From: Deltaproteobacteria bacterium
Lineage (GTDB): Bacteria > Desulfobacterota > Syntrophobacteria > Syntrophobacterales > Thermodesulforhabdaceae
Assembly: GCA_019309115.1 (NCBI GenBank)
Contig: JAFDGW010000019.1
Span: 1 to 49,217 of the forward strand
Reading direction: 5' to 3'
DNA length: 49,217 nt
Shown: in pieces, positions 1-49,217 of the stretch
How positions within the stretch are numbered: the first letter of the stretch is position 1
Layout of the letters: each line of letters starts with the position of its first letter
Notes under the pieces: generated by a model
Database searches by the model: none
Told to the model about the DNA's origin: nothing
What the model saw: the letters and a program-made list of their open reading frames with translations, nothing else
Position numbers and translations under genes: made by a program

Positions 1-440
1 GGAGTCAGCATGCCTCGTTCAATGGACTTAACCATCATTCCTTTTTCATTATAAATGTTTATGGTTACTGCTCCTTGGTCTTCCAGAGTAAAATTCAGGT
101 CGACGGGATGTCCATCTTTTACGGTTATGAGATCCGTGTAGCCCTGTATGTGAAAACCCAGGAGATTAACAGCTTCCAGGTTGTTGACCGAGGATAAAAA
201 CTGGGCACCCTTCTCCAAGTACTTATTGCCCTTTGTGAGCAATTCAACAGTACTGAATTGGGCCAGTTGTGAGGCCAGTTCATAGGGTTCCATAGGGTTC
301 ATGGGATCCTGATGTTTAAGTTGGGTGGTGAACAGCTTGAGGAATGCATCTCCCTTCAAAAGTTGTACCTGCTGAATGTCTGTGGTCTGCTGGTTCTCTT
401 CCGGAAAAGCACCGACTATGTACGGTTCCCCAAGCTTCAT
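1..440 (-). CDS. flgD: Flagellar hook capping protein FlgD (partial, C-terminus off window)
   Basis: FlgD forms the cap on which hook subunits (FlgE) assemble and falls away when the hook is complete. Translating the minus strand from the ATG at 440-438 gives about 146 residues before the window ends. The N-terminal signature is clear: FLKLFTTQLKHQDPMNPM followed by a QLAQFSTVE stretch, the most conserved part of the family. The later LLGF segment and beta-rich stretch fit the start of the FlgD Ig-like/tudor region. The start lies 10 bases after the fliK stop, so the two genes are very probably co-transcribed; fliK measures hook length and FlgD caps the hook. The missing C-terminal part lies beyond base 1. 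Confidence 0.93.
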   Translation of the reverse strand, partial: MKLGEPYIVGAFPEENQQTTDIQQVQLLKGDAFLKLFTTQLKHQDPMNPMEPYELASQLAQFSTVELLTKGNKYLEKGAQFLSSVNNLEAVNLLGFHIQGYTDLITVKDGHPVDLNFTLEDQGAVTINIYNEKGMMVKSIERGMLT

Positions 441-450
441 GTCTCACCTC

Positions 451-2337
451 TTAAGCGTAATAGTAGAAAGTTGTTCCTCCAGGTTCCGCAATTATGCTGA
501 TTGGTGGTTCGCTAGGTGGTGAAGTCGAGGTGATCATATCAGTTGTGGTCCGATGGGCGTTTTCTGCAGCGTCTCGAGCCCTTTCCCACAAAGCCTGTTT
601 AAATCCATCTTGGCTCACATCTACAGAGAAGTCTTCCAGTGTAAGACCTTGTTCCGCCAGATACTGCCTTAGTAGTTGCTGGTTTTTCTCGAGGTTATTT
701 TTAACCTCGTCGTGTTCTACAGATATTTTTGCTGATATTTTATTTGAATTGGAGCGAATCCGGATAATGAGCATGCCCATGTCTGGAGGTTCAATGTGAA
801 GAACGATGCGATTTACACCTTCGCTCATCATTTTTTGGATATATGTGGCTAACTGTGGCGTAAAAGATGCCGAATAAAAGGGCAGGGTTTTGGGAGCGTT
901 GATGCCGGCTGGGGTTTGCGTTGAGAGCCCTGTTTCCCAGAAAAACATTTGACTCCACAAAGAAGATTCTCCCTGGTCGGTAAAGTGCTGAAAATTGGTG
1001 GATTCATTACCCACGGGAATGGCCTCTGGCTTTAAGACATGTTCCATTTTTTGAATGTCAATTCCTTTTAATTCTGTCGATTTCACGTCAAGAGTTGGCT
1101 TGGTTCCTGGGTTAAAGTTCAACTCCACTGGTTCAAATGGAGCTGGGTTGGAATTGCTGTTTTCACAACTCGAATGTGTTGCGGTGCGCAAATTTATAGC
1201 CCTTTCTGACAACTCCAGTTGCTGTTTGGGGTTGATGTTGCTCTGAACTTTTGGTGAATTGGACATGACCTTCTCCATTTTTTGAACGTCAATTAATTCT
1301 GTCGATTTCACGTCAAGAGTTGGCTTGGTTCCTGGGTTAAAGTTCAACTCCACTGGTTCAAATGGAGCTGGGTTAGAATTGCTGTTTTCACAACTCGAAT
1401 GTGTTGCGGTGCGCAAATTTATGGCCCTTTCTGACAACTCCAGTTGCTGTTTGGGGTTGATGTTGCTCTGAACTTTTAGTGAATTGGACATGACCTTATT
1501 GTTGCTAGCTTTCTGGCATTCTTGAAGCTGGTTCAATATATGTTTCAATTCTTGAAGGGATACTTCCCCCTTTTTGGCGATTTCCAGCCTAGATATTTGA
1601 GCTGTATTCTGAAAAGATTTATTTTCACTTGCAGAGTTTTCCAGCTTAAGTGCCGCGTTTCTGAAAAGCTTTTTCCATATCTTCTCAGGGATCTTGATAT
1701 TGTCAAGTTCTTTCGTTTTTTCATTCAGGAAATTCAACAAGGTTGGCAGGTCTATATAGCTTCCATCCTGAGACATGGCAGCCAGAAGTTCAATTTTTTC
1801 TGAAGGCATGCCGAGTTTCATTAACATTTCTTCCACGTCGTCCAGACGAAAAAGGATATCCTTAATCCCCAGGCTTTTGTCATCTAATTTAATTTCCAAC
1901 GTTTCATGTGGCTTATCAATTGGCACAAAGAAGTAAGCTAACCCCAGATCCGCTACAATCTTTTCTATTTCCCTCTCTAAACCTATTTTATTTTCAATCC
2001 CCAGGCTTTTGTCATTTAACTTAATTTCCAATGTTTCATGCGACTTATCAATGGGCACAAAAAAGTAAGCTAACCCCAGATCCGCTACAATCTTTTCTAT
2101 TTCCCTCTCTAAATCCGTTTTATTTTCCTGAGATTTTTCTGAATCTTCGTTCACTGGTTTGGCCCGATGGTCTTCAAAAATTGACTCTTCTGAGCTTGAT
2201 TTGGCACTTTTGTTAAGAACTCTTTCAAAATCCTTTGTTTCGTTGGAGCTTGTCTTTTTTCCTGTACTGACTCTAGATTTTGCGGGCTTTAAAGAGACAT
2301 CATGAGCTATCTCTACAGGAGCTTGAAGAACAACCAT
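451..2337 (-). CDS. fliK: Flagellar hook-length control protein FliK
   Basis: FliK is the secreted molecular ruler that sets hook length and switches the export gate from hook to filament substrates. The 628-residue product has a long low-complexity polar N-terminal part and a C-terminal Flg_hook domain at about residues 500-570, recognisable from VNRIVLHIEPPDMGMLIIRI and the QQLLRQYLAEQGL segment. Two separate internal tandem duplications are visible, one of about 44 residues near the N-terminus and one of about 75 residues in the middle, with nearly identical DNA. The gene follows the motE-like gene after about 170 bases that contain a possible sigma-54 promoter, and is followed closely by flgD. 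Identification rests on the C-terminal domain and context, because FliK N-termini are poorly conserved. Confidence 0.9.
   Translation of the reverse strand: MVVLQAPVEIAHDVSLKPAKSRVSTGKKTSSNETKDFERVLNKSAKSSSEESIFEDHRAKPVNEDSEKSQENKTDLEREIEKIVADLGLAYFFVPIDKSHETLEIKLNDKSLGIENKIGLEREIEKIVADLGLAYFFVPIDKPHETLEIKLDDKSLGIKDILFRLDDVEEMLMKLGMPSEKIELLAAMSQDGSYIDLPTLLNFLNEKTKELDNIKIPEKIWKKLFRNAALKLENSASENKSFQNTAQISRLEIAKKGEVSLQELKHILNQLQECQKASNNKVMSNSLKVQSNINPKQQLELSERAINLRTATHSSCENSNSNPAPFEPVELNFNPGTKPTLDVKSTELIDVQKMEKVMSNSPKVQSNINPKQQLELSERAINLRTATHSSCENSNSNPAPFEPVELNFNPGTKPTLDVKSTELKGIDIQKMEHVLKPEAIPVGNESTNFQHFTDQGESSLWSQMFFWETGLSTQTPAGINAPKTLPFYSASFTPQLATYIQKMMSEGVNRIVLHIEPPDMGMLIIRIRSNSNKISAKISVEHDEVKNNLEKNQQLLRQYLAEQGLTLEDFSVDVSQDGFKQALWERARDAAENAHRTTTDMITSTSPPSEPPISIIAEPGGTTFYYYA
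1044..1497 (-). repeat. Tandem duplication B inside fliK (period about 225-231 bp)
   Basis: Two nearly identical copies lie head to tail, about 1044-1272 and 1275-1497. They differ by a few substitutions and one 6-base in-frame indel (an extra Lys-Gly in one protein copy). Each encodes the segment beginning KVMSNS and containing NINPKQQLELSERAINL. DNA-level identity is far above what protein-level selection needs, so the duplication looks recent. Confidence 0.95.
1864..2127 (-). repeat. Tandem duplication A inside fliK (period 132 bp)
   Basis: Two copies of a 132-base unit (1864-1995 and 1996-2127) encode 44-residue repeats containing EKIVADLGLAYFFVPIDK and DKSLGI. The copies differ at only a handful of positions and stay in frame. 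This is independent of the duplication further downstream in the gene. Confidence 0.95.
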
Positions 2338-2395
2338 TTAAACCCCCTCTTCAGTTATCCTGCCATTTACCCGATATCCATTCACACCGTGTAGA

Positions 2396-2411
2396 AACAA
2401 AATCTATGCCA
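2396..2411 (-). promoter_or_regulatory. Possible sigma-54 promoter upstream of fliK
   Basis: On the minus strand the -24 element TGGCAT (2411-2406) is followed by a 5-base spacer and TTGTT (2400-2396). Spacing is exact, but the -12 dinucleotide is GT instead of the preferred GC, so it would be weak. It lies about 60 bases upstream of the fliK start, in the only sizeable gap of the operon. Confidence 0.4.
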
Positions 2412-2506
2412 GGCAACATCGTGGGGTAAGTAGTAGTAATTTTAATATCTTATATAACTTAGAGCAGAGAAATATCTCAGTAGTGGAGTGGGAAATTATT
2501 TCCCCA

Positions 2507-3175
2507 TCAGGGAAAAGGTGGTTTTTGGGTCTTTGTAAGCTTTTCACTTATAACGGCAGCTTTTTTCACGCTCATACTAGCAATTATTTTGGCTGCCTGT
2601 TCGGTTTTCATGCGAGAAACTATTTCTACTACAAGGTCATCGTCGAGCTTTTCAAGGAGGGCTGCTGCATCTTTTGGCTTCATGGTTGTGTAGATTTTAA
2701 CGATTGAATCTATTTTTTGGTTGGCCAATTGAGCCTGCTGTTTTTTGAATTCTTCTATACCCTTTTGTATTTCTTCGAGTTTTGCAAGCTTCGCATTGAT
2801 ATCCTTTTCAAGCTCTTTCAGGAGTGCCTCCTTTTCCTTAAGGGCTTTTTCGCGCATTTCCAATTCTTTCTCTTTTTTCTCAAGGTATTTGATATACGAA
2901 GGAATGTTTGTTTTATCCGGAATTCCAGCGGGAGCTTGCTTATCTACGGCAGGGTTTTTAGCCGAATCGGTACCAGAGTTTGATTTACTGGTGTGGGCTT
3001 TCTTATCTGACGATTTTGGTGCGTTCTGAGCATAAGCCGCTTCTATTTCTTTGGCTATTTGGATGCCTTTGCCAGAGTTCATTTCCTTGATAAAATGAAG
3101 TCCCTGAATTACGGTAGCAATAATGAGCCCGCAGGATATCAGTAAAATGACGGAGAATAGCCCCTTAACCTTCAT
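2507..3175 (-). CDS. MotE-like flagellar protein with coiled coil and MgtE_N-like C-terminus
   Basis: The 222-residue product has one N-terminal membrane segment (about residues 6-26), a low-complexity linker, a strong charged coiled coil (about 90-150, rich in EKEKELEMREKALKEKE-type heptads) and a C-terminal MgtE_N-like domain with MKPKDAAALLEKLDDDLV and a second MKTEQAAKIIASM repeat. This layout matches MotE-family proteins, which act as chaperones or structural partners of the MotA/B stator in some bacteria. Its start overlaps the fliJ end by 11 bases, indicating translational coupling. The sub-role is inferred from domain layout and position between fliJ and fliK. Confidence 0.75.
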   Translation of the reverse strand: MKVKGLFSVILLISCGLIIATVIQGLHFIKEMNSGKGIQIAKEIEAAYAQNAPKSSDKKAHTSKSNSGTDSAKNPAVDKQAPAGIPDKTNIPSYIKYLEKKEKELEMREKALKEKEALLKELEKDINAKLAKLEEIQKGIEEFKKQQAQLANQKIDSIVKIYTTMKPKDAAALLEKLDDDLVVEIVSRMKTEQAAKIIASMSVKKAAVISEKLTKTQKPPFP

Positions 3176-3614
3176 AGGTTGCCCCTTGGTTTCGGAGGAT
3201 AGCTATTTCATCCGAATTTTTCTGCTCTCTTCGATTTTGTTCTTTTCTGTATTCTTCTCTCTCAATGTTTTTCAACGTTTCTAAGGTTTCCACATTTTTC
3301 TTTGCTTCCACCACTTTTTGTCTCTGGATGTCAGCTTTTTTTCGCCATTCCCGTAGAACTCTTTCCATTTGAGATAACCTGTATTCAAGCCCCTGCCTGT
3401 TCTCCATGAGCAGTATATATTCTTCTGCGGAAATTCCATTTTCTCCGCGCTCATCGAGAAGCTTGTCATATTGAGTTTTCAATTGTTCTAGTTCGTTATA
3501 CTCATTTTCTACTTTCTGCAATTGAGCCAGAATCTTGCCAAGTTCGCACTGTTCCCGTTCCAGAAGCTGCTTTCTGTACCGCAGGAGATTTTCATAACGA
3601 AAGTGAAAAGCCAT
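3165..3614 (-). CDS. fliJ: Flagellar export protein FliJ
   Basis: FliJ is the coiled-coil stalk subunit that couples the FliI ATPase ring to the export gate. The product has 149 residues, the usual family size, starts with the typical FHFRYENLLRYRKQLLEREQ segment and is almost entirely helical and charged. It sits between fliI (24 bases upstream) and the motE-like gene, which it overlaps. Sequence conservation in FliJ is low, so the call leans on length, coiled-coil character, the N-terminal pattern and position. Confidence 0.88.
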   Translation of the reverse strand: MAFHFRYENLLRYRKQLLEREQCELGKILAQLQKVENEYNELEQLKTQYDKLLDERGENGISAEEYILLMENRQGLEYRLSQMERVLREWRKKADIQRQKVVEAKKNVETLETLKNIEREEYRKEQNRREQKNSDEIAILRNQGATYEG

Positions 3615-3637
3615 AATCTTTCACTCCTTGGCGAGCT

Positions 3638-4981
3638 TCATTCAAAAAGTGCTTTCAACATGGCACGAGCTTCCTCAATGGTGCATCGTTCTTCAATAGG
3701 CTGCCTTAGGTAAGCATTTAACTTATCGATCATATTTATTGCGTAATCGGTTTCTGGGTTCGTGCCTTTTACATACGCTCCAATTCTTATCATGTCTTCG
3801 TTTCTGCGGTACTGAGCCAGGACTTCGATAAACCTTTTTGCCAACTGTTTATGTTCTTCATCTAACAACTGATCAGTAAGCCTGCTAACACTTTTAAGAA
3901 CGTCAATAGCAGGATAATGCCGATTTTGTGCCAGATTTCTGTCAAGCACGATATGACCGTCCAGTATCGATCTGACGGTATCGGCTATTGGATCATCAAG
4001 GTCATCTCCTTCGACGAGCACCGTGTAAAGTCCTGTTATAGAACCCATTTCGAAGTTACCTGCTCGTTCCAGGAGTTCCGGCAGTGCACTAAAGACACTG
4101 GGAGTGTAACCTTTGCTCGTGGGAGGCTCTCCTGCAGCGAGCCCCACTTCTCTGGCTGCCATGGCAAAACGCGTAATAGAATCCATCATGAGTAGCACGT
4201 CCATTCCCCGATCCCGAAAATATTCGGCAACAGCACAAGCAAGGTATGCACCCCGCATCCTTAGGGTCGCCGGCTGGTCCGAAGTTGCAACAATGACAAC
4301 AGAATGCTTCATTCCGTCTTCACCAAGCTCTCGCTCTATAAACTCCCGAACCTCGCGTCCCCGTTCTCCAATCAGTGCTATAACATTAACATCAGCCGAC
4401 GTATATCGTGCCATCATGCCAAGTAAGGTGCTTTTGCCGACTCCAGAACCAGCAAAAATTCCAACGCGTTGACCTTTTCCAATTGGAAGCAATCCGTTAA
4501 TTGCTCTTATTCCCACATCTAACTGGTGGCGAATCAGTGGGCGAGTAAGTGGATTCACCGATGTGCCCTTAAGAGGATAGGGAACACCGTCAACAGGAAT
4601 TGGACCCTTGCCGTCAAGCGGTTGGCCCATTGCGTCTAGGACCCTTCCAATCAAACCATCACTGACGGCAAATGTATGCGATGATTCATACCGCCTTACA
4701 AGACAACCGGGTCGTATCCCTCTGAGCGGAGACAGGGGGCTCAGCTTCATTCTCTTATTTTGAAATCCGACAACTTCCCCCACTATGACGTCAGAACTTC
4801 CATCATCAAGATAAACAGAGCAAAGCTCCCCAAGCGCACAATTTAAACCTTCCACTTCTATGAGGTTTCCCACCACGCGCACAACTTTACCGTATTTAAC
4901 ATATGGTGTTACTTTTTTGACTACCTTTATCAGATCCCACAATTTCAGATAATCTTCTACCTTTGCTTCCCGAACTTCCAT
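3638..4981 (-). CDS. fliI: Flagellum-specific ATPase FliI
   Basis: FliI is the F1-beta-like hexameric ATPase that energises unloading of flagellar export substrates at the cytoplasmic face. The 447-residue protein shows the Walker A loop GIFAGSGVGKSTLLG (about residue 170), GERGREVREF, and the Walker B/sensor stretch VLLMMDSITRFAMAAREVGL (about 260), followed by the SKGYTPSVFSALPELLERAG motif typical of type III secretion ATPases. The start is 5 bases after the fliH stop, so fliH and fliI are coupled, in keeping with FliH being the FliI regulator. Confidence 0.97.
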   Translation of the reverse strand: MEVREAKVEDYLKLWDLIKVVKKVTPYVKYGKVVRVVGNLIEVEGLNCALGELCSVYLDDGSSDVIVGEVVGFQNKRMKLSPLSPLRGIRPGCLVRRYESSHTFAVSDGLIGRVLDAMGQPLDGKGPIPVDGVPYPLKGTSVNPLTRPLIRHQLDVGIRAINGLLPIGKGQRVGIFAGSGVGKSTLLGMMARYTSADVNVIALIGERGREVREFIERELGEDGMKHSVVIVATSDQPATLRMRGAYLACAVAEYFRDRGMDVLLMMDSITRFAMAAREVGLAAGEPPTSKGYTPSVFSALPELLERAGNFEMGSITGLYTVLVEGDDLDDPIADTVRSILDGHIVLDRNLAQNRHYPAIDVLKSVSRLTDQLLDEEHKQLAKRFIEVLAQYRRNEDMIRIGAYVKGTNPETDYAINMIDKLNAYLRQPIEERCTIEEARAMLKALFE

Positions 4982-4986
4982 ATTCT

Positions 4987-5871
4987 TCAGGACCCCATTT
5001 CCGCATAGAGTTCTCGTTTCATTTCTTTGATACAGCTATCCAGCGAAGCGTCCAAAAGTTCTACGTCGTTTTCAAGACGACAGCTTCCAGGCTCAAGGGT
5101 TGGATCTTCTTTGAAGCGAATAGTAAGACCCTGTAGGTTTGCCCATTCTTCCAGATCTGTGGAAAGTCTTAAAGATGCCATATCTTCCGGATTGAGGAAA
5201 ATGGTTATAGGCGTGTCTTCTTCCAAGTTTTTTATCAGTTTTTCTAGCATGTTGAGATAAAGCTGACGGTTTTGAGTCAACTCTGTTTGTACAATGTGCT
5301 TTGCCACCGTAAAGGCTGCTTCAATTAACCATCTTTTATAGTCCCTCAGGATTTGAGGAGGTAGGTTTTCAATAGAACTAAGAGTTTTCTTCAATTTGTT
5401 CGTAATTTCCGAAGCTTCCACGAGCCCTTGCTGAAATCCCGCTTCATAGCCCTCTTTTTTACCTTTTTCGAAGGCTTCCTGCTTTATGCGGTTTGCTTCC
5501 TCTCGAGCCTTTGCGATCTCTTCATCTGCAAGTTGCTTTATATTTGGGACAACAAAAGGTTCTAGCTGATCTGAAGAATGATCTTTGGAATCTACCACGG
5601 TATCAGAGGAGATGGATTCCGAGGTTTCTTGCTGAACCATCTGTACTTCGTTCGGTTCGTCAGATTCTTCCAGGGGAGGTGTCGATAGCTCCTCTTTATG
5701 AACACTCGAGTCATTGTCAAACTTTAGAAAGCTATATGTTTGCACATCTTCCTTCTTACGAAGGATTTTTTCCATCTTTCTGGAAGCTTCTTTCGAGCTA
5801 AAGAATTCCAACGCAAAGCTTTTAACGTTTAGATCCTCTCCTTTTTTAATAAGCTTTTTAGACAAAGGCAT
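4987..5871 (-). CDS. fliH: Flagellar assembly protein FliH
   Basis: FliH binds FliI and links it to the C-ring. The protein has 294 residues: a variable, acidic N-terminal half, a central helix with alternating Ala/Glu/Gly residues (about 115-155, including the EAGFQQGLVEA segment) and a C-terminal V-ATPase subunit E-like domain (about 170-285) with KHIVQTELTQN and FLNPEDMASL. The start overlaps the end of fliG by 14 bases. Position between fliG and fliI confirms the call. Confidence 0.92.
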   Translation of the reverse strand: MPLSKKLIKKGEDLNVKSFALEFFSSKEASRKMEKILRKKEDVQTYSFLKFDNDSSVHKEELSTPPLEESDEPNEVQMVQQETSESISSDTVVDSKDHSSDQLEPFVVPNIKQLADEEIAKAREEANRIKQEAFEKGKKEGYEAGFQQGLVEASEITNKLKKTLSSIENLPPQILRDYKRWLIEAAFTVAKHIVQTELTQNRQLYLNMLEKLIKNLEEDTPITIFLNPEDMASLRLSTDLEEWANLQGLTIRFKEDPTLEPGSCRLENDVELLDASLDSCIKEMKRELYAEMGS

Positions 5872-6874
5872 CGCTTCCTTCGCCTCCGGCCAAAACTATG
5901 CGGCCTTCTTTTTCGAGCTTTCTTGCCACTTCCAGAATTTTTTGCTGAGCCTGTTCGACTTCGCTGAGGCGAACGGGGCCTAGGACGGCAAGGTCTTCTT
6001 CAAGCATTTGAGCGGCGCGCTTCGATAGATTCTTGAAAATTTTTGCTTTCAGTTCCTCCGAAGCGGTCTTAAGGGCGACAACCAGGTCTTTGTTGTCCAC
6101 TTCTTTGAGAAGTTCTCTTATGCCCTGATCGGGTACGTTTACAAGATCTTCGAAGACAAACATGAGCTTTCTGATTTTTTCGGCCAGTTCTGCATCAGCT
6201 TCTTCCAGAGCCTGTAGCAGCCGATCACTGGTTTTCCTGTCGCAGCGATTCAGTATTTCAGCTGCTTTTGCAACGCCACCAAGCATCTGCTGCATTTCGC
6301 TTCCTATGGATAAAAGCTCATTTTCCAAAGCTTCATCTATTTCGAGCACCAGCTCCGTCGGCACTGTTTCGAGTGCTGTTATACGGGTCAACACTTCAAA
6401 TTGCAGGGCTTCAGGCAAGTATGCCATAACTTGTGCTGCCTTTTCTTCACCGAGGTGAACCAGCACAAGGGCTATTGTTTGTGGATGTTCCGCTTTGAGA
6501 AAATTTGCAAGAACTCGTGGGTCCAAATCCTTTATATTTTTAAAGGGAGTCTTTTCATGCTCTTTTTCTATCATATGCATAACTTGTTTAGCTCCGTCAG
6601 ACCCCAATGCTGATGGAAGCACCCTCTTCAGGAATTCGTCACCGGTCAACCTTATAGCGTCTTCATCGGAAAATTCCTGATTGAATTCCTGTAGAGTTTT
6701 TTCAATTACTTTCGGATCCATCTGGCGAAGTTCGGTCATTTCAACACCTAGTTTCTTTATCTCTTCTGGGGTTAGGTGCCTTAGGACCTGACCAGCAACC
6801 TGCTCCCCAAGGGCCAGCATAACGATTGCGGCTTTCTGGGGGCCGCTGAGTTCTTTTTCTTTCCTTTCGGCCAT
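5858..6874 (-). CDS. fliG: Flagellar motor switch protein FliG
   Basis: FliG is the rotor protein that contacts the MS-ring (FliF) on one side and the stator (MotA) on the other. The 338-residue length is standard. Visible signatures are the N-terminal SGPQKAAIVMLALGE, the middle-domain EHPQTIALVL segment, and the C-terminal charged torque helix with the FVFEDLVNVPDQGIRELL segment. It follows fliF by 18 bases and overlaps fliH. Confidence 0.97.
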   Translation of the reverse strand: MAERKEKELSGPQKAAIVMLALGEQVAGQVLRHLTPEEIKKLGVEMTELRQMDPKVIEKTLQEFNQEFSDEDAIRLTGDEFLKRVLPSALGSDGAKQVMHMIEKEHEKTPFKNIKDLDPRVLANFLKAEHPQTIALVLVHLGEEKAAQVMAYLPEALQFEVLTRITALETVPTELVLEIDEALENELLSIGSEMQQMLGGVAKAAEILNRCDRKTSDRLLQALEEADAELAEKIRKLMFVFEDLVNVPDQGIRELLKEVDNKDLVVALKTASEELKAKIFKNLSKRAAQMLEEDLAVLGPVRLSEVEQAQQKILEVARKLEKEGRIVLAGGEGSDAFV

Positions 6875-6892
6875 AGGACAAACTCCGCGTTA

Positions 6893-8482
6893 CTAAGTTG
6901 TTTCATTCAACCACGCCTTAATTATTTCTGCCGCCCTGTCCGGATGTTCCTGAACTAAAGCTATTGCCTGTTGACGAGGAGTCAAGGCCTTTGGAATTTC
7001 TTCCTCTTCAGGAAGGGCGGGAATCTCTTCTGCGGGAATCTCTTCTGGAGGTTTCTCCGTAACAATGGTTTCAATCTTTTTCATAAGAGGTCGTACGACA
7101 AAGAAAAACACCAGTATGGCTATAAGAACGTTTATGATGGTTTTTTGGTATTCTTTTAGAAGAGCTATCCATCGATTTGGTGGTGCCGGTTTTGGTACCA
7201 GCTCTGATGCAAACGGAATATTAGAAACCGTAACCTGATCCCCTCGATCTGCATTAAATCCTACGGCTTTTTTCACCACGTCCTCAATAACCTTCAGTTC
7301 TTGCTCGGAACGGCCCACAAAAATCTTTTTTATAACGCCTTTAGACACCTCCTCTTTATAGGGGCCGTCCACCACTACCGCTACGGAGAGCCGTTTTATA
7401 GTTCCAGGACTGTAAACTACTTTTCTGGCCGTACGGTTCATTTCGTAATTTGTTATTTCTTCCTGTCGTTCAAAACTTTGCTCCTTTGCTTCTGCCGACT
7501 TTCCAGGTGGCTGGTTCACCAAAAGCTTGCTTTCCACGTTGATCGGAACATCAGGATTTCCTTTGGGTGTTCCCGCTAATCCCTTAGACTTTTCTATGCT
7601 TCTTTGTTGACTGCGTATTACCGCACTATCAGGATCGTAAAGATTTTCCGTAACAGTGACCTGGTTAAAATCAATATCCGCGGAAACGCGCACAATTACA
7701 TCTTCATCGCCCAGTACTGATGCCAGCATAGATTGCACTTTTCTTTGAAGTTCCTGCTCCAGCTTTCGTTTGTACTTCAGCTGAAGGTCTGTCAGCTCGA
7801 AAGATGCCTGTATTGTATCCCGTTCAAAAAGCACCTTTCCGTTAGTGCTTACGATGGTTACATTTTCTTGCGAAAGCCCTCTTACCGCCCCACATACCAA
7901 ATGCACTATGCCCTGAACTTCCCTGGGCGAAAGCTCTACGCCTGGTTTCAATTTAAGCACTATTGAAGCACTTGGGGGCTTTTCGTCCTCCACAAAAAGC
8001 GATTCTTCTGGCAGGACCAAATGTACCCTGGCTTCTTCCACTTTCTCCATTTCCGCTATGGTGCGGGCCAGTTCTCCCTGAAGGGCGCGCTGATAATTTA
8101 CTTTCTGAACAAATTCCGTACTTCCCAGCTTTTGTTCATCAAATATTTCAAACCCCACTCCACTTCCTTTGGGAATGCCTTCCTTAGCCATTGCAAGACG
8201 TATATCGTAAAGGCGATCTTTTGGTACAAAAATTTTGTCAGCTTCAATTTTGTATGGAACCTTTTGCTGTTTCAGGTATTCTACAACTGAGGCCATGTCT
8301 TTTTCGGGAATGCGCCCATAAAGGAGTGTGTACTCTGGACGATTTATGCGATAAATCACGTAGCTTACGCTTCCGACTATCGCTAGCAAACTACCTACAA
8401 GGAATATCTTCTGAGGTAGCGGCAGTTTGTTGAACCTTTGCCAAATAGCGGTTGCAGCCGTCCCAATATTTCCCAGAGCCAT
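6893..8482 (-). CDS. fliF: Flagellar MS-ring protein FliF
   Basis: FliF forms the MS-ring in the inner membrane, the first structure in basal-body assembly. The 529-residue product has a first membrane segment (about residues 25-45), periplasmic ring-building domains with the VPYKIEADKIFVP and KEGIPKGSGVGFEIFDE motifs, a second membrane segment (about 445-463), and a short acidic cytoplasmic tail ending in HPDRAAEIIKAWL, the FliG-binding motif. All expected parts are present and complete. It follows fliE by 21 bases. Confidence 0.97.
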   Translation of the reverse strand: MALGNIGTAATAIWQRFNKLPLPQKIFLVGSLLAIVGSVSYVIYRINRPEYTLLYGRIPEKDMASVVEYLKQQKVPYKIEADKIFVPKDRLYDIRLAMAKEGIPKGSGVGFEIFDEQKLGSTEFVQKVNYQRALQGELARTIAEMEKVEEARVHLVLPEESLFVEDEKPPSASIVLKLKPGVELSPREVQGIVHLVCGAVRGLSQENVTIVSTNGKVLFERDTIQASFELTDLQLKYKRKLEQELQRKVQSMLASVLGDEDVIVRVSADIDFNQVTVTENLYDPDSAVIRSQQRSIEKSKGLAGTPKGNPDVPINVESKLLVNQPPGKSAEAKEQSFERQEEITNYEMNRTARKVVYSPGTIKRLSVAVVVDGPYKEEVSKGVIKKIFVGRSEQELKVIEDVVKKAVGFNADRGDQVTVSNIPFASELVPKPAPPNRWIALLKEYQKTIINVLIAILVFFFVVRPLMKKIETIVTEKPPEEIPAEEIPALPEEEEIPKALTPRQQAIALVQEHPDRAAEIIKAWLNETT

Positions 8483-8503
8483 GGCCCATTCACCCCTCTA
8501 GAG

Positions 8504-8803
8504 CTATATTTGCATTCTCATAATCTCACGATAGGCTTCCAGTGCTTTATTGCGGACCTGGATTAGAAATCTGAGACTGATTTCCGCTTCTTGAAGTCGT
8601 ATCATGGCTTCATGAATGTCCTGTGCTCCCTTTATGGCACCTTCTTGCATTGCTTTTTCCGCCGAGTGCTGAAGCTGATCTACTTTTTCTATCTTATCTT
8701 TCAGTTCATCAACGAAGGAAGCGTCTGCCCTGGTAGATTCAACCGAAGATCGGGAGGCTTGTTCACTTTCGGGAACCGACAAGTCAACCGGCTTTATATA
8801 CAT
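8504..8803 (-). CDS. fliE: Flagellar hook-basal body protein FliE
   Basis: FliE joins the MS-ring to the rod and is the first rod component exported. The product has 99 residues, the normal size, with a conserved C-terminal helix ISLRFLIQVRNKALEAYREI that is diagnostic for the family. It lies between flgC (15 bases upstream) and fliF, the common flgB-flgC-fliE order. Confidence 0.95.
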   Translation of the reverse strand: MYIKPVDLSVPESEQASRSSVESTRADASFVDELKDKIEKVDQLQHSAEKAMQEGAIKGAQDIHEAMIRLQEAEISLRFLIQVRNKALEAYREIMRMQI

Positions 8804-8818
8804 AATCAGCCTCCTTTC

Positions 8819-9256
8819 TTATTTTCCGAGTTCAAGAGCCTTTATGGCGAGCTGTCGCGTGGATTCAAAAACTGCGAGGTTTGCTTCGTAAGCCTTTGAT
8901 GCTTCAAGAAGATTTGCCATTTCTTCTACAGGATTTATGTTAGGTACGAGAACAAAACCGTCTTTGTCGGCATCGGGGTGAGTTGGGTCGTATACTTTCT
9001 TGAAATCCCTGCCATCTGGGATAACATCGGCTACCTTGACCATCTGTAGAGATTCTTTTTCTCTCAGAAGCATCGTTCTGAATTGGTCATCTTCGACCGG
9101 AACCGCTTCGAAAATAATGGTGCGGCGGCGATAGGGCTTACCATCATTTGTCCTGGTAGTATTCATGTTCGCCAGGTTTGATGCTACCACCGTCATCCAT
9201 GCCCTGTTGGCCCTCAAGCCGGACGCTGAAATTTTCAATATTTTTTCAAAGTTCAT
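8819..9256 (-). CDS. flgC: Flagellar basal-body rod protein FlgC
   Basis: FlgC is a proximal rod subunit. The 145-residue protein has the rod/hook N-terminal motif SASGLRANRAWMTVVASNLAN and the C-terminal D0 helix NLLEASKAYEANLAVFEST, the two regions that pair in the rod. The start is only 3 bases after the flgB stop. Length and motifs are normal. Confidence 0.97.
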   Translation of the reverse strand: MNFEKILKISASGLRANRAWMTVVASNLANMNTTRTNDGKPYRRRTIIFEAVPVEDDQFRTMLLREKESLQMVKVADVIPDGRDFKKVYDPTHPDADKDGFVLVPNINPVEEMANLLEASKAYEANLAVFESTRQLAIKALELGK

Positions 9257-9259
9257 TTT

Positions 9260-9658
9260 TTATCTACCTCCTTCGGACATGGCTAGTTTTAACAGGGCGA
9301 ATTTTTTATTAAGCATGGTGACTAGAAATTGATATTCAAGGTTGTTCCTGGCGAGCTTTGTCATTTGCTCTTCAAGGTCCACAGGGCCTGTCTGTACAAC
9401 CTCTGGATTATGAGCAGTTTTGTGAACAACTTCCGTAGGTTCCGGAATATCGATGTGATCAGGATGTGTTGATACCAAACGTATTCTGGGTTTCATTGCT
9501 TCTTCAAGAACCTTCTCGAAGGATAGGTCCTTACTTACGTAGCCTGGAGTGTCTATATTCGATATGTTTGCCGCAATGACTTCCTGACGACGGGCGTTTA
9601 TCGTCAATCGATCTTCAATTAACTCCACTGTTCGATCAAAAACACCTTCCGGTTTCAT
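9260..9658 (-). CDS. flgB: Flagellar basal-body rod protein FlgB
   Basis: FlgB is the most membrane-proximal rod subunit. The 132-residue protein has the rod-family N-terminal segment RRQEVIAANISNIDTPGYVS and a C-terminal helix with LEEQMTKLARNNLEYQFL. It is the first gene of the long minus-strand operon; a near-perfect sigma-54 promoter lies about 50 bases upstream of its start. Confidence 0.97.
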   Translation of the reverse strand: MKPEGVFDRTVELIEDRLTINARRQEVIAANISNIDTPGYVSKDLSFEKVLEEAMKPRIRLVSTHPDHIDIPEPTEVVHKTAHNPEVVQTGPVDLEEQMTKLARNNLEYQFLVTMLNKKFALLKLAMSEGGR

Positions 9659-9704
9659 CGCTTACACCCCCTTTGAAATCAGGTTCGTCAGCGATCAAAA
9701 TAAG

Positions 9705-9720
9705 AGCAAAAGAAGTGCCA
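9705..9720 (-). promoter_or_regulatory. Sigma-54 (-24/-12) promoter for the flgB operon
   Basis: Minus strand reads TGGCACTTCTTTTGCT: the -24 element TGGCAC (9720-9715), a 5-base spacer, and the -12 element TTGCT (9709-9705). This matches the sigma-54 consensus at every invariant base. Predicted transcription start is near 9692, giving a short leader before the flgB ATG at 9658. Two NtrC-family activator genes lie just upstream. Confidence 0.88.
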
Positions 9721-9726
9721 AAAATG

Positions 9727-11049
9727 TTAGTTCAAAAATCCCTGAGCCTGGTATTCCTTGAGCTTGTTTCTTAAGGTTCTGACCGTGATACCAAGGATTT
9801 TCGCCGCTTTGGTGCGGTTTCCATTGGTCATGTTGAGGGCTTTAAATATCATCTTTTTTTCCATTTCTCGGATTGGCATAACTTCTTCGAAGTGCCCGTC
9901 GGTTGTAGGAGCTTCGATGTCGTCAAATATGATGGCAGAAGCCTTGATCTCATCACCCTGGCTGAGCAAAATAGCTCTTTGAATGACGTTCTCTAGCTCC
10001 CGAACATTGCCGGGCCAGGTGTAACTCTTCAGTTTTTGTAGCGCCTCTTTCGATAGCTTTTTTACCGGCATATCGTAGGCTCTTGCGAACTTTTCCAGAA
10101 GGAATTCACTTATGGGGCCTATGTCTTCAGGCCTCTTTCTGAGCGGTGGAATCTTTAAGGGAATAACATTCAATCTGTAGAACAGGTCCTTTCGAAATTT
10201 TCCTTCTTGAACTAGCTTTTCAACCGACGCGTTCGATGAAGCTATTACCCTAACGTCCACCTTGACAGGAAAGCGACCACCAAGCCTGTCCACTTCACCT
10301 TCCTGAAGCACCCTCAAAAGCTTTGTTTGCAAATGAACAGGAATTTCCGTTATCTCATCCAAGAACAACGTTCCACCCCTGGCAAGCTCAAATTTGCCCG
10401 GTTTGGACCTTGTTGCGCCTGTGAAGGCTCCTCGTTCATATCCAAAAAGCTCACTTTCCAAAAGATTCTCCGGAATCGCCGCACAATTTACCGCCACAAA
10501 AGGCCCTCCGGCACGACGACTGTGTTTGTGAATAAACCTGGCAAAAAGCTCTTTCCCGGTTCCACTTTCTCCCCGAATAAACACAGTTGCATCACTGTAA
10601 GCCACCTGTTTGGCCACCTTCTTTAATTCCATAACCAAAGGACTAACCGTTATGATTGGTCTTTCGACATCAGATTCCTTGAAATCCAAGTCCTCGAAGA
10701 ATTTCTTCCTTACCCATTCTATTGTTTCTAGAAATTTTTCGTCCGGCGTAGGAAGAACCCACATATCGTCAGCCCCATTTTTTATTAGCTGGACTGTTTC
10801 TTCAAAACTAGGCTTTTTAGTCAAAATTATGACATATGGTTCAGGGTACTGTCTTTTCAAATCCGAAATGGTCTTCAAGGTTGTTGTCATATCATCATGA
10901 GCTATGAAAGCCAGTTGACCTCCATCAGGCGAAGGCGGTGATGTGAGCCGTTCAAGGCGTGTGACGGTATATCCCCGTTCGAGTATCTGTTTCTCGGGTA
11001 TCTGGCAGTGACCTATGAGTAATATTTTAAAAGCTCTTTTCGGTTTCAT
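9727..11049 (-). CDS. Sigma-54-dependent flagellar regulator with degenerate receiver domain
   Basis: This 440-residue NtrC-family protein has a receiver-like N-terminal domain (about 1-120), an AAA+ sigma-54-interaction domain (about 135-360) with Walker A GESGTGKE near residue 158 and an intact GAFTGA loop near 205, and a C-terminal Fis-type helix-turn-helix (about 395-438). The receiver lacks the acidic pair after strand 1 (ILLIGHC), has no clear phospho-acceptor Asp, and has PTP where the conserved Lys is expected, so it is probably not phosphorylated. Its position directly upstream of the sigma-54 promoter of flgB makes it the likely flagellar activator (FlrA/FleQ- or FlrC-like role). 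The start overlaps the TPR gene stop by 4 bases (ATGA). Confidence 0.9.
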   Translation of the reverse strand: MKPKRAFKILLIGHCQIPEKQILERGYTVTRLERLTSPPSPDGGQLAFIAHDDMTTTLKTISDLKRQYPEPYVIILTKKPSFEETVQLIKNGADDMWVLPTPDEKFLETIEWVRKKFFEDLDFKESDVERPIITVSPLVMELKKVAKQVAYSDATVFIRGESGTGKELFARFIHKHSRRAGGPFVAVNCAAIPENLLESELFGYERGAFTGATRSKPGKFELARGGTLFLDEITEIPVHLQTKLLRVLQEGEVDRLGGRFPVKVDVRVIASSNASVEKLVQEGKFRKDLFYRLNVIPLKIPPLRKRPEDIGPISEFLLEKFARAYDMPVKKLSKEALQKLKSYTWPGNVRELENVIQRAILLSQGDEIKASAIIFDDIEAPTTDGHFEEVMPIREMEKKMIFKALNMTNGNRTKAAKILGITVRTLRNKLKEYQAQGFLN

Positions 11050-13466
11050 TGTTGTTCTGTCCTTCTATTGAGTTTCATAAAGCTAAGTTCCTGTTCCGCG
11101 AACCTTTTCCACAATTCGCTCTTACATAGAGCAAGTTTTTGCAAACACAATTCCACATCCTTCGTTTTGCCTTGTTGCTTGTAAAGTTTGGAAAGCTGAT
11201 AGAGAAGACCACACCTGACATCCTCCTCGTCGGCTGTTTCTATAGCTTTGTGAGCTGCAGCTATGGCTTCGTTTAGTTTTTTCAGGTGTATGGCACACTG
11301 CATCCTTGCCTTGTATATTTCGAGTTGTTCTTTTTTGGTCAGTCCTGCTATGTTCTGAATCGCTTGTTTTGCAAACTCCATAGCCCGATTGCATCGTTCG
11401 TTTTTAATCAAGGCTTCAAGATATAAGAGTGCGAGGTTTTTGTCCTTTAAGTAGGAATTATCCTTAGCCAAAAGTTTGTTGAGCGAAGTCAGAACTCCTT
11501 TCCAGTCATTTTGCTCTCGTTTTATTTTTACCAGCAGTAGAAGCTTTTCTTTGAGGAATGCATCGCTCTTGAGCTGATTTAGATAACTTAACGAACCATC
11601 CAAATCTCTGAGTTCAAAACTTAATTTTGCCAATTTCAATAAGATGGCTTCAGAGTTTTGTCCAGAGGAATTCAGCAATTCCTTGTAGAAAGAAATAGCC
11701 CTGTCCGGCGAACCTAAAGCCTCGTAACTCTCAGCTAGGGCTTTTATAACAGACGAAGTTTTAGGCACGTCGTTTTGGTATTGTTCATAGAGTTTTACTA
11801 TCTGTTGGTATTTTTCCTTTAACCTGAAATTAATAATTATTTGGGCTAAAATATTACTTCTAAGCTCCAGAAAGTTATCAAGGGGCATATTCTTGGGAGT
11901 TGTGGAAATATAGTTGTTTACTATCTTCAGCGCCTTTTCAAGTTTGCCTTCTCTGACATTAAGAACTGCCCATCGAAAGTAGGTAATTTCCCTCAGGGGC
12001 AATGGGAGCGATTTTTTGGATAGTTCTTCATATACCATTTCCGCCTGGAAAATTCCGGACTTCTCTTTCTGCTCCAGCATCTGTGCTCTTCGCAACATTA
12101 TAATGTAAGCACCCTCAGTGTCCGGCATTTCCACCATAACATGGTTTTGTAATCGTTCTGCCAGCTTAAGTTTATTTTGCTGATAGAAGCATTCAGCAAT
12201 TTGAGCCCACAGAAGATCTTTTTCTTTGCTATCGGGTTTGAGGTTCAGGTACCAAATCAACATTCGTTGTGCCGATTTGAATTTTCGCATACCGAATAAC
12301 GCTGTGCCAATCTGCTTAATAATATCCGATGTCTTTTGATAAATAGTTGGTTCTAACTCCATAGCATTGTTAAGATGATATAGGGCTTCCTTGTAAGCTC
12401 CGGTTTCAACAAGAATTTTACCTATAGTGTAATGAATTTCTGCCCTTTCTCCGGTGGTTATCTGCTGGCTCAGAGCCTTATAAAGGCTTGATATAGCTTC
12501 CACCGGTTGCTGTTTGGCGAGTTTTATCAGACCTATTTCCTTCCATATACAGCCCAAAACCTCTGAGGGCAAACTTTTGCTCATCAAAGTATTTATTATC
12601 TTTTCTGCTCGATTAACTACGCCTAGCCTGCGATAAAGCGAGGCGATAATACACTGTATTCTAGCAACTTCTGAAATATTTCCTGTTTCTTTCAGTGCCT
12701 CCTCAAACAATTGTATCATCTCAAACCCATATTTATGCCATTCTTCTTTGTGAAGCTCATAATAAGCCATGGCTCTATGAAGCAAAACTTGTTTTCTGTG
12801 AGCAAGCTTATTTCTTTGCAAATAGCTATTATAAAGTACTAAGGCTTTATTAAAGTATCTTCGTTGGAAAGCAGCTTCGGCTTCTCGAAAGATATATTCG
12901 TCGAAAGGAATTGCTTCAATTTCAGCAGCTTTAGTTGTTGCTTCTTTTTGGACTGTTTTAACTTTCCATTGCCTTTCAGAAACAACGTTTTCCTCTGGTT
13001 TAATTTTTTCTTCTTGCTTCGTTTTCAGGGATGTTGGTTCTTCGACTGGAATAACATAGCCAGAAGGTATAATGTCAAAAATAAGACGATAAGTTCCCGG
13101 CTTAGGCGGGATTGTGGGAAGTACTATGTATTCAACATGGGCTTTTGGATCGGCTATCGTTATGGTAATAGTTCCCTCCTTCCCCGTCTTAAATTTTACT
13201 TCCTTGATTATACTGGTTGTCAAAATTTCGTCAGGTTTGATGCTGGGCAATACCTCAAATTTTGTAAATTGCACGCGTACGGTAGGCCTAGTTTTGGTAT
13301 TGACCTTTTCTGGAAGCTCGCCTTTTAGAAAAAATATTGTTCTGAAGCCTTCTTCGGTTTTTTGGACACCAAGTTGTTGCAGTGTAGTTGCATTTGCATT
13401 GATTGTGTCAAGGAAAAAGACGGAACACACTACCAAAAACGCAAACGCTTCATATATTTTCCGCAT
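11046..13466 (-). CDS. Exported TPR-repeat protein in flagellar regulatory operon
   Basis: The 806-residue product has a signal peptide or anchor (about residues 4-27), a beta-rich N-terminal region to about residue 140 that resembles an AMIN-type cell-wall-targeting domain (weak), and then many tetratricopeptide-like helical hairpins to the C-terminus (for example SEVARIQCIIASLYRRLGV and SSVIKALAESYEALGSPDRA). TPR arrays mediate protein-protein contacts, here presumably in the periplasm. It is the first gene of a two-gene unit with the degenerate-receiver regulator and has its own sigma-54 promoter, so a role in flagellar placement or assembly is plausible but inferred. A GTG three codons earlier (13475) is an alternative start. 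Confidence 0.75.
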   Translation of the reverse strand: MRKIYEAFAFLVVCSVFFLDTINANATTLQQLGVQKTEEGFRTIFFLKGELPEKVNTKTRPTVRVQFTKFEVLPSIKPDEILTTSIIKEVKFKTGKEGTITITIADPKAHVEYIVLPTIPPKPGTYRLIFDIIPSGYVIPVEEPTSLKTKQEEKIKPEENVVSERQWKVKTVQKEATTKAAEIEAIPFDEYIFREAEAAFQRRYFNKALVLYNSYLQRNKLAHRKQVLLHRAMAYYELHKEEWHKYGFEMIQLFEEALKETGNISEVARIQCIIASLYRRLGVVNRAEKIINTLMSKSLPSEVLGCIWKEIGLIKLAKQQPVEAISSLYKALSQQITTGERAEIHYTIGKILVETGAYKEALYHLNNAMELEPTIYQKTSDIIKQIGTALFGMRKFKSAQRMLIWYLNLKPDSKEKDLLWAQIAECFYQQNKLKLAERLQNHVMVEMPDTEGAYIIMLRRAQMLEQKEKSGIFQAEMVYEELSKKSLPLPLREITYFRWAVLNVREGKLEKALKIVNNYISTTPKNMPLDNFLELRSNILAQIIINFRLKEKYQQIVKLYEQYQNDVPKTSSVIKALAESYEALGSPDRAISFYKELLNSSGQNSEAILLKLAKLSFELRDLDGSLSYLNQLKSDAFLKEKLLLLVKIKREQNDWKGVLTSLNKLLAKDNSYLKDKNLALLYLEALIKNERCNRAMEFAKQAIQNIAGLTKKEQLEIYKARMQCAIHLKKLNEAIAAAHKAIETADEEDVRCGLLYQLSKLYKQQGKTKDVELCLQKLALCKSELWKRFAEQELSFMKLNRRTEQQ

Positions 13467-13511
13467 GTTTAGCACCGTTTTCTGGTTTTAAGACGGTTCA
13501 TCGGTAACGCG

Positions 13512-13527
13512 AGCAAATTCAATGCCA
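13512..13527 (-). promoter_or_regulatory. Sigma-54 promoter upstream of the TPR/regulator operon
   Basis: Minus strand reads TGGCATTGAATTTGCT: -24 TGGCAT (13527-13522), 5-base spacer, -12 TTGCT (13516-13512). Only the last base of the -24 element departs from consensus. Predicted start near 13500, leaving about 25-35 bases before the TPR start codon. It sits in the 65-base gap after the response-regulator gene. Confidence 0.75.
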
Positions 13528-13540
13528 TCAGCATCAGGCT

Positions 13541-14929
13541 TCAGGAAGGATATTGGATCTTAAACTTTTTTATCTTTTCTATGAGGGTTGTTCTGTTCAA
13601 ACCGAGGAGTTTTGCAGCTTTGTTCTTCACTCCACCCGTTCTTTCCAGAGCTTGGAGGATTAGATCTCTTTCTATGGATTCAAGCATTTCCTTAAGACGT
13701 ATGCCCTTCTCATCCAGTTTGATTCGGAATGGGGCCGACCCTCGCTCTTCTTTCGTCAAAAATCTGTCTGGGAGATCATGCAGTGTTATTTCATTACCTT
13801 CTGATAATATAACCAAGCGTTCCATCAGGTTTTCCAGTTCTCTAACGTTACCGGGCCAGGAGTACCTTTCGAAGCATTGAAGCACCTCGGATTGAATGTT
13901 TTTTAGAGGGATTCCCTTGGTCTGGCAATGGCGAGAAAGAAAATGCTCAACAAGAAGTGGTATATCCTCTTTACGTTCACGAAGGGGAGGAACGTGTATG
14001 GGAATTACATTTAACCGATAATAAAGGTCTTCACGGAAAGAACCTTTTTTAACAGCTTCCCACAGGTTGCGGTTTGTTGCCGCTATTACCCTAATATTCA
14101 CCTTTATTGTTCGAGTTCCCCCCACCCGCTCAAACTTTCTATCCTGTAAAAAACGAAGTAACTTTACCTGCAGCTTTAGACTCATTTCCCCAATTTCATC
14201 TAAAAATACAGTTCCGCCATCTGCAATCTCAAAACGTCCCGGCCTTGTCCTGAAAGCTCCAGAGAAAGCTCCTTTTTCGTGTCCGAAAAGTTCGCTTTCA
14301 AGTAATTCTTCTGGAATTGCACCGCAATTTATCGGTACGAATGGTTTATCCCGTCTTTTGCTAAGGCGGTGAATCGCATGTGCTACGAGTTCTTTTCCTG
14401 TTCCGCTTTCCCCCGTGATAAGTACTGTGGCATCGGTTGCGGCAACCCTCTCAATAATCCTATACAGTTTTTGCATCACATCAGATTTGCCAATCATGCG
14501 TTCAAATTGACACCTTTCTTCTATTTTGGCTCGCAAAACAACGTTTTCTCGACGCAATTCGTACATTTCCATAGCTTGCTTGAGTTTCCGATGCAGCTCT
14601 TCGAAAGATACAGGTTTGGTCAGATAGTCATACGCTCCCTTTTTTATGGCATCGACGGCTGTTGATATGGTCGCATGGCCGGTGAGAATAATGATGGGGC
14701 AGTTGGGGTTCAACTCTTTCAGATACTCCAGCACATCGAATCCATGGCCGTCTGGCAGTACCAGGTCCAAAATTGCCGCATGTATTACGTGATTATTTAT
14801 GCCTTCAATGGCCTCTTTACTGCCCCTACAGGATATTACCGAATAACCTTCTTTCTTGAAGCGATCTTCGAGAATTTCCAGCAAAGTGTCATCGTCGTCA
14901 ACAGTCAATATGGTTTTTTCCGACAACAT
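13541..14929 (-). CDS. NtrC-family response regulator (intact receiver, GAFSGA loop)
   Basis: The 462-residue protein has a complete receiver (acidic pair at 11-12, phospho-acceptor Asp55, Thr83, Lys105), an AAA+ domain with Walker A GESGTGKE, and a C-terminal Fis-type helix-turn-helix ending in KNKAAKLLGLNRTTLIEKI. The sigma-54 contact loop reads GAFSGA (about residue 220) instead of GAFTGA, a Thr-to-Ser change that occurs in some natural activators. It probably works as the phosphorylation-controlled activator upstream of the sigma-54 promoters that follow, as FlrC does with its kinase; no histidine kinase is seen in the window. It is followed after 65 bases by the TPR/regulator pair. Confidence 0.92.
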   Translation of the reverse strand: MLSEKTILTVDDDDTLLEILEDRFKKEGYSVISCRGSKEAIEGINNHVIHAAILDLVLPDGHGFDVLEYLKELNPNCPIIILTGHATISTAVDAIKKGAYDYLTKPVSFEELHRKLKQAMEMYELRRENVVLRAKIEERCQFERMIGKSDVMQKLYRIIERVAATDATVLITGESGTGKELVAHAIHRLSKRRDKPFVPINCGAIPEELLESELFGHEKGAFSGAFRTRPGRFEIADGGTVFLDEIGEMSLKLQVKLLRFLQDRKFERVGGTRTIKVNIRVIAATNRNLWEAVKKGSFREDLYYRLNVIPIHVPPLRERKEDIPLLVEHFLSRHCQTKGIPLKNIQSEVLQCFERYSWPGNVRELENLMERLVILSEGNEITLHDLPDRFLTKEERGSAPFRIKLDEKGIRLKEMLESIERDLILQALERTGGVKNKAAKLLGLNRTTLIEKIKKFKIQYPS

Positions 14930-15007
14930 GTCACGGTCACTCCACTTTAAGCAATTTTGAATGTGTCAATGTTTAGACAGGTAGTTTTTTACATGTCATG
15001 GGCTTCG

Positions 15008-15709
15008 TCAAGGGAAAATCGGGTTTCTAATTAAATCTGAGAAGTTCAAATATTTTATTTTAATGTCCCTGTAGGTTGCTACGAATCTTGGCAGATCGAC
15101 CCAGCACGTTGCCATGTCCATGACTGCCGAATCGCTACTGGCTATAATGGAGGATGCGTAATTAAAATGCTGTTCTGGTACAGCGACAGCATGGCTGTCG
15201 CAGGGAATTTGCCGTTTTGTTAAAGCTTCTCTGTATATTCTTGCTAGCTCACCGCTTTTCCTCATAGGGCTGTCAAAAAGTAAAACAACCTTTTCAGGGG
15301 TAAATTCGCGCAGGAAACTGGCTATAAGTTCCACCACATAAAAGGCGGTATCGCCGGGTTCAAAGGTTCTGGAAAGCCCTGCCGTATCTCTCAGTACCCC
15401 ATCATTTGCCAGCACGATGGTTCGCTCCAGGAGTATGCTTTCCACAGTGATATGAACATTGTGTCCGTCAATCTCAAGAATTTTCTCTCTCCAACAGGAT
15501 GCTGTGCCTTGCTTTGCACGTCTGCTCAAGGCAGACTGCTGACCGTAAATGCCTCTTCGCAGTATATCCCTTTCATCCTTTGTCAGGGCATATCGATTTC
15601 CCACCATCTCGAGTGCCCTTTCTCTTGGGTAGCCTCGAGTTTGAAGAAAAAAGAAATCTTCAGCCGCGTACCGGATAAGGGGTTTTTTGACTTTGTCCAT
15701 TCTACGCAT
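15008..15709 (-). CDS. DUF434 domain protein
   Basis: The 233-residue protein matches the DUF434 family pattern: an N-terminal helix segment ALEMVGNRYALTKDERDILRRG (about residues 35-56, split here by the family signature VGNRYALT) followed by a domain with ITVESILLERTIVLANDGVLRD and VVLLFDSPMRKSGELA. The second half looks like an alpha/beta nucleic-acid- or nucleotide-binding fold of unknown activity. No membrane segment or signal is seen. It is transcribed divergently from lysC with a 93-base gap. An ATG at 15700 is an alternative start. No function is assigned to the family. Confidence 0.7.
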   Translation of the reverse strand: MRRMDKVKKPLIRYAAEDFFFLQTRGYPRERALEMVGNRYALTKDERDILRRGIYGQQSALSRRAKQGTASCWREKILEIDGHNVHITVESILLERTIVLANDGVLRDTAGLSRTFEPGDTAFYVVELIASFLREFTPEKVVLLFDSPMRKSGELARIYREALTKRQIPCDSHAVAVPEQHFNYASSIIASSDSAVMDMATCWVDLPRFVATYRDIKIKYLNFSDLIRNPIFP

Positions 15710-15802
15710 TACTCATCGAAGAAAAATCTACCCTTCAATTTTGTGGTATGTTAAAAGCTTTGTTCCCGCGACAAAATTCGAGATCGGAGGAGGATTCCTG
15801 AC

Positions 15803-17065
15803 ATGGCCCGTGTCGTACAAAAATATGGAGGCACTTCCGTTGCCAATGTCGAACGGATTAAAGCAGTAGCCAGTCGGGTTGTAAAGAGAAAACAGGCAGG
15901 TGACGATGTTGTTGTGGTGCTTTCTGCTAGGGCCGGTGATACCGACAGGCTGATTGAGCTAGCAAAGGAGGTGAGCCCATCTCCGGATCCTCGAGAGCTG
16001 GATATGCTTTTAGCCACAGGTGAACAGATAACCGTGGCACTTTTTTGTATGGCTGTGAAGGATATGGGCTATGGTGCCATTTCCCTGACGGGCTATCAGG
16101 CAGGCATTATGACCGACGATCATTTCGGGGAAGCTCGCATTAGTTCAATTAATACCGAAACTATCATGGAGCATCTTCGTGATGGAAAGATTGTGGCAGT
16201 AGCCGGTTTTCAGGGCTATGATGCCAGCGGGAATATCACCACCCTGGGCAGAGGTGGGTCAGATACGACGGCTGTAGCCTTAGCTGCCGCCCTGGGGGCA
16301 GAGATATGTGAGATATACACTGACGTTGATGGCGTTTACACTACCGATCCAAATATATGCTCAAAAGCGCGAAAACTGAAACGCATCAGCTACGAGGAAA
16401 TGCTGGAGATGGCCAGTCTAGGAGCCAAGGTGTTACATGCTCGAGCCGTAGAATTTGGCATGAAATATAATGTGCCTATACTGGTTTGCTCCTCTTTTGT
16501 GGATACCCCTGGCACATTGGTTACGCAGGAGGACCCTACTATGGAAAAGTTTATCGTTTCAGGTATAACCTACACCAAAAATGTTGCTCGAATTACTATT
16601 ACCGATGTACCCGACGTACCGGGAATGGCTGCCAGGATATTTGAGCCCTTTGCCAAAGAAGACATAAACGTGGACATGATAATCCAGGGCAGCAGTGGTG
16701 TACCGGGACGTGCCAACATATCATTCACGGTGTCCAAGAATAATTACAAAAAGGCGGTGTCACTTGTAGAGGATGTGTCACGGAAAATTGGAGCTGGTGA
16801 AGTTCTCGGCGACGATGGAATATCAAAGGTATCCATTGTGGGCGTTGGAATGAAGAGCCACAGTGGGGTGGCTGAGAAAATGTTTGCCGCACTCGCTAGA
16901 GAAAACATAAACATCATGATGATCAGCACTTCTGAAATAAAAATATCCTGTGTCATAGACGAGAAATACACAGAACTTGCAGTGCGGGTCCTTCATGATG
17001 CCTTTGAACTGCACAAAGATCCAAATGGGGCGTTTTTCGAGAAGGAAGAAAAATTCGACAGGTGA
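15803..17065 (+). CDS. lysC: Aspartate kinase
   Basis: Aspartate kinase phosphorylates aspartate, the first step toward lysine, threonine, methionine and diaminopimelate. The 420-residue protein has the N-terminal QKYGGTSVANVERI catalytic motif, TTLGRGGSDTTAVALAAAL (substrate/ATP binding, about residue 150) and VDGVYTTDPN, followed by two C-terminal ACT domains (about 265-340 and 345-410) that bind feedback amino acids. A strong ribosome-binding site (GGAGGA) precedes the ATG. The stop is 9 bases before cimA, so the two amino-acid genes form an operon. Length and organisation fit the single-function, ACT-regulated enzymes. Confidence 0.97.
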   Translation: MARVVQKYGGTSVANVERIKAVASRVVKRKQAGDDVVVVLSARAGDTDRLIELAKEVSPSPDPRELDMLLATGEQITVALFCMAVKDMGYGAISLTGYQAGIMTDDHFGEARISSINTETIMEHLRDGKIVAVAGFQGYDASGNITTLGRGGSDTTAVALAAALGAEICEIYTDVDGVYTTDPNICSKARKLKRISYEEMLEMASLGAKVLHARAVEFGMKYNVPILVCSSFVDTPGTLVTQEDPTMEKFIVSGITYTKNVARITITDVPDVPGMAARIFEPFAKEDINVDMIIQGSSGVPGRANISFTVSKNNYKKAVSLVEDVSRKIGAGEVLGDDGISKVSIVGVGMKSHSGVAEKMFAALARENINIMMISTSEIKISCVIDEKYTELAVRVLHDAFELHKDPNGAFFEKEEKFDR

Positions 17066-17073
17066 GGTAAGTT

Positions 17074-18666
17074 ATGAAGCCACCGGTTGTGTTATACGAC
17101 ACCACTTTGAGGGATGGAACCCAGGCCGAAGACTTTGCGCTGAGTCTGGAGGATAAGATTCGCATAGCCCTGAAACTTGATGAGTTTGGTATTCATTACA
17201 TAGAGGGTGGATGGCCTGAGTCGAATCCAAAAGATTACCTTTTCTTTCGGGAAATCAAAAATTATGACCTCAAAAACGCAGTCATAACCGCCTTTGGGTC
17301 GACTCACCACCCGATGAATTCAGCGGAGTCGGATAAGAACCTACGTGGGCTCGTTGATGCCGGCACTAAAGCCGTGACCATATTTGGTAAAAGCTGGACA
17401 GTTCATGTGAAGGAAGCTCTGAAGATCTCACTGGAACGAAACCTGCGAATAATCTACGATAGTGTAGCTTATCTCAACCAGCATGTCCCTGAGGTTATTT
17501 ATGACGCGGAGCATTTTTTTGACGGCTTCAAAGAAGATAAAGACTACGCGTTAGCTACCATCGAACAGGCTTATAAAGCCGGGGCTTCTACAATTGTTTT
17601 GTGTGACACCAATGGAGGATCTTTGCCTTCGGAGATTGGGGAAATAATTGAAGAAACCAGAAAAAGGTTTCCCGATGTTCGCTTAGGTATTCATGCCCAC
17701 AATGATTCGGATCTGGCCGTCGCAAATACACTAGAAGCGGTCCGAAAAGGTGTTACCCACGTCCAGGGTACAATAAACGGCGTTGGAGAAAGATGTGGCA
17801 ATGCGAATTTATGTTCTATAATTCCCAACCTATGTTTAAAATTGAATATTCCGTGTCTGCCATTGAGTAACCTCAGGAAGTTGCGTCATATTAGCCGTTT
17901 CGTTCTAGAACTTGCCAATATACCCCCCAACAAGTACCAGCCTTTTGTTGGCAGAAGCGCCTTTGCCCATAAAGGTGGTGTTCACGTTAGTGCCGTTGAA
18001 AAGAATCCCAGGACTTATGAACACATAGATCCAGAGCTTGTGGGCAACAAAAGAAGGATCCTCGTTTCCGAACTTTCTGGCAAGACAACAATTCGTCTTA
18101 AGGCCGACGAGTTTGGTTTGAGGTTTTCGAAAGACGATCCCATAGCCAGGGATGTACTGGAAAAGATAAAACAGCTTGAACTTGAGGGATTTCAATTTGA
18201 AGCGGCAGAAGCCAGCCTTGAGCTCCTTATAAAACGGGCCATGGGGGAAACAAAGCGCTATTTCCAGTTACTGGGATTCAGGGTTATTGACCAGAAGCAA
18301 GAAGACGGGGATGCACCTGTGGCCGAAGCTACCATTCAGATCCGCGTTGGTGGTCAGGTTGAACACACTGCAGCACTGGGGCAAGGTCCGGTAAATGCTC
18401 TTGACAATGCTCTCCGCAAGGCGCTTGAGAGGTTCTATCCTCAGATAAAAGAAATGGAGCTTGTTGATTATAAGGTTAGAGTTCTACCAGGCAGACATGG
18501 GACTGCTTCCAGAGTTAGGGTTCTTATAGAATCATCGGACGGAAGAGATACATGGGGAACTGTAGGGGTTTCTCACGACATTATTGAAGCAAGCTGGCAG
18601 GCTCTCGTGGATAGTATTACTTATAAGTTATATAAAGATGAACAAAAGATGGTCGAAAACAAATAA
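17074..18666 (+). CDS. cimA: Citramalate synthase
   Basis: Citramalate synthase condenses pyruvate and acetyl-CoA to (R)-citramalate, giving 2-oxobutyrate for isoleucine without threonine deaminase. The 530-residue protein has the catalytic [16 protein letters not shown]-terminus, the CDTNGG motif, the metal-binding [11 protein letters not shown] motif, and the [12 protein letters not shown] segment, all in the TIM-barrel half, then a LeuA-type C-terminal regulatory domain (about 385-520). The long form with DYKVRVLPG in the C-terminal domain is the citramalate-type rather than isopropylmalate-type. It lies directly after lysC and directly before an HhH gene (2-base gap). Confidence 0.93.
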
Positions 18667-18668
18667 GA

Positions 18669-19268
18669 ATGGAAAAAAACCTTTTAAGATTCGGGTTTGC
18701 AATTGTTATCATTCTGGGGGTGATTTCCCTTTTTGCAAAATTGTGCCCGCCTGAAACAGGGTTGAAACGAACGACTTACGCTTTTGTAGAAGTAAAATCC
18801 CTGCTTGACAATGCTGTGAAAGATGGTGTCATAGCAGTTCCCTGTCATGGTAAGAGTAGTTTTGTGTCTTTGAGTTCTATAGCAAAGATGTCCGGTATTG
18901 ACATTGAGGACAAACGGTGCGGTGAAGATAAAAAACCTTTGATCGAATCAGGTGATGCAGTGGTTGTAGAGAAGGGCAGGGAAAATGGTGTCATGGTGCG
19001 GGTGCTGTCAATGAATGCTATGTTTAGGCGGGCACTTGGATTTCCAATCAATGTAAATACATGTCCACCCTTTGTGCTCAGTACCATTCCGTATCTATCT
19101 GATCGAATTGTGGAAGAAATTGTGAAACAACGACCTTTCTCAAAGCTGGACGGCTTACAGAACATAAAAGGCATAGGCCGCAGAAAGCTGTCTGTGATAA
19201 AGGCCTATCTTTTCTGCGGCCCTTCAATAGAAAAAGAGAAAATCCTTTGTTGCTATCCTTCTGAATGA
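18669..19268 (+). CDS. Membrane-anchored helix-hairpin-helix protein (ComEA-like C-terminus)
   Basis: The 199-residue product has an N-terminal membrane segment (about residues 6-23), a middle region with no family I recognise, and a C-terminal helix-hairpin-helix pair (about 115-180): FPINVNTCPPFVLSTIPYLS and LQNIKGIGRRKLSVIKAYL. That C-terminal pattern is the ComEA/HhH DNA-binding motif, but the first hairpin is less regular than usual. It may bind DNA outside the membrane or simply be a structural domain. The start is 2 bases after cimA; the end overlaps the convergent glyS gene by 16 bases. An inverted repeat lies within its 3' coding part. Confidence 0.65.
   Translation: MEKNLLRFGFAIVIILGVISLFAKLCPPETGLKRTTYAFVEVKSLLDNAVKDGVIAVPCHGKSSFVSLSSIAKMSGIDIEDKRCGEDKKPLIESGDAVVVEKGRENGVMVRVLSMNAMFRRALGFPINVNTCPPFVLSTIPYLSDRIVEEIVKQRPFSKLDGLQNIKGIGRRKLSVIKAYLFCGPSIEKEKILCCYPSE
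19176..19221. repeat. Inverted repeat in the 3' end of the HhH gene, just past glyS
   Basis: Arms GGCCGCAGAAAG (19176-19187) and CTTTTCTGCGGCC (19209-19221) can form a 12-bp stem with one bulged T and a 21-base loop. A competing 7-bp pairing (ATAGGCC at 19173-19179 with GGCCTAT at 19202-19208) shares bases with it. It starts about 32 bases beyond the glyS stop on the minus strand and could protect or pause the glyS transcript end; no T-tract follows. Confidence 0.5.
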
Positions 19269-21340
19269 ATCTTACGGAAATCTGCAACCCGATCAAAAAG
19301 GTTTTTAATGCTGGTGAGAATGGCAAGCCTGTTCCGCTTCAGAGATTCATCCTGTGCCATCACCAAGACAGAATCAAAAAACCTATCAATGGCCGGTTTT
19401 AGGGTTGCGAGCTCTTCCAGTCCTTTTTCATATTTTCCTTCCAATAAAGCCGATGAAAATCGCTCCCTTATCACCTGTACTCTGTCCCAGAGTTCTCTTT
19501 CCGCTTCCTCTTGCAATAGTGTAGGATCAACAGGAGATGTTTCTGGTTCCTTGATTATGTTGACAACTCGTTTAAAAGCTACTGCGAGGCTGTTAAAATC
19601 AGGACGGCTCTTAAAAGCTGCAAGGGCTTCTATCTTCCTGACGTCTTCAACTAGATCGTCCATACCAGCTGACAGGACAGCGCCAACCACGTCCGTACTG
19701 TAACCGTAGTTGTTGACCATGTAGTGATGAAATCTACCTTCGAAGAAGTTTAGTACCCCCGATCTCACCAAATTCTCCGGCTCCGTTATCCATTTTTTCA
19801 ACCCGGGTAAAGCTATGTCTATTAGTTGTTTCAGAGAAATGTGAAACTCTTTTTCGAGTAAAATGCGTATAATACCGAGGGTTTGGCGGCGGAGCGCGAA
19901 GGGATCAGCAGTGCCTGTTGGAATCAATCCGACTCCAAAACAACCGACGATTGTGTCTATCTTGTCGGCAATGCTAAGCACAGCACCCACTATGCCTTTG
20001 GGTACGGGTCCGGTTGCCCTGTCTGGGAGGTAATGTTCGTAAATTGCTTGAGCAACCTCGGGATCTTCTCCCTGCTCTAGTGCATAAGCTCGACCCATGA
20101 CGCCCTGAAGCTCCGGAAACTCACCAACCATACCAGAAACCAAATCAGCTTTGCAAAGTAGAGCTGCCCGTTCCAGCTTTTTTCTTTGCTGTTCAGTCAG
20201 TTCCAACTGCTCGGCAATCCATTTTGCAATCGCTGTGAACCTTTCAACCTTTTCCCAACTAGTACCCAGCTTGGAATGAAAAACCACGTCCTTAAGTTCT
20301 TCAGCCCGCTTCTCAAGGGGAATTTTCCTGTCTTCTTCAAAATAGAACCTTGCGTCTTCCAGCCGAGCCTTGATAACCCTTTCGTTCCCTTTTATTACCA
20401 CCTCAGATTGCTTGGGCACCGTATTTGCGATGGTTATGAAATAAGGCATCAAGTTGCCATTATCATCGACAACCGCAAAATAGCGCTGATGTTCTTTCAT
20501 GACCGTTATGGGAACTTCCGGTGGAAGTTTCAAATAGTGATCTTCAAATTTTCCTATAAGCGCATGAGGATATTCCACAAGATTTGTAACTTCCTCTAAT
20601 AGCTCCTCGTCTTCCAACACTCTACCGCCAACTTCTTTAGACTTTTCTTCTAGGGCTTTACGTATTAGTTCTTTCCGTTCCTCTGTATCGAGAATTACAA
20701 AATGATTTCGAAGTATCTGTTTGTATTCTTCATAATTGGATGGAACGGTTATCACATCCGGCTTCATAAAACGATGGCCGCGGCTTTCTCTGCCGCTCTG
20801 AATATCACCATATTTGAAGTTGAGAGTTGCATCTCCGAGTATAGCCACAATCCAGTGAATAGGACGGGCGAAAGTGACCGTTTGGGAACCCCATCGCATT
20901 GATTTAGGGAAGGGTATATGGGCTATTAGGTTGGGCAGAAACTTTTCCAGCAGGTCTTTCGTGGCCGTGCCTTTTTCCTCGCGCATCACATACACGTATT
21001 TCCCCTTGGGGGTTTCTTTAATTTTCAGATCGTCAATGGACACATTCTGGCTTCTGGCAAACCCCTCGGCAGCCCTTGTTGGTCTTCCGTCTTCGGTAAA
21101 TGCAACATTGTAAGGGGGGCCGATTATTTCCTGAATAGCCGGTTCCTGGGTTACAGCCACGTCCGACACTACAAGAACTAACCTTCTTGGGGTTCCAGCT
21201 GTGTGGGCGTTTCCAAAGGTTATTCGGCTGTTTTCCAGAAATCGCAGGGTTTGTTCTTTTATCGCTTCAAGGGCAGGTCCTATGTATCCTGCCGGTATTT
21301 CTTCAGACCCTATTTCAAAAATAAATGGCACCTTTTCCAT
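19253..21340 (-). CDS. glyS: Glycyl-tRNA synthetase beta subunit
   Basis: The beta subunit of the bacterial alpha2-beta2 glycyl-tRNA synthetase recognises tRNA-Gly. The 695-residue length is normal. It starts with the family hallmark FIFEIGSEEIPAGYI, and contains FPKSMRWG, EHQRYFAV and KADLVSGMVGEFPELQG, followed by an HD-like stretch with YALEQGEDPEVAQAIYEHYL. The start is 47 bases after the glyQ stop, in the usual glyQ-glyS order. Its 3' end overlaps the convergent HhH gene. Confidence 0.97.
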   Translation of the reverse strand: MEKVPFIFEIGSEEIPAGYIGPALEAIKEQTLRFLENSRITFGNAHTAGTPRRLVLVVSDVAVTQEPAIQEIIGPPYNVAFTEDGRPTRAAEGFARSQNVSIDDLKIKETPKGKYVYVMREEKGTATKDLLEKFLPNLIAHIPFPKSMRWGSQTVTFARPIHWIVAILGDATLNFKYGDIQSGRESRGHRFMKPDVITVPSNYEEYKQILRNHFVILDTEERKELIRKALEEKSKEVGGRVLEDEELLEEVTNLVEYPHALIGKFEDHYLKLPPEVPITVMKEHQRYFAVVDDNGNLMPYFITIANTVPKQSEVVIKGNERVIKARLEDARFYFEEDRKIPLEKRAEELKDVVFHSKLGTSWEKVERFTAIAKWIAEQLELTEQQRKKLERAALLCKADLVSGMVGEFPELQGVMGRAYALEQGEDPEVAQAIYEHYLPDRATGPVPKGIVGAVLSIADKIDTIVGCFGVGLIPTGTADPFALRRQTLGIIRILLEKEFHISLKQLIDIALPGLKKWITEPENLVRSGVLNFFEGRFHHYMVNNYGYSTDVVGAVLSAGMDDLVEDVRKIEALAAFKSRPDFNSLAVAFKRVVNIIKEPETSPVDPTLLQEEAERELWDRVQVIRERFSSALLEGKYEKGLEELATLKPAIDRFFDSVLVMAQDESLKRNRLAILTSIKNLFDRVADFRKIHSEG

Positions 21341-21387
21341 CGTTTATCCCTCGCATGTAGTTTGTTTCAGATCCGCGAATGTTGTCC

Positions 21388-22260
21388 CTAAAACTTCTTC
21401 ATGAGTGGATGCCCGAGTTCTTCTCGTTGTTTCACATAGGCATGAGCTACTAACCTTGCCAGGTGTCTTACACGAGCAATATACTGGGTCCTTTCGGTTA
21501 CGCTGATTGCACCCCTGGCATCAAGTAGGTTGAACACGTGAGAACACTTCAAACAGTAATCGTAAGATGGAAGAACTAAACCCTCTTCATTCATGCGCAG
21601 GGATTCGGCTTCGTACATGTCGAATAGTTTGAGGAGCATTTCAACATCGGCCTTTTCAAAGTTGTAATAAGACCACTCCACTTCCCCCTTGTGATGGACA
21701 TCACCGTATGTGACCGTTTCATTCCACTTAAGATCAAAAACATTATCCACGCCCTGAAGGTACATGGCGATTCGCTCAAGACCGTAAGTGAGTTCTACAC
21801 TTACTGGATGGAGCTGGATTCCACCGACCTGCTGGAAGTAAGTGAACTGTGTTATTTCCATGCCATCAAGCCAAACTTCCCAACCAAGCCCGGAAGCTCC
21901 AAGGGTTGGAGATTCCCAGTCATCTTCGACGAATCGAATATCATGTTCAAGAGGATCAATGCCGAGATATTTTAGGCTTTCCAGATACAGCTCCTGTGAA
22001 TCTGGCGGAGATGGCTTCAAGATAACTTGATACTGGTAGTAATGCTGAAGTCGGTTTGGGTTTTCTCCATAACGTCCGTCGGTTGGGCGTCTCGATGGTT
22101 CTACATAAGCCACCTTCCACGGTTCCGGTCCCAGGACCCGCAAGAAAGTGGCAGGATTAAACGTACCAGCTCCAACTTCAAGGTCATAGGGTTGCTGAAT
22201 TACACAACCATGGTTCGACCAAAATCTCTCTAACGCTAGGATCACTTCCTGAAACGTCAT
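21388..22260 (-). CDS. glyQ: Glycyl-tRNA synthetase alpha subunit
   Basis: The alpha subunit carries the class II catalytic core that makes glycyl-adenylate. Starting at ATG 22260 gives 290 residues, the usual size, beginning [14 protein letters not shown] as in other GlyQ proteins. Clear motifs are [39 protein letters not shown] and [19 protein letters not shown] longer reading frame opens at 22332, but the extra 24 residues are not family-like, and an AGGTG ribosome-binding site sits just before 22260. Confidence 0.96.
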
Positions 22261-22394
22261 AATCAACACCTCATCATTGTGGTTCTTCCTCTGAGATAAT
22301 TTTACCATTATGAAACCTGAATAATGTGGCAAAAGTATGTGGAAAGTCCAGCAAAAACCCGGTGTTTGTTTTTTAACTAAAAATACGCTCTAAG

Positions 22395-22961
22395 TCCCCT
22401 TCCGTAAGGGAGGGGATACAGAGCGATGCCGTAAGGTATTGTTATTGACAGGCATCAGTTCTGAACATAGAATAAAACTGTAAAATACAAGCTGGATAAA
22501 GGATGTCATTCTGTATACTCACTTCAGTTGTAGAGAACAACAGATTAGCAAAACTGATACTTGATGCAGGATGGGGGACACTCATCACCTTTGCCACCTA
22601 TAAAGCTGTAATGGCAGGGGCAAGGGTAGTAGGAGTGAATCCCGCATATGCGACTCAAATTTGTTCTGTATGTGGACAGAAAGTTCCCAAAACATTAGCA
22701 GACAGAATACATAAGTGTCCAGTTTGTAGAGTAGAACTTGATAGGGATTACAATGCAAGCGTAAACATACTCAAAGAAGGGCTCACCCACCTAACGGGTG
22801 GTAGGGTCGGAGCGACCCGAACTTACGCCTGTGGAGAGGGCACTGGCGGGGCACTTCCAAAAGGGAGTGCTAGCTATCCCTTGCTGAAGCAGGAATCCCC
22901 TTGTGGGTCTTCTGGATGGGGAGACAATCCCCTACCAGAAGCTCCATCCGTTAGGGTGGAG
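22395..22961 (+). mobile_element. Decayed IS200/IS605-family element with palindromic ends
   Basis: The left side has a hairpin at 22395-22416 (TCCCCTTCC, GTAA, GGGAGGGGA; 9 pairs including one G-T). The right side has a hairpin at 22942-22961 (CTCCATCC, GTTA, GGGTGGAG; 8 pairs including one G-T) that overlaps the end of a TnpB fragment. Paired subterminal hairpins recognised by the Y1 transposase are the hallmark of this family. There is no tnpA and no RuvC-I part of tnpB, so the element is a non-autonomous remnant. Exact outer boundaries cannot be set from sequence alone. Confidence 0.7.
22445..22473 (+). promoter_or_regulatory. Strong sigma-70 promoter inside the IS remnant
   Basis: TTGACA (22445-22450), 17-base spacer, TAGAAT (22468-22473). 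This is a perfect -35, optimal spacing and a 5/6 -10. Predicted start is near 22480, reading toward the TnpB fragment and then rpmB about 600 bases further on. Confidence 0.75.
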
Positions 22962-22964
22962 TAG
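22503..22964 (+). pseudogene. tnpB: TnpB (IS605 OrfB) C-terminal fragment
   Basis: TnpB is the RNA-guided nuclease of IS200/IS605 elements and ancestor of Cas12. The 153-residue frame matches only its last part: NNRLAKLILDAGWGTL, a CSVCG...CPVC zinc ribbon, then LDRDYNASVNIL, which holds the RuvC-III aspartate. The RuvC-I aspartate and the N-terminal RNA-binding domains are missing, so no active nuclease can be made. The final 45 residues run through the right-end hairpin, ending EAPSVRVE as in related TnpB tails. The start codon is nominal; the frame is truncated at its 5' end. Confidence 0.8.
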
Positions 22965-23074
22965 TTCACTTGTTTCGTTATTGCCCTTGAACTTCTTGAT
23001 CCTTTGTGTTAGGAAGCCATTCGCTCGTTGTCCGAATATGAAGAAGGGTTATGATGTGACACAGGAGTGCGGAG

Positions 23075-23287
23075 ATGGCCAGGAGATGTGCGATTTGTGG
23101 AAAGGGACCGGTTACGGGTCATAATGTTAGCCATGCCAACAATAAAACAAAAAGGCGATGGATCCCAAATCTTCAGCCCGTCAAGCACGTGGGGGAGGAT
23201 GGAAAAGTCAGGCGCATTAGAGTGTGCACAAGGTGCATTCGCAGCGGGAAGGTGAATAAACCATCCTATGTCAAAGTGGCCTTGTAG
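23075..23287 (+). CDS. rpmB: 50S ribosomal protein L28
   Basis: The 70-residue product begins [20 protein letters not shown] and continues [14 protein letters not shown], the diagnostic L28 pattern. Four cysteines in two pairs (CAIC and CTRC) indicate a zinc-binding form. The start is fixed by homology and by AGGAG seven bases upstream; an overlapping frame beginning at 23067 is a shadow. It is followed at once by a strong hairpin terminator shared with the convergent gene. Confidence 0.97.
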
Positions 23288-23298
23288 GGATCTAGAAA

Positions 23299-23330
23299 TA
23301 AAGGGGCGTATCTAGTAGCGCCCCTTTTAT
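23299..23330. terminator. Bidirectional terminator between rpmB and the FG-GAP gene
   Basis: The arms ATAAAGGGGCG and CGCCCCTTTTAT form a GC-rich stem with a short loop (TATCTAGTAG), flanked by A-rich sequence on the left and T-rich sequence on the right, so it can terminate in both directions. It lies 12 bases after the rpmB stop and ends 3 bases before the convergent gene's stop codon at 23333. Confidence 0.88.
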
Positions 23331-23332
23331 TC

Positions 23333-25180
23333 TTACTGGATGATTTCAATGCTGTAACCTCGCTTATCCTTAAGGAGAAGAACGATTTTATCCCCTTGAG
23401 GTAGTTTGACGAAGCCAAAATCGATAATCCTTTTTGCAATGCTCTCACTTCTCCACGTTTCACGGATCTGGCCGGATATCCATTTAACGCCAACCAGAGA
23501 ATCTTCACCTTTGGAGGTTTGAAGCAGAGTGCCAATGGGTGAAGTGACAGATATTTGCGAGGTTCCTTTATCTATGAGAAACATCTGTCCGTCATAGTCG
23601 TTTTTGAGCACAAACCTTCTAGGAGCGTAAACAGTCCTATATTGTTGCTTTGTGAAACCTCCTATGTACCTTTCTTGCTTTGGGGCGGCTATGAAAGGAA
23701 TTTCCGCATAAAAACCGTAGTTTTTATCGGAAATGACTTCAGGTGCCTCGGTTGGTGTATAGTAAACCTGTAACTCATTTGATGGCTCCAATATCATTAT
23801 CCTGTCCGGATCTTCGGGAATGAGGTTGAACTGGTATATAGAATAAACGTCATGAGCTGGTGAATATTCACCTGCTTCCCTGATGCTGTTTGCATTGCTA
23901 TCCCAAACCAGCTGCAAAATCTCTCCCTTGTAAAGTTCTTTTTGTCCTTTGCTTTGGGCAAGAGCCACCTTGTTGCCGGACCTATCCTCGATGACCCGCA
24001 GATAGTAAGGCATATCATCGGCTATTACGTGAAAGTTATGATTTACGTATTCCAGAATCATAGAACTCAATTCAGTATCTTCGAAATCATCCAATATGAG
24101 GTGCATTCCTAACGTGACGAATAATTCATCATCACCATCACCATTTATGTCCATTGCGTGAAGATGAAGAGCAGTAAAGGGACCGCCCGTAAAGGCAAAA
24201 CTTAGCGTTTCGGCAAAGCGCTGTCCTTCAAAGTTGTATACATCTATACCGTCATCCCTAAGAAAAACGAAGTCCGGACGACCATCATTGTCCAGGTTGC
24301 ATACCACCATTCTTTTAAAAGCTTTGTTTAGCCTGTATTGATTTGTTATTGTTGCAGGCTGAGCTTTCTGAAAGCTTCGTTGTTTTTCAGGTCCTGGAGC
24401 TGCCGGAGGAGGTGTTGTAAAGGCGGGTTGTTGTTTGGGAGCTTGAGCGTAAAGTCCCGTGGTCGTTTTCCAGTAAGGGAGGGTTATCTTGGTTCCAACT
24501 GGAGCTATTGTTGCAATTTTGCCGGTATATTCTTTGTTGGCAAAGTAAAGGGTATCTCCAGAATAGATTGATTGAATCCGAAATGCCAGATAGCCGGGTG
24601 CTCCTTCGAGCCTTAGCAGAATTCCGTATCTATCAGTCCTTGGTTCAAGAATAGTTCCGGTCACTTCAACTACTTCAAAGCCCTTTGCCAGGAGCTTCTG
24701 GATAAGCTCCGTGTAGGGTTTAAATATTTCTTTGTGTTGTATGTTTGTGTAAAGATAAATCACCGGCGAAGCAGGTATTGCTACTGGGTCTCCTCGTTGA
24801 GCTTCACGGGATAGAATTGCCATTTCCTGCGCAAGGATTTTCCCTTTCTCAAGTATGGCTTCCACCCTTATGACCGAAGCCTGGTGAAGCAAATATGTAG
24901 GAACGTTTTTTTCCTGCTTGAGAACGATTAATTCGTTGCCTCTGGTTAGCTTTATCGTTGTATTAAAGACTACACGACTTCCATGCTTTTCCGAAACATG
25001 AGATATTACCTGATACGACTTGGGAAAGTGCAGGTCAAGATAGGACAATAGATCATCTGGGAGGCTTGGTGACGCCGCAAGGGCTCTACCAGAAATGGAT
25101 GAAACAATCAACCATAAAAACACAGTTAAGAAACTTAATGACTTCTGCACGATTCTTCCCCTTTGCCTTCGCTCAATCAT
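23333..25180 (-). CDS. Exported FG-GAP/VCBS repeat protein
   Basis: Starting at ATG 25180 the product has 615 residues with a signal peptide (to about residue 36, SSISGRALAA). The N-terminal half (about 40-250) is a beta-rich domain of unknown type; the second half contains FG-GAP/VCBS-like calcium-binding repeats such as CNLDNDGRPDFVFLRDDG and HAMDINGDGDDELFVTLG, followed by a beta-propeller-like end. Such proteins are usually periplasmic or surface-attached. A frame opens earlier, at 25219, but that would place codons inside the porin terminator. The start codon lies right after that terminator, whose 3' arm supplies the ribosome-binding site. Confidence 0.7.
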   Translation of the reverse strand: MIERRQRGRIVQKSLSFLTVFLWLIVSSISGRALAASPSLPDDLLSYLDLHFPKSYQVISHVSEKHGSRVVFNTTIKLTRGNELIVLKQEKNVPTYLLHQASVIRVEAILEKGKILAQEMAILSREAQRGDPVAIPASPVIYLYTNIQHKEIFKPYTELIQKLLAKGFEVVEVTGTILEPRTDRYGILLRLEGAPGYLAFRIQSIYSGDTLYFANKEYTGKIATIAPVGTKITLPYWKTTTGLYAQAPKQQPAFTTPPPAAPGPEKQRSFQKAQPATITNQYRLNKAFKRMVVCNLDNDGRPDFVFLRDDGIDVYNFEGQRFAETLSFAFTGGPFTALHLHAMDINGDGDDELFVTLGMHLILDDFEDTELSSMILEYVNHNFHVIADDMPYYLRVIEDRSGNKVALAQSKGQKELYKGEILQLVWDSNANSIREAGEYSPAHDVYSIYQFNLIPEDPDRIMILEPSNELQVYYTPTEAPEVISDKNYGFYAEIPFIAAPKQERYIGGFTKQQYRTVYAPRRFVLKNDYDGQMFLIDKGTSQISVTSPIGTLLQTSKGEDSLVGVKWISGQIRETWRSESIAKRIIDFGFVKLPQGDKIVLLLKDKRGYSIEIIQ

Positions 25181-25207
25181 AAAAAACCCCCTCACAAAGA
25201 GGGGGTT
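25181..25207 (-). terminator. Intrinsic terminator of the porin gene, overlapping the next RBS
   Basis: Arms AACCCCCTC (25185-25193) and GAGGGGGTT (25199-25207) form a perfect 9-bp stem with a 5-base loop; on the minus strand six T residues follow (25186-25181). The ATG of the next gene (25180) comes directly after the T-tract, and the only ribosome-binding sequence available, GAGGGGG, is the 3' arm of the hairpin. Confidence 0.9.
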
Positions 25208-25238
25208 CTCTTCAAGCACCTGAATCTTTATCTTTCCC

Positions 25239-26678
25239 CTAGAACTGCCATTTCAGCTCAACAGTATTCATGAACGCGGTTTCATCGTAATCATCCCCGT
25301 AGAGGTCCTCAATGGCATCACCTGGGTCGAAGACTGAGATAACATTACCAATCGAGAAATGCTTATTGAACTTATAGGTAATCTGAAGGTCAAATTCCAT
25401 ACCCAGCTCGTCGCTGATATCTTTTCCCTCAATGTCTTCTAAAGCACCTTCATCGGCAAACCAGAAATACTGGAACTGGGCTTTGTACTGCCACTTATCA
25501 TAAGTACCCTTTGCACCCACACCTATGGACATCATACCAGGACTGTTCATACTAGAAACGTTACCAATTCCACCGTACCCTGTTTTGGCTCCACCAAGCA
25601 TATCAGGCGCGTTGCTGTACAAATGACTACCCAAAACGGGAACGTACTTATAAATAAAAGCATTTTCCATACCGAAGGTGGGCGTGTACCGGGAAATGTT
25701 GGTAATCGGGTTGAAAGCATCAATATCATGATCATTAGCGTCACCATCGCCGCTGATATAATAGCCTCCAATGTAAGGTTTGAAGTAGGGAGCAAGGTCA
25801 AATTCCAAAGCACCGAAAGCTGCAAATGCGCTAATGTCGTAATCTTCTCCCGAATCTTCAGGGTTCTCATTTCCTACGGCATACACAAACTCTGCCCTTG
25901 GCGTAATCATTCCCAGCTTACCGTAAGCTTCTGCACCAATGTAATTGACATATGCATGATGCTCATTATTTTCACTGTAGGCGTAAAAAGGACTTACATT
26001 TAACCCCGCAACAGGAAAGATTACCTTGGCGGTGTAAGCACGCCAATCCAGAGCATTGGCATCGTAAGGTCCTATTGCTTTGCCGCGTCCAACGCCCTCG
26101 ATGTCATCAAAGATGTAAAGCGACAGGATCTCCCACTTAACATCGTTATAGGTTCCCTTAAGGCCAATAAAAGGATGATCGTCACCATAGAGGACACCAC
26201 CGGTTTTAAGATCCAGAAACTTGGTCTGCCAACCTGTCTCGAGAGTGAAATAGCCGAAATTGTAATCGAACTCCAGTTTCTCTATACCAAAGTCCTCGCC
26301 GGTCATTCCGGAATCCAAAGGATCAGTTCTGTTTGCGCCCCGATCTCCGTTTTGCTTGTTGTAAGTGAAATCCGATTCCAGAATCATCAAGAAACTCCAG
26401 TTTTCACCGGACCCTGCAAACCCCAACCTTGCTTCGTTCCTGATGCTGTATTCCGCCTGATATCCATTCTCGTCGAGCACGAAATCATAGGGTGTAGCGT
26501 CACTATTGAAATCAGGATTGGAGACATAAGTTGGATACGTGTGCATACTTCCAAAGATCTTGATGTCAACGTCGGAACTCTTTGCAGTAACCTTCCCGCT
26601 TCCCATTTTGGCCATGGCCATGCCAGAAAGCCCAATAATAAAAAGAACCCCCAAACAACACACAAACACCTTTTTCAT
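25239..26678 (-). CDS. Outer-membrane beta-barrel porin
   Basis: The 479-residue product has a classic signal peptide (MKKVFVCCLGVLFIIGLSGM, cleavage near AMA at about 23) and then alternating polar and aromatic residues typical of transmembrane beta strands, ending in LKWQF with the C-terminal Phe needed for barrel insertion. Segments such as YNFGYFTLETGWQTKF and GALEFDLAPYFKPYIGGYY fit long barrel strands. It resembles the large putative porins common in sulfate reducers; substrate unknown. An AGGAGG site precedes the start and a strong terminator follows, so it is a single-gene, probably highly expressed unit. Confidence 0.8.
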   Translation of the reverse strand: MKKVFVCCLGVLFIIGLSGMAMAKMGSGKVTAKSSDVDIKIFGSMHTYPTYVSNPDFNSDATPYDFVLDENGYQAEYSIRNEARLGFAGSGENWSFLMILESDFTYNKQNGDRGANRTDPLDSGMTGEDFGIEKLEFDYNFGYFTLETGWQTKFLDLKTGGVLYGDDHPFIGLKGTYNDVKWEILSLYIFDDIEGVGRGKAIGPYDANALDWRAYTAKVIFPVAGLNVSPFYAYSENNEHHAYVNYIGAEAYGKLGMITPRAEFVYAVGNENPEDSGEDYDISAFAAFGALEFDLAPYFKPYIGGYYISGDGDANDHDIDAFNPITNISRYTPTFGMENAFIYKYVPVLGSHLYSNAPDMLGGAKTGYGGIGNVSSMNSPGMMSIGVGAKGTYDKWQYKAQFQYFWFADEGALEDIEGKDISDELGMEFDLQITYKFNKHFSIGNVISVFDPGDAIEDLYGDDYDETAFMNTVELKWQF

Positions 26679-26744
26679 GATCTTCCCTCCTCTTTTTGAA
26701 GAAAACCATGGGACGTAAAACTACCCCTATTCTTACTCTTGCAC

Positions 26745-26773
26745 CTTTTAGCAGATTAACATTGCCATGGCAA
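26745..26773 (-). promoter_or_regulatory. Probable sigma-70 promoter of the porin gene with overlapping palindrome
   Basis: Minus strand: TTGCCA (26773-26768), 17-base spacer, TAAAAG (26750-26745). The -35 lies inside a perfect 12-base palindrome TTGCCATGGCAA (26762-26773), a good place for a repressor. Predicted leader is about 60 bases. Confidence 0.5.
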
Positions 26774-27158
26774 CCAATTTTTTCGCCATCGACCTTAATT
26801 TGCGAAATATTTACGTGTGATACGTTGTGAATGGGAAGTTACGGTGTGGGAAAGATTGCGCTTTCTGAAGCTCCTGCTGTGGGTACTAAGTATGCACGCA
26901 AAAACTATGTATTTTTCTCAGAGGGGTTCTAACCTAGGATTTCGAATAAAGGATGTGTCAAGTTGGATATATTTCTGTGAAGGGAAAGCTGCATCATGAT
27001 GACCTCTTGACGAAAAGAGTGCAATATTGTCGTGATTGATGGTATAAAAAACAGCCGGATAGTTTCATGTATTTATGCCTAAGGGGAGCATAGTTCGCAT
27101 GAAAACCTCGGTAGTAGCTATGGAACGTCAGAAAAATAACAATGAGTAGGAGGGCACT
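26774..27158. other. Intergenic region upstream of porin and kinase-like gene
   Basis: This stretch of almost 400 bases separates the divergent porin and cytidylate-kinase-like genes. It presumably holds the promoter of the latter, but I see no convincing -35/-10 pair on the plus strand. The 60-codon frame at 26817-26999 has no family-like features. No RNA gene or strong hairpin was recognised. Confidence 0.4.
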
Positions 27159-27971
27159 ATGGCGATTATCACGATCTCGAGAGGATCCTACAGCCATGGA
27201 AAAGAAGTTGCTGAGAAAGTTGCGAAAAAACTGGGGCTTGAATGCATATCAAGAGAAGTCATATTGGAGGCATCGAAGCAATACAATATTCCGGAATTCA
27301 AACTGCTCAGGGCTATTCAAGATCCACCGTCCTTTTTTGATAGAATTACAGGGGGAAAGGAGAAATACGTTGCCTACGTTAAAGCTGTATTGTTGAAACA
27401 TCTTAAGAGAGACAATGTCGTTTATCATGGTTTTGCTGGACATTTTTTTGTTGCTAATGTGCCCGGGATCCTGAAAGTTCGCATAATAGCTGACATTGAG
27501 GAGCGAGCTCGGCTGGTTATGGAGCGTGATGGGATATCGCGTGAGGAAGCTATTGATTTTTTGAATCGTTTGGATGCTGATAGAAGACGTTGGGGACAAC
27601 GGCTATACAGCATTGATACAACCGATCCAAGCCTCTACGATTTAGTTATTCACATTGGTCAGATTAAGATCGACGATGCTGTTGATTTAGTTTGTTACGC
27701 GTCCGAAATGAAGTGTTTCAAAATAACCCAAGAAACCAGATCCATGTTAGAGGATTTAGCTATAGCGGCGGAAGTCCAAGCTTGTGTGATGGAGATTAAA
27801 CCTGATGCTGTGGTCAGTTGCAACGATGGAATTGTCCAGATAACAATAAGGATGCCTATTGAAATGAACGAATCGCAGATGGTTGAGAAAATTAAAAATG
27901 CTTGTAAAAACATCGAAGGAATAAAGGAGATTAGAATAAGCACGAAACCAATGACCTTGTTTAGATCGTAG
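27159..27971 (+). CDS. Cytidylate-kinase-like protein with BON-like C-terminal domain
   Basis: The 270-residue protein belongs to the cytidylate-kinase-like family (Cytidylate_kin2 type): N-terminal P-loop variant ISRGSYSHGKEVAEKVAKKL (about 5-24), VYHGFAGHFFVANVPGILKV, and the lid-like segment RRRWGQRLYSIDTTDPSLYDLVI. These proteins differ from CMK and their substrate is not established. The last 75 residues (about 200-270) look like a small alpha/beta domain, VVSCNDGIVQITIRMPI then IKNACKNIEGIKEIRIS, similar to BON domains that bind phospholipids or ligands. An AGGAGG site precedes the ATG. It stands alone, with no adjacent operon partner. Confidence 0.75.
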   Translation: MAIITISRGSYSHGKEVAEKVAKKLGLECISREVILEASKQYNIPEFKLLRAIQDPPSFFDRITGGKEKYVAYVKAVLLKHLKRDNVVYHGFAGHFFVANVPGILKVRIIADIEERARLVMERDGISREEAIDFLNRLDADRRRWGQRLYSIDTTDPSLYDLVIHIGQIKIDDAVDLVCYASEMKCFKITQETRSMLEDLAIAAEVQACVMEIKPDAVVSCNDGIVQITIRMPIEMNESQMVEKIKNACKNIEGIKEIRISTKPMTLFRS

Positions 27972-28198
27972 GAATAGCGAACTACTTTGCATTACAACTA
28001 GTGATTTCTTCAGTATATTGCAAAAAAATTTGACAAGCTTGGACTAGTTTTGTCGTATGGTATATATTTTAAGATTGCTTCAAAAAATCCGGCATTTCAG
28101 ACAGAACTATGCGAATTGCTGAGGATATGAAGACAATCTGGGCTACGCAGTATGTCAATATCGGCCGTTGATATTACCAGTTTAAAGATATTTATAGA

Positions 28199-28228
28199 TT
28201 GACCTGGAAAGAGCGATGACATTATAAT
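28199..28228 (+). promoter_or_regulatory. Sigma-70 promoter for the SAP-like/HAD gene pair
   Basis: TTGACC (28199-28204), 18-base spacer, TATAAT (28223-28228). The -10 is perfect and the -35 differs at one base. Predicted start near 28235, about 35 bases before the ATG at 28271. Confidence 0.75.
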
Positions 28229-28270
28229 CTAAATTAACTTTTGGAATGATAATCGTCGCGAGGTGTTCTT

Positions 28271-28483
28271 ATGCACATAAACGATGTGAGAAAAATTGCC
28301 AAGAAGATGTCGATAAATACCTATCACATGGGAAAGGCCGAAATAATAAGGGCAATACAGAGAGCAGAGGAAAATCCTGAGTGCTTTGGTACTGAAAGAG
28401 TTTTTGTGTGTGGAGAGATGGCCTGTTTGTGGCGTGGTGATTGTATTGCTTATGTCAAGAAAAAAGGGGTTGCATGGGCCTGA
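28271..28483 (+). CDS. Small SAP-like domain protein
   Basis: The 70-residue product begins with a helix-turn-helix-like stretch, MHINDVRKIAKKMSINTYHM then GKAEIIRAIQRAE, that resembles a SAP or Rho N-terminal fold for nucleic-acid binding. It continues with ECFGT, CGEMACLW and RGDC; the three cysteines may bind a metal. Small proteins of this layout are common in Desulfobacterota, but the function is not known. A GAGGTG site precedes the ATG and its 3' end overlaps the HAD gene start by 10 bases, so they are co-translated. Confidence 0.7.
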   Translation: MHINDVRKIAKKMSINTYHMGKAEIIRAIQRAEENPECFGTERVFVCGEMACLWRGDCIAYVKKKGVAWA

Positions 28484-28947
28484 AGATCAATATTCCTGGG
28501 TGGAAGAGCCTTATCCTTGAACACCTGGTGCTGGATTTTAACGGTACGGTTGCCTTCGACGGGAATATTAAGCCCGGAGTGATGGAATTATTGCGGACTT
28601 TATCACAGAGGATGACGGTTCACGTCGTAACGGCCGATACCTTCGGATCGGCCCGGGCGGCGCTTGAAGGTACAGGTGTCAGGTTTTTTATTCCGGTCAG
28701 CGAAGATGTGGCAAGGCAGAAAGCGGAATACGTTGAGAAACTCGGAAGATACAAGTGTGTCTGTATAGGTAATGGTCGAAATGACAGGCTTATGCTTAAG
28801 TCGGCAGCCCTTGGCATTGCTGTGGTTCAAGAAGAGGGAGCGGCCGTTGAGGCTATTATATCAGCCGATGTTGTAACTAACAGTATAGTCAGCGCACTGG
28901 AGTTATTGTTAAACCCGTCAAGGCTTGTCGCCACACTAAGGGGCTGA
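28474..28947 (+). CDS. HAD-superfamily protein (soluble P-type-ATPase-like)
   Basis: The 157-residue protein (start at ATG 28474, with an AAGGGG site) has HAD motif I as LDFNGTVAFDG (about 20-30), motif II around VVTADT, the conserved Lys in ARQKAEYVEKLG, and motif IV IGNGRNDRLMLKSAALGIAV. This is the pattern of the short HAD proteins that resemble the phosphorylation domain of P-type ATPases. The second motif-I residue is Asn rather than the Asp used by most HAD phosphatases, so hydrolysis of a phospho-enzyme may be slow. A frame opens earlier at 28441, but those residues overlap the preceding gene. The substrate is unknown. Confidence 0.8.
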   Translation: MGLKINIPGWKSLILEHLVLDFNGTVAFDGNIKPGVMELLRTLSQRMTVHVVTADTFGSARAALEGTGVRFFIPVSEDVARQKAEYVEKLGRYKCVCIGNGRNDRLMLKSAALGIAVVQEEGAAVEAIISADVVTNSIVSALELLLNPSRLVATLRG

Positions 28948-28950
28948 TGT

Positions 28951-29233
28951 AAACTACTCCGCCTTTACGGACGAAGCTTCTAAGGGAGTTTGGTAGGTCA
29001 CCCCTACCCTTATCCCTCCGGGCGGGTTTACGCTGCCCTCTACTCCTATCCCCGCAAAAAGCAGGGACTCGGAGATACCTTCACCCAACTTGTAAATTCT
29101 TATATTAACTACTTTTTTGATCCCCGTTACAAGGTCAAACCACTTCCTTCTCTTTTTCCTCCTTCCGTTACCTTTGCTCGTCTTTGTTACTCCTGCTCCT
29201 TCATCGCACGAGTCGGTAACGGAAGTATAGCTC
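28951..29233 (-). mobile_element. Second IS200/IS605-type right-end remnant
   Basis: On the minus strand the right end matches that of the first remnant: GAAGCTTCGTCCGTAAAGG then CGGAGTAG, against GAAGCTCCATCCGTTAGGG then TGGAGTAG. A hairpin forms at 28957-28976 (CTTCGTCC, GTAA, AGGCGGAG on the minus strand). The frame across it (28954-29253) ends TPLEASSVKAE, like a TnpB tail, but its upstream part has no TnpB motifs. No left end was found, so only the terminal part survives; the inner limit given here is approximate. Confidence 0.55.
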
Positions 29234-29411
29234 TCATCTTGCAAGTGCTTCATCTGCTAATTTCTCCAGAAGAGCTTCAGACTCAACAAATGCCTTTTCC
29301 CATTTTTTCTCTGCTATAATTTCATCAATCAACCAACGTGCAAGGGCATTTTGTTCTAACTCCTGGCAGTTTGGATGCTTCTTCAAAAGCTTTTTTAAGT
29401 AGGTTGGCCAT
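29234..29411 (-). pseudogene. Frameshifted antitoxin-like small protein gene
   Basis: From ATG 29411 the frame reads MANLLKKAFEEASKLP and then, after a shift of one base near 29362-29366, ELEQNALARWLIDEIIAE followed by KKWEKAFVESEALLEKLADEA. Together they match the common small proteins with an EASKLP...EQ..LA..L.DE...E..W pattern that are often partnered with a RelE-type toxin. The total span is 178 bases, one more than a multiple of three. A GAGAGG site precedes the ATG. Downstream the partner toxin is missing and the IS605-type end begins. The shift could be genuine or a sequencing error. Confidence 0.65.
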
Positions 29412-29580
29412 AATAAACCTCTCCAACTTTATTTGCTTTTTTACCTTTTACCGCCGTAATGATCACTAGGTGTCCAACTTATTTTCGCAATCAGTGGAGG
29501 AATCGTTTATTTTCAGGCGCACTGTGGGCACACCGCAAAATTTATTGATCACTTGTTCAGCTATAAGCTATTGATTTCAT

Positions 29581-29657
29581 TGGCGCGCCTGGGAGGATTC
29601 GAACCCCCGACCCGCGGATTAGAAGTCCGCTGCTCTGTCCACCTGAGCTACAGGCGC
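29581..29657 (-). tRNA. tRNA-Arg (anticodon TCT)
   Basis: The minus strand folds into a complete 77-base cloverleaf: acceptor GCGCCTG/CAGGCGC, D-arm GCTC...GAGC, anticodon stem GCGGA/TCCGC with loop CTTCTAA (anticodon TCT, plus-strand 29621-29623), T-arm GGGGG TTCGAAT CCTCC with one G-T pair, discriminator G, and an encoded CCA. It decodes AGA. Confidence 0.97.
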
Positions 29658-29668
29658 CGATGGCTACT

Positions 29669-29697
29669 TATAAACCACAATGCGCGTTCGGTGTCAA
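29669..29697 (-). promoter_or_regulatory. Promoter of tRNA-Arg
   Basis: Minus strand: TTGACA (29697-29692), 17-base spacer, TTTATA (29674-29669). Perfect -35 and optimal spacing, about 12 bases before the tRNA 5' end. Confidence 0.75.
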
Positions 29698-29711
29698 AAG
29701 CAAACTAACCA

Positions 29712-31037
29712 TTACCACGGAACAATCTTCACCTGATTCTTAGAAAAAATAAGCTTTGCTTTACACATTTTATAACTCGCATCGCATGAAAACTTGCGGT
29801 TGATTGCCTCAAGGAGCAAGCTTTTGGTGTTTTCATCCAATTTGAGCAATATTCTGTCCACATTGCTAATCATCAATGTCCCATCCCCAAGCACATCGTT
29901 TGCGTTCGTCTTTCCTTTTAGATCTAGCGCTACTTTTGTACCAACCGCACTTTCAGCGCCAGCTTTCATTTTGAAAGGAATGGCCTTCCGTGAAAAGGCA
30001 TTCAGCAAACGCAAAATCCCGTACATCACCTTTGCCCCTTCTGGCTGTCCTCTCTCAGCCTCGGCAGTAAATACCATAGTTATCGCCACAAATTCTATCG
30101 GCATGTTTTCCAAAAATGCCCCGAAATTTAAGGAAAGCGGGAATAAATCGGTCGTCTTAAAACCAATCAACGCCAGTTCCTTGGAAACTTCCTCACCTCT
30201 CACATCAATAGCTGAAGCCTTATAGTCAAACCCAAAAGTAAGTCCTTTAGATTTCGTTGTGTTCAAAGCAGCTGTGAATTTAGTTTCAGGAATCAGGGTT
30301 TCAAACACACCTTCCTGACCCTTAACCTGAACGGACAGTTTACGGGCATTCCACAACACCTTCCATAAAGTTACATTCTTATTTCCAACACTAGCCTGCC
30401 ACATCTTTATTTTTTTGATATAGGGGTCTATCATGTCCTTTTCGCCAAACTCAGGCAATGTTTCCCACATGCCTTCTAACGAATAGTCAACCGAGCTAAT
30501 GACAACCTTCATCTGAAAAACTTCAGAAGAGAGTTTAGATGATTTGGTTGGTCTAAAACCAAGCTTTATATCTGACATGTGGAGGTTTCCAGGGTGAATC
30601 TTTGGATCAAGAGGCATACATGGGTCAAAGTGCAACCTGCCTGTTTCGGATTCTACAACTAAAGCGTTATCCCCATATTTAAAGTTAACTTCTGATAAAT
30701 CGCACAATTCAGGCATTTTGAAACTTAGAGACGGATAACGAAGCTGAAGCCTTCCTACAGATAGATCTCCTTCCCCATTAACGGTTTTTATTTTGATTAT
30801 CATATCTTCAACACTGACTTTTACCAGTCCATCTGAAAGCAGGTTCCACAGCGTAATAGCAACCTTTTCTGGGTCTATAATCACGTCACTCACTATAAAA
30901 GAATCTGAAACGGAACTCGTGATAATACGATCTTTCACAGAGGCTATGGCGCGTTTCTTTAGATATTCAACACCACCGTATATAGCTAAGCCCAAAAAAA
31001 GCATTAAGCTAAGAACTATCAGTATTTTCTTTCTCAT
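29712..31037 (-). CDS. Membrane-anchored protein of unknown function (AsmA/DUF945-like character)
   Basis: The 441-residue protein has one N-terminal membrane segment (about residues 4-24, KKILIVLSLMLFLGLAIYGG) and a long beta-rich periplasmic part with alternating hydrophobic residues, for example VEDMIIKIKTVNGEGDLSVG, LQLRYPSLSFKM and KMWQASVGNKNVTLWKVLW. That profile resembles AsmA-like or DUF945-like proteins, some of which act in lipid transport or outer-membrane upkeep, but no diagnostic motif is clear. Four Cys are present, three close to the C-terminus or in CMPLD. It stands between tRNA-Arg and the mlaA-like gene, also an envelope gene. Confidence 0.6.
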   Translation of the reverse strand: MRKKILIVLSLMLFLGLAIYGGVEYLKKRAIASVKDRIITSSVSDSFIVSDVIIDPEKVAITLWNLLSDGLVKVSVEDMIIKIKTVNGEGDLSVGRLQLRYPSLSFKMPELCDLSEVNFKYGDNALVVESETGRLHFDPCMPLDPKIHPGNLHMSDIKLGFRPTKSSKLSSEVFQMKVVISSVDYSLEGMWETLPEFGEKDMIDPYIKKIKMWQASVGNKNVTLWKVLWNARKLSVQVKGQEGVFETLIPETKFTAALNTTKSKGLTFGFDYKASAIDVRGEEVSKELALIGFKTTDLFPLSLNFGAFLENMPIEFVAITMVFTAEAERGQPEGAKVMYGILRLLNAFSRKAIPFKMKAGAESAVGTKVALDLKGKTNANDVLGDGTLMISNVDRILLKLDENTKSLLLEAINRKFSCDASYKMCKAKLIFSKNQVKIVPW

Positions 31038-31240
31038 AACTAATTCCCCTTTTAAGCGTGCAAAGCTGGCAGCTTAGGCAAACGTAAAACTAAGTTGAGG
31101 AAACAGCCTGGAAGTGATCCCGCTTTTCTCAAGAATCATATCGGCCACCTGGAATAAACAACAAAATCGCGCACAGCGTTTCTTCGAATAAAAGCCATCT
31201 TCACTTCATGACTCCTGCTACCATCATCGGCATGCCATGC

Positions 31241-32032
31241 TCATTGCTTTATTTGCTCTCTCCGATGCTGCAAATAAGCATTGCGCAGGGCTACATACGG
31301 ATCAACAGCAGATTCCTTGAGATCTTCGTATTCGCCAAGGCGGAACGATGTATCGGTTGCTTCTTTACCGGCTTGAATCTCAGCTCTCGTTACTAGATTA
31401 CCACTAAGATATGTCAGAGGGTCCATAAAAAAGTCAACCAATAAACCAATCGTATCTCTTACAGTAGATGGCCCCAAGATGGGCCAGTCCACGTAAACAT
31501 CTCCCCTGACCCCGTGTACCGCCAGTGTTTGCCCAAAATCTTCGTCCTGTCTCTCAAGATTAAAGTGGGTCTTTGCTATATCGAATAATCCTCCAACCCC
31601 CAGGGTGGAATTTATAAAAAATCTTTTCAATTCCACAGATGCCGCCTTCGACTTACCCTGAAAGAGACAATTCAGGAAGCGGATTGGGGTGCGGAGATTT
31701 GCAAAACCGTTTTTAATTACCTGGCGAACTCCAGGAGGTACAAAGGTTTTGTATACCTTGCACACCGGTTTAACCACCCAGAAATACAGTCTATCGTTGA
31801 ACTGGAAAAATGCCCTATTCATGGGTTCCAGAGGGTCGTTTGAAACCACCTCTTTCCTTTCAAAAGGCTCCTCCTGACTCGCTACAAAATCTTCACCATC
31901 TTCACCCCCATGCCCTGAAGCAGCCATAGCTGTGGTCATAGTTCCACTAAGCACACTCAACAACAAAAGAAAAGTAATGAACAATCCACCCGCGCTGCTT
32001 ACCACTATTAGAGCATTAGCCATCTTCTTCAT
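31241..32032 (-). CDS. mlaA: MlaA/VacJ-family outer-membrane lipid asymmetry protein
   Basis: MlaA removes mislocalised phospholipids from the outer leaflet and hands them to the Mla pathway. The 263-residue protein shows the family signature NDPLEPMNRAFFQFND (about 66-81), the NLRTPIRFLNCLFQG stretch, RFFINSTLGVGGLFD, and VDWPILGPSTVRDTIG. The N-terminal export signal (about residues 5-38, ending AMAA) has no lipobox cysteine; the first Cys is near residue 91, so it is not a typical lipoprotein. No other mla genes are near. Confidence 0.88.
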   Translation of the reverse strand: MKKMANALIVVSSAGGLFITFLLLLSVLSGTMTTAMAASGHGGEDGEDFVASQEEPFERKEVVSNDPLEPMNRAFFQFNDRLYFWVVKPVCKVYKTFVPPGVRQVIKNGFANLRTPIRFLNCLFQGKSKAASVELKRFFINSTLGVGGLFDIAKTHFNLERQDEDFGQTLAVHGVRGDVYVDWPILGPSTVRDTIGLLVDFFMDPLTYLSGNLVTRAEIQAGKEATDTSFRLGEYEDLKESAVDPYVALRNAYLQHRREQIKQ

Positions 32033-32203
32033 TTCAAACTCTCCTGAGCAGTTCCTTATCTATTGCCTTGTCTCAAGCCCCATTTCTGATATTGTACTTG
32101 TAAAACTAAACCATTTTCCACAATTATCCAAGATAAAAGATTGAGCTAGGTAGCAGGTCATGACGAAAGAGGCGAACCCTGAATCAACTTCTTCAAAAAT
32201 GCC

Positions 32204-32232
32204 TTGACAGCGGAAGTAGGCTGACGTATATG
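32204..32232 (+). promoter_or_regulatory. Promoter of tRNA-Phe
   Basis: TTGACA (32204-32209), 17-base spacer, TATATG (32227-32232). Perfect -35 and spacing; the tRNA begins 12 bases after the -10. Confidence 0.75.
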
Positions 32233-32243
32233 AGCATCGCAAG

Positions 32244-32319
32244 GGCGGGGTAGCTCAGTCGGTAGAGCAGTGGACTGAAAATCCTCGTGTCCCCAGTTCG
32301 ATTCTGGGCCCCGCCACCA
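32244..32319 (+). tRNA. tRNA-Phe (anticodon GAA)
   Basis: A complete 76-base cloverleaf: acceptor GGCGGGG/CCCCGCC, D-arm GCTC...GAGC, anticodon loop CTGAAAA (anticodon GAA at 32277-32279), T-arm CCCAG TTCGATT CTGGG, discriminator A and encoded CCA. The anticodon stem GTGGA/TCCTC has a U-U mismatch at positions 28-42, unusual for this tRNA. A promoter and a strong terminator flank the gene. Confidence 0.97.
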
Positions 32320-32376
32320 GCAGTCAATTCAATATATCGTATCAATCCGGTGACCCAAAAGGTTGGCCGGGTTAAA

Positions 32377-32409
32377 ACAAAACCCGCAAACAGCGGGTTT
32401 TGTTTTTTT
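32377..32409 (+). terminator. Intrinsic terminator after tRNA-Phe
   Basis: Perfect 11-bp stem ACAAAACCCGC (32377-32387) with GCGGGTTTTGT (32393-32403), loop AAACA, followed by a run of T residues. It separates the tRNA from the next gene at 32430. Confidence 0.92.
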
Positions 32410-32429
32410 GTTTACGGGGATGAAAGTTC

Positions 32430-33038
32430 ATGAACATTGCGAGGGTAGAACACCACGAAGCGGAAGAGCTGATAAATCGGTTGAGAGATGTCCGCCTTTT
32501 AAAGCAACCTGATGTTAAGGTATATGAAAATTGTACAATAACGCTTGAGCGAATTTCTACATCGTGTTTGTTTCCAACTCAGAGATATGTGCTGATCCAG
32601 GAGCTTGTAAAAGTTCGTGATCTCCAGTGGGCACTTAAAAAGCTCAATTATGACATATTTTCCCTAGACGGCTACCTGGAAATCTGGCTTGAAGGGAATG
32701 ATGAGCCTATCACATTATTGCCTCCCGTTGTGGAAGAATCTATCGAAGATAACGGACAGGTTGTCATCCTGATAAACGACGGCATGCATCGACTTTATCT
32801 CGCTCACAAACAGTGGATCATACCCCAGGTCGTATTTGTGCGAGGCATACCGAAAGAATATCCCTATTACGCTTATCCTAACCCGTTTCAGTGGGAAGGA
32901 ATTGACGTGATAGATGAGCTACCCGAAGGTTACGTAAAAAAATGGCATCGAATCCGGGATTACCACTCGCTTTACCGGGATTTCAATTCCGCTTTTTCCC
33001 GCGTGGGGGCTCCTCGAGGAAGATTTCGCAAAACCTGA
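32430..33038 (+). CDS. Unknown protein with a ParB-like DGMHR motif
   Basis: The 202-residue product has no signal or membrane segment. A central stretch, VVILINDGMHRLYLAHK (about residues 107-123), resembles the GEHR/DGxHR box of the ParB/sulfiredoxin fold, where the Arg and neighbours bind nucleotide or phosphate. The preceding residues, including SLDGYLEIWLEGNDEP, are consistent with a small alpha/beta domain. I do not recognise the family, so a nucleotide-binding or CTPase/NTPase-like role is a guess. Its stop codon directly abuts the convergent ddl stop. Confidence 0.5.
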   Translation: MNIARVEHHEAEELINRLRDVRLLKQPDVKVYENCTITLERISTSCLFPTQRYVLIQELVKVRDLQWALKKLNYDIFSLDGYLEIWLEGNDEPITLLPPVVEESIEDNGQVVILINDGMHRLYLAHKQWIIPQVVFVRGIPKEYPYYAYPNPFQWEGIDVIDELPEGYVKKWHRIRDYHSLYRDFNSAFSRVGAPRGRFRKT

Positions 33039-33065
33039 TTAAAAAGATGGTCTTTTTTTAATCAG
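33035..33065. terminator. Shared terminator hairpin across two abutting stop codons
   Basis: CTGATTAAAAAGA (33035-33047) pairs with TCTTTTTTTAATCAG (33051-33065), with two extra T residues as a bulge and TGG as the loop. The stop codons of the two convergent genes (TGA at 33036-33038; TAA at 33041-33039) lie inside the left arm. A- and T-runs on each side let it work in either direction. Confidence 0.6.
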
Positions 33066-33989
33066 CGCCATTTCGACGAGGCGATCGAGCAGCTCTGAAA
33101 AAGAGATACCAGCGGCCTGAGCGGCTTGGGGGAAAAGGCTCGTAGCGGTCATGCCCGGAATAGTATTGGTTTCCAAGATATAGAATTCTCCGTTATTAAG
33201 TATCATATCGGTTCGGCTGTAATCCCGACAATGCAGGGCCTGGTGCGCCCTGATAGCGTATTCCTGAGCTTTACGTGTCAGTTCTTCTGAAAGCGGTGCC
33301 GGACATATTTCTTCGGTGGCACCCGGCTGGTACTTGGCGTCGTAATCAAAGAACAGGAAATTTTCACCCGGTCGAATTTCAACTAAGGGCAAAGCCTGAG
33401 GCGGATCGTTTCCCAAAACGGCTGCAGTGATTTCTCGCCCATCAATGTATTTTTCCACAAGACATCTTTCGTCATATTGCCAGGCTTTCTCTAGGGCCTT
33501 TTGCAGCTCGTCAGGGGTTTTTACAAGAGTTAATCCAATACTGGAACCTTCCTGTTCCGGTTTTACCATAACAGGAAAACCAAGTTCCTCCGCAACGAAG
33601 TCAATGTCAGGTCTATCTCCCCTGGCGAAGATCAAAAATGGAGGCACAGGCAATCCATTCGCCTGATACAGCTGTTTGCTTATGATTTTGTTCATGGCCA
33701 CGGCACTTCCCAGTACACCACTTCCCTGGTAAGGAATGCCCAGTGAATCGAGAAATCCCTGCATGGTGCCGTCTTCACCGCCTCTGCCGTGTAGCATAAT
33801 AACGGCGACGTCAATTGAATCTGCATCCTTTGCGATCTTTACCAGATCGGTGGCCGGATCATAAAAGATGATATCATATTTCGTTCTATCCAAAGCTTCC
33901 ATAACCTGACGAGCACTTGACAGGGATACCTCCCGTTCCGCCGATATTCCGCCAGCTATAACAGCCACGCGGGTCTTTTTTGTGGCCAT
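33039..33989 (-). CDS. ddl: D-alanine--D-alanine ligase
   Basis: Ddl joins two D-alanines with ATP to make the dipeptide for peptidoglycan. From ATG 33989 the product has 316 residues with an ATP-grasp fold: RVAVIAGGISAEREVSLSSA, HGRGGEDGTMQGFLDSLGIP, VEKYIDGREITAAVLG, and the C-terminal YILETNTIPGMTATSLFP with the metal-binding ETN. AGGAG lies just before this ATG; the frame opens 11 codons earlier but those overlap the preceding gene. Length is normal. It is last in a minus-strand group after a cobalamin adenosyltransferase. Confidence 0.95.
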   Translation of the reverse strand: MATKKTRVAVIAGGISAEREVSLSSARQVMEALDRTKYDIIFYDPATDLVKIAKDADSIDVAVIMLHGRGGEDGTMQGFLDSLGIPYQGSGVLGSAVAMNKIISKQLYQANGLPVPPFLIFARGDRPDIDFVAEELGFPVMVKPEQEGSSIGLTLVKTPDELQKALEKAWQYDERCLVEKYIDGREITAAVLGNDPPQALPLVEIRPGENFLFFDYDAKYQPGATEEICPAPLSEELTRKAQEYAIRAHQALHCRDYSRTDMILNNGEFYILETNTIPGMTATSLFPQAAQAAGISFSELLDRLVEMALIKKRPSF

Positions 33990-34008
33990 TTTAGCGCTCC
34001 TTTCATAT

Positions 34009-34539
34009 TCATTCCTTGGCATCGAGATACCGTGCCAGGGTGAACAAAAAATCGGCCAGTCGATTTATGTACGAAAAAACTTCTGGCCGGACCCTTTCTC
34101 CGCTATCGCGCAACCGCACAACCCGCCTCTCTGCCCGACGAATTATCGTCCTGGCCAGATCCACCATTGCACCGGTCTGAGATCCCCCTGCAAAGATGAA
34201 CTCTCTCGGAAGCGGCACCTCAAGTTGCAATTGTTCGATCCATTTTTCCAGATTTTCGATATGAGCGCCTGTGACCGAATACTTTGGATTTTCTCGTCTG
34301 TCAGCAAGTTCAGCCCCCAGCACTACCAGATCTTCCTGAACCTTTTGAATCATTTCTTTTACCACCGGGATGGATGTTGTGGCTTTTGCCAGTCCCAGCA
34401 CAGCGCTGGCTTCATCCAGGGTGCCGTAAACTTCAGGCCTCGGATGACTCTTGGGCACTCGCTCTCCAGACAAAAGACTGGTTTCCCCTTTATCTCCTTT
34501 CTTCGAAAAAACAAAAGGTTTTGGTGTTTCTGCTCGCAT
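34009..34539 (-). CDS. PduO-type ATP:cob(I)alamin adenosyltransferase
   Basis: This enzyme adds the adenosyl group to cob(I)alamin, giving coenzyme B12 for mutases and diol dehydratases. The 176-residue protein has the N-terminal GDKGETSLLSGERVPK (ATP loop), YGTLDEASAVLGLAKA, FIFAGGSQTGAMVDLARTI and the diagnostic RRAERRVVRL near residue 127-136, then SYINRLADFLFTLARYLD. It lies between a small unknown gene and ddl with short gaps, so is probably co-transcribed with both. Confidence 0.93.
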   Translation of the reverse strand: MRAETPKPFVFSKKGDKGETSLLSGERVPKSHPRPEVYGTLDEASAVLGLAKATTSIPVVKEMIQKVQEDLVVLGAELADRRENPKYSVTGAHIENLEKWIEQLQLEVPLPREFIFAGGSQTGAMVDLARTIIRRAERRVVRLRDSGERVRPEVFSYINRLADFLFTLARYLDAKE

Positions 34540-34558
34540 TTCTTCTCCCTACCATTCA

Positions 34559-34855
34559 TCAGTGTTTTGGCATGTCGTAAAGTTCTTTCATGGTCTGCTC
34601 GCCGTATATCTCCCGAATTTCCTGCAAAAGCCTGTTGGTAGCTTCTTCTATTTTATCGACCTCCTTCTCTTCCACGAGATTCTCATCCAATCGGGCGAAT
34701 GTGTCTTTCAATTTTTTAAACTGTTCAACTATTTCCGGTTTTATTTTCCCGGCTCCAAGCCGTTCGTTAAGATCCAGTATGGTGTTGACACAATTCTCCA
34801 ACCTCTCGCGGATTCTCCTCTTTTTGGGATTTTGTTCGAAGAATCGAAAAATCAT
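34559..34855 (-). CDS. Small predicted coiled-coil protein
   Basis: The 98-residue product is charged and helical, with heptad-like stretches such as RRIRERLENCVNTILDLNER and NLVEEKEVDKIEEATNRLLQ. It has one Cys, no signal and no recognisable domain. It follows the DUF4388 gene with a 3-base gap and precedes the adenosyltransferase gene by 19 bases, so it belongs to the same transcript. No function can be assigned. Confidence 0.65.
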   Translation of the reverse strand: MIFRFFEQNPKKRRIRERLENCVNTILDLNERLGAGKIKPEIVEQFKKLKDTFARLDENLVEEKEVDKIEEATNRLLQEIREIYGEQTMKELYDMPKH

Positions 34856-34858
34856 GGT

Positions 34859-35857
34859 TCACTCGGTCCTTAAAATTTCTAGTTCCTGCAAATAGGGTTC
34901 GTAAAATTGCTTAAGCCGATTTAGAGTATAATGAACCAATTCCGAGAGGACACTCAAATTTACCCTGTTTACGATGACATCTACCCCAAGCTTAAATGCT
35001 GCCCAGGTGTCCCTCGTCTTTTCAGTGTCACTCAGTAAACACAAACAAAAGTTCCTACGGATATGACCTGGCAAGCGTTGCAAATAATAAAGCAACACGT
35101 TTTGATGATGACCTCCACCGTCCACACCTTCATCAAGAACAACAATCCTGAATTCACCTTTTCTTAGAGCAAAAAAGGCGTCCCTGCTGCGGTTAACTAC
35201 ATGCACCTGGTAACCTTCCGACTCAAATTGTTGTTTCAATGTATTCTGGACGTCTTCGTCCGCCGTACAAATAAGCACGCCCTCGTAGAATTCGGAAAAA
35301 TCGGCGGTGGTTTCCGCCTCCTCGTAACGCCACTTTTCAATCTCAATGGCGAAAACATCCTCTATTTCTTCTTCTCGCTCAATGATTATCTCGCTCTTGC
35401 ATACAGGACATTTAGCCTTAACCTTTTTCCCCAAGGGAATCTTTTCGGCAGGAACATAAAATCGTTTCTGACAGCTTTGACAATATACAACTATTTGTTC
35501 CTGCTCACCAGCTTGTTGCCTGTCCGGTTTGGCCCGATTTTCGTCCATAACGCGCATGGCTTCCAGCAGCAATTGTTCCCATGGGCTATGGATTGTGGGC
35601 TTGATGGGCATGGTGTCGTCTATCGTAAGAGTTTTGAACTCTCCTTCATCCCAAGACATTATCGTGTAAAAAGCACTTTCGCCCTTTTTATGGGATGTCT
35701 CGGCGTGGATTATTTGGCCTGAAGCTATAAAAATCGTGCCATCTCCATATGGGCTATGTACGCTGAGCTTCACGTCTCTTTGAGAAGTGCAGTAAAGTTG
35801 AATAATTTCAGGAAGAGATAAGCCGGTTACAGTACCATTGAAGCCGCTCTCAGGCAT
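34859..35857 (-). CDS. DUF4388 (PATAN-like), zinc-ribbon and receiver-like fusion protein
   Basis: The 332-residue protein has three parts. Residues about 5-112 resemble DUF4388/PATAN: NGTVTGLSLPEIIQLYC, GTIFIASGQIIHAET, AFYTIMSWDEGEFKTL. Residues about 122-165 form a zinc ribbon of the MJ0042 type with CQSC and CPVC. Residues about 190-315 look like a receiver domain (VLICTADEDVQNTLKQQFES, RIVVLDEGVDGG) with the phospho-acceptor region altered. PATAN-like proteins act in signalling, often with gliding or motility control. It starts the minus-strand group ending in ddl. The precise role is not known. Confidence 0.75.
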   Translation of the reverse strand: MPESGFNGTVTGLSLPEIIQLYCTSQRDVKLSVHSPYGDGTIFIASGQIIHAETSHKKGESAFYTIMSWDEGEFKTLTIDDTMPIKPTIHSPWEQLLLEAMRVMDENRAKPDRQQAGEQEQIVVYCQSCQKRFYVPAEKIPLGKKVKAKCPVCKSEIIIEREEEIEDVFAIEIEKWRYEEAETTADFSEFYEGVLICTADEDVQNTLKQQFESEGYQVHVVNRSRDAFFALRKGEFRIVVLDEGVDGGGHHQNVLLYYLQRLPGHIRRNFCLCLLSDTEKTRDTWAAFKLGVDVIVNRVNLSVLSELVHYTLNRLKQFYEPYLQELEILRTE

Positions 35858-35893
35858 TGTGCCCTCCCATAATAAACGATATTGTATAATTCG

Positions 35894-35922
35894 TTACTTG
35901 CTTGGAATGATACTCTTATACT
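35894..35922 (+). promoter_or_regulatory. Possible promoter of the ftsE operon
   Basis: TTACTT (35894-35899), 17-base spacer, TATACT (35917-35922). The -10 is good (5/6), the -35 is poor. It lies about 30 bases before the ftsE ATG. Confidence 0.4.
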
Positions 35923-35952
35923 GACTTTGCGCTATAAGGACAAGCAAATCGC

Positions 35953-36642
35953 ATGGCTTTCATCACCTGTCAGCACATGTACAAAAAATACCCCGGCACG
36001 GATTGGATATTTTACAATGCTGGTTTGAGTATTGAACAGGGACAATTCCTCTTTGTGCTTGGTAATAGCGGTTCTGGAAAAACCACCTTTATTAAAATTC
36101 TATGTGGGCAGGAAGGTTACGATCGAGGCAGGATTTTCGTTAAAAATCGGAATTTTCGTAACATCAGGCGCAAGCATCTTCACCTGTGGAGGCGAACACT
36201 TGGAGTGGTCTTTCAGGATTTTCGTCTTCTGGAAGACAGAACTGTTAAAGAAAACATTGCCTTACCTCTGGTAATCACCGGTTTCGGAAAAAAAGAAGTA
36301 ATCGACAGGGTTAATGCTGTCTTAAAACTTGTGGATCTTCAGCACAGGGCCGACGTGCCGTGCAAACTTCTTTCTGGAGGTGAACAGCAGAGGGTTGCTA
36401 TTGGGAGGGCCATAGTGCATGGGCCGGAGCTGATACTGGCCGATGAGCCGACAGGGAGTTTGGACGATGATCACACACGCAGGATACTGCAGCTGTTTAC
36501 AACCCTTCATCGTCGAGGTCTTACAGTGGTAATTGCTACCCATGACAGACGACTTCCACTTGCGGTAAAAGGATGTCGCACCGTGATGATTCGTGATAAA
36601 AATTTTGTAGATGTAGTGCCGGTCAAAAGGGCTAACAAATGA
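35953..36642 (+). CDS. ftsE: Cell-division ATP-binding protein FtsE
   Basis: FtsE is the ATPase of the FtsEX complex, which drives periplasmic amidase activation at the septum. The 229-residue protein has Walker A GNSGSGKTTFIK (about 38-49), Q-loop GVVFQDFRLLEDRTVKENIA, signature LLSGGEQQRVAIGRA and Walker B LILADEPTGSLDDD. The start of ftsX overlaps its stop by 4 bases (ATGA). Confidence 0.95.
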   Translation: MAFITCQHMYKKYPGTDWIFYNAGLSIEQGQFLFVLGNSGSGKTTFIKILCGQEGYDRGRIFVKNRNFRNIRRKHLHLWRRTLGVVFQDFRLLEDRTVKENIALPLVITGFGKKEVIDRVNAVLKLVDLQHRADVPCKLLSGGEQQRVAIGRAIVHGPELILADEPTGSLDDDHTRRILQLFTTLHRRGLTVVIATHDRRLPLAVKGCRTVMIRDKNFVDVVPVKRANK

Positions 36643-37523
36643 CTATTCGGTATCTACTATTTGTAACAATGCGAAATGTCCAATCCTCGATTGCGGTATT
36701 ACTGGCAGCCTCCATTTGCCTCGGTGTTGCGCTGTTTTCTGCTGCTTGCTATCTGGAGCGCGACAGCCTTGCGAGTGTCTATTTCCCCACATGGGCAAAG
36801 CAAACAAAAGCTCTGATTGCTTTTTCAAAAAAACCCAACGAAAAGGACCTAAAGGAAGTAATTGCGAAGATTCATGGAACGCGCTGGGTAAAATCTTATC
36901 ATCTGGTTGAGGGAAAAGATGTAATGGAGCTTCTTAAGAAAAAGTTGGCCGTTCTGGATAAAACCCTTGAGGATATGGACCCTGCGTTTTTCCCTGATAT
37001 TATGGAGTTATCGTTGACAGACCATTGTCTAGCCTTGCCGGGAAGATGTGAATCCTTTTTAAGAGATCTGGAAAAAATTAGGCATGTGGCGAGTGTATAT
37101 TCACCGTTGCCATGGATAAAAACAGCCTATGATAAACTTCAGGTACTCAGGAGGTTGCTTTTGTTTGCGGCTCTCCTGCTGTCTTTCGTTTCTCTTTTAA
37201 TGGCCGGAGTAGGGGTTCAGTTGTCTCTGGGCAAATACAGAAAAGAGGCTTATCTGTGGAATTTATTGGGCGCTTCTCCGTGGTTTATGAGGTTTCCCTG
37301 TTACGGTCAGGTATGCCTGACGTTTGTCGTGGGAGTGGCCACGGCCGTTTCCTTTCCTTACTGGTTTTCGGAAATAGTGTGTTTTTCGTTTCCGACCCTT
37401 CTTTTACGAGGTTTTCTGATTGCTTCCGGGGTTTTTCTATTCGCTTTGGTGGCAGTTGCGGAAGCCAATTTTCGTAGAGCTAGGAAAATGGTTTCCGGAG
37501 ACGATGGATCATGGGAAAAGTAA
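36639..37523 (+). CDS. ftsX: Cell-division permease FtsX
   Basis: FtsX is the four-helix membrane partner of FtsE and carries a periplasmic domain that binds the EnvC-type activator. The 294-residue protein has a first membrane segment (about 20-40), a periplasmic loop of about 130 residues including DPAFFPDIMELSL, then three further membrane segments in the last 120 residues (for example LLLFAALLLSFVSLLMAGVG). It overlaps the next gene by 13 bases, consistent with joint translation. Confidence 0.92.
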   Translation: MTIRYLLFVTMRNVQSSIAVLLAASICLGVALFSAACYLERDSLASVYFPTWAKQTKALIAFSKKPNEKDLKEVIAKIHGTRWVKSYHLVEGKDVMELLKKKLAVLDKTLEDMDPAFFPDIMELSLTDHCLALPGRCESFLRDLEKIRHVASVYSPLPWIKTAYDKLQVLRRLLLFAALLLSFVSLLMAGVGVQLSLGKYRKEAYLWNLLGASPWFMRFPCYGQVCLTFVVGVATAVSFPYWFSEIVCFSFPTLLLRGFLIASGVFLFALVAVAEANFRRARKMVSGDDGSWEK

Positions 37524-38566
37524 ATGTATTAACCTTTTGCGGGCTTGTCGCTGTTTTGATCCTCGGTTCTTGTCCTGTCACTTCAGGCGAGTCCAGCGGT
37601 TCAATATTTTCAAATCCGGAAATTCGGAAAATCAACACCGAGATGGACTCCGTAACCGTTGCCCTTGACCGGATTGACAAAGAACTTGCAAAGATCAAAG
37701 GGCGATTTGATGAAATAAGCCGTCAAAAGAAGAATTTGCTGACCCGCATCGCTTCGGTGAGAGCGAAGATGCTCCGAGATCTGACAACTCTTTATGGTCT
37801 TTACGTTATGGAGCAATCCCTTGAAGAGCAAAACGTTTCTGTTGGGCCTCTGTTATGGAAGGTCGGCCTGGTGAAGGTTAGCATCCTTTCGAAGAGTCGT
37901 GCTCTAGACCGGGAATATCAGCAAGCCCTTGAGATGCTGGATAAAGTGAGAACAGCTTTACGCAGTGAGCAACGGGAGCTACAAAAAGCGAAAGAGCTTT
38001 ATCAAAGGAAACTGGCAAGTCTTCGTTGTCTGCGAGATAATAAACTAAAACTACTGGCGAAACTCCACAAGGATGGCAAAACCGGCGTTGTTGAATTTCC
38101 CGAGGTGGATAAATGGACGAAATCGACACACTCGGTTTCCCCTGAATACAAGGGGAAATTGAAGTTGCCCGTGAATGGCGTAATTGAAAGAGTGTTTGTT
38201 GAAAAAAAAGGTTCTGTGCTTGCACGCTTTTTGTATAATAAAGGTGTTTTTATAAAGGCACCGGTAGGAACAAAAGTTAAGGCGGTTGCCGATGGAAAGG
38301 TGGCTTATGCGGGGTGGTTTAGAGAATTTGGAAGGGTAGTGATAATCGATCATGGAGCCCATTTTTTCAGCGTAACTGCTTACCTCGGGAAGGTGACCAA
38401 AAAGACCGGGGATGTTGTTCTGAAAGGGGAAGTTGTGGGTGAAGTTGGCTCACCTGAATTGACCAGATGTAGTGGAATCTATTTTGAATGGCGCCGTCAT
38501 GGGAAACCATTGCCCGTTTTTGATTGGTTTGTTATGCCTGACGGGAAAAATATCAAAAGGAGTTGA
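37511..38566 (+). CDS. EnvC-like murein hydrolase activator (degenerate M23/LytM)
   Basis: The 351-residue exported protein has a signal peptide (about 1-25), two long coiled-coil stretches (about 40-90 and 130-190, the FtsX-binding part in EnvC) and a C-terminal LytM/M23 domain (about 210-345): VIERVFVEKKG, APVGTKVKAVADGKVAYAGW, VVIIDHGAHFFSVTAYLG. The zinc ligands of active M23 peptidases are absent: the first H...D pair reads YNKGVFIK, and the final HxH reads GIYFEW. It therefore probably activates amidases, as EnvC does, rather than cutting itself. It lies between ftsX and ctpA. Confidence 0.88.
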   Translation: MGKVNVLTFCGLVAVLILGSCPVTSGESSGSIFSNPEIRKINTEMDSVTVALDRIDKELAKIKGRFDEISRQKKNLLTRIASVRAKMLRDLTTLYGLYVMEQSLEEQNVSVGPLLWKVGLVKVSILSKSRALDREYQQALEMLDKVRTALRSEQRELQKAKELYQRKLASLRCLRDNKLKLLAKLHKDGKTGVVEFPEVDKWTKSTHSVSPEYKGKLKLPVNGVIERVFVEKKGSVLARFLYNKGVFIKAPVGTKVKAVADGKVAYAGWFREFGRVVIIDHGAHFFSVTAYLGKVTKKTGDVVLKGEVVGEVGSPELTRCSGIYFEWRRHGKPLPVFDWFVMPDGKNIKRS

Positions 38567-38571
38567 AGGGT

Positions 38572-39900
38572 ATGTTGACAGGTCTAAAGAAGAAGAGATT
38601 TGGAGTAGCTGCCTGCCTGATTCTGGCATTACTGGCCCTGAGAGGACTCATTGGCTACTGTGCTGGCCCTTCGAAGGTGGACGTTTCCGTTTTCAAGGAA
38701 CTGAAATTGTTTGCAGACGTTATGGACCTGGTGCAGCAGCAGTACGTAGAGAAAGTGGACACGGCAAAGCTGATTCACGGCGCCATAAAGGGTATGTTGC
38801 AGGAGCTGGATCCGCATTCGACTTATATGACCCCTGACGAGTACAAAGAACTTCAGGTTGAAACCAGCGGGAGTTTTGGCGGGATCGGCATAGAGATAAC
38901 AATTCGCAACGGGGTTTTGACCGTGGTGTCACCCCTTGAAGGAACCCCGGCAGATCGAGCGGGCCTCAAAGCCAATGATCAAATCATCAGGATAAATGGT
39001 GAACCCACCAAAGATATAAGCCTCATGCAGGCTGTTAAGAAACTGAGGGGGCCAAAGGGAACCAAGGTAACAATTACCATTCTCCGCGAAGGTGTGCCTC
39101 GGCCTTTTGATGTGACCATCACGAGAGACATCATAAAAATTCAGAGTGTCAGATGGAGAACCCTGGAGCCGGGCTATGGATATGTGAGAATTACAAGCTT
39201 CCAGAGCGATACTTCCGAGGAGCTGGAAAAGGCCCTCGACCAGCTGGAAAAAAAGAATGTTCCTATGAAAGGCCTTGTGCTTGATCTTCGCAACAACCCC
39301 GGTGGGCTTCTTGACCAGGCCGTCAAGGTCAGCGATGAATTTCTGGACGAAGGCTTGATTGTTTACACAAAGGGTCGAACTAAAAAACAGCAGATGCGTT
39401 TTGAAGCACACAAGAATAAAAAAGCTCATGGATATCCTATTGTGGTGCTTGTGAACGGAGGAAGCGCAAGCGCTTCGGAGATAGTCGCCGGCGCTCTTCA
39501 GGATCACAACAGGGCTGTTATTCTTGGAGAGCCCACGTTCGGCAAGGGATCGGTGCAGACCATTATTCCTTTGCACGATGGTTCCGCCGTTCGCCTGACA
39601 ACGGCGCTTTATTTCACACCTTCCGGCCGCTCTATTCAGGCAAAGGGGATTGAGCCTGACATATACGTGCCCAGGATCGTTCCAAAAAAGGGGGAAAAGG
39701 AGAGTGAGAACACCAGGGGGTTTTCTATAAGAGAGAAGGATTTACCCAAACACATGGAAGTCGAGAAAAATAAAGATGCCGATGAAAAGCATCGAATTGA
39801 CGCAGAAACAAAGGCTATTCTGGAGAGGGACAACCAGCTCCGACATGCCCTTGACCTCTTGAAGGGCGTAAACATCCTGGCAAAGATTGTTACCCGCTAA
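38572..39900 (+). CDS. S41-family C-terminal processing peptidase (CtpA/Prc type)
   Basis: From ATG 38572 (AGGAG nine bases upstream) the 442-residue protein has an N-terminal membrane segment (about 9-27), a cap region with MLQELDPHSTYMTPDEYKEL, a PDZ domain (about 90-170, GIGIEITIRNGVLTVVSPL and DQIIRINGEPT), and the S41 protease core with VLDLRNNPGGLLDQAVKVSD, the catalytic Ser in NGGSASASEIVAGALQDH and the Lys in GEPTFGKGSVQT. These proteases trim periplasmic proteins, including cell-wall enzymes, which suits the neighbours. A TTG at 38563 is possible but less well placed. Confidence 0.94.
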   Translation: MLTGLKKKRFGVAACLILALLALRGLIGYCAGPSKVDVSVFKELKLFADVMDLVQQQYVEKVDTAKLIHGAIKGMLQELDPHSTYMTPDEYKELQVETSGSFGGIGIEITIRNGVLTVVSPLEGTPADRAGLKANDQIIRINGEPTKDISLMQAVKKLRGPKGTKVTITILREGVPRPFDVTITRDIIKIQSVRWRTLEPGYGYVRITSFQSDTSEELEKALDQLEKKNVPMKGLVLDLRNNPGGLLDQAVKVSDEFLDEGLIVYTKGRTKKQQMRFEAHKNKKAHGYPIVVLVNGGSASASEIVAGALQDHNRAVILGEPTFGKGSVQTIIPLHDGSAVRLTTALYFTPSGRSIQAKGIEPDIYVPRIVPKKGEKESENTRGFSIREKDLPKHMEVEKNKDADEKHRIDAETKAILERDNQLRHALDLLKGVNILAKIVTR

Positions 39901-39917
39901 AAATCGCGTGGGCTTTT

Positions 39918-40931
39918 ATGTCGTCAAGCGGCAAGAAAACCAGATCGGGTAAGAAGCGAAAAAGAGAAAGTGGGGCATCGGCGTCCAGAAAGCCTTTTCC
40001 ATCTATGTGGGTGGTCGTGGTTTTTCTCTGGATTGGCCTTCTTCTCCTGGCCCATCAGGCTGCAAGGCTTGCCGGGCTGACTCGGAAGGAAGTATCTCCT
40101 GCTTCGCACGAAGAAGCTGCAACAACTGGCAATGATGCCCCCGGCGTAGTTGTCAGGCATCATATCCCCATGGCTGGTGAAAATTCTAAGACCCCGGCGC
40201 CTGCCATGAAACCCCCGGTAAGAGTTGCTTCAGCCGTGATGCCTCCTTCTGGCCGAAAAAAGCACTCAAGAGGCCGCGTCAGCATCATCATTGACGACAT
40301 GGGACGAGACCTGGAAATGGCAAAGAAGTTCCTCGATCTCCCGATTCCTCTTGCCTTTGCAGTGCTGCCCTATGAACCACACACTCGGGAAGTGGCCGAG
40401 ATGGTTCGCAAGCGAGGCCGGGTTTTGCTGCTCCACATGCCTATGGAACCGAAAGGATATCCCAAGGTTAATCCAGGTCCTGGAGCTTTGCTTCTCAGGC
40501 AGAGCCCGGAAGAACAACATCGCCTTTTCCTTCAGGCCTTGAAGCGTGTTCCCGGTGCCGTTGGTGTAAACAATCACATGGGGTCGAGGTTTACTGAAAA
40601 TGAGGAAGCCATGCGGCGGTTTTTAGGGTGGGTTAAAGATGAGGGTTTGTTTTTTATAGATAGCAGGACAACTTCCAGCAGCGTCGCCTGCAGGGTGGCT
40701 TCTGAGGTAGGGGTTTTGTGTTTTAATAGGGGTGTATTTTTAGACCATAGGAGAGATTGGCCTTTTTTCCGGGAGCAACTTGGGGTGTTGCTAAAACTGG
40801 CGGAGAATGGTCAAAATGTGATTGCCATTGGTCATCCTTACATAGAAACCTATAATCGCCTTCGTAACCTAGATAAGATATTTGCGGAATCCAATATAAA
40901 TATAACCAGCTTGTTAGCAGTTGCACTATGA
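39918..40931 (+). CDS. Divergent polysaccharide deacetylase family protein
   Basis: The 337-residue protein has an N-terminal membrane anchor (about 30-50), a low-complexity linker, and a divergent polysaccharide deacetylase (DUF610-like) domain from about residue 118: VSIIIDDMGRDLEMAKKFLD, LPIPLAFAVLPYEPHTREVA, LLLHMPMEPKGYP and GAVGVNNHMGSRFTENEEA. The NHMGS segment carries the metal-site residues. These proteins follow ctpA-type proteases in many deltaproteobacterial genomes and may act on peptidoglycan. Its ATGA overlap with the next gene couples it to the polysaccharide export permease. From about base 40,620 the codons look more AT-rich. Confidence 0.88.
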   Translation: MSSSGKKTRSGKKRKRESGASASRKPFPSMWVVVVFLWIGLLLLAHQAARLAGLTRKEVSPASHEEAATTGNDAPGVVVRHHIPMAGENSKTPAPAMKPPVRVASAVMPPSGRKKHSRGRVSIIIDDMGRDLEMAKKFLDLPIPLAFAVLPYEPHTREVAEMVRKRGRVLLLHMPMEPKGYPKVNPGPGALLLRQSPEEQHRLFLQALKRVPGAVGVNNHMGSRFTENEEAMRRFLGWVKDEGLFFIDSRTTSSSVACRVASEVGVLCFNRGVFLDHRRDWPFFREQLGVLLKLAENGQNVIAIGHPYIETYNRLRNLDKIFAESNINITSLLAVAL

Positions 40932-41734
40932 AAGTAATTCTACACAAAAATGCTATTATTGCCAAGTTGGCTTTGTGTAAAAGTTTAGCTATTCGAGATG
41001 TAAAAGTGCGTTATGCTGGTTCATCCTTGGGTATGTTATGGAATTTTGTGCATCCTTTAGTATTGTTTGTTACCTACTATTTTATTTGTGCGCATATCTT
41101 TAAGCTAAAACTCCAGAATCCTGATTACAGCTATGCAGAATATCTGTTTTCAGGATTGTGGCCGTGGATAGTTTTTTCCGAAGCAATATCGCGGTGCTGT
41201 GGTATTTACGTTGAAAACGCTCAAATTATAAAGAAAGTAATGTTTCCTATTGAAGTCTTGGTTCCTTCTGTAGTGTTCAGCCATACTTTTTACTTGCTTT
41301 TTGGGTTTTTGCCCATCATATTTTATCAGGGCCTGACTGCCGAAACAGTGTCTTTTTTCAATTATATTTCAGGTCTGTGGATATTGGGATTCGGATTGTT
41401 GGCGTTTATTTTTATAACGATCGGATTGGGATGGATCGTGGCAGCGTTCACGGTGTTCTTTCGAGACCTGCAGCAGTTTGTACAAGTTGTTCTCAATCTT
41501 TGGTTTTATGCAACTCCGATTTTGTATCCCGTTGAGCTGGTCCCGACTAAGTTTAGGACAATTTTGGCTTGCAACCCATTGAGTTATATTATAGGGTGTC
41601 TTAGGTGTTACTTATTGGGAGTACACGAGTGTGTGGGCGTTGTGTTAGGCGCCATAGCAGTTAGTTTGGTTGTTTTGGTGGTAGGGATTTCGGTGGTTGG
41701 GAAATTTGATATACACGTGCGAGCAAGTCTGTAG
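40928..41734 (+). CDS. wzm: ABC-2 polysaccharide export permease (Wzm-like)
   Basis: The membrane half of an ABC exporter that moves lipid-linked O-antigen or capsule-like polysaccharide across the inner membrane. The 268-residue product has about six membrane segments (for example MLWNFVHPLVLFVTYYFICA and LVVLVVGISVVG) and the family pattern: IRDVKVRYAGSSLGMLWNFV at the start, LFSGLWPWIVFSEAISRC, VMFPIEVLVPSVVF, and NLWFYATPILYPVELVP. Its ATPase partner is not next to it but lies about 4.5 kb downstream (46299-47495). It overlaps the preceding gene by 4 bases. Confidence 0.9.
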   Translation: MKVILHKNAIIAKLALCKSLAIRDVKVRYAGSSLGMLWNFVHPLVLFVTYYFICAHIFKLKLQNPDYSYAEYLFSGLWPWIVFSEAISRCCGIYVENAQIIKKVMFPIEVLVPSVVFSHTFYLLFGFLPIIFYQGLTAETVSFFNYISGLWILGFGLLAFIFITIGLGWIVAAFTVFFRDLQQFVQVVLNLWFYATPILYPVELVPTKFRTILACNPLSYIIGCLRCYLLGVHECVGVVLGAIAVSLVVLVVGISVVGKFDIHVRASL

Positions 41735-41754
41735 AATATGCGATTAGAAAAAAG

Positions 41755-41784
41755 TTGACGTGTTTGTTTTGAGTGTGGTAATGT
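41755..41784 (+). promoter_or_regulatory. Possible promoter of the Cys-rich secreted protein gene
   Basis: TTGACG (41755-41760), 18-base spacer, TAATGT (41779-41784). The -35 is 5/6, the -10 only partial. It would give a leader of about 150 bases that is very poor in C: about five C residues from 41785 to 41940. Confidence 0.45.
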
Positions 41785-41940
41785 AGGCAAGGTAAGAGTA
41801 GGTTTTGGTGGTATGTTAGCTAGCTGATCAGAAGGGGGTGGTAGTGAGAGGAGGAAAGAGTTAGGTTTTTAGTGGGTTGTAGGTGGAAGAAGGAAAGAAT
41901 GTGTGAAGGAGTTGTAAGTAGCTAAAAGGAGGATGGGGAA

Positions 41941-43098
41941 ATGAAAAAGGTTTCTTTGGCGTTAGCTGTTGCTTGTGTGCTGGTATGGAGTGCCTTTGCA
42001 CAAGCAGATACGATTTTGTTTCCGTGGGTTGTGAAGGATTCTGCTATATCTACGGTGATTTCGCTGGTAAATACTTTTGACCCTGATGATACTGATTTAG
42101 ACTGTAGTAATGTGCGGTTTCATTTAATTTATCTGTACAAAAAGAGTACAGCCAATGAGCAGCTTGAAAAGTGTGATGAGTTCGATTTCTGCGAGCCGAC
42201 AAGTTTTAATGATATTTTAGTATTTGACGCTGCGGCTAACTTTAACAATGGTGCTCCGCTGTTTGGTGATACAGGCGGAGGTAGTGTAACTTACGATACG
42301 GTGCAGGCTAACGATTCGCTGGCGCTACCGGTAGATGGTCCTAGAAGGGCATTCTTATTGGTGAACAATGAATGCTACACCTCTGAGCACTGTGGTGGCG
42401 GGAATGATACACCGGATGGGACTCTTTACGGTGAAGCTATGGTTGTAGATATTTCTAACGGGGCAGCCTGGGGTTACCGAGCCTATAACCCGTATGATGA
42501 AGATCTGTGGTTGAATTTCTTTGACAATGAAGTAGATCCAGCTGATCTGCCACAAGATGCTTACGGGGAAGTGTTGGATGGTCAGGATGAAATTACCAGG
42601 TTGGTTATACAGCCGCCCAACGTGTTTACAACTAAAATATTCGTAACTCCTATTGCTCCTAACGATAGTTGTGTTGACGATGGTACTTCAGTTAATCAGT
42701 GGCGAGGTGATTTGATTGTAAGTTCCTCGTTATATTGTGATGATAATACTACCTTCACCGGTTTGTTTGACATGGATGAGAACTGCATTAGTTTTGACAA
42801 GAAAAAGACAGTTGTTTGCACAGATGCATCTACGTTGGATCATTATGTATCTAATGGTGCGTGGTTAACCTTTGTCAATACAGGTGGTCCGGGATGGGCT
42901 TGGTTTGCGACTTCTGCGCCTGGTGGTAAAGAAAGCTGTACATACACAATTGATATGCCACCTGTAGCCAGCTTTAAGGCTACCAACCAAGCAACGGTGG
43001 GCAAGCTTGAGTACAACATAGGTGTAACCCAGTTCGACGGAAATTCAGTTGATGGTGCTGTTAATAACTTTATTTGGTTGAGAGCTCATAATGATTGA
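41941..43098 (+). CDS. Secreted ten-cysteine protein of unknown function
   Basis: The 385-residue protein has a textbook signal peptide (MKKVSLALAVACVLVWSAFA, cleavage after about residue 22, AQA) and a mature part rich in Asp, Asn, Thr and beta-forming residues with ten cysteines (for example KCDEFDFC and ECYTSEHC), an even number that could make five disulfides. Acidic stretches such as DPDDTDLD could bind calcium. No known domain is seen. A strong AAGGAGG site, its own likely promoter, a long leader and a terminator indicate high, separate expression inside a polysaccharide cluster. It may be a surface or matrix protein. Confidence 0.75.
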   Translation: MKKVSLALAVACVLVWSAFAQADTILFPWVVKDSAISTVISLVNTFDPDDTDLDCSNVRFHLIYLYKKSTANEQLEKCDEFDFCEPTSFNDILVFDAAANFNNGAPLFGDTGGGSVTYDTVQANDSLALPVDGPRRAFLLVNNECYTSEHCGGGNDTPDGTLYGEAMVVDISNGAAWGYRAYNPYDEDLWLNFFDNEVDPADLPQDAYGEVLDGQDEITRLVIQPPNVFTTKIFVTPIAPNDSCVDDGTSVNQWRGDLIVSSSLYCDDNTTFTGLFDMDENCISFDKKKTVVCTDASTLDHYVSNGAWLTFVNTGGPGWAWFATSAPGGKESCTYTIDMPPVASFKATNQATVGKLEYNIGVTQFDGNSVDGAVNNFIWLRAHND

Positions 43099-43167
43099 AA
43101 GGGACGGACACAATTGATTAGGCTGCTGAAGTAGAGTTTGTAAAAGACTAAAGTAAAGCTTGGTGAG

Positions 43168-43191
43168 AAGGGGGAGATAAAAATCCCCCTT
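43168..43191 (+). terminator. Terminator after the Cys-rich protein gene
   Basis: Stem AAGGGGGA (43168-43175) and TCCCCCTT (43184-43191) with an 8-base loop, followed by a T-rich tail. It separates the Cys-rich gene from the Asp-box gene, whose best start lies at 43237. Confidence 0.85.
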
Positions 43192-43236
43192 TTCTTTGTG
43201 CGAAGCTGGTTCATTAGAAATATTTGGAGACAAATC

Positions 43237-44691
43237 ATGGTATTTGTGAGACGGTCGTTGAGCTACAGATCAAAAAAATCGCGGATGAATTTTCTCTTTC
43301 AGAGTTTCTTGGTCAGTGCTTCGATGGATAGAATTAAATACGCATTAACGGTTTGTTTCTTTGTCAACTTTTTGACACTATTTGTTTGTTCGACATGTGT
43401 AGCCATCAATGTCAGTTCTAAAATTTTTCCCGATGTGGTCGATTTAAAAATTCCCAGGTATATCCAAGTTTATGGGGCAAAAGATATACTTTTAACTTAC
43501 GCGGACAGTAAAAACAATATATCAATTGTCAATGCGACCACCAACAAAAAATGGATAGTAAATACAAAACATTCCGGCTTCGATTCTGGGTTAGTTTCAA
43601 TTATATCTGGCGATAATGTATTTTTGGTGTGGAGACGCAAGACGAATGAAAAAAGTTTGTGGTTTTCACAATTCAACCTTATTAAACAGACTATTGGTGA
43701 ACCTATATTGGTAGATAAAACTACCCGACCACTTACACGTATTGATATGGCTAAACTAGGTGGTAAGCTGTTCTTGCTTTGGTATGGAGAATTACCACAT
43801 CGTGGTCGAAATTATTCCATGTATGCGTCTTATTACCCGAACGACTCGAAGACTAATACTTTCAGTAAACCGGTTCGGCTCACCAAAGATTACAAGTGGG
43901 CAATATACCCGAGATTATTAAAGGGTGATAAGGGTGTGTATGCTTTTACGGAAGCGATACGCTATGATAATAAAACCCATGAATTAGTCGTGGCTAAGTT
44001 TGAAAATAACGAATGGCAGCCCTTACGGGTAATTGGTAAAATTGGGGTGATGTCATTATTTTTAAGGGCTATTAAGGTTCAAAACAGGATATGTGTGTTT
44101 TGGTTCAATTTCTACGATGGTGAGCCCGTAACCGAGATGGCATATTCTGACGATGGTGGTGTTACGTGGAAAAGGCATGTTTTCGAGGATACTCGAGGGT
44201 TGGATTTGACCGGACTTCACGTGGCGTCTAATGGTAAAAATAGGTTATATGTGGTTCTCAGTGGGGTTCGTCTTGACAAAGAAGGAGCAGAGGAGGCACA
44301 AGAGGGTAAAAAAGACCTTGTTTATTTCATGTACTCGGGAGATGGTGGTTCCACATGGTCGTCACTGCGGCCCCTTAGACACTATCCTTTTACCCATACC
44401 AGAGCTCATATTCCTAATATTGTTGCCCATGATGATACCGTCGTGGTGGTGTGGAACGATTACCGCAATATAAGAGGCAACCTTTACATGAATTACTCGA
44501 CGGATGGTGGAAAAACATGGCAGGACCATGATATTCCTTTGGAAGAGCCAGGCAAGTACAACACCAGACTTCATTGGGATGTCAATAATTTGAAATACAA
44601 AAATGGAAAGTATTATTTGCTGGCTCATCGCTTTGAGTCAGACCTTTTGGAAAAGGCTCATCCGCTGTTTATTGAATTTCGACTTCCATGA
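43237..44691 (+). CDS. Exported Asp-box (sialidase-fold) protein
   Basis: From ATG 43237 (preceded by TTGGAG) the product has 484 residues with a membrane/export segment at about residues 32-55 (YALTVCFFVNFLTLFVCSTC) and a beta-propeller with three Asp boxes of the S-x-D-x-G-x-T-W type: SDDGGVTW (about 304), SGDGGSTW (about 367), STDGGKTW (about 421). The frame opens at a GTG (43198), but that codon lies in the tail of the preceding terminator. Asp-box propellers include sialidases and other glycosidases; catalytic residues cannot be assigned here, so it may be a glycan-binding protein instead. It stands in the polysaccharide cluster. Confidence 0.75.
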   Translation: MVFVRRSLSYRSKKSRMNFLFQSFLVSASMDRIKYALTVCFFVNFLTLFVCSTCVAINVSSKIFPDVVDLKIPRYIQVYGAKDILLTYADSKNNISIVNATTNKKWIVNTKHSGFDSGLVSIISGDNVFLVWRRKTNEKSLWFSQFNLIKQTIGEPILVDKTTRPLTRIDMAKLGGKLFLLWYGELPHRGRNYSMYASYYPNDSKTNTFSKPVRLTKDYKWAIYPRLLKGDKGVYAFTEAIRYDNKTHELVVAKFENNEWQPLRVIGKIGVMSLFLRAIKVQNRICVFWFNFYDGEPVTEMAYSDDGGVTWKRHVFEDTRGLDLTGLHVASNGKNRLYVVLSGVRLDKEGAEEAQEGKKDLVYFMYSGDGGSTWSSLRPLRHYPFTHTRAHIPNIVAHDDTVVVVWNDYRNIRGNLYMNYSTDGGKTWQDHDIPLEEPGKYNTRLHWDVNNLKYKNGKYYLLAHRFESDLLEKAHPLFIEFRLP

Positions 44692-44703
44692 GTGAGGTTT
44701 GTC

Positions 44704-45210
44704 ATGAAGAAAATGGAGCGTTCGATAGATAGTTGTCTCCGATTTTTTCCGTTGATATCCCTTTTGATGATTTTTTCCGTTGTGATCGGTTGTTCCCATA
44801 TGGCAAGTAATAGGAATCTCGTTGATGATTTGGGGTCTCCCACAAAGACGGAGTTATTGAAACAAAGGGCAGCGGAATTCTGGGAAGCTATGGTTTCTGG
44901 AGATTTGGCCAAAGCGTATGAATTATATGATCCGTTTTTGAGAGCACGCATGGGGGTGCATGAGTTCATAGCAAAGCATAGCGCGGTGAAATACAGAACC
45001 TTTGAGATTAAGAATGTGAAGGTTGAAGGGAATATAGGGATAGTTACTCTGGAGGTCACTTACGAAGTGCCAAAGCTAAAGGTTTTCAAGAGGGAGATGT
45101 ATATCCCCGAGAAAACTGAAGAGTTTGAGGATAGATGGTTGTACGTTTACGATAATTGGTACAAGGAATATTATCTCAGGTTTTTTAAACATGGTATTGC
45201 GTTCTACTAA
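44704..45210 (+). CDS. Predicted lipoprotein of unknown function
   Basis: From ATG 44704 (GAGG upstream) the 168-residue protein has a lipoprotein signal with lipobox VVIGC (Cys near residue 30), then a helical segment AAEFWEAMVSGDLAKAYELY and a beta-rich part (YRTFEIKNVKVEGNIGIVTL). That helix-then-sheet layout resembles an NTF2-like or DUF4440-like fold, with no catalytic residues evident. The preceding gene ends 12 bases earlier and the next gene overlaps its end by 20 bases, so it is part of the cluster operon. Confidence 0.7.
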   Translation: MKKMERSIDSCLRFFPLISLLMIFSVVIGCSHMASNRNLVDDLGSPTKTELLKQRAAEFWEAMVSGDLAKAYELYDPFLRARMGVHEFIAKHSAVKYRTFEIKNVKVEGNIGIVTLEVTYEVPKLKVFKREMYIPEKTEEFEDRWLYVYDNWYKEYYLRFFKHGIAFY

Positions 45211-46333
45211 ACCTGTGATACTGATTGTACATCCGTCTAGCGGATGGGGAGGAGCAGAACGCACCAGCGTAAATATTGTCAAAATATGCCGGGAATATCA
45301 TTTCCCGGCTCTTTTATTAAGTAACCAGATACGTTTTAGAAATTCGGCTGGAGATAACCTTTATTTGGATAGGAATTTTCAGAGTTGGTTCGGGAAAACA
45401 AAGCGCATCCTAAATGATCTTTTGCGATTGTACCGTTTGTGTTGTTCGTTGAGGCCACGAATTATAATTGGTATGATGCCTTACGGTGGTTTTTTGGCTT
45501 CTGTGATTACCAAATTTTTGCCTTTCGAGTGTAAAAGTATTGCTAGTCCCCGAGGTTCATGCAAATATTTTTTAAAGTATTTTGTAAAATCTTCGCTGGA
45601 AAAAGCAAAGTATAAGTTTTTTTTCTCATTAGCTTGTGGATTGGCTGATTACTTCCTATCGCCGTCGAGGGCATCGATAAAGGATTATGTTTCGTATTTT
45701 CATGTGAATTTGAGTAGATGTTTTCATATTCCAAATGCAGTTGAAGTTCCAAAATTAAATTATGATTATTTATTCGATAGGCGATTGTCTACCTTTGATT
45801 CACCGGAGCTAGTTTGGCTGGGCAGATTTTCAGAGGAAAAACGATTAGACCTGATACTGGAAAGTATAAAGCGCTTGAATTGTGAGAAAGCGTCGTTATA
45901 TATGGCAGGAGAAGATTGTGCTGTGAAGTTTCGCTTGAAACGCATAGCACGTGACTACGGAATATCGGATAGAATTATTTTTTTTGGATATCAGGAGGAT
46001 GTGTATTCATTTTTAATGCCCCGTCATATATTCGTACACGCCTGTTTGTTTGAAGAGTTTGGTTACGCTCTGCTTGAAGCCATGAGTGTGGGACTTCCTG
46101 TTGTTTCTATGGATTGCCCATACGGTCCGAGAGAAATTTTGGACAACGGAAAATACGGTATTCTGGTCAAGGACTATAATGAGATGGCATCAGCAATAGA
46201 CTCGATCGCCGCGGATAAAGACTTTTGGCTACTTTTAGCAAATCGAGCTCGCGAACGAGTACGACACTACGACTTTTGGACTGTTGGACGATGTTATTAT
46301 GAGATGTTCTCAACCATTTCAGAGAAGTTCTAA
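45191..46333 (+). CDS. Glycosyltransferase family 4 (group 1)
   Basis: A GT-B-fold retaining glycosyltransferase that adds a sugar from a nucleotide donor to the growing glycan. From ATG 45191 the product has 380 residues: N-terminal Rossmann domain with VHPSSGWGGAERTSVNIVKI, and C-terminal donor domain with LVWLGRFSEEKRLDLILESI and the EEFGYALLEAMSVGLPVVSM motif that holds the catalytic Glu pair (E-x7-E). The frame opens at 45125, but the extra residues overlap the lipoprotein gene and are not family-like. Donor and acceptor are unknown. Confidence 0.9.
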   Translation: MVLRSTKPVILIVHPSSGWGGAERTSVNIVKICREYHFPALLLSNQIRFRNSAGDNLYLDRNFQSWFGKTKRILNDLLRLYRLCCSLRPRIIIGMMPYGGFLASVITKFLPFECKSIASPRGSCKYFLKYFVKSSLEKAKYKFFFSLACGLADYFLSPSRASIKDYVSYFHVNLSRCFHIPNAVEVPKLNYDYLFDRRLSTFDSPELVWLGRFSEEKRLDLILESIKRLNCEKASLYMAGEDCAVKFRLKRIARDYGISDRIIFFGYQEDVYSFLMPRHIFVHACLFEEFGYALLEAMSVGLPVVSMDCPYGPREILDNGKYGILVKDYNEMASAIDSIAADKDFWLLLANRARERVRHYDFWTVGRCYYEMFSTISEKF

Positions 46334-47495
46334 ACCAATAATTGAATTGGATAGGGTAACTAAATATTACGCCATTTACAATAGTCCGTTTCATAGGCTG
46401 AAGGAGGTATTTACAAAACGTAATTACCATCAGATACATTGCGCTTTGCATGAGGTTACTTTAAGAGTTTACCCAGGAGAAGGTGTAGGAATTATAGGAG
46501 ATAACGGAGCTGGAAAAAGCACTTTGCTTCAGATTGTTGCTGGAACGATTACTCCGTCTTCGGGAAGTGTAAAGAGGAGAGGTAACGTATTAGCAATTCT
46601 TGAGCTGGGCATTGGATTCCATCCTGAGTTATCTGGAATTGAGAATATTTTCAATTATGCAAGATTGTTAGGTTATTCTGAAGGCAAAATAAAGAGAGTT
46701 CTACCAGAAATAATAGAATTCGCAGAGCTGGGTGACTTTGTGAAGTGTCCTGTAAAAACGTATTCTTCTGGAATGTTAATGAGATTAGCCTTTTCGCTTA
46801 TAGTGCACCTGAACCCAGATGTATTGGTTATAGACGAAGCCTTGTCTGTTGGAGACGTTGGTTTTCAGAAAAAGTGCATTGATTACATTTTAAATTACAG
46901 AAAATGCGGGGGAACATTGCTGTTTTGTTCTCATGCTCTTTATCAAGTTTCGAGGATTAGTGATAGGGTCATATGGCTGGATAAGGGTAGGGTAAGGATG
47001 GAAGGTAATCCGGAAGAAGTAATATCGGCATATGAATGGTACGTGTTGAAAAGGGAAAGGGAGGCAGAAAATAACCGGAGGCAGGAAAAGGGTAATTTGT
47101 CCTCAAACAACATAGTAAAGGTTGAAAAATTTTATATCCAAAATCGTCCTCCCATAAAAAGAGGAGATGATATATCATTTGTTGTAAAAGTTGCGGCTAT
47201 TAGAGATAATGTGGCTTACCATGTTGCGTTATCCATAAAAGTTCCAACGGGGTGGGGAGTTTTTGTCGCTGCGACGCATTTTGATAACATGAAAGCTTTG
47301 CGAGGTGATAAAATTATAAGAATAAAGTTTCCTAAGGTTCCACTGCTGGGCGGTTATTATTATGCGGTAGTCAGAATATTGGATAACTCTGGTATGGTGT
47401 TATTTGATCAAAAAGAGATAGGGCCGTTTTATATTGAGCGAACTCACGGGGAGATTGGGACATGTTATTTGCCACATCATTGGGAAATTACATAA
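46299..47495 (+). CDS. wzt: Polysaccharide ABC exporter ATPase with Wzt-like C-terminal domain
   Basis: The ATPase half of the exporter, partner of the Wzm-like permease at 40928-41734. From ATG 46299 it has 398 residues: Walker A GIIGDNGAGKSTLLQIVAG, signature YSSGMLMRLAFS, and Walker B VLVIDEALSVGD in the first 240, then a C-terminal beta-sandwich (about 275-395, VEKFYIQNRPPIKRGDDISF to YIERTHGEIGTCYLP) that in Wzt recognises the terminal sugar or cap of the polysaccharide before export. The start overlaps the glycosyltransferase gene by 35 bases; an alternative start five codons upstream (46284) exists. Confidence 0.93.
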   Translation: MRCSQPFQRSSKPIIELDRVTKYYAIYNSPFHRLKEVFTKRNYHQIHCALHEVTLRVYPGEGVGIIGDNGAGKSTLLQIVAGTITPSSGSVKRRGNVLAILELGIGFHPELSGIENIFNYARLLGYSEGKIKRVLPEIIEFAELGDFVKCPVKTYSSGMLMRLAFSLIVHLNPDVLVIDEALSVGDVGFQKKCIDYILNYRKCGGTLLFCSHALYQVSRISDRVIWLDKGRVRMEGNPEEVISAYEWYVLKREREAENNRRQEKGNLSSNNIVKVEKFYIQNRPPIKRGDDISFVVKVAAIRDNVAYHVALSIKVPTGWGVFVAATHFDNMKALRGDKIIRIKFPKVPLLGGYYYAVVRILDNSGMVLFDQKEIGPFYIERTHGEIGTCYLPHHWEIT

Positions 47496-48541
47496 AGAGT
47501 ACGGTGGGTCGTCTGCTAAGGTTGCATAAGCCTCATCAATATAACCATATTTGTTCAATGTATCCCAGAGCTGTTTTTATGGAAGTTACAAATTACTGTA
47601 ATTTAAACTGTGTGATGTGTACGTTTCACAGTAAGGAATCTCCCTTTAGAGGAAACGGTCGATTTTCGCGATCGAAAGGTTTTATGTCGGAGTCTCTGGC
47701 TTACAAAATTATCGATGAACTCGGCAGTTCGGACGTACCGATATGGCTTGCCATGCATGGTGCGGGTGAGCCTCTGTTACATCCGAAAATAGAAATGTTC
47801 ATAAGGCGGGCCAGTAAGTACGATAACCTTAATGTAGGGTTCCTTACAAATGGGATGTTGCTGACCGATGAAAAAATCAAAGCTTTACTAGACTCAGGTA
47901 TCAAATGGTTGAGTGTTAGTATCGATGGTTTAAGAGCTGACCTGATGGAGAAATACAGAAAAGGGGCCAGTTTTTCTAAGATACACTCGAATACAATGCA
48001 CCTTATACAGGCTGTGACTTCCAGAGAAGAAAAGCCCTTTCTGCATGTTAATATGACGGTTCAGAAAGAAATGGAAGCGGATGTGGATCAATTTGTTGAT
48101 TATTGGTTACAGTACGTTGACCAGGTTTCTGTTTCACCCTGCCGTCCTATTGGTAGTCGCAAAAGTCCACTTCTACCAGAAGGCGTAAGACGAGAACCAT
48201 GTTATATGCTGTTCGAAACAATGGTTATTTTTTGGGATGGGTCGGTAGGTTTGTGTTGTGAAGATTGGTTTAATTGGGGACAAATGGGTTCAGTTGAACT
48301 TAACTCCCTGTATGAAGTATGGCATGGGAAGAAGTTCAGCAAGGTAAGAGAATTACATCTTAAGGGGAAATACTCCAAGTTAATGTTATGTAAAGAATGC
48401 GATATCTGGTTTAACAAGACACCGAAAGTCTATTTTGATACCAATCGGAATTGTGAAGTCGTGGTTAATGCGTGGCAAACCATTTATCGAAAGGTGAATA
48501 AAGCAAAGTCAGAAACGATTAGGTTGGCTGATGCCTTATAG
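47462..48541 (+). CDS. Radical SAM protein with SPASM domain
   Basis: The 359-residue protein has the radical SAM motif CNLNCVMC (CxxxCxxC, about residues 42-49) and the family segments GAGEPLLHPKI, NVGFLTNGMLLT and KWLSVSIDGLRADLMEKYR. The C-terminal part has additional cysteines (GLCCED, LCKECDIW) typical of a SPASM or twitch auxiliary-cluster domain. Such enzymes modify peptides or sugars. In this cluster the substrate may be a glycan or the secreted proteins nearby, but no precursor peptide is obvious. A GGGGAG site precedes the ATG, and it overlaps the wzt-like gene by 34 bases. Confidence 0.88.
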   Translation: MLFATSLGNYIKSTVGRLLRLHKPHQYNHICSMYPRAVFMEVTNYCNLNCVMCTFHSKESPFRGNGRFSRSKGFMSESLAYKIIDELGSSDVPIWLAMHGAGEPLLHPKIEMFIRRASKYDNLNVGFLTNGMLLTDEKIKALLDSGIKWLSVSIDGLRADLMEKYRKGASFSKIHSNTMHLIQAVTSREEKPFLHVNMTVQKEMEADVDQFVDYWLQYVDQVSVSPCRPIGSRKSPLLPEGVRREPCYMLFETMVIFWDGSVGLCCEDWFNWGQMGSVELNSLYEVWHGKKFSKVRELHLKGKYSKLMLCKECDIWFNKTPKVYFDTNRNCEVVVNAWQTIYRKVNKAKSETIRLADAL

Positions 48542-49145
48542 CAATATTGAACAAATGCCAATTATAATAAACGAAATAAAACGGCATAATCCTAATTCTA
48601 TACTTGATGTTGGATGTGGAATAGGATTGTATGGAATTTTAATTAGGGTTTTTTTGGAGCTCTACGACGATGCTGAGGGTTTTTTGGATCGGCTTTTAAC
48701 CAGAAACTGGCAAATAAGAGTAGATGCTGTGGAAGGTTATTATCCTTATTTGGAGTTCATACCTGCCTGGGTTTATGATCATATATGGAATGCAGATGTA
48801 TTTGAGATTTTTCCGCACATTAAAGATAAAGAATACGATATGGCAATAGCAATTGCCATTTTGGAACATTTAGATCGAGAGGCAGGCCATGTCTTTTTGG
48901 AACAGTTAAAAAGGATTGCCAGAGTTGTTATTGTTTCTGTTCCCGCATTTTGGGGTCCCCAGGTGGTTCCCGCAAACCCCTTGGAAAATCACAGATCCCA
49001 CTGGACGAAAGAAGATTTTATACAACATGATTTTACAAGTTTTCTGCCATCTCCCCGTTCGACTATAGCCATTTACAACACCGAACACAGGGAACCTTCA
49101 AAGTATAGTGACCCCCAAGTGGACTGGACCAGCAATAAGCGATAG
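48531..49145 (+). CDS. Class I SAM-dependent methyltransferase
   Basis: The 204-residue protein has the SAM-binding loop ILDVGCGIGLYGILI (about 24-38), an acidic residue after strand 2 (RVDAVEGYYPYLEF), and YDMAIAIAILEHLDRE as the motif IV region. The fold is complete for a small Rossmann methyltransferase. It overlaps the radical SAM gene by 11 bases. In glycan clusters such enzymes often methylate sugars, sometimes as a chain terminator recognised by a Wzt-type C-terminal domain. The target is inferred only from context. Confidence 0.82.
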   Translation: MPYSNIEQMPIIINEIKRHNPNSILDVGCGIGLYGILIRVFLELYDDAEGFLDRLLTRNWQIRVDAVEGYYPYLEFIPAWVYDHIWNADVFEIFPHIKDKEYDMAIAIAILEHLDREAGHVFLEQLKRIARVVIVSVPAFWGPQVVPANPLENHRSHWTKEDFIQHDFTSFLPSPRSTIAIYNTEHREPSKYSDPQVDWTSNKR

Positions 49146-49169
49146 ATTTAGTTTGTGAAAGGGGGATGA

Positions 49170-49217
49170 ATGATGGAAGGGAAGTCGGTTAAGCCAGTTC
49201 GGATGCAAAGATGGACT
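49170..49217 (+). CDS. Start of a further cluster gene (partial)
   Basis: A GGGGG ribosome-binding site (49161-49165) precedes two consecutive ATG codons at 49170 and 49173; the frame runs open to the window end (about 16 codons, beginning MMEGKSVKPVRM). Too little is present to assign a product. It follows the methyltransferase by 24 bases and probably belongs to the same operon. Confidence 0.5.
   Translation, partial: MMEGKSVKPVRMQRWT

Follow-up and report, generated by a model that had tools for sequence, protein, structure and literature searches.

The eight genes at positions 40928 to 49145 on the plus strand of our window, by which we mean the whole 49,217-nucleotide stretch of DNA that was analysed, probably constitute one previously undescribed system, in which an ABC exporter for glycans is combined with a secreted protein, two further exported proteins and a radical SAM enzyme. 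In the literature searched, mostly outside subscription journals, no description of this gene set was found. The original prediction had inferred a joint pathway, and this idea is now well supported, since the set recurs both within the window's family and in the Nitrospirota. As to its product, we tentatively propose that a dedicated surface-assembly system builds a glycan-bearing protein coat, a reading that we regard as quite possible but far from settled.

Sequence and Pfam matches place all eight genes where they had been predicted, in the order wzm, secreted protein, Asp-box protein, lipoprotein, glycosyltransferase (GT4), wzt, radical SAM/SPASM enzyme (rSAM) and class I SAM methyltransferase (MT). 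From the Asp-box gene onward the genes abut or overlap (gaps of 0, -20, -35, -34 and -11 bp), and the secreted-protein gene is set apart by 206 bp upstream and 99 bp downstream. Between the wzm stop and the wzt ATG lie 4564 bp, in agreement with the roughly 4.5 kb proposed earlier. The window's contig terminates at 49217; since in the related genome G002, where the block runs on to a second contig, MT is the last gene and is followed by unrelated convergent genes, the window contains the complete cluster.

The window's family comprises five genomes including its own (G000), and the block is found in the same order in the four others. G001, G002 and G004 carry the complete series from the secreted protein to MT, and G003 follows it as far as wzt and is without rSAM and MT. 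In G000, G002 and G003 wzm lies immediately upstream of the block; in G001 and G004 it remains behind the ftsE-ftsX-envC-ctp-deacetylase genes, with the block at another locus on a different contig. As the five genomes share ancestry they are not five independent cases, and the relocation of wzm together with the recurrence in a second phylum is the stronger evidence. The relatives' genes are longest-ORF calls, and most of the named relatives are metagenome-assembled genomes, several of them on short contigs. The secreted-protein family is rare among the sampled genomes of both phyla, being found in 6 of 395 from the window's phylum and 6 of 296 from the phylum of G434 (the genome of locus L046, Thermodesulfovibrionales).

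The Nitrospirota set consists of the secreted protein, the Asp-box protein, an NTF2-like lipoprotein, GT4, Wzm, Wzt and a radical SAM enzyme of a different subfamily than the window's, joined in one case by MT. Nitrospirae bacterium RBG_13_39_12 (L044) has, in this order, secreted protein, Asp-box protein, lipoprotein, wzt, Gfo/Idh dehydrogenase, rSAM, wzm, GT4 and a second secreted protein, and L046 has secretin, secreted protein, Asp-box protein, lipoprotein, wzt, wzm and GT4. In G614 (L158) a secretin and the secreted protein are followed by a fused Asp-box/lipoprotein gene, wzm, GT4, rSAM, wzt and MT, the last with 45% identity to the window's MT and 53.5% to the closest MT of the window's family. 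G543 and G653 show related arrangements, in which a PIG-L deacetylase is encoded close by. The genome-neighbourhood check proposed with the prediction, which would have spoken for chance had the Cys-rich, Asp-box and radical SAM genes been at unrelated loci, shows that the set recurs together. The exported trio of secreted, Asp-box and NTF2-like protein also exists without a nearby wzm/wzt (L072, L157, L039). Fusions of the Asp-box protein with the NTF2-like protein in L039, L072, L074 and L158 predict that the two act as one unit.

Several neighbourhoods of these relatives show further features. The fusion in L074 (8838-10517; G207, a distant family of the same phylum) adjoins deacetylase-ctp-envC-ftsX-ftsE, housekeeping genes that are also the neighbours of wzm in the window's family. 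In G002, the paralogous loci L037 (C153) and L077 (C200) keep wzm, an unrelated secreted protein and the NTF2-like protein, with an FG-GAP-repeat lipoprotein in place of the Asp-box protein; L037 also retains part of wzt. A large TPR-repeat protein is encoded after the lipoprotein gene in L157 (4945-7149) and L159 (598-2799), and one of the two has a weak PMT_2 match (E 5e-4, below the cut-off), which may hint at protein glycosylation. Four Nitrospirota loci (L046 2451-4541, L158 10990-13161, L162 11565-13583, L163 11882-13846) encode GspD-like secretins, all from one subfamily, near the secreted-protein gene. As a general part of the cluster the secretin was rejected, because the genomes of the window's family give only partial matches with far lower scores, and it is at most a lineage-specific partner.

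For the exporter itself, the permease gene wzm (40928-41734) is recognised by PF01061 (53.9 bits versus a cut-off of 26.9), with Wzm/RfbD and KpsM as the next best models. Its counterpart wzt (46299-47495, ATG at 46299) encodes an ATPase with an ABC_tran match of 66 bits, over the cut-off, and TagH and Wzt as best NCBIfam matches. The match of its C-terminal domain to Wzt_C is weak (20-23 bits, 23.2 at best, versus a cut-off of 30.4); among seven aligned C-terminal domains six match Wzt_C, the best with an E value of 1e-8, and a profile search of this domain against the PDB returned chance-level hits only. It is plausible that this domain reads a modification at the chain end.

Genes for wzm and wzt are usually adjacent, but this is not essential. 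In the window they are not side by side, in G001 and G004 they are on different contigs, and in L046 they are adjacent. Every other wzm found in G001 and G004 has an adjoining wzt, so that the lone wzm and the cluster wzt alone were found without a partner; furthermore, in both genomes the lone wzm groups with the window's wzm (support 99/96). On these two grounds the split Wzm and Wzt are most likely a real pair. Moreover, in trees of seven and of ten rows the cluster Wzts from the two phyla come out as a single clade (support 100/100 and 93/91, respectively) that is separate from the other Wzts of the same genomes. The window's genome holds a second Wzm/Wzt pair (L038, G000:C59), again with a glycosyltransferase gene between the subunits, and this pair adjoins ABC genes resembling type I secretion.

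The secreted protein (41941-43098) carries a signal peptide that ends in AQA|DT, and its composition is acidic (55 D+E versus 20 K+R). No match was found in Pfam, NCBIfam or the PDB, and an AlphaFold model from seven rows gave a pLDDT of 38.6, too low to predict the fold from this alignment. One of its 11 cysteines falls within the signal peptide, which confirms the predicted ten cysteines for the mature form; their value as a trait did not hold up. Cysteine richness was rejected as a defining feature, because homologues contain 3-11 cysteines and just two cysteine columns are invariant. It is a probable coat or structural protein. A terminator-like hairpin follows its gene (43168-43191 in the window) at 10 of 11 loci, with energies of -14.6 to -27 kcal/mol; among 250 shuffles of the ten regions one reached the observed value, and among 30 control positions one was as low as -14.6. 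Such a pattern would be expected of a structural gene with its own transcript, and S-layer genes have been described as monocistronic (PMC2943079). High expression, judged by codon adaptation to ribosomal genes, was rejected because the ranks were inconsistent (4/49, 34/41, 13/36, 5/61). Upstream, a putative leader (41735-41940) contains a TTGAC motif (41755-41759) and a GA-rich AAGGGGGTG box that are conserved in an alignment of the five upstream regions of the family, the box being located in the window by its 13-mer (GAAGGGGGTGGTA, 41831-41843). No Rfam model matched the leader at gathering score, and a sigma-70 promoter scan performed no better than on shuffles. The GAAGGGGGTG box was rejected as a genome-wide element, as each genome contains the 13-mer 0-3 times and the remaining sites have no evident gene type in common.

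Directly after the hairpin, the Asp-box (BNR) gene (43198-44691) encodes an exported propeller-type protein with three perfect Asp-boxes versus 0.03 expected in shuffles, repeats that it would share with the Asp-box sialidases, and with a BNR_2 match just under the cut-off (30.6 versus 31.4 bits); its true start may be a later ATG at about 43285 or 43324. Such propellers are common in carbohydrate-active proteins. The lipoprotein (44692-45210) has a lipobox cysteine that is invariant among relatives, and its AlphaFold model shows a confident core (pLDDT above 85) with an NTF2-like fold. Two structures are tied as its nearest matches, the PBP5 N-terminal domain (Z 11.9, rmsd 2.7, 113 aligned) and, with Z 11.6, rmsd 3.1 and 114 aligned, a ketosteroid-isomerase-like protein; a fold in common does not indicate a function.

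The sole glycosyltransferase of the cluster is GT4 (45191-46333, ATG at 45191; PF00534). Its gene contains an in-frame T8 tract at 45617-45624; in both relatives from genus g2, G001 and G004 (L033 at about 14234, L035 at about 12823), the gene is split into two frames at the identical spot by a run of T9 or T10 followed by AA, and the downstream half remains conserved. This split is a candidate for transcriptional slippage or phase variation, or for an assembly error. The last gene, MT (48531-49145), has weak Methyltransf_23/MetW matches and a conserved position, following rSAM in the window's family and wzt in G614.

The radical SAM enzyme (47462-48541) carries a CX3CX2C motif and four conserved auxiliary-cluster cysteines (247, 265, 310, 313). 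In a profile search its best solved relatives were BtrN, MoaA and the cytosylglucuronate decarboxylase BlsE. The nearest relatives outside the window's family belong to wzm-wzt-rSAM units (G078, G325) with no secreted protein, and in G096 the order is wzm, B12-binding radical SAM, wzt and rSAM, again with no secreted protein. Two more distant relatives adjoin, judged by eye, an apparent aminotransferase gene and one of the asparagine-synthase type. Against curated NCBIfam maturase families the best scores were 104.7 of 400 and 99.5 of 380 bits, so that the cut-offs were not reached. The wzt-neighbouring relatives together with the sugar-acting solved relatives favour a sugar or glycan substrate. 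Of the two roles suggested beforehand, an unusual sugar or a glycan-protein conjugate, the former therefore gains from the likeness to BtrN/BlsE and the association with wzm/wzt, and for the latter no transferase was found in the cluster. The window's enzyme shares with BtrN and BlsE a single set of auxiliary-cluster cysteines; these two serve antibiotic synthesis, whereas the window's rSAM family is tied to a Wzm/Wzt exporter.

The gene set, its recurrence, the Wzt clade, the fusions and the hairpin are observed facts. From the parallel with ABC systems that recognise chain ends (PMC11231755) and with S-layer glycosylation (PMC2943079), we infer each biochemical step, as well as the physical link between glycan and protein, of the following mechanism. 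A lipid-linked glycan would be assembled by GT4 and glycosyltransferases encoded elsewhere, and one of its sugars, probably at the end of the chain, would be modified by rSAM and MT. Recognition of this modified end would fall to the C-terminal domain of Wzt, and Wzm/Wzt would move the chain to the periplasm. The secreted protein, acidic and translated from a transcript of its own, would leave the cytoplasm via Sec, and the Asp-box protein and the NTF2-like lipoprotein could bind glycan and/or protein at the envelope in order to join, hold or present them. The outcome would be a glycan-bearing protein coat, comparable to S-layer glycosylation but in a Gram-negative setting. What this scheme chiefly lacks is a transferase: a Pfam search found no oligosaccharyl:S-layer-protein transferase among the eight genes. 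It could be supplied by Wzy_C proteins encoded elsewhere in the genome, as this family, which includes O-antigen ligases, is present in 7 of 7 genomes tested. In a still more specific version, which in our opinion is doubtful, an undescribed machine of Gram-negative type would link the ABC-exported glycan, once tailored by the radical SAM enzyme, covalently to a secreted coat protein dedicated to this purpose, and the Asp-box protein and the NTF2-like lipoprotein would form a novel complex for assembly or for transferring glycan to protein.

In comparison with the S-layer glycosylation (slg) cluster of Geobacillus stearothermophilus (PMC2943079), both have a Wzm/Wzt exporter, a glycosyltransferase, a methyltransferase and a surface-protein gene nearby, which is separately transcribed there and, given its terminator-like hairpin, may be so here. 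In contrast to slg, the window's cluster has no oligosaccharyl transferase or polyprenol initiating enzyme, adds the Asp-box protein, the NTF2-like lipoprotein and the radical SAM enzyme, and belongs to a Gram-negative-type host with at most a putative S-layer. In ABC-transporter-dependent O-polysaccharide pathways the chain end is recognised by the carbohydrate-binding module of Wzt (PMC11231755, PMC3482155). These pathways likewise have Wzm, a Wzt with a C-terminal domain and a methyltransferase as possible terminator, whereas the window's set keeps wzm and wzt apart, has one glycosyltransferase and includes three exported proteins and a radical SAM enzyme.

For one system we count the conserved set and order in four family genomes, the Nitrospirota recurrence, the single Wzt clade, the lone wzm and wzt as sole unpaired members, the wzm-wzt-rSAM units, the likeness to BtrN/BlsE, the Asp-box/NTF2-like fusions, and the hairpin at 10 of 11 loci, which matches monocistronic S-layer genes (PMC2943079). 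Against it stand the lack of an oligosaccharyl transferase or ligase in the cluster, the single glycosyltransferase, the trio without wzm/wzt at L072, L157 and L039, the inconsistent codon bias, the failure to predict a fold for the secreted protein, the other rSAM subfamily in Nitrospirota, and G003 without rSAM and MT. A rival reading is an ordinary LPS O-antigen or capsule exporter that delivers its glycan to LPS or the medium, next to a trio that is a separate envelope system, co-inherited and co-located without acting on the glycan. That the two halves are separable in both directions and that Wzy_C proteins occur in all seven tested genomes speaks for such an arrangement, but the halves are joined repeatedly in two phyla with a single Wzt clade, and we consider it somewhat unlikely.

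Unlikely, too, is a trio that binds, trims or anchors the exported polysaccharide without a covalent conjugate, the secreted protein then being a glycan-holding matrix protein. The frequency of Asp-box propellers in carbohydrate-active proteins, the fusions with the NTF2-like protein and the PIG-L deacetylase near some relatives' loci would all fit; however, there is no catalytic assignment, and the Pfam match of the Asp-box protein is just under the cut-off. SPASM enzymes commonly modify peptides, and the weak NCBIfam matches are to such families, so rSAM might act on the secreted protein, as with peptide natural products. This is very improbable, given that all these matches are far under cut-off, the closest relatives adjoin wzt with no secreted protein, the cysteine number of the secreted protein is not conserved and the best solved relatives include sugar-acting enzymes. 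Finally, the separation of the usually adjacent wzm and wzt might point to a chance grouping, but the order is conserved in the family even after relocation and the set recurs in a second phylum, which refutes this explanation.

The cluster links an ABC glycan exporter, in two phyla, with a constant group of exported proteins. It also indicates that the two subunits of a single exporter, Wzm and Wzt, need not be encoded at one locus. Should glycan and protein prove to be joined, the system would represent a Gram-negative route to glycosylated protein coats via the Wzm/Wzt pathway, and two envelope proteins, a subfamily of radical SAM enzymes and a secreted family that has no name so far would gain a role.
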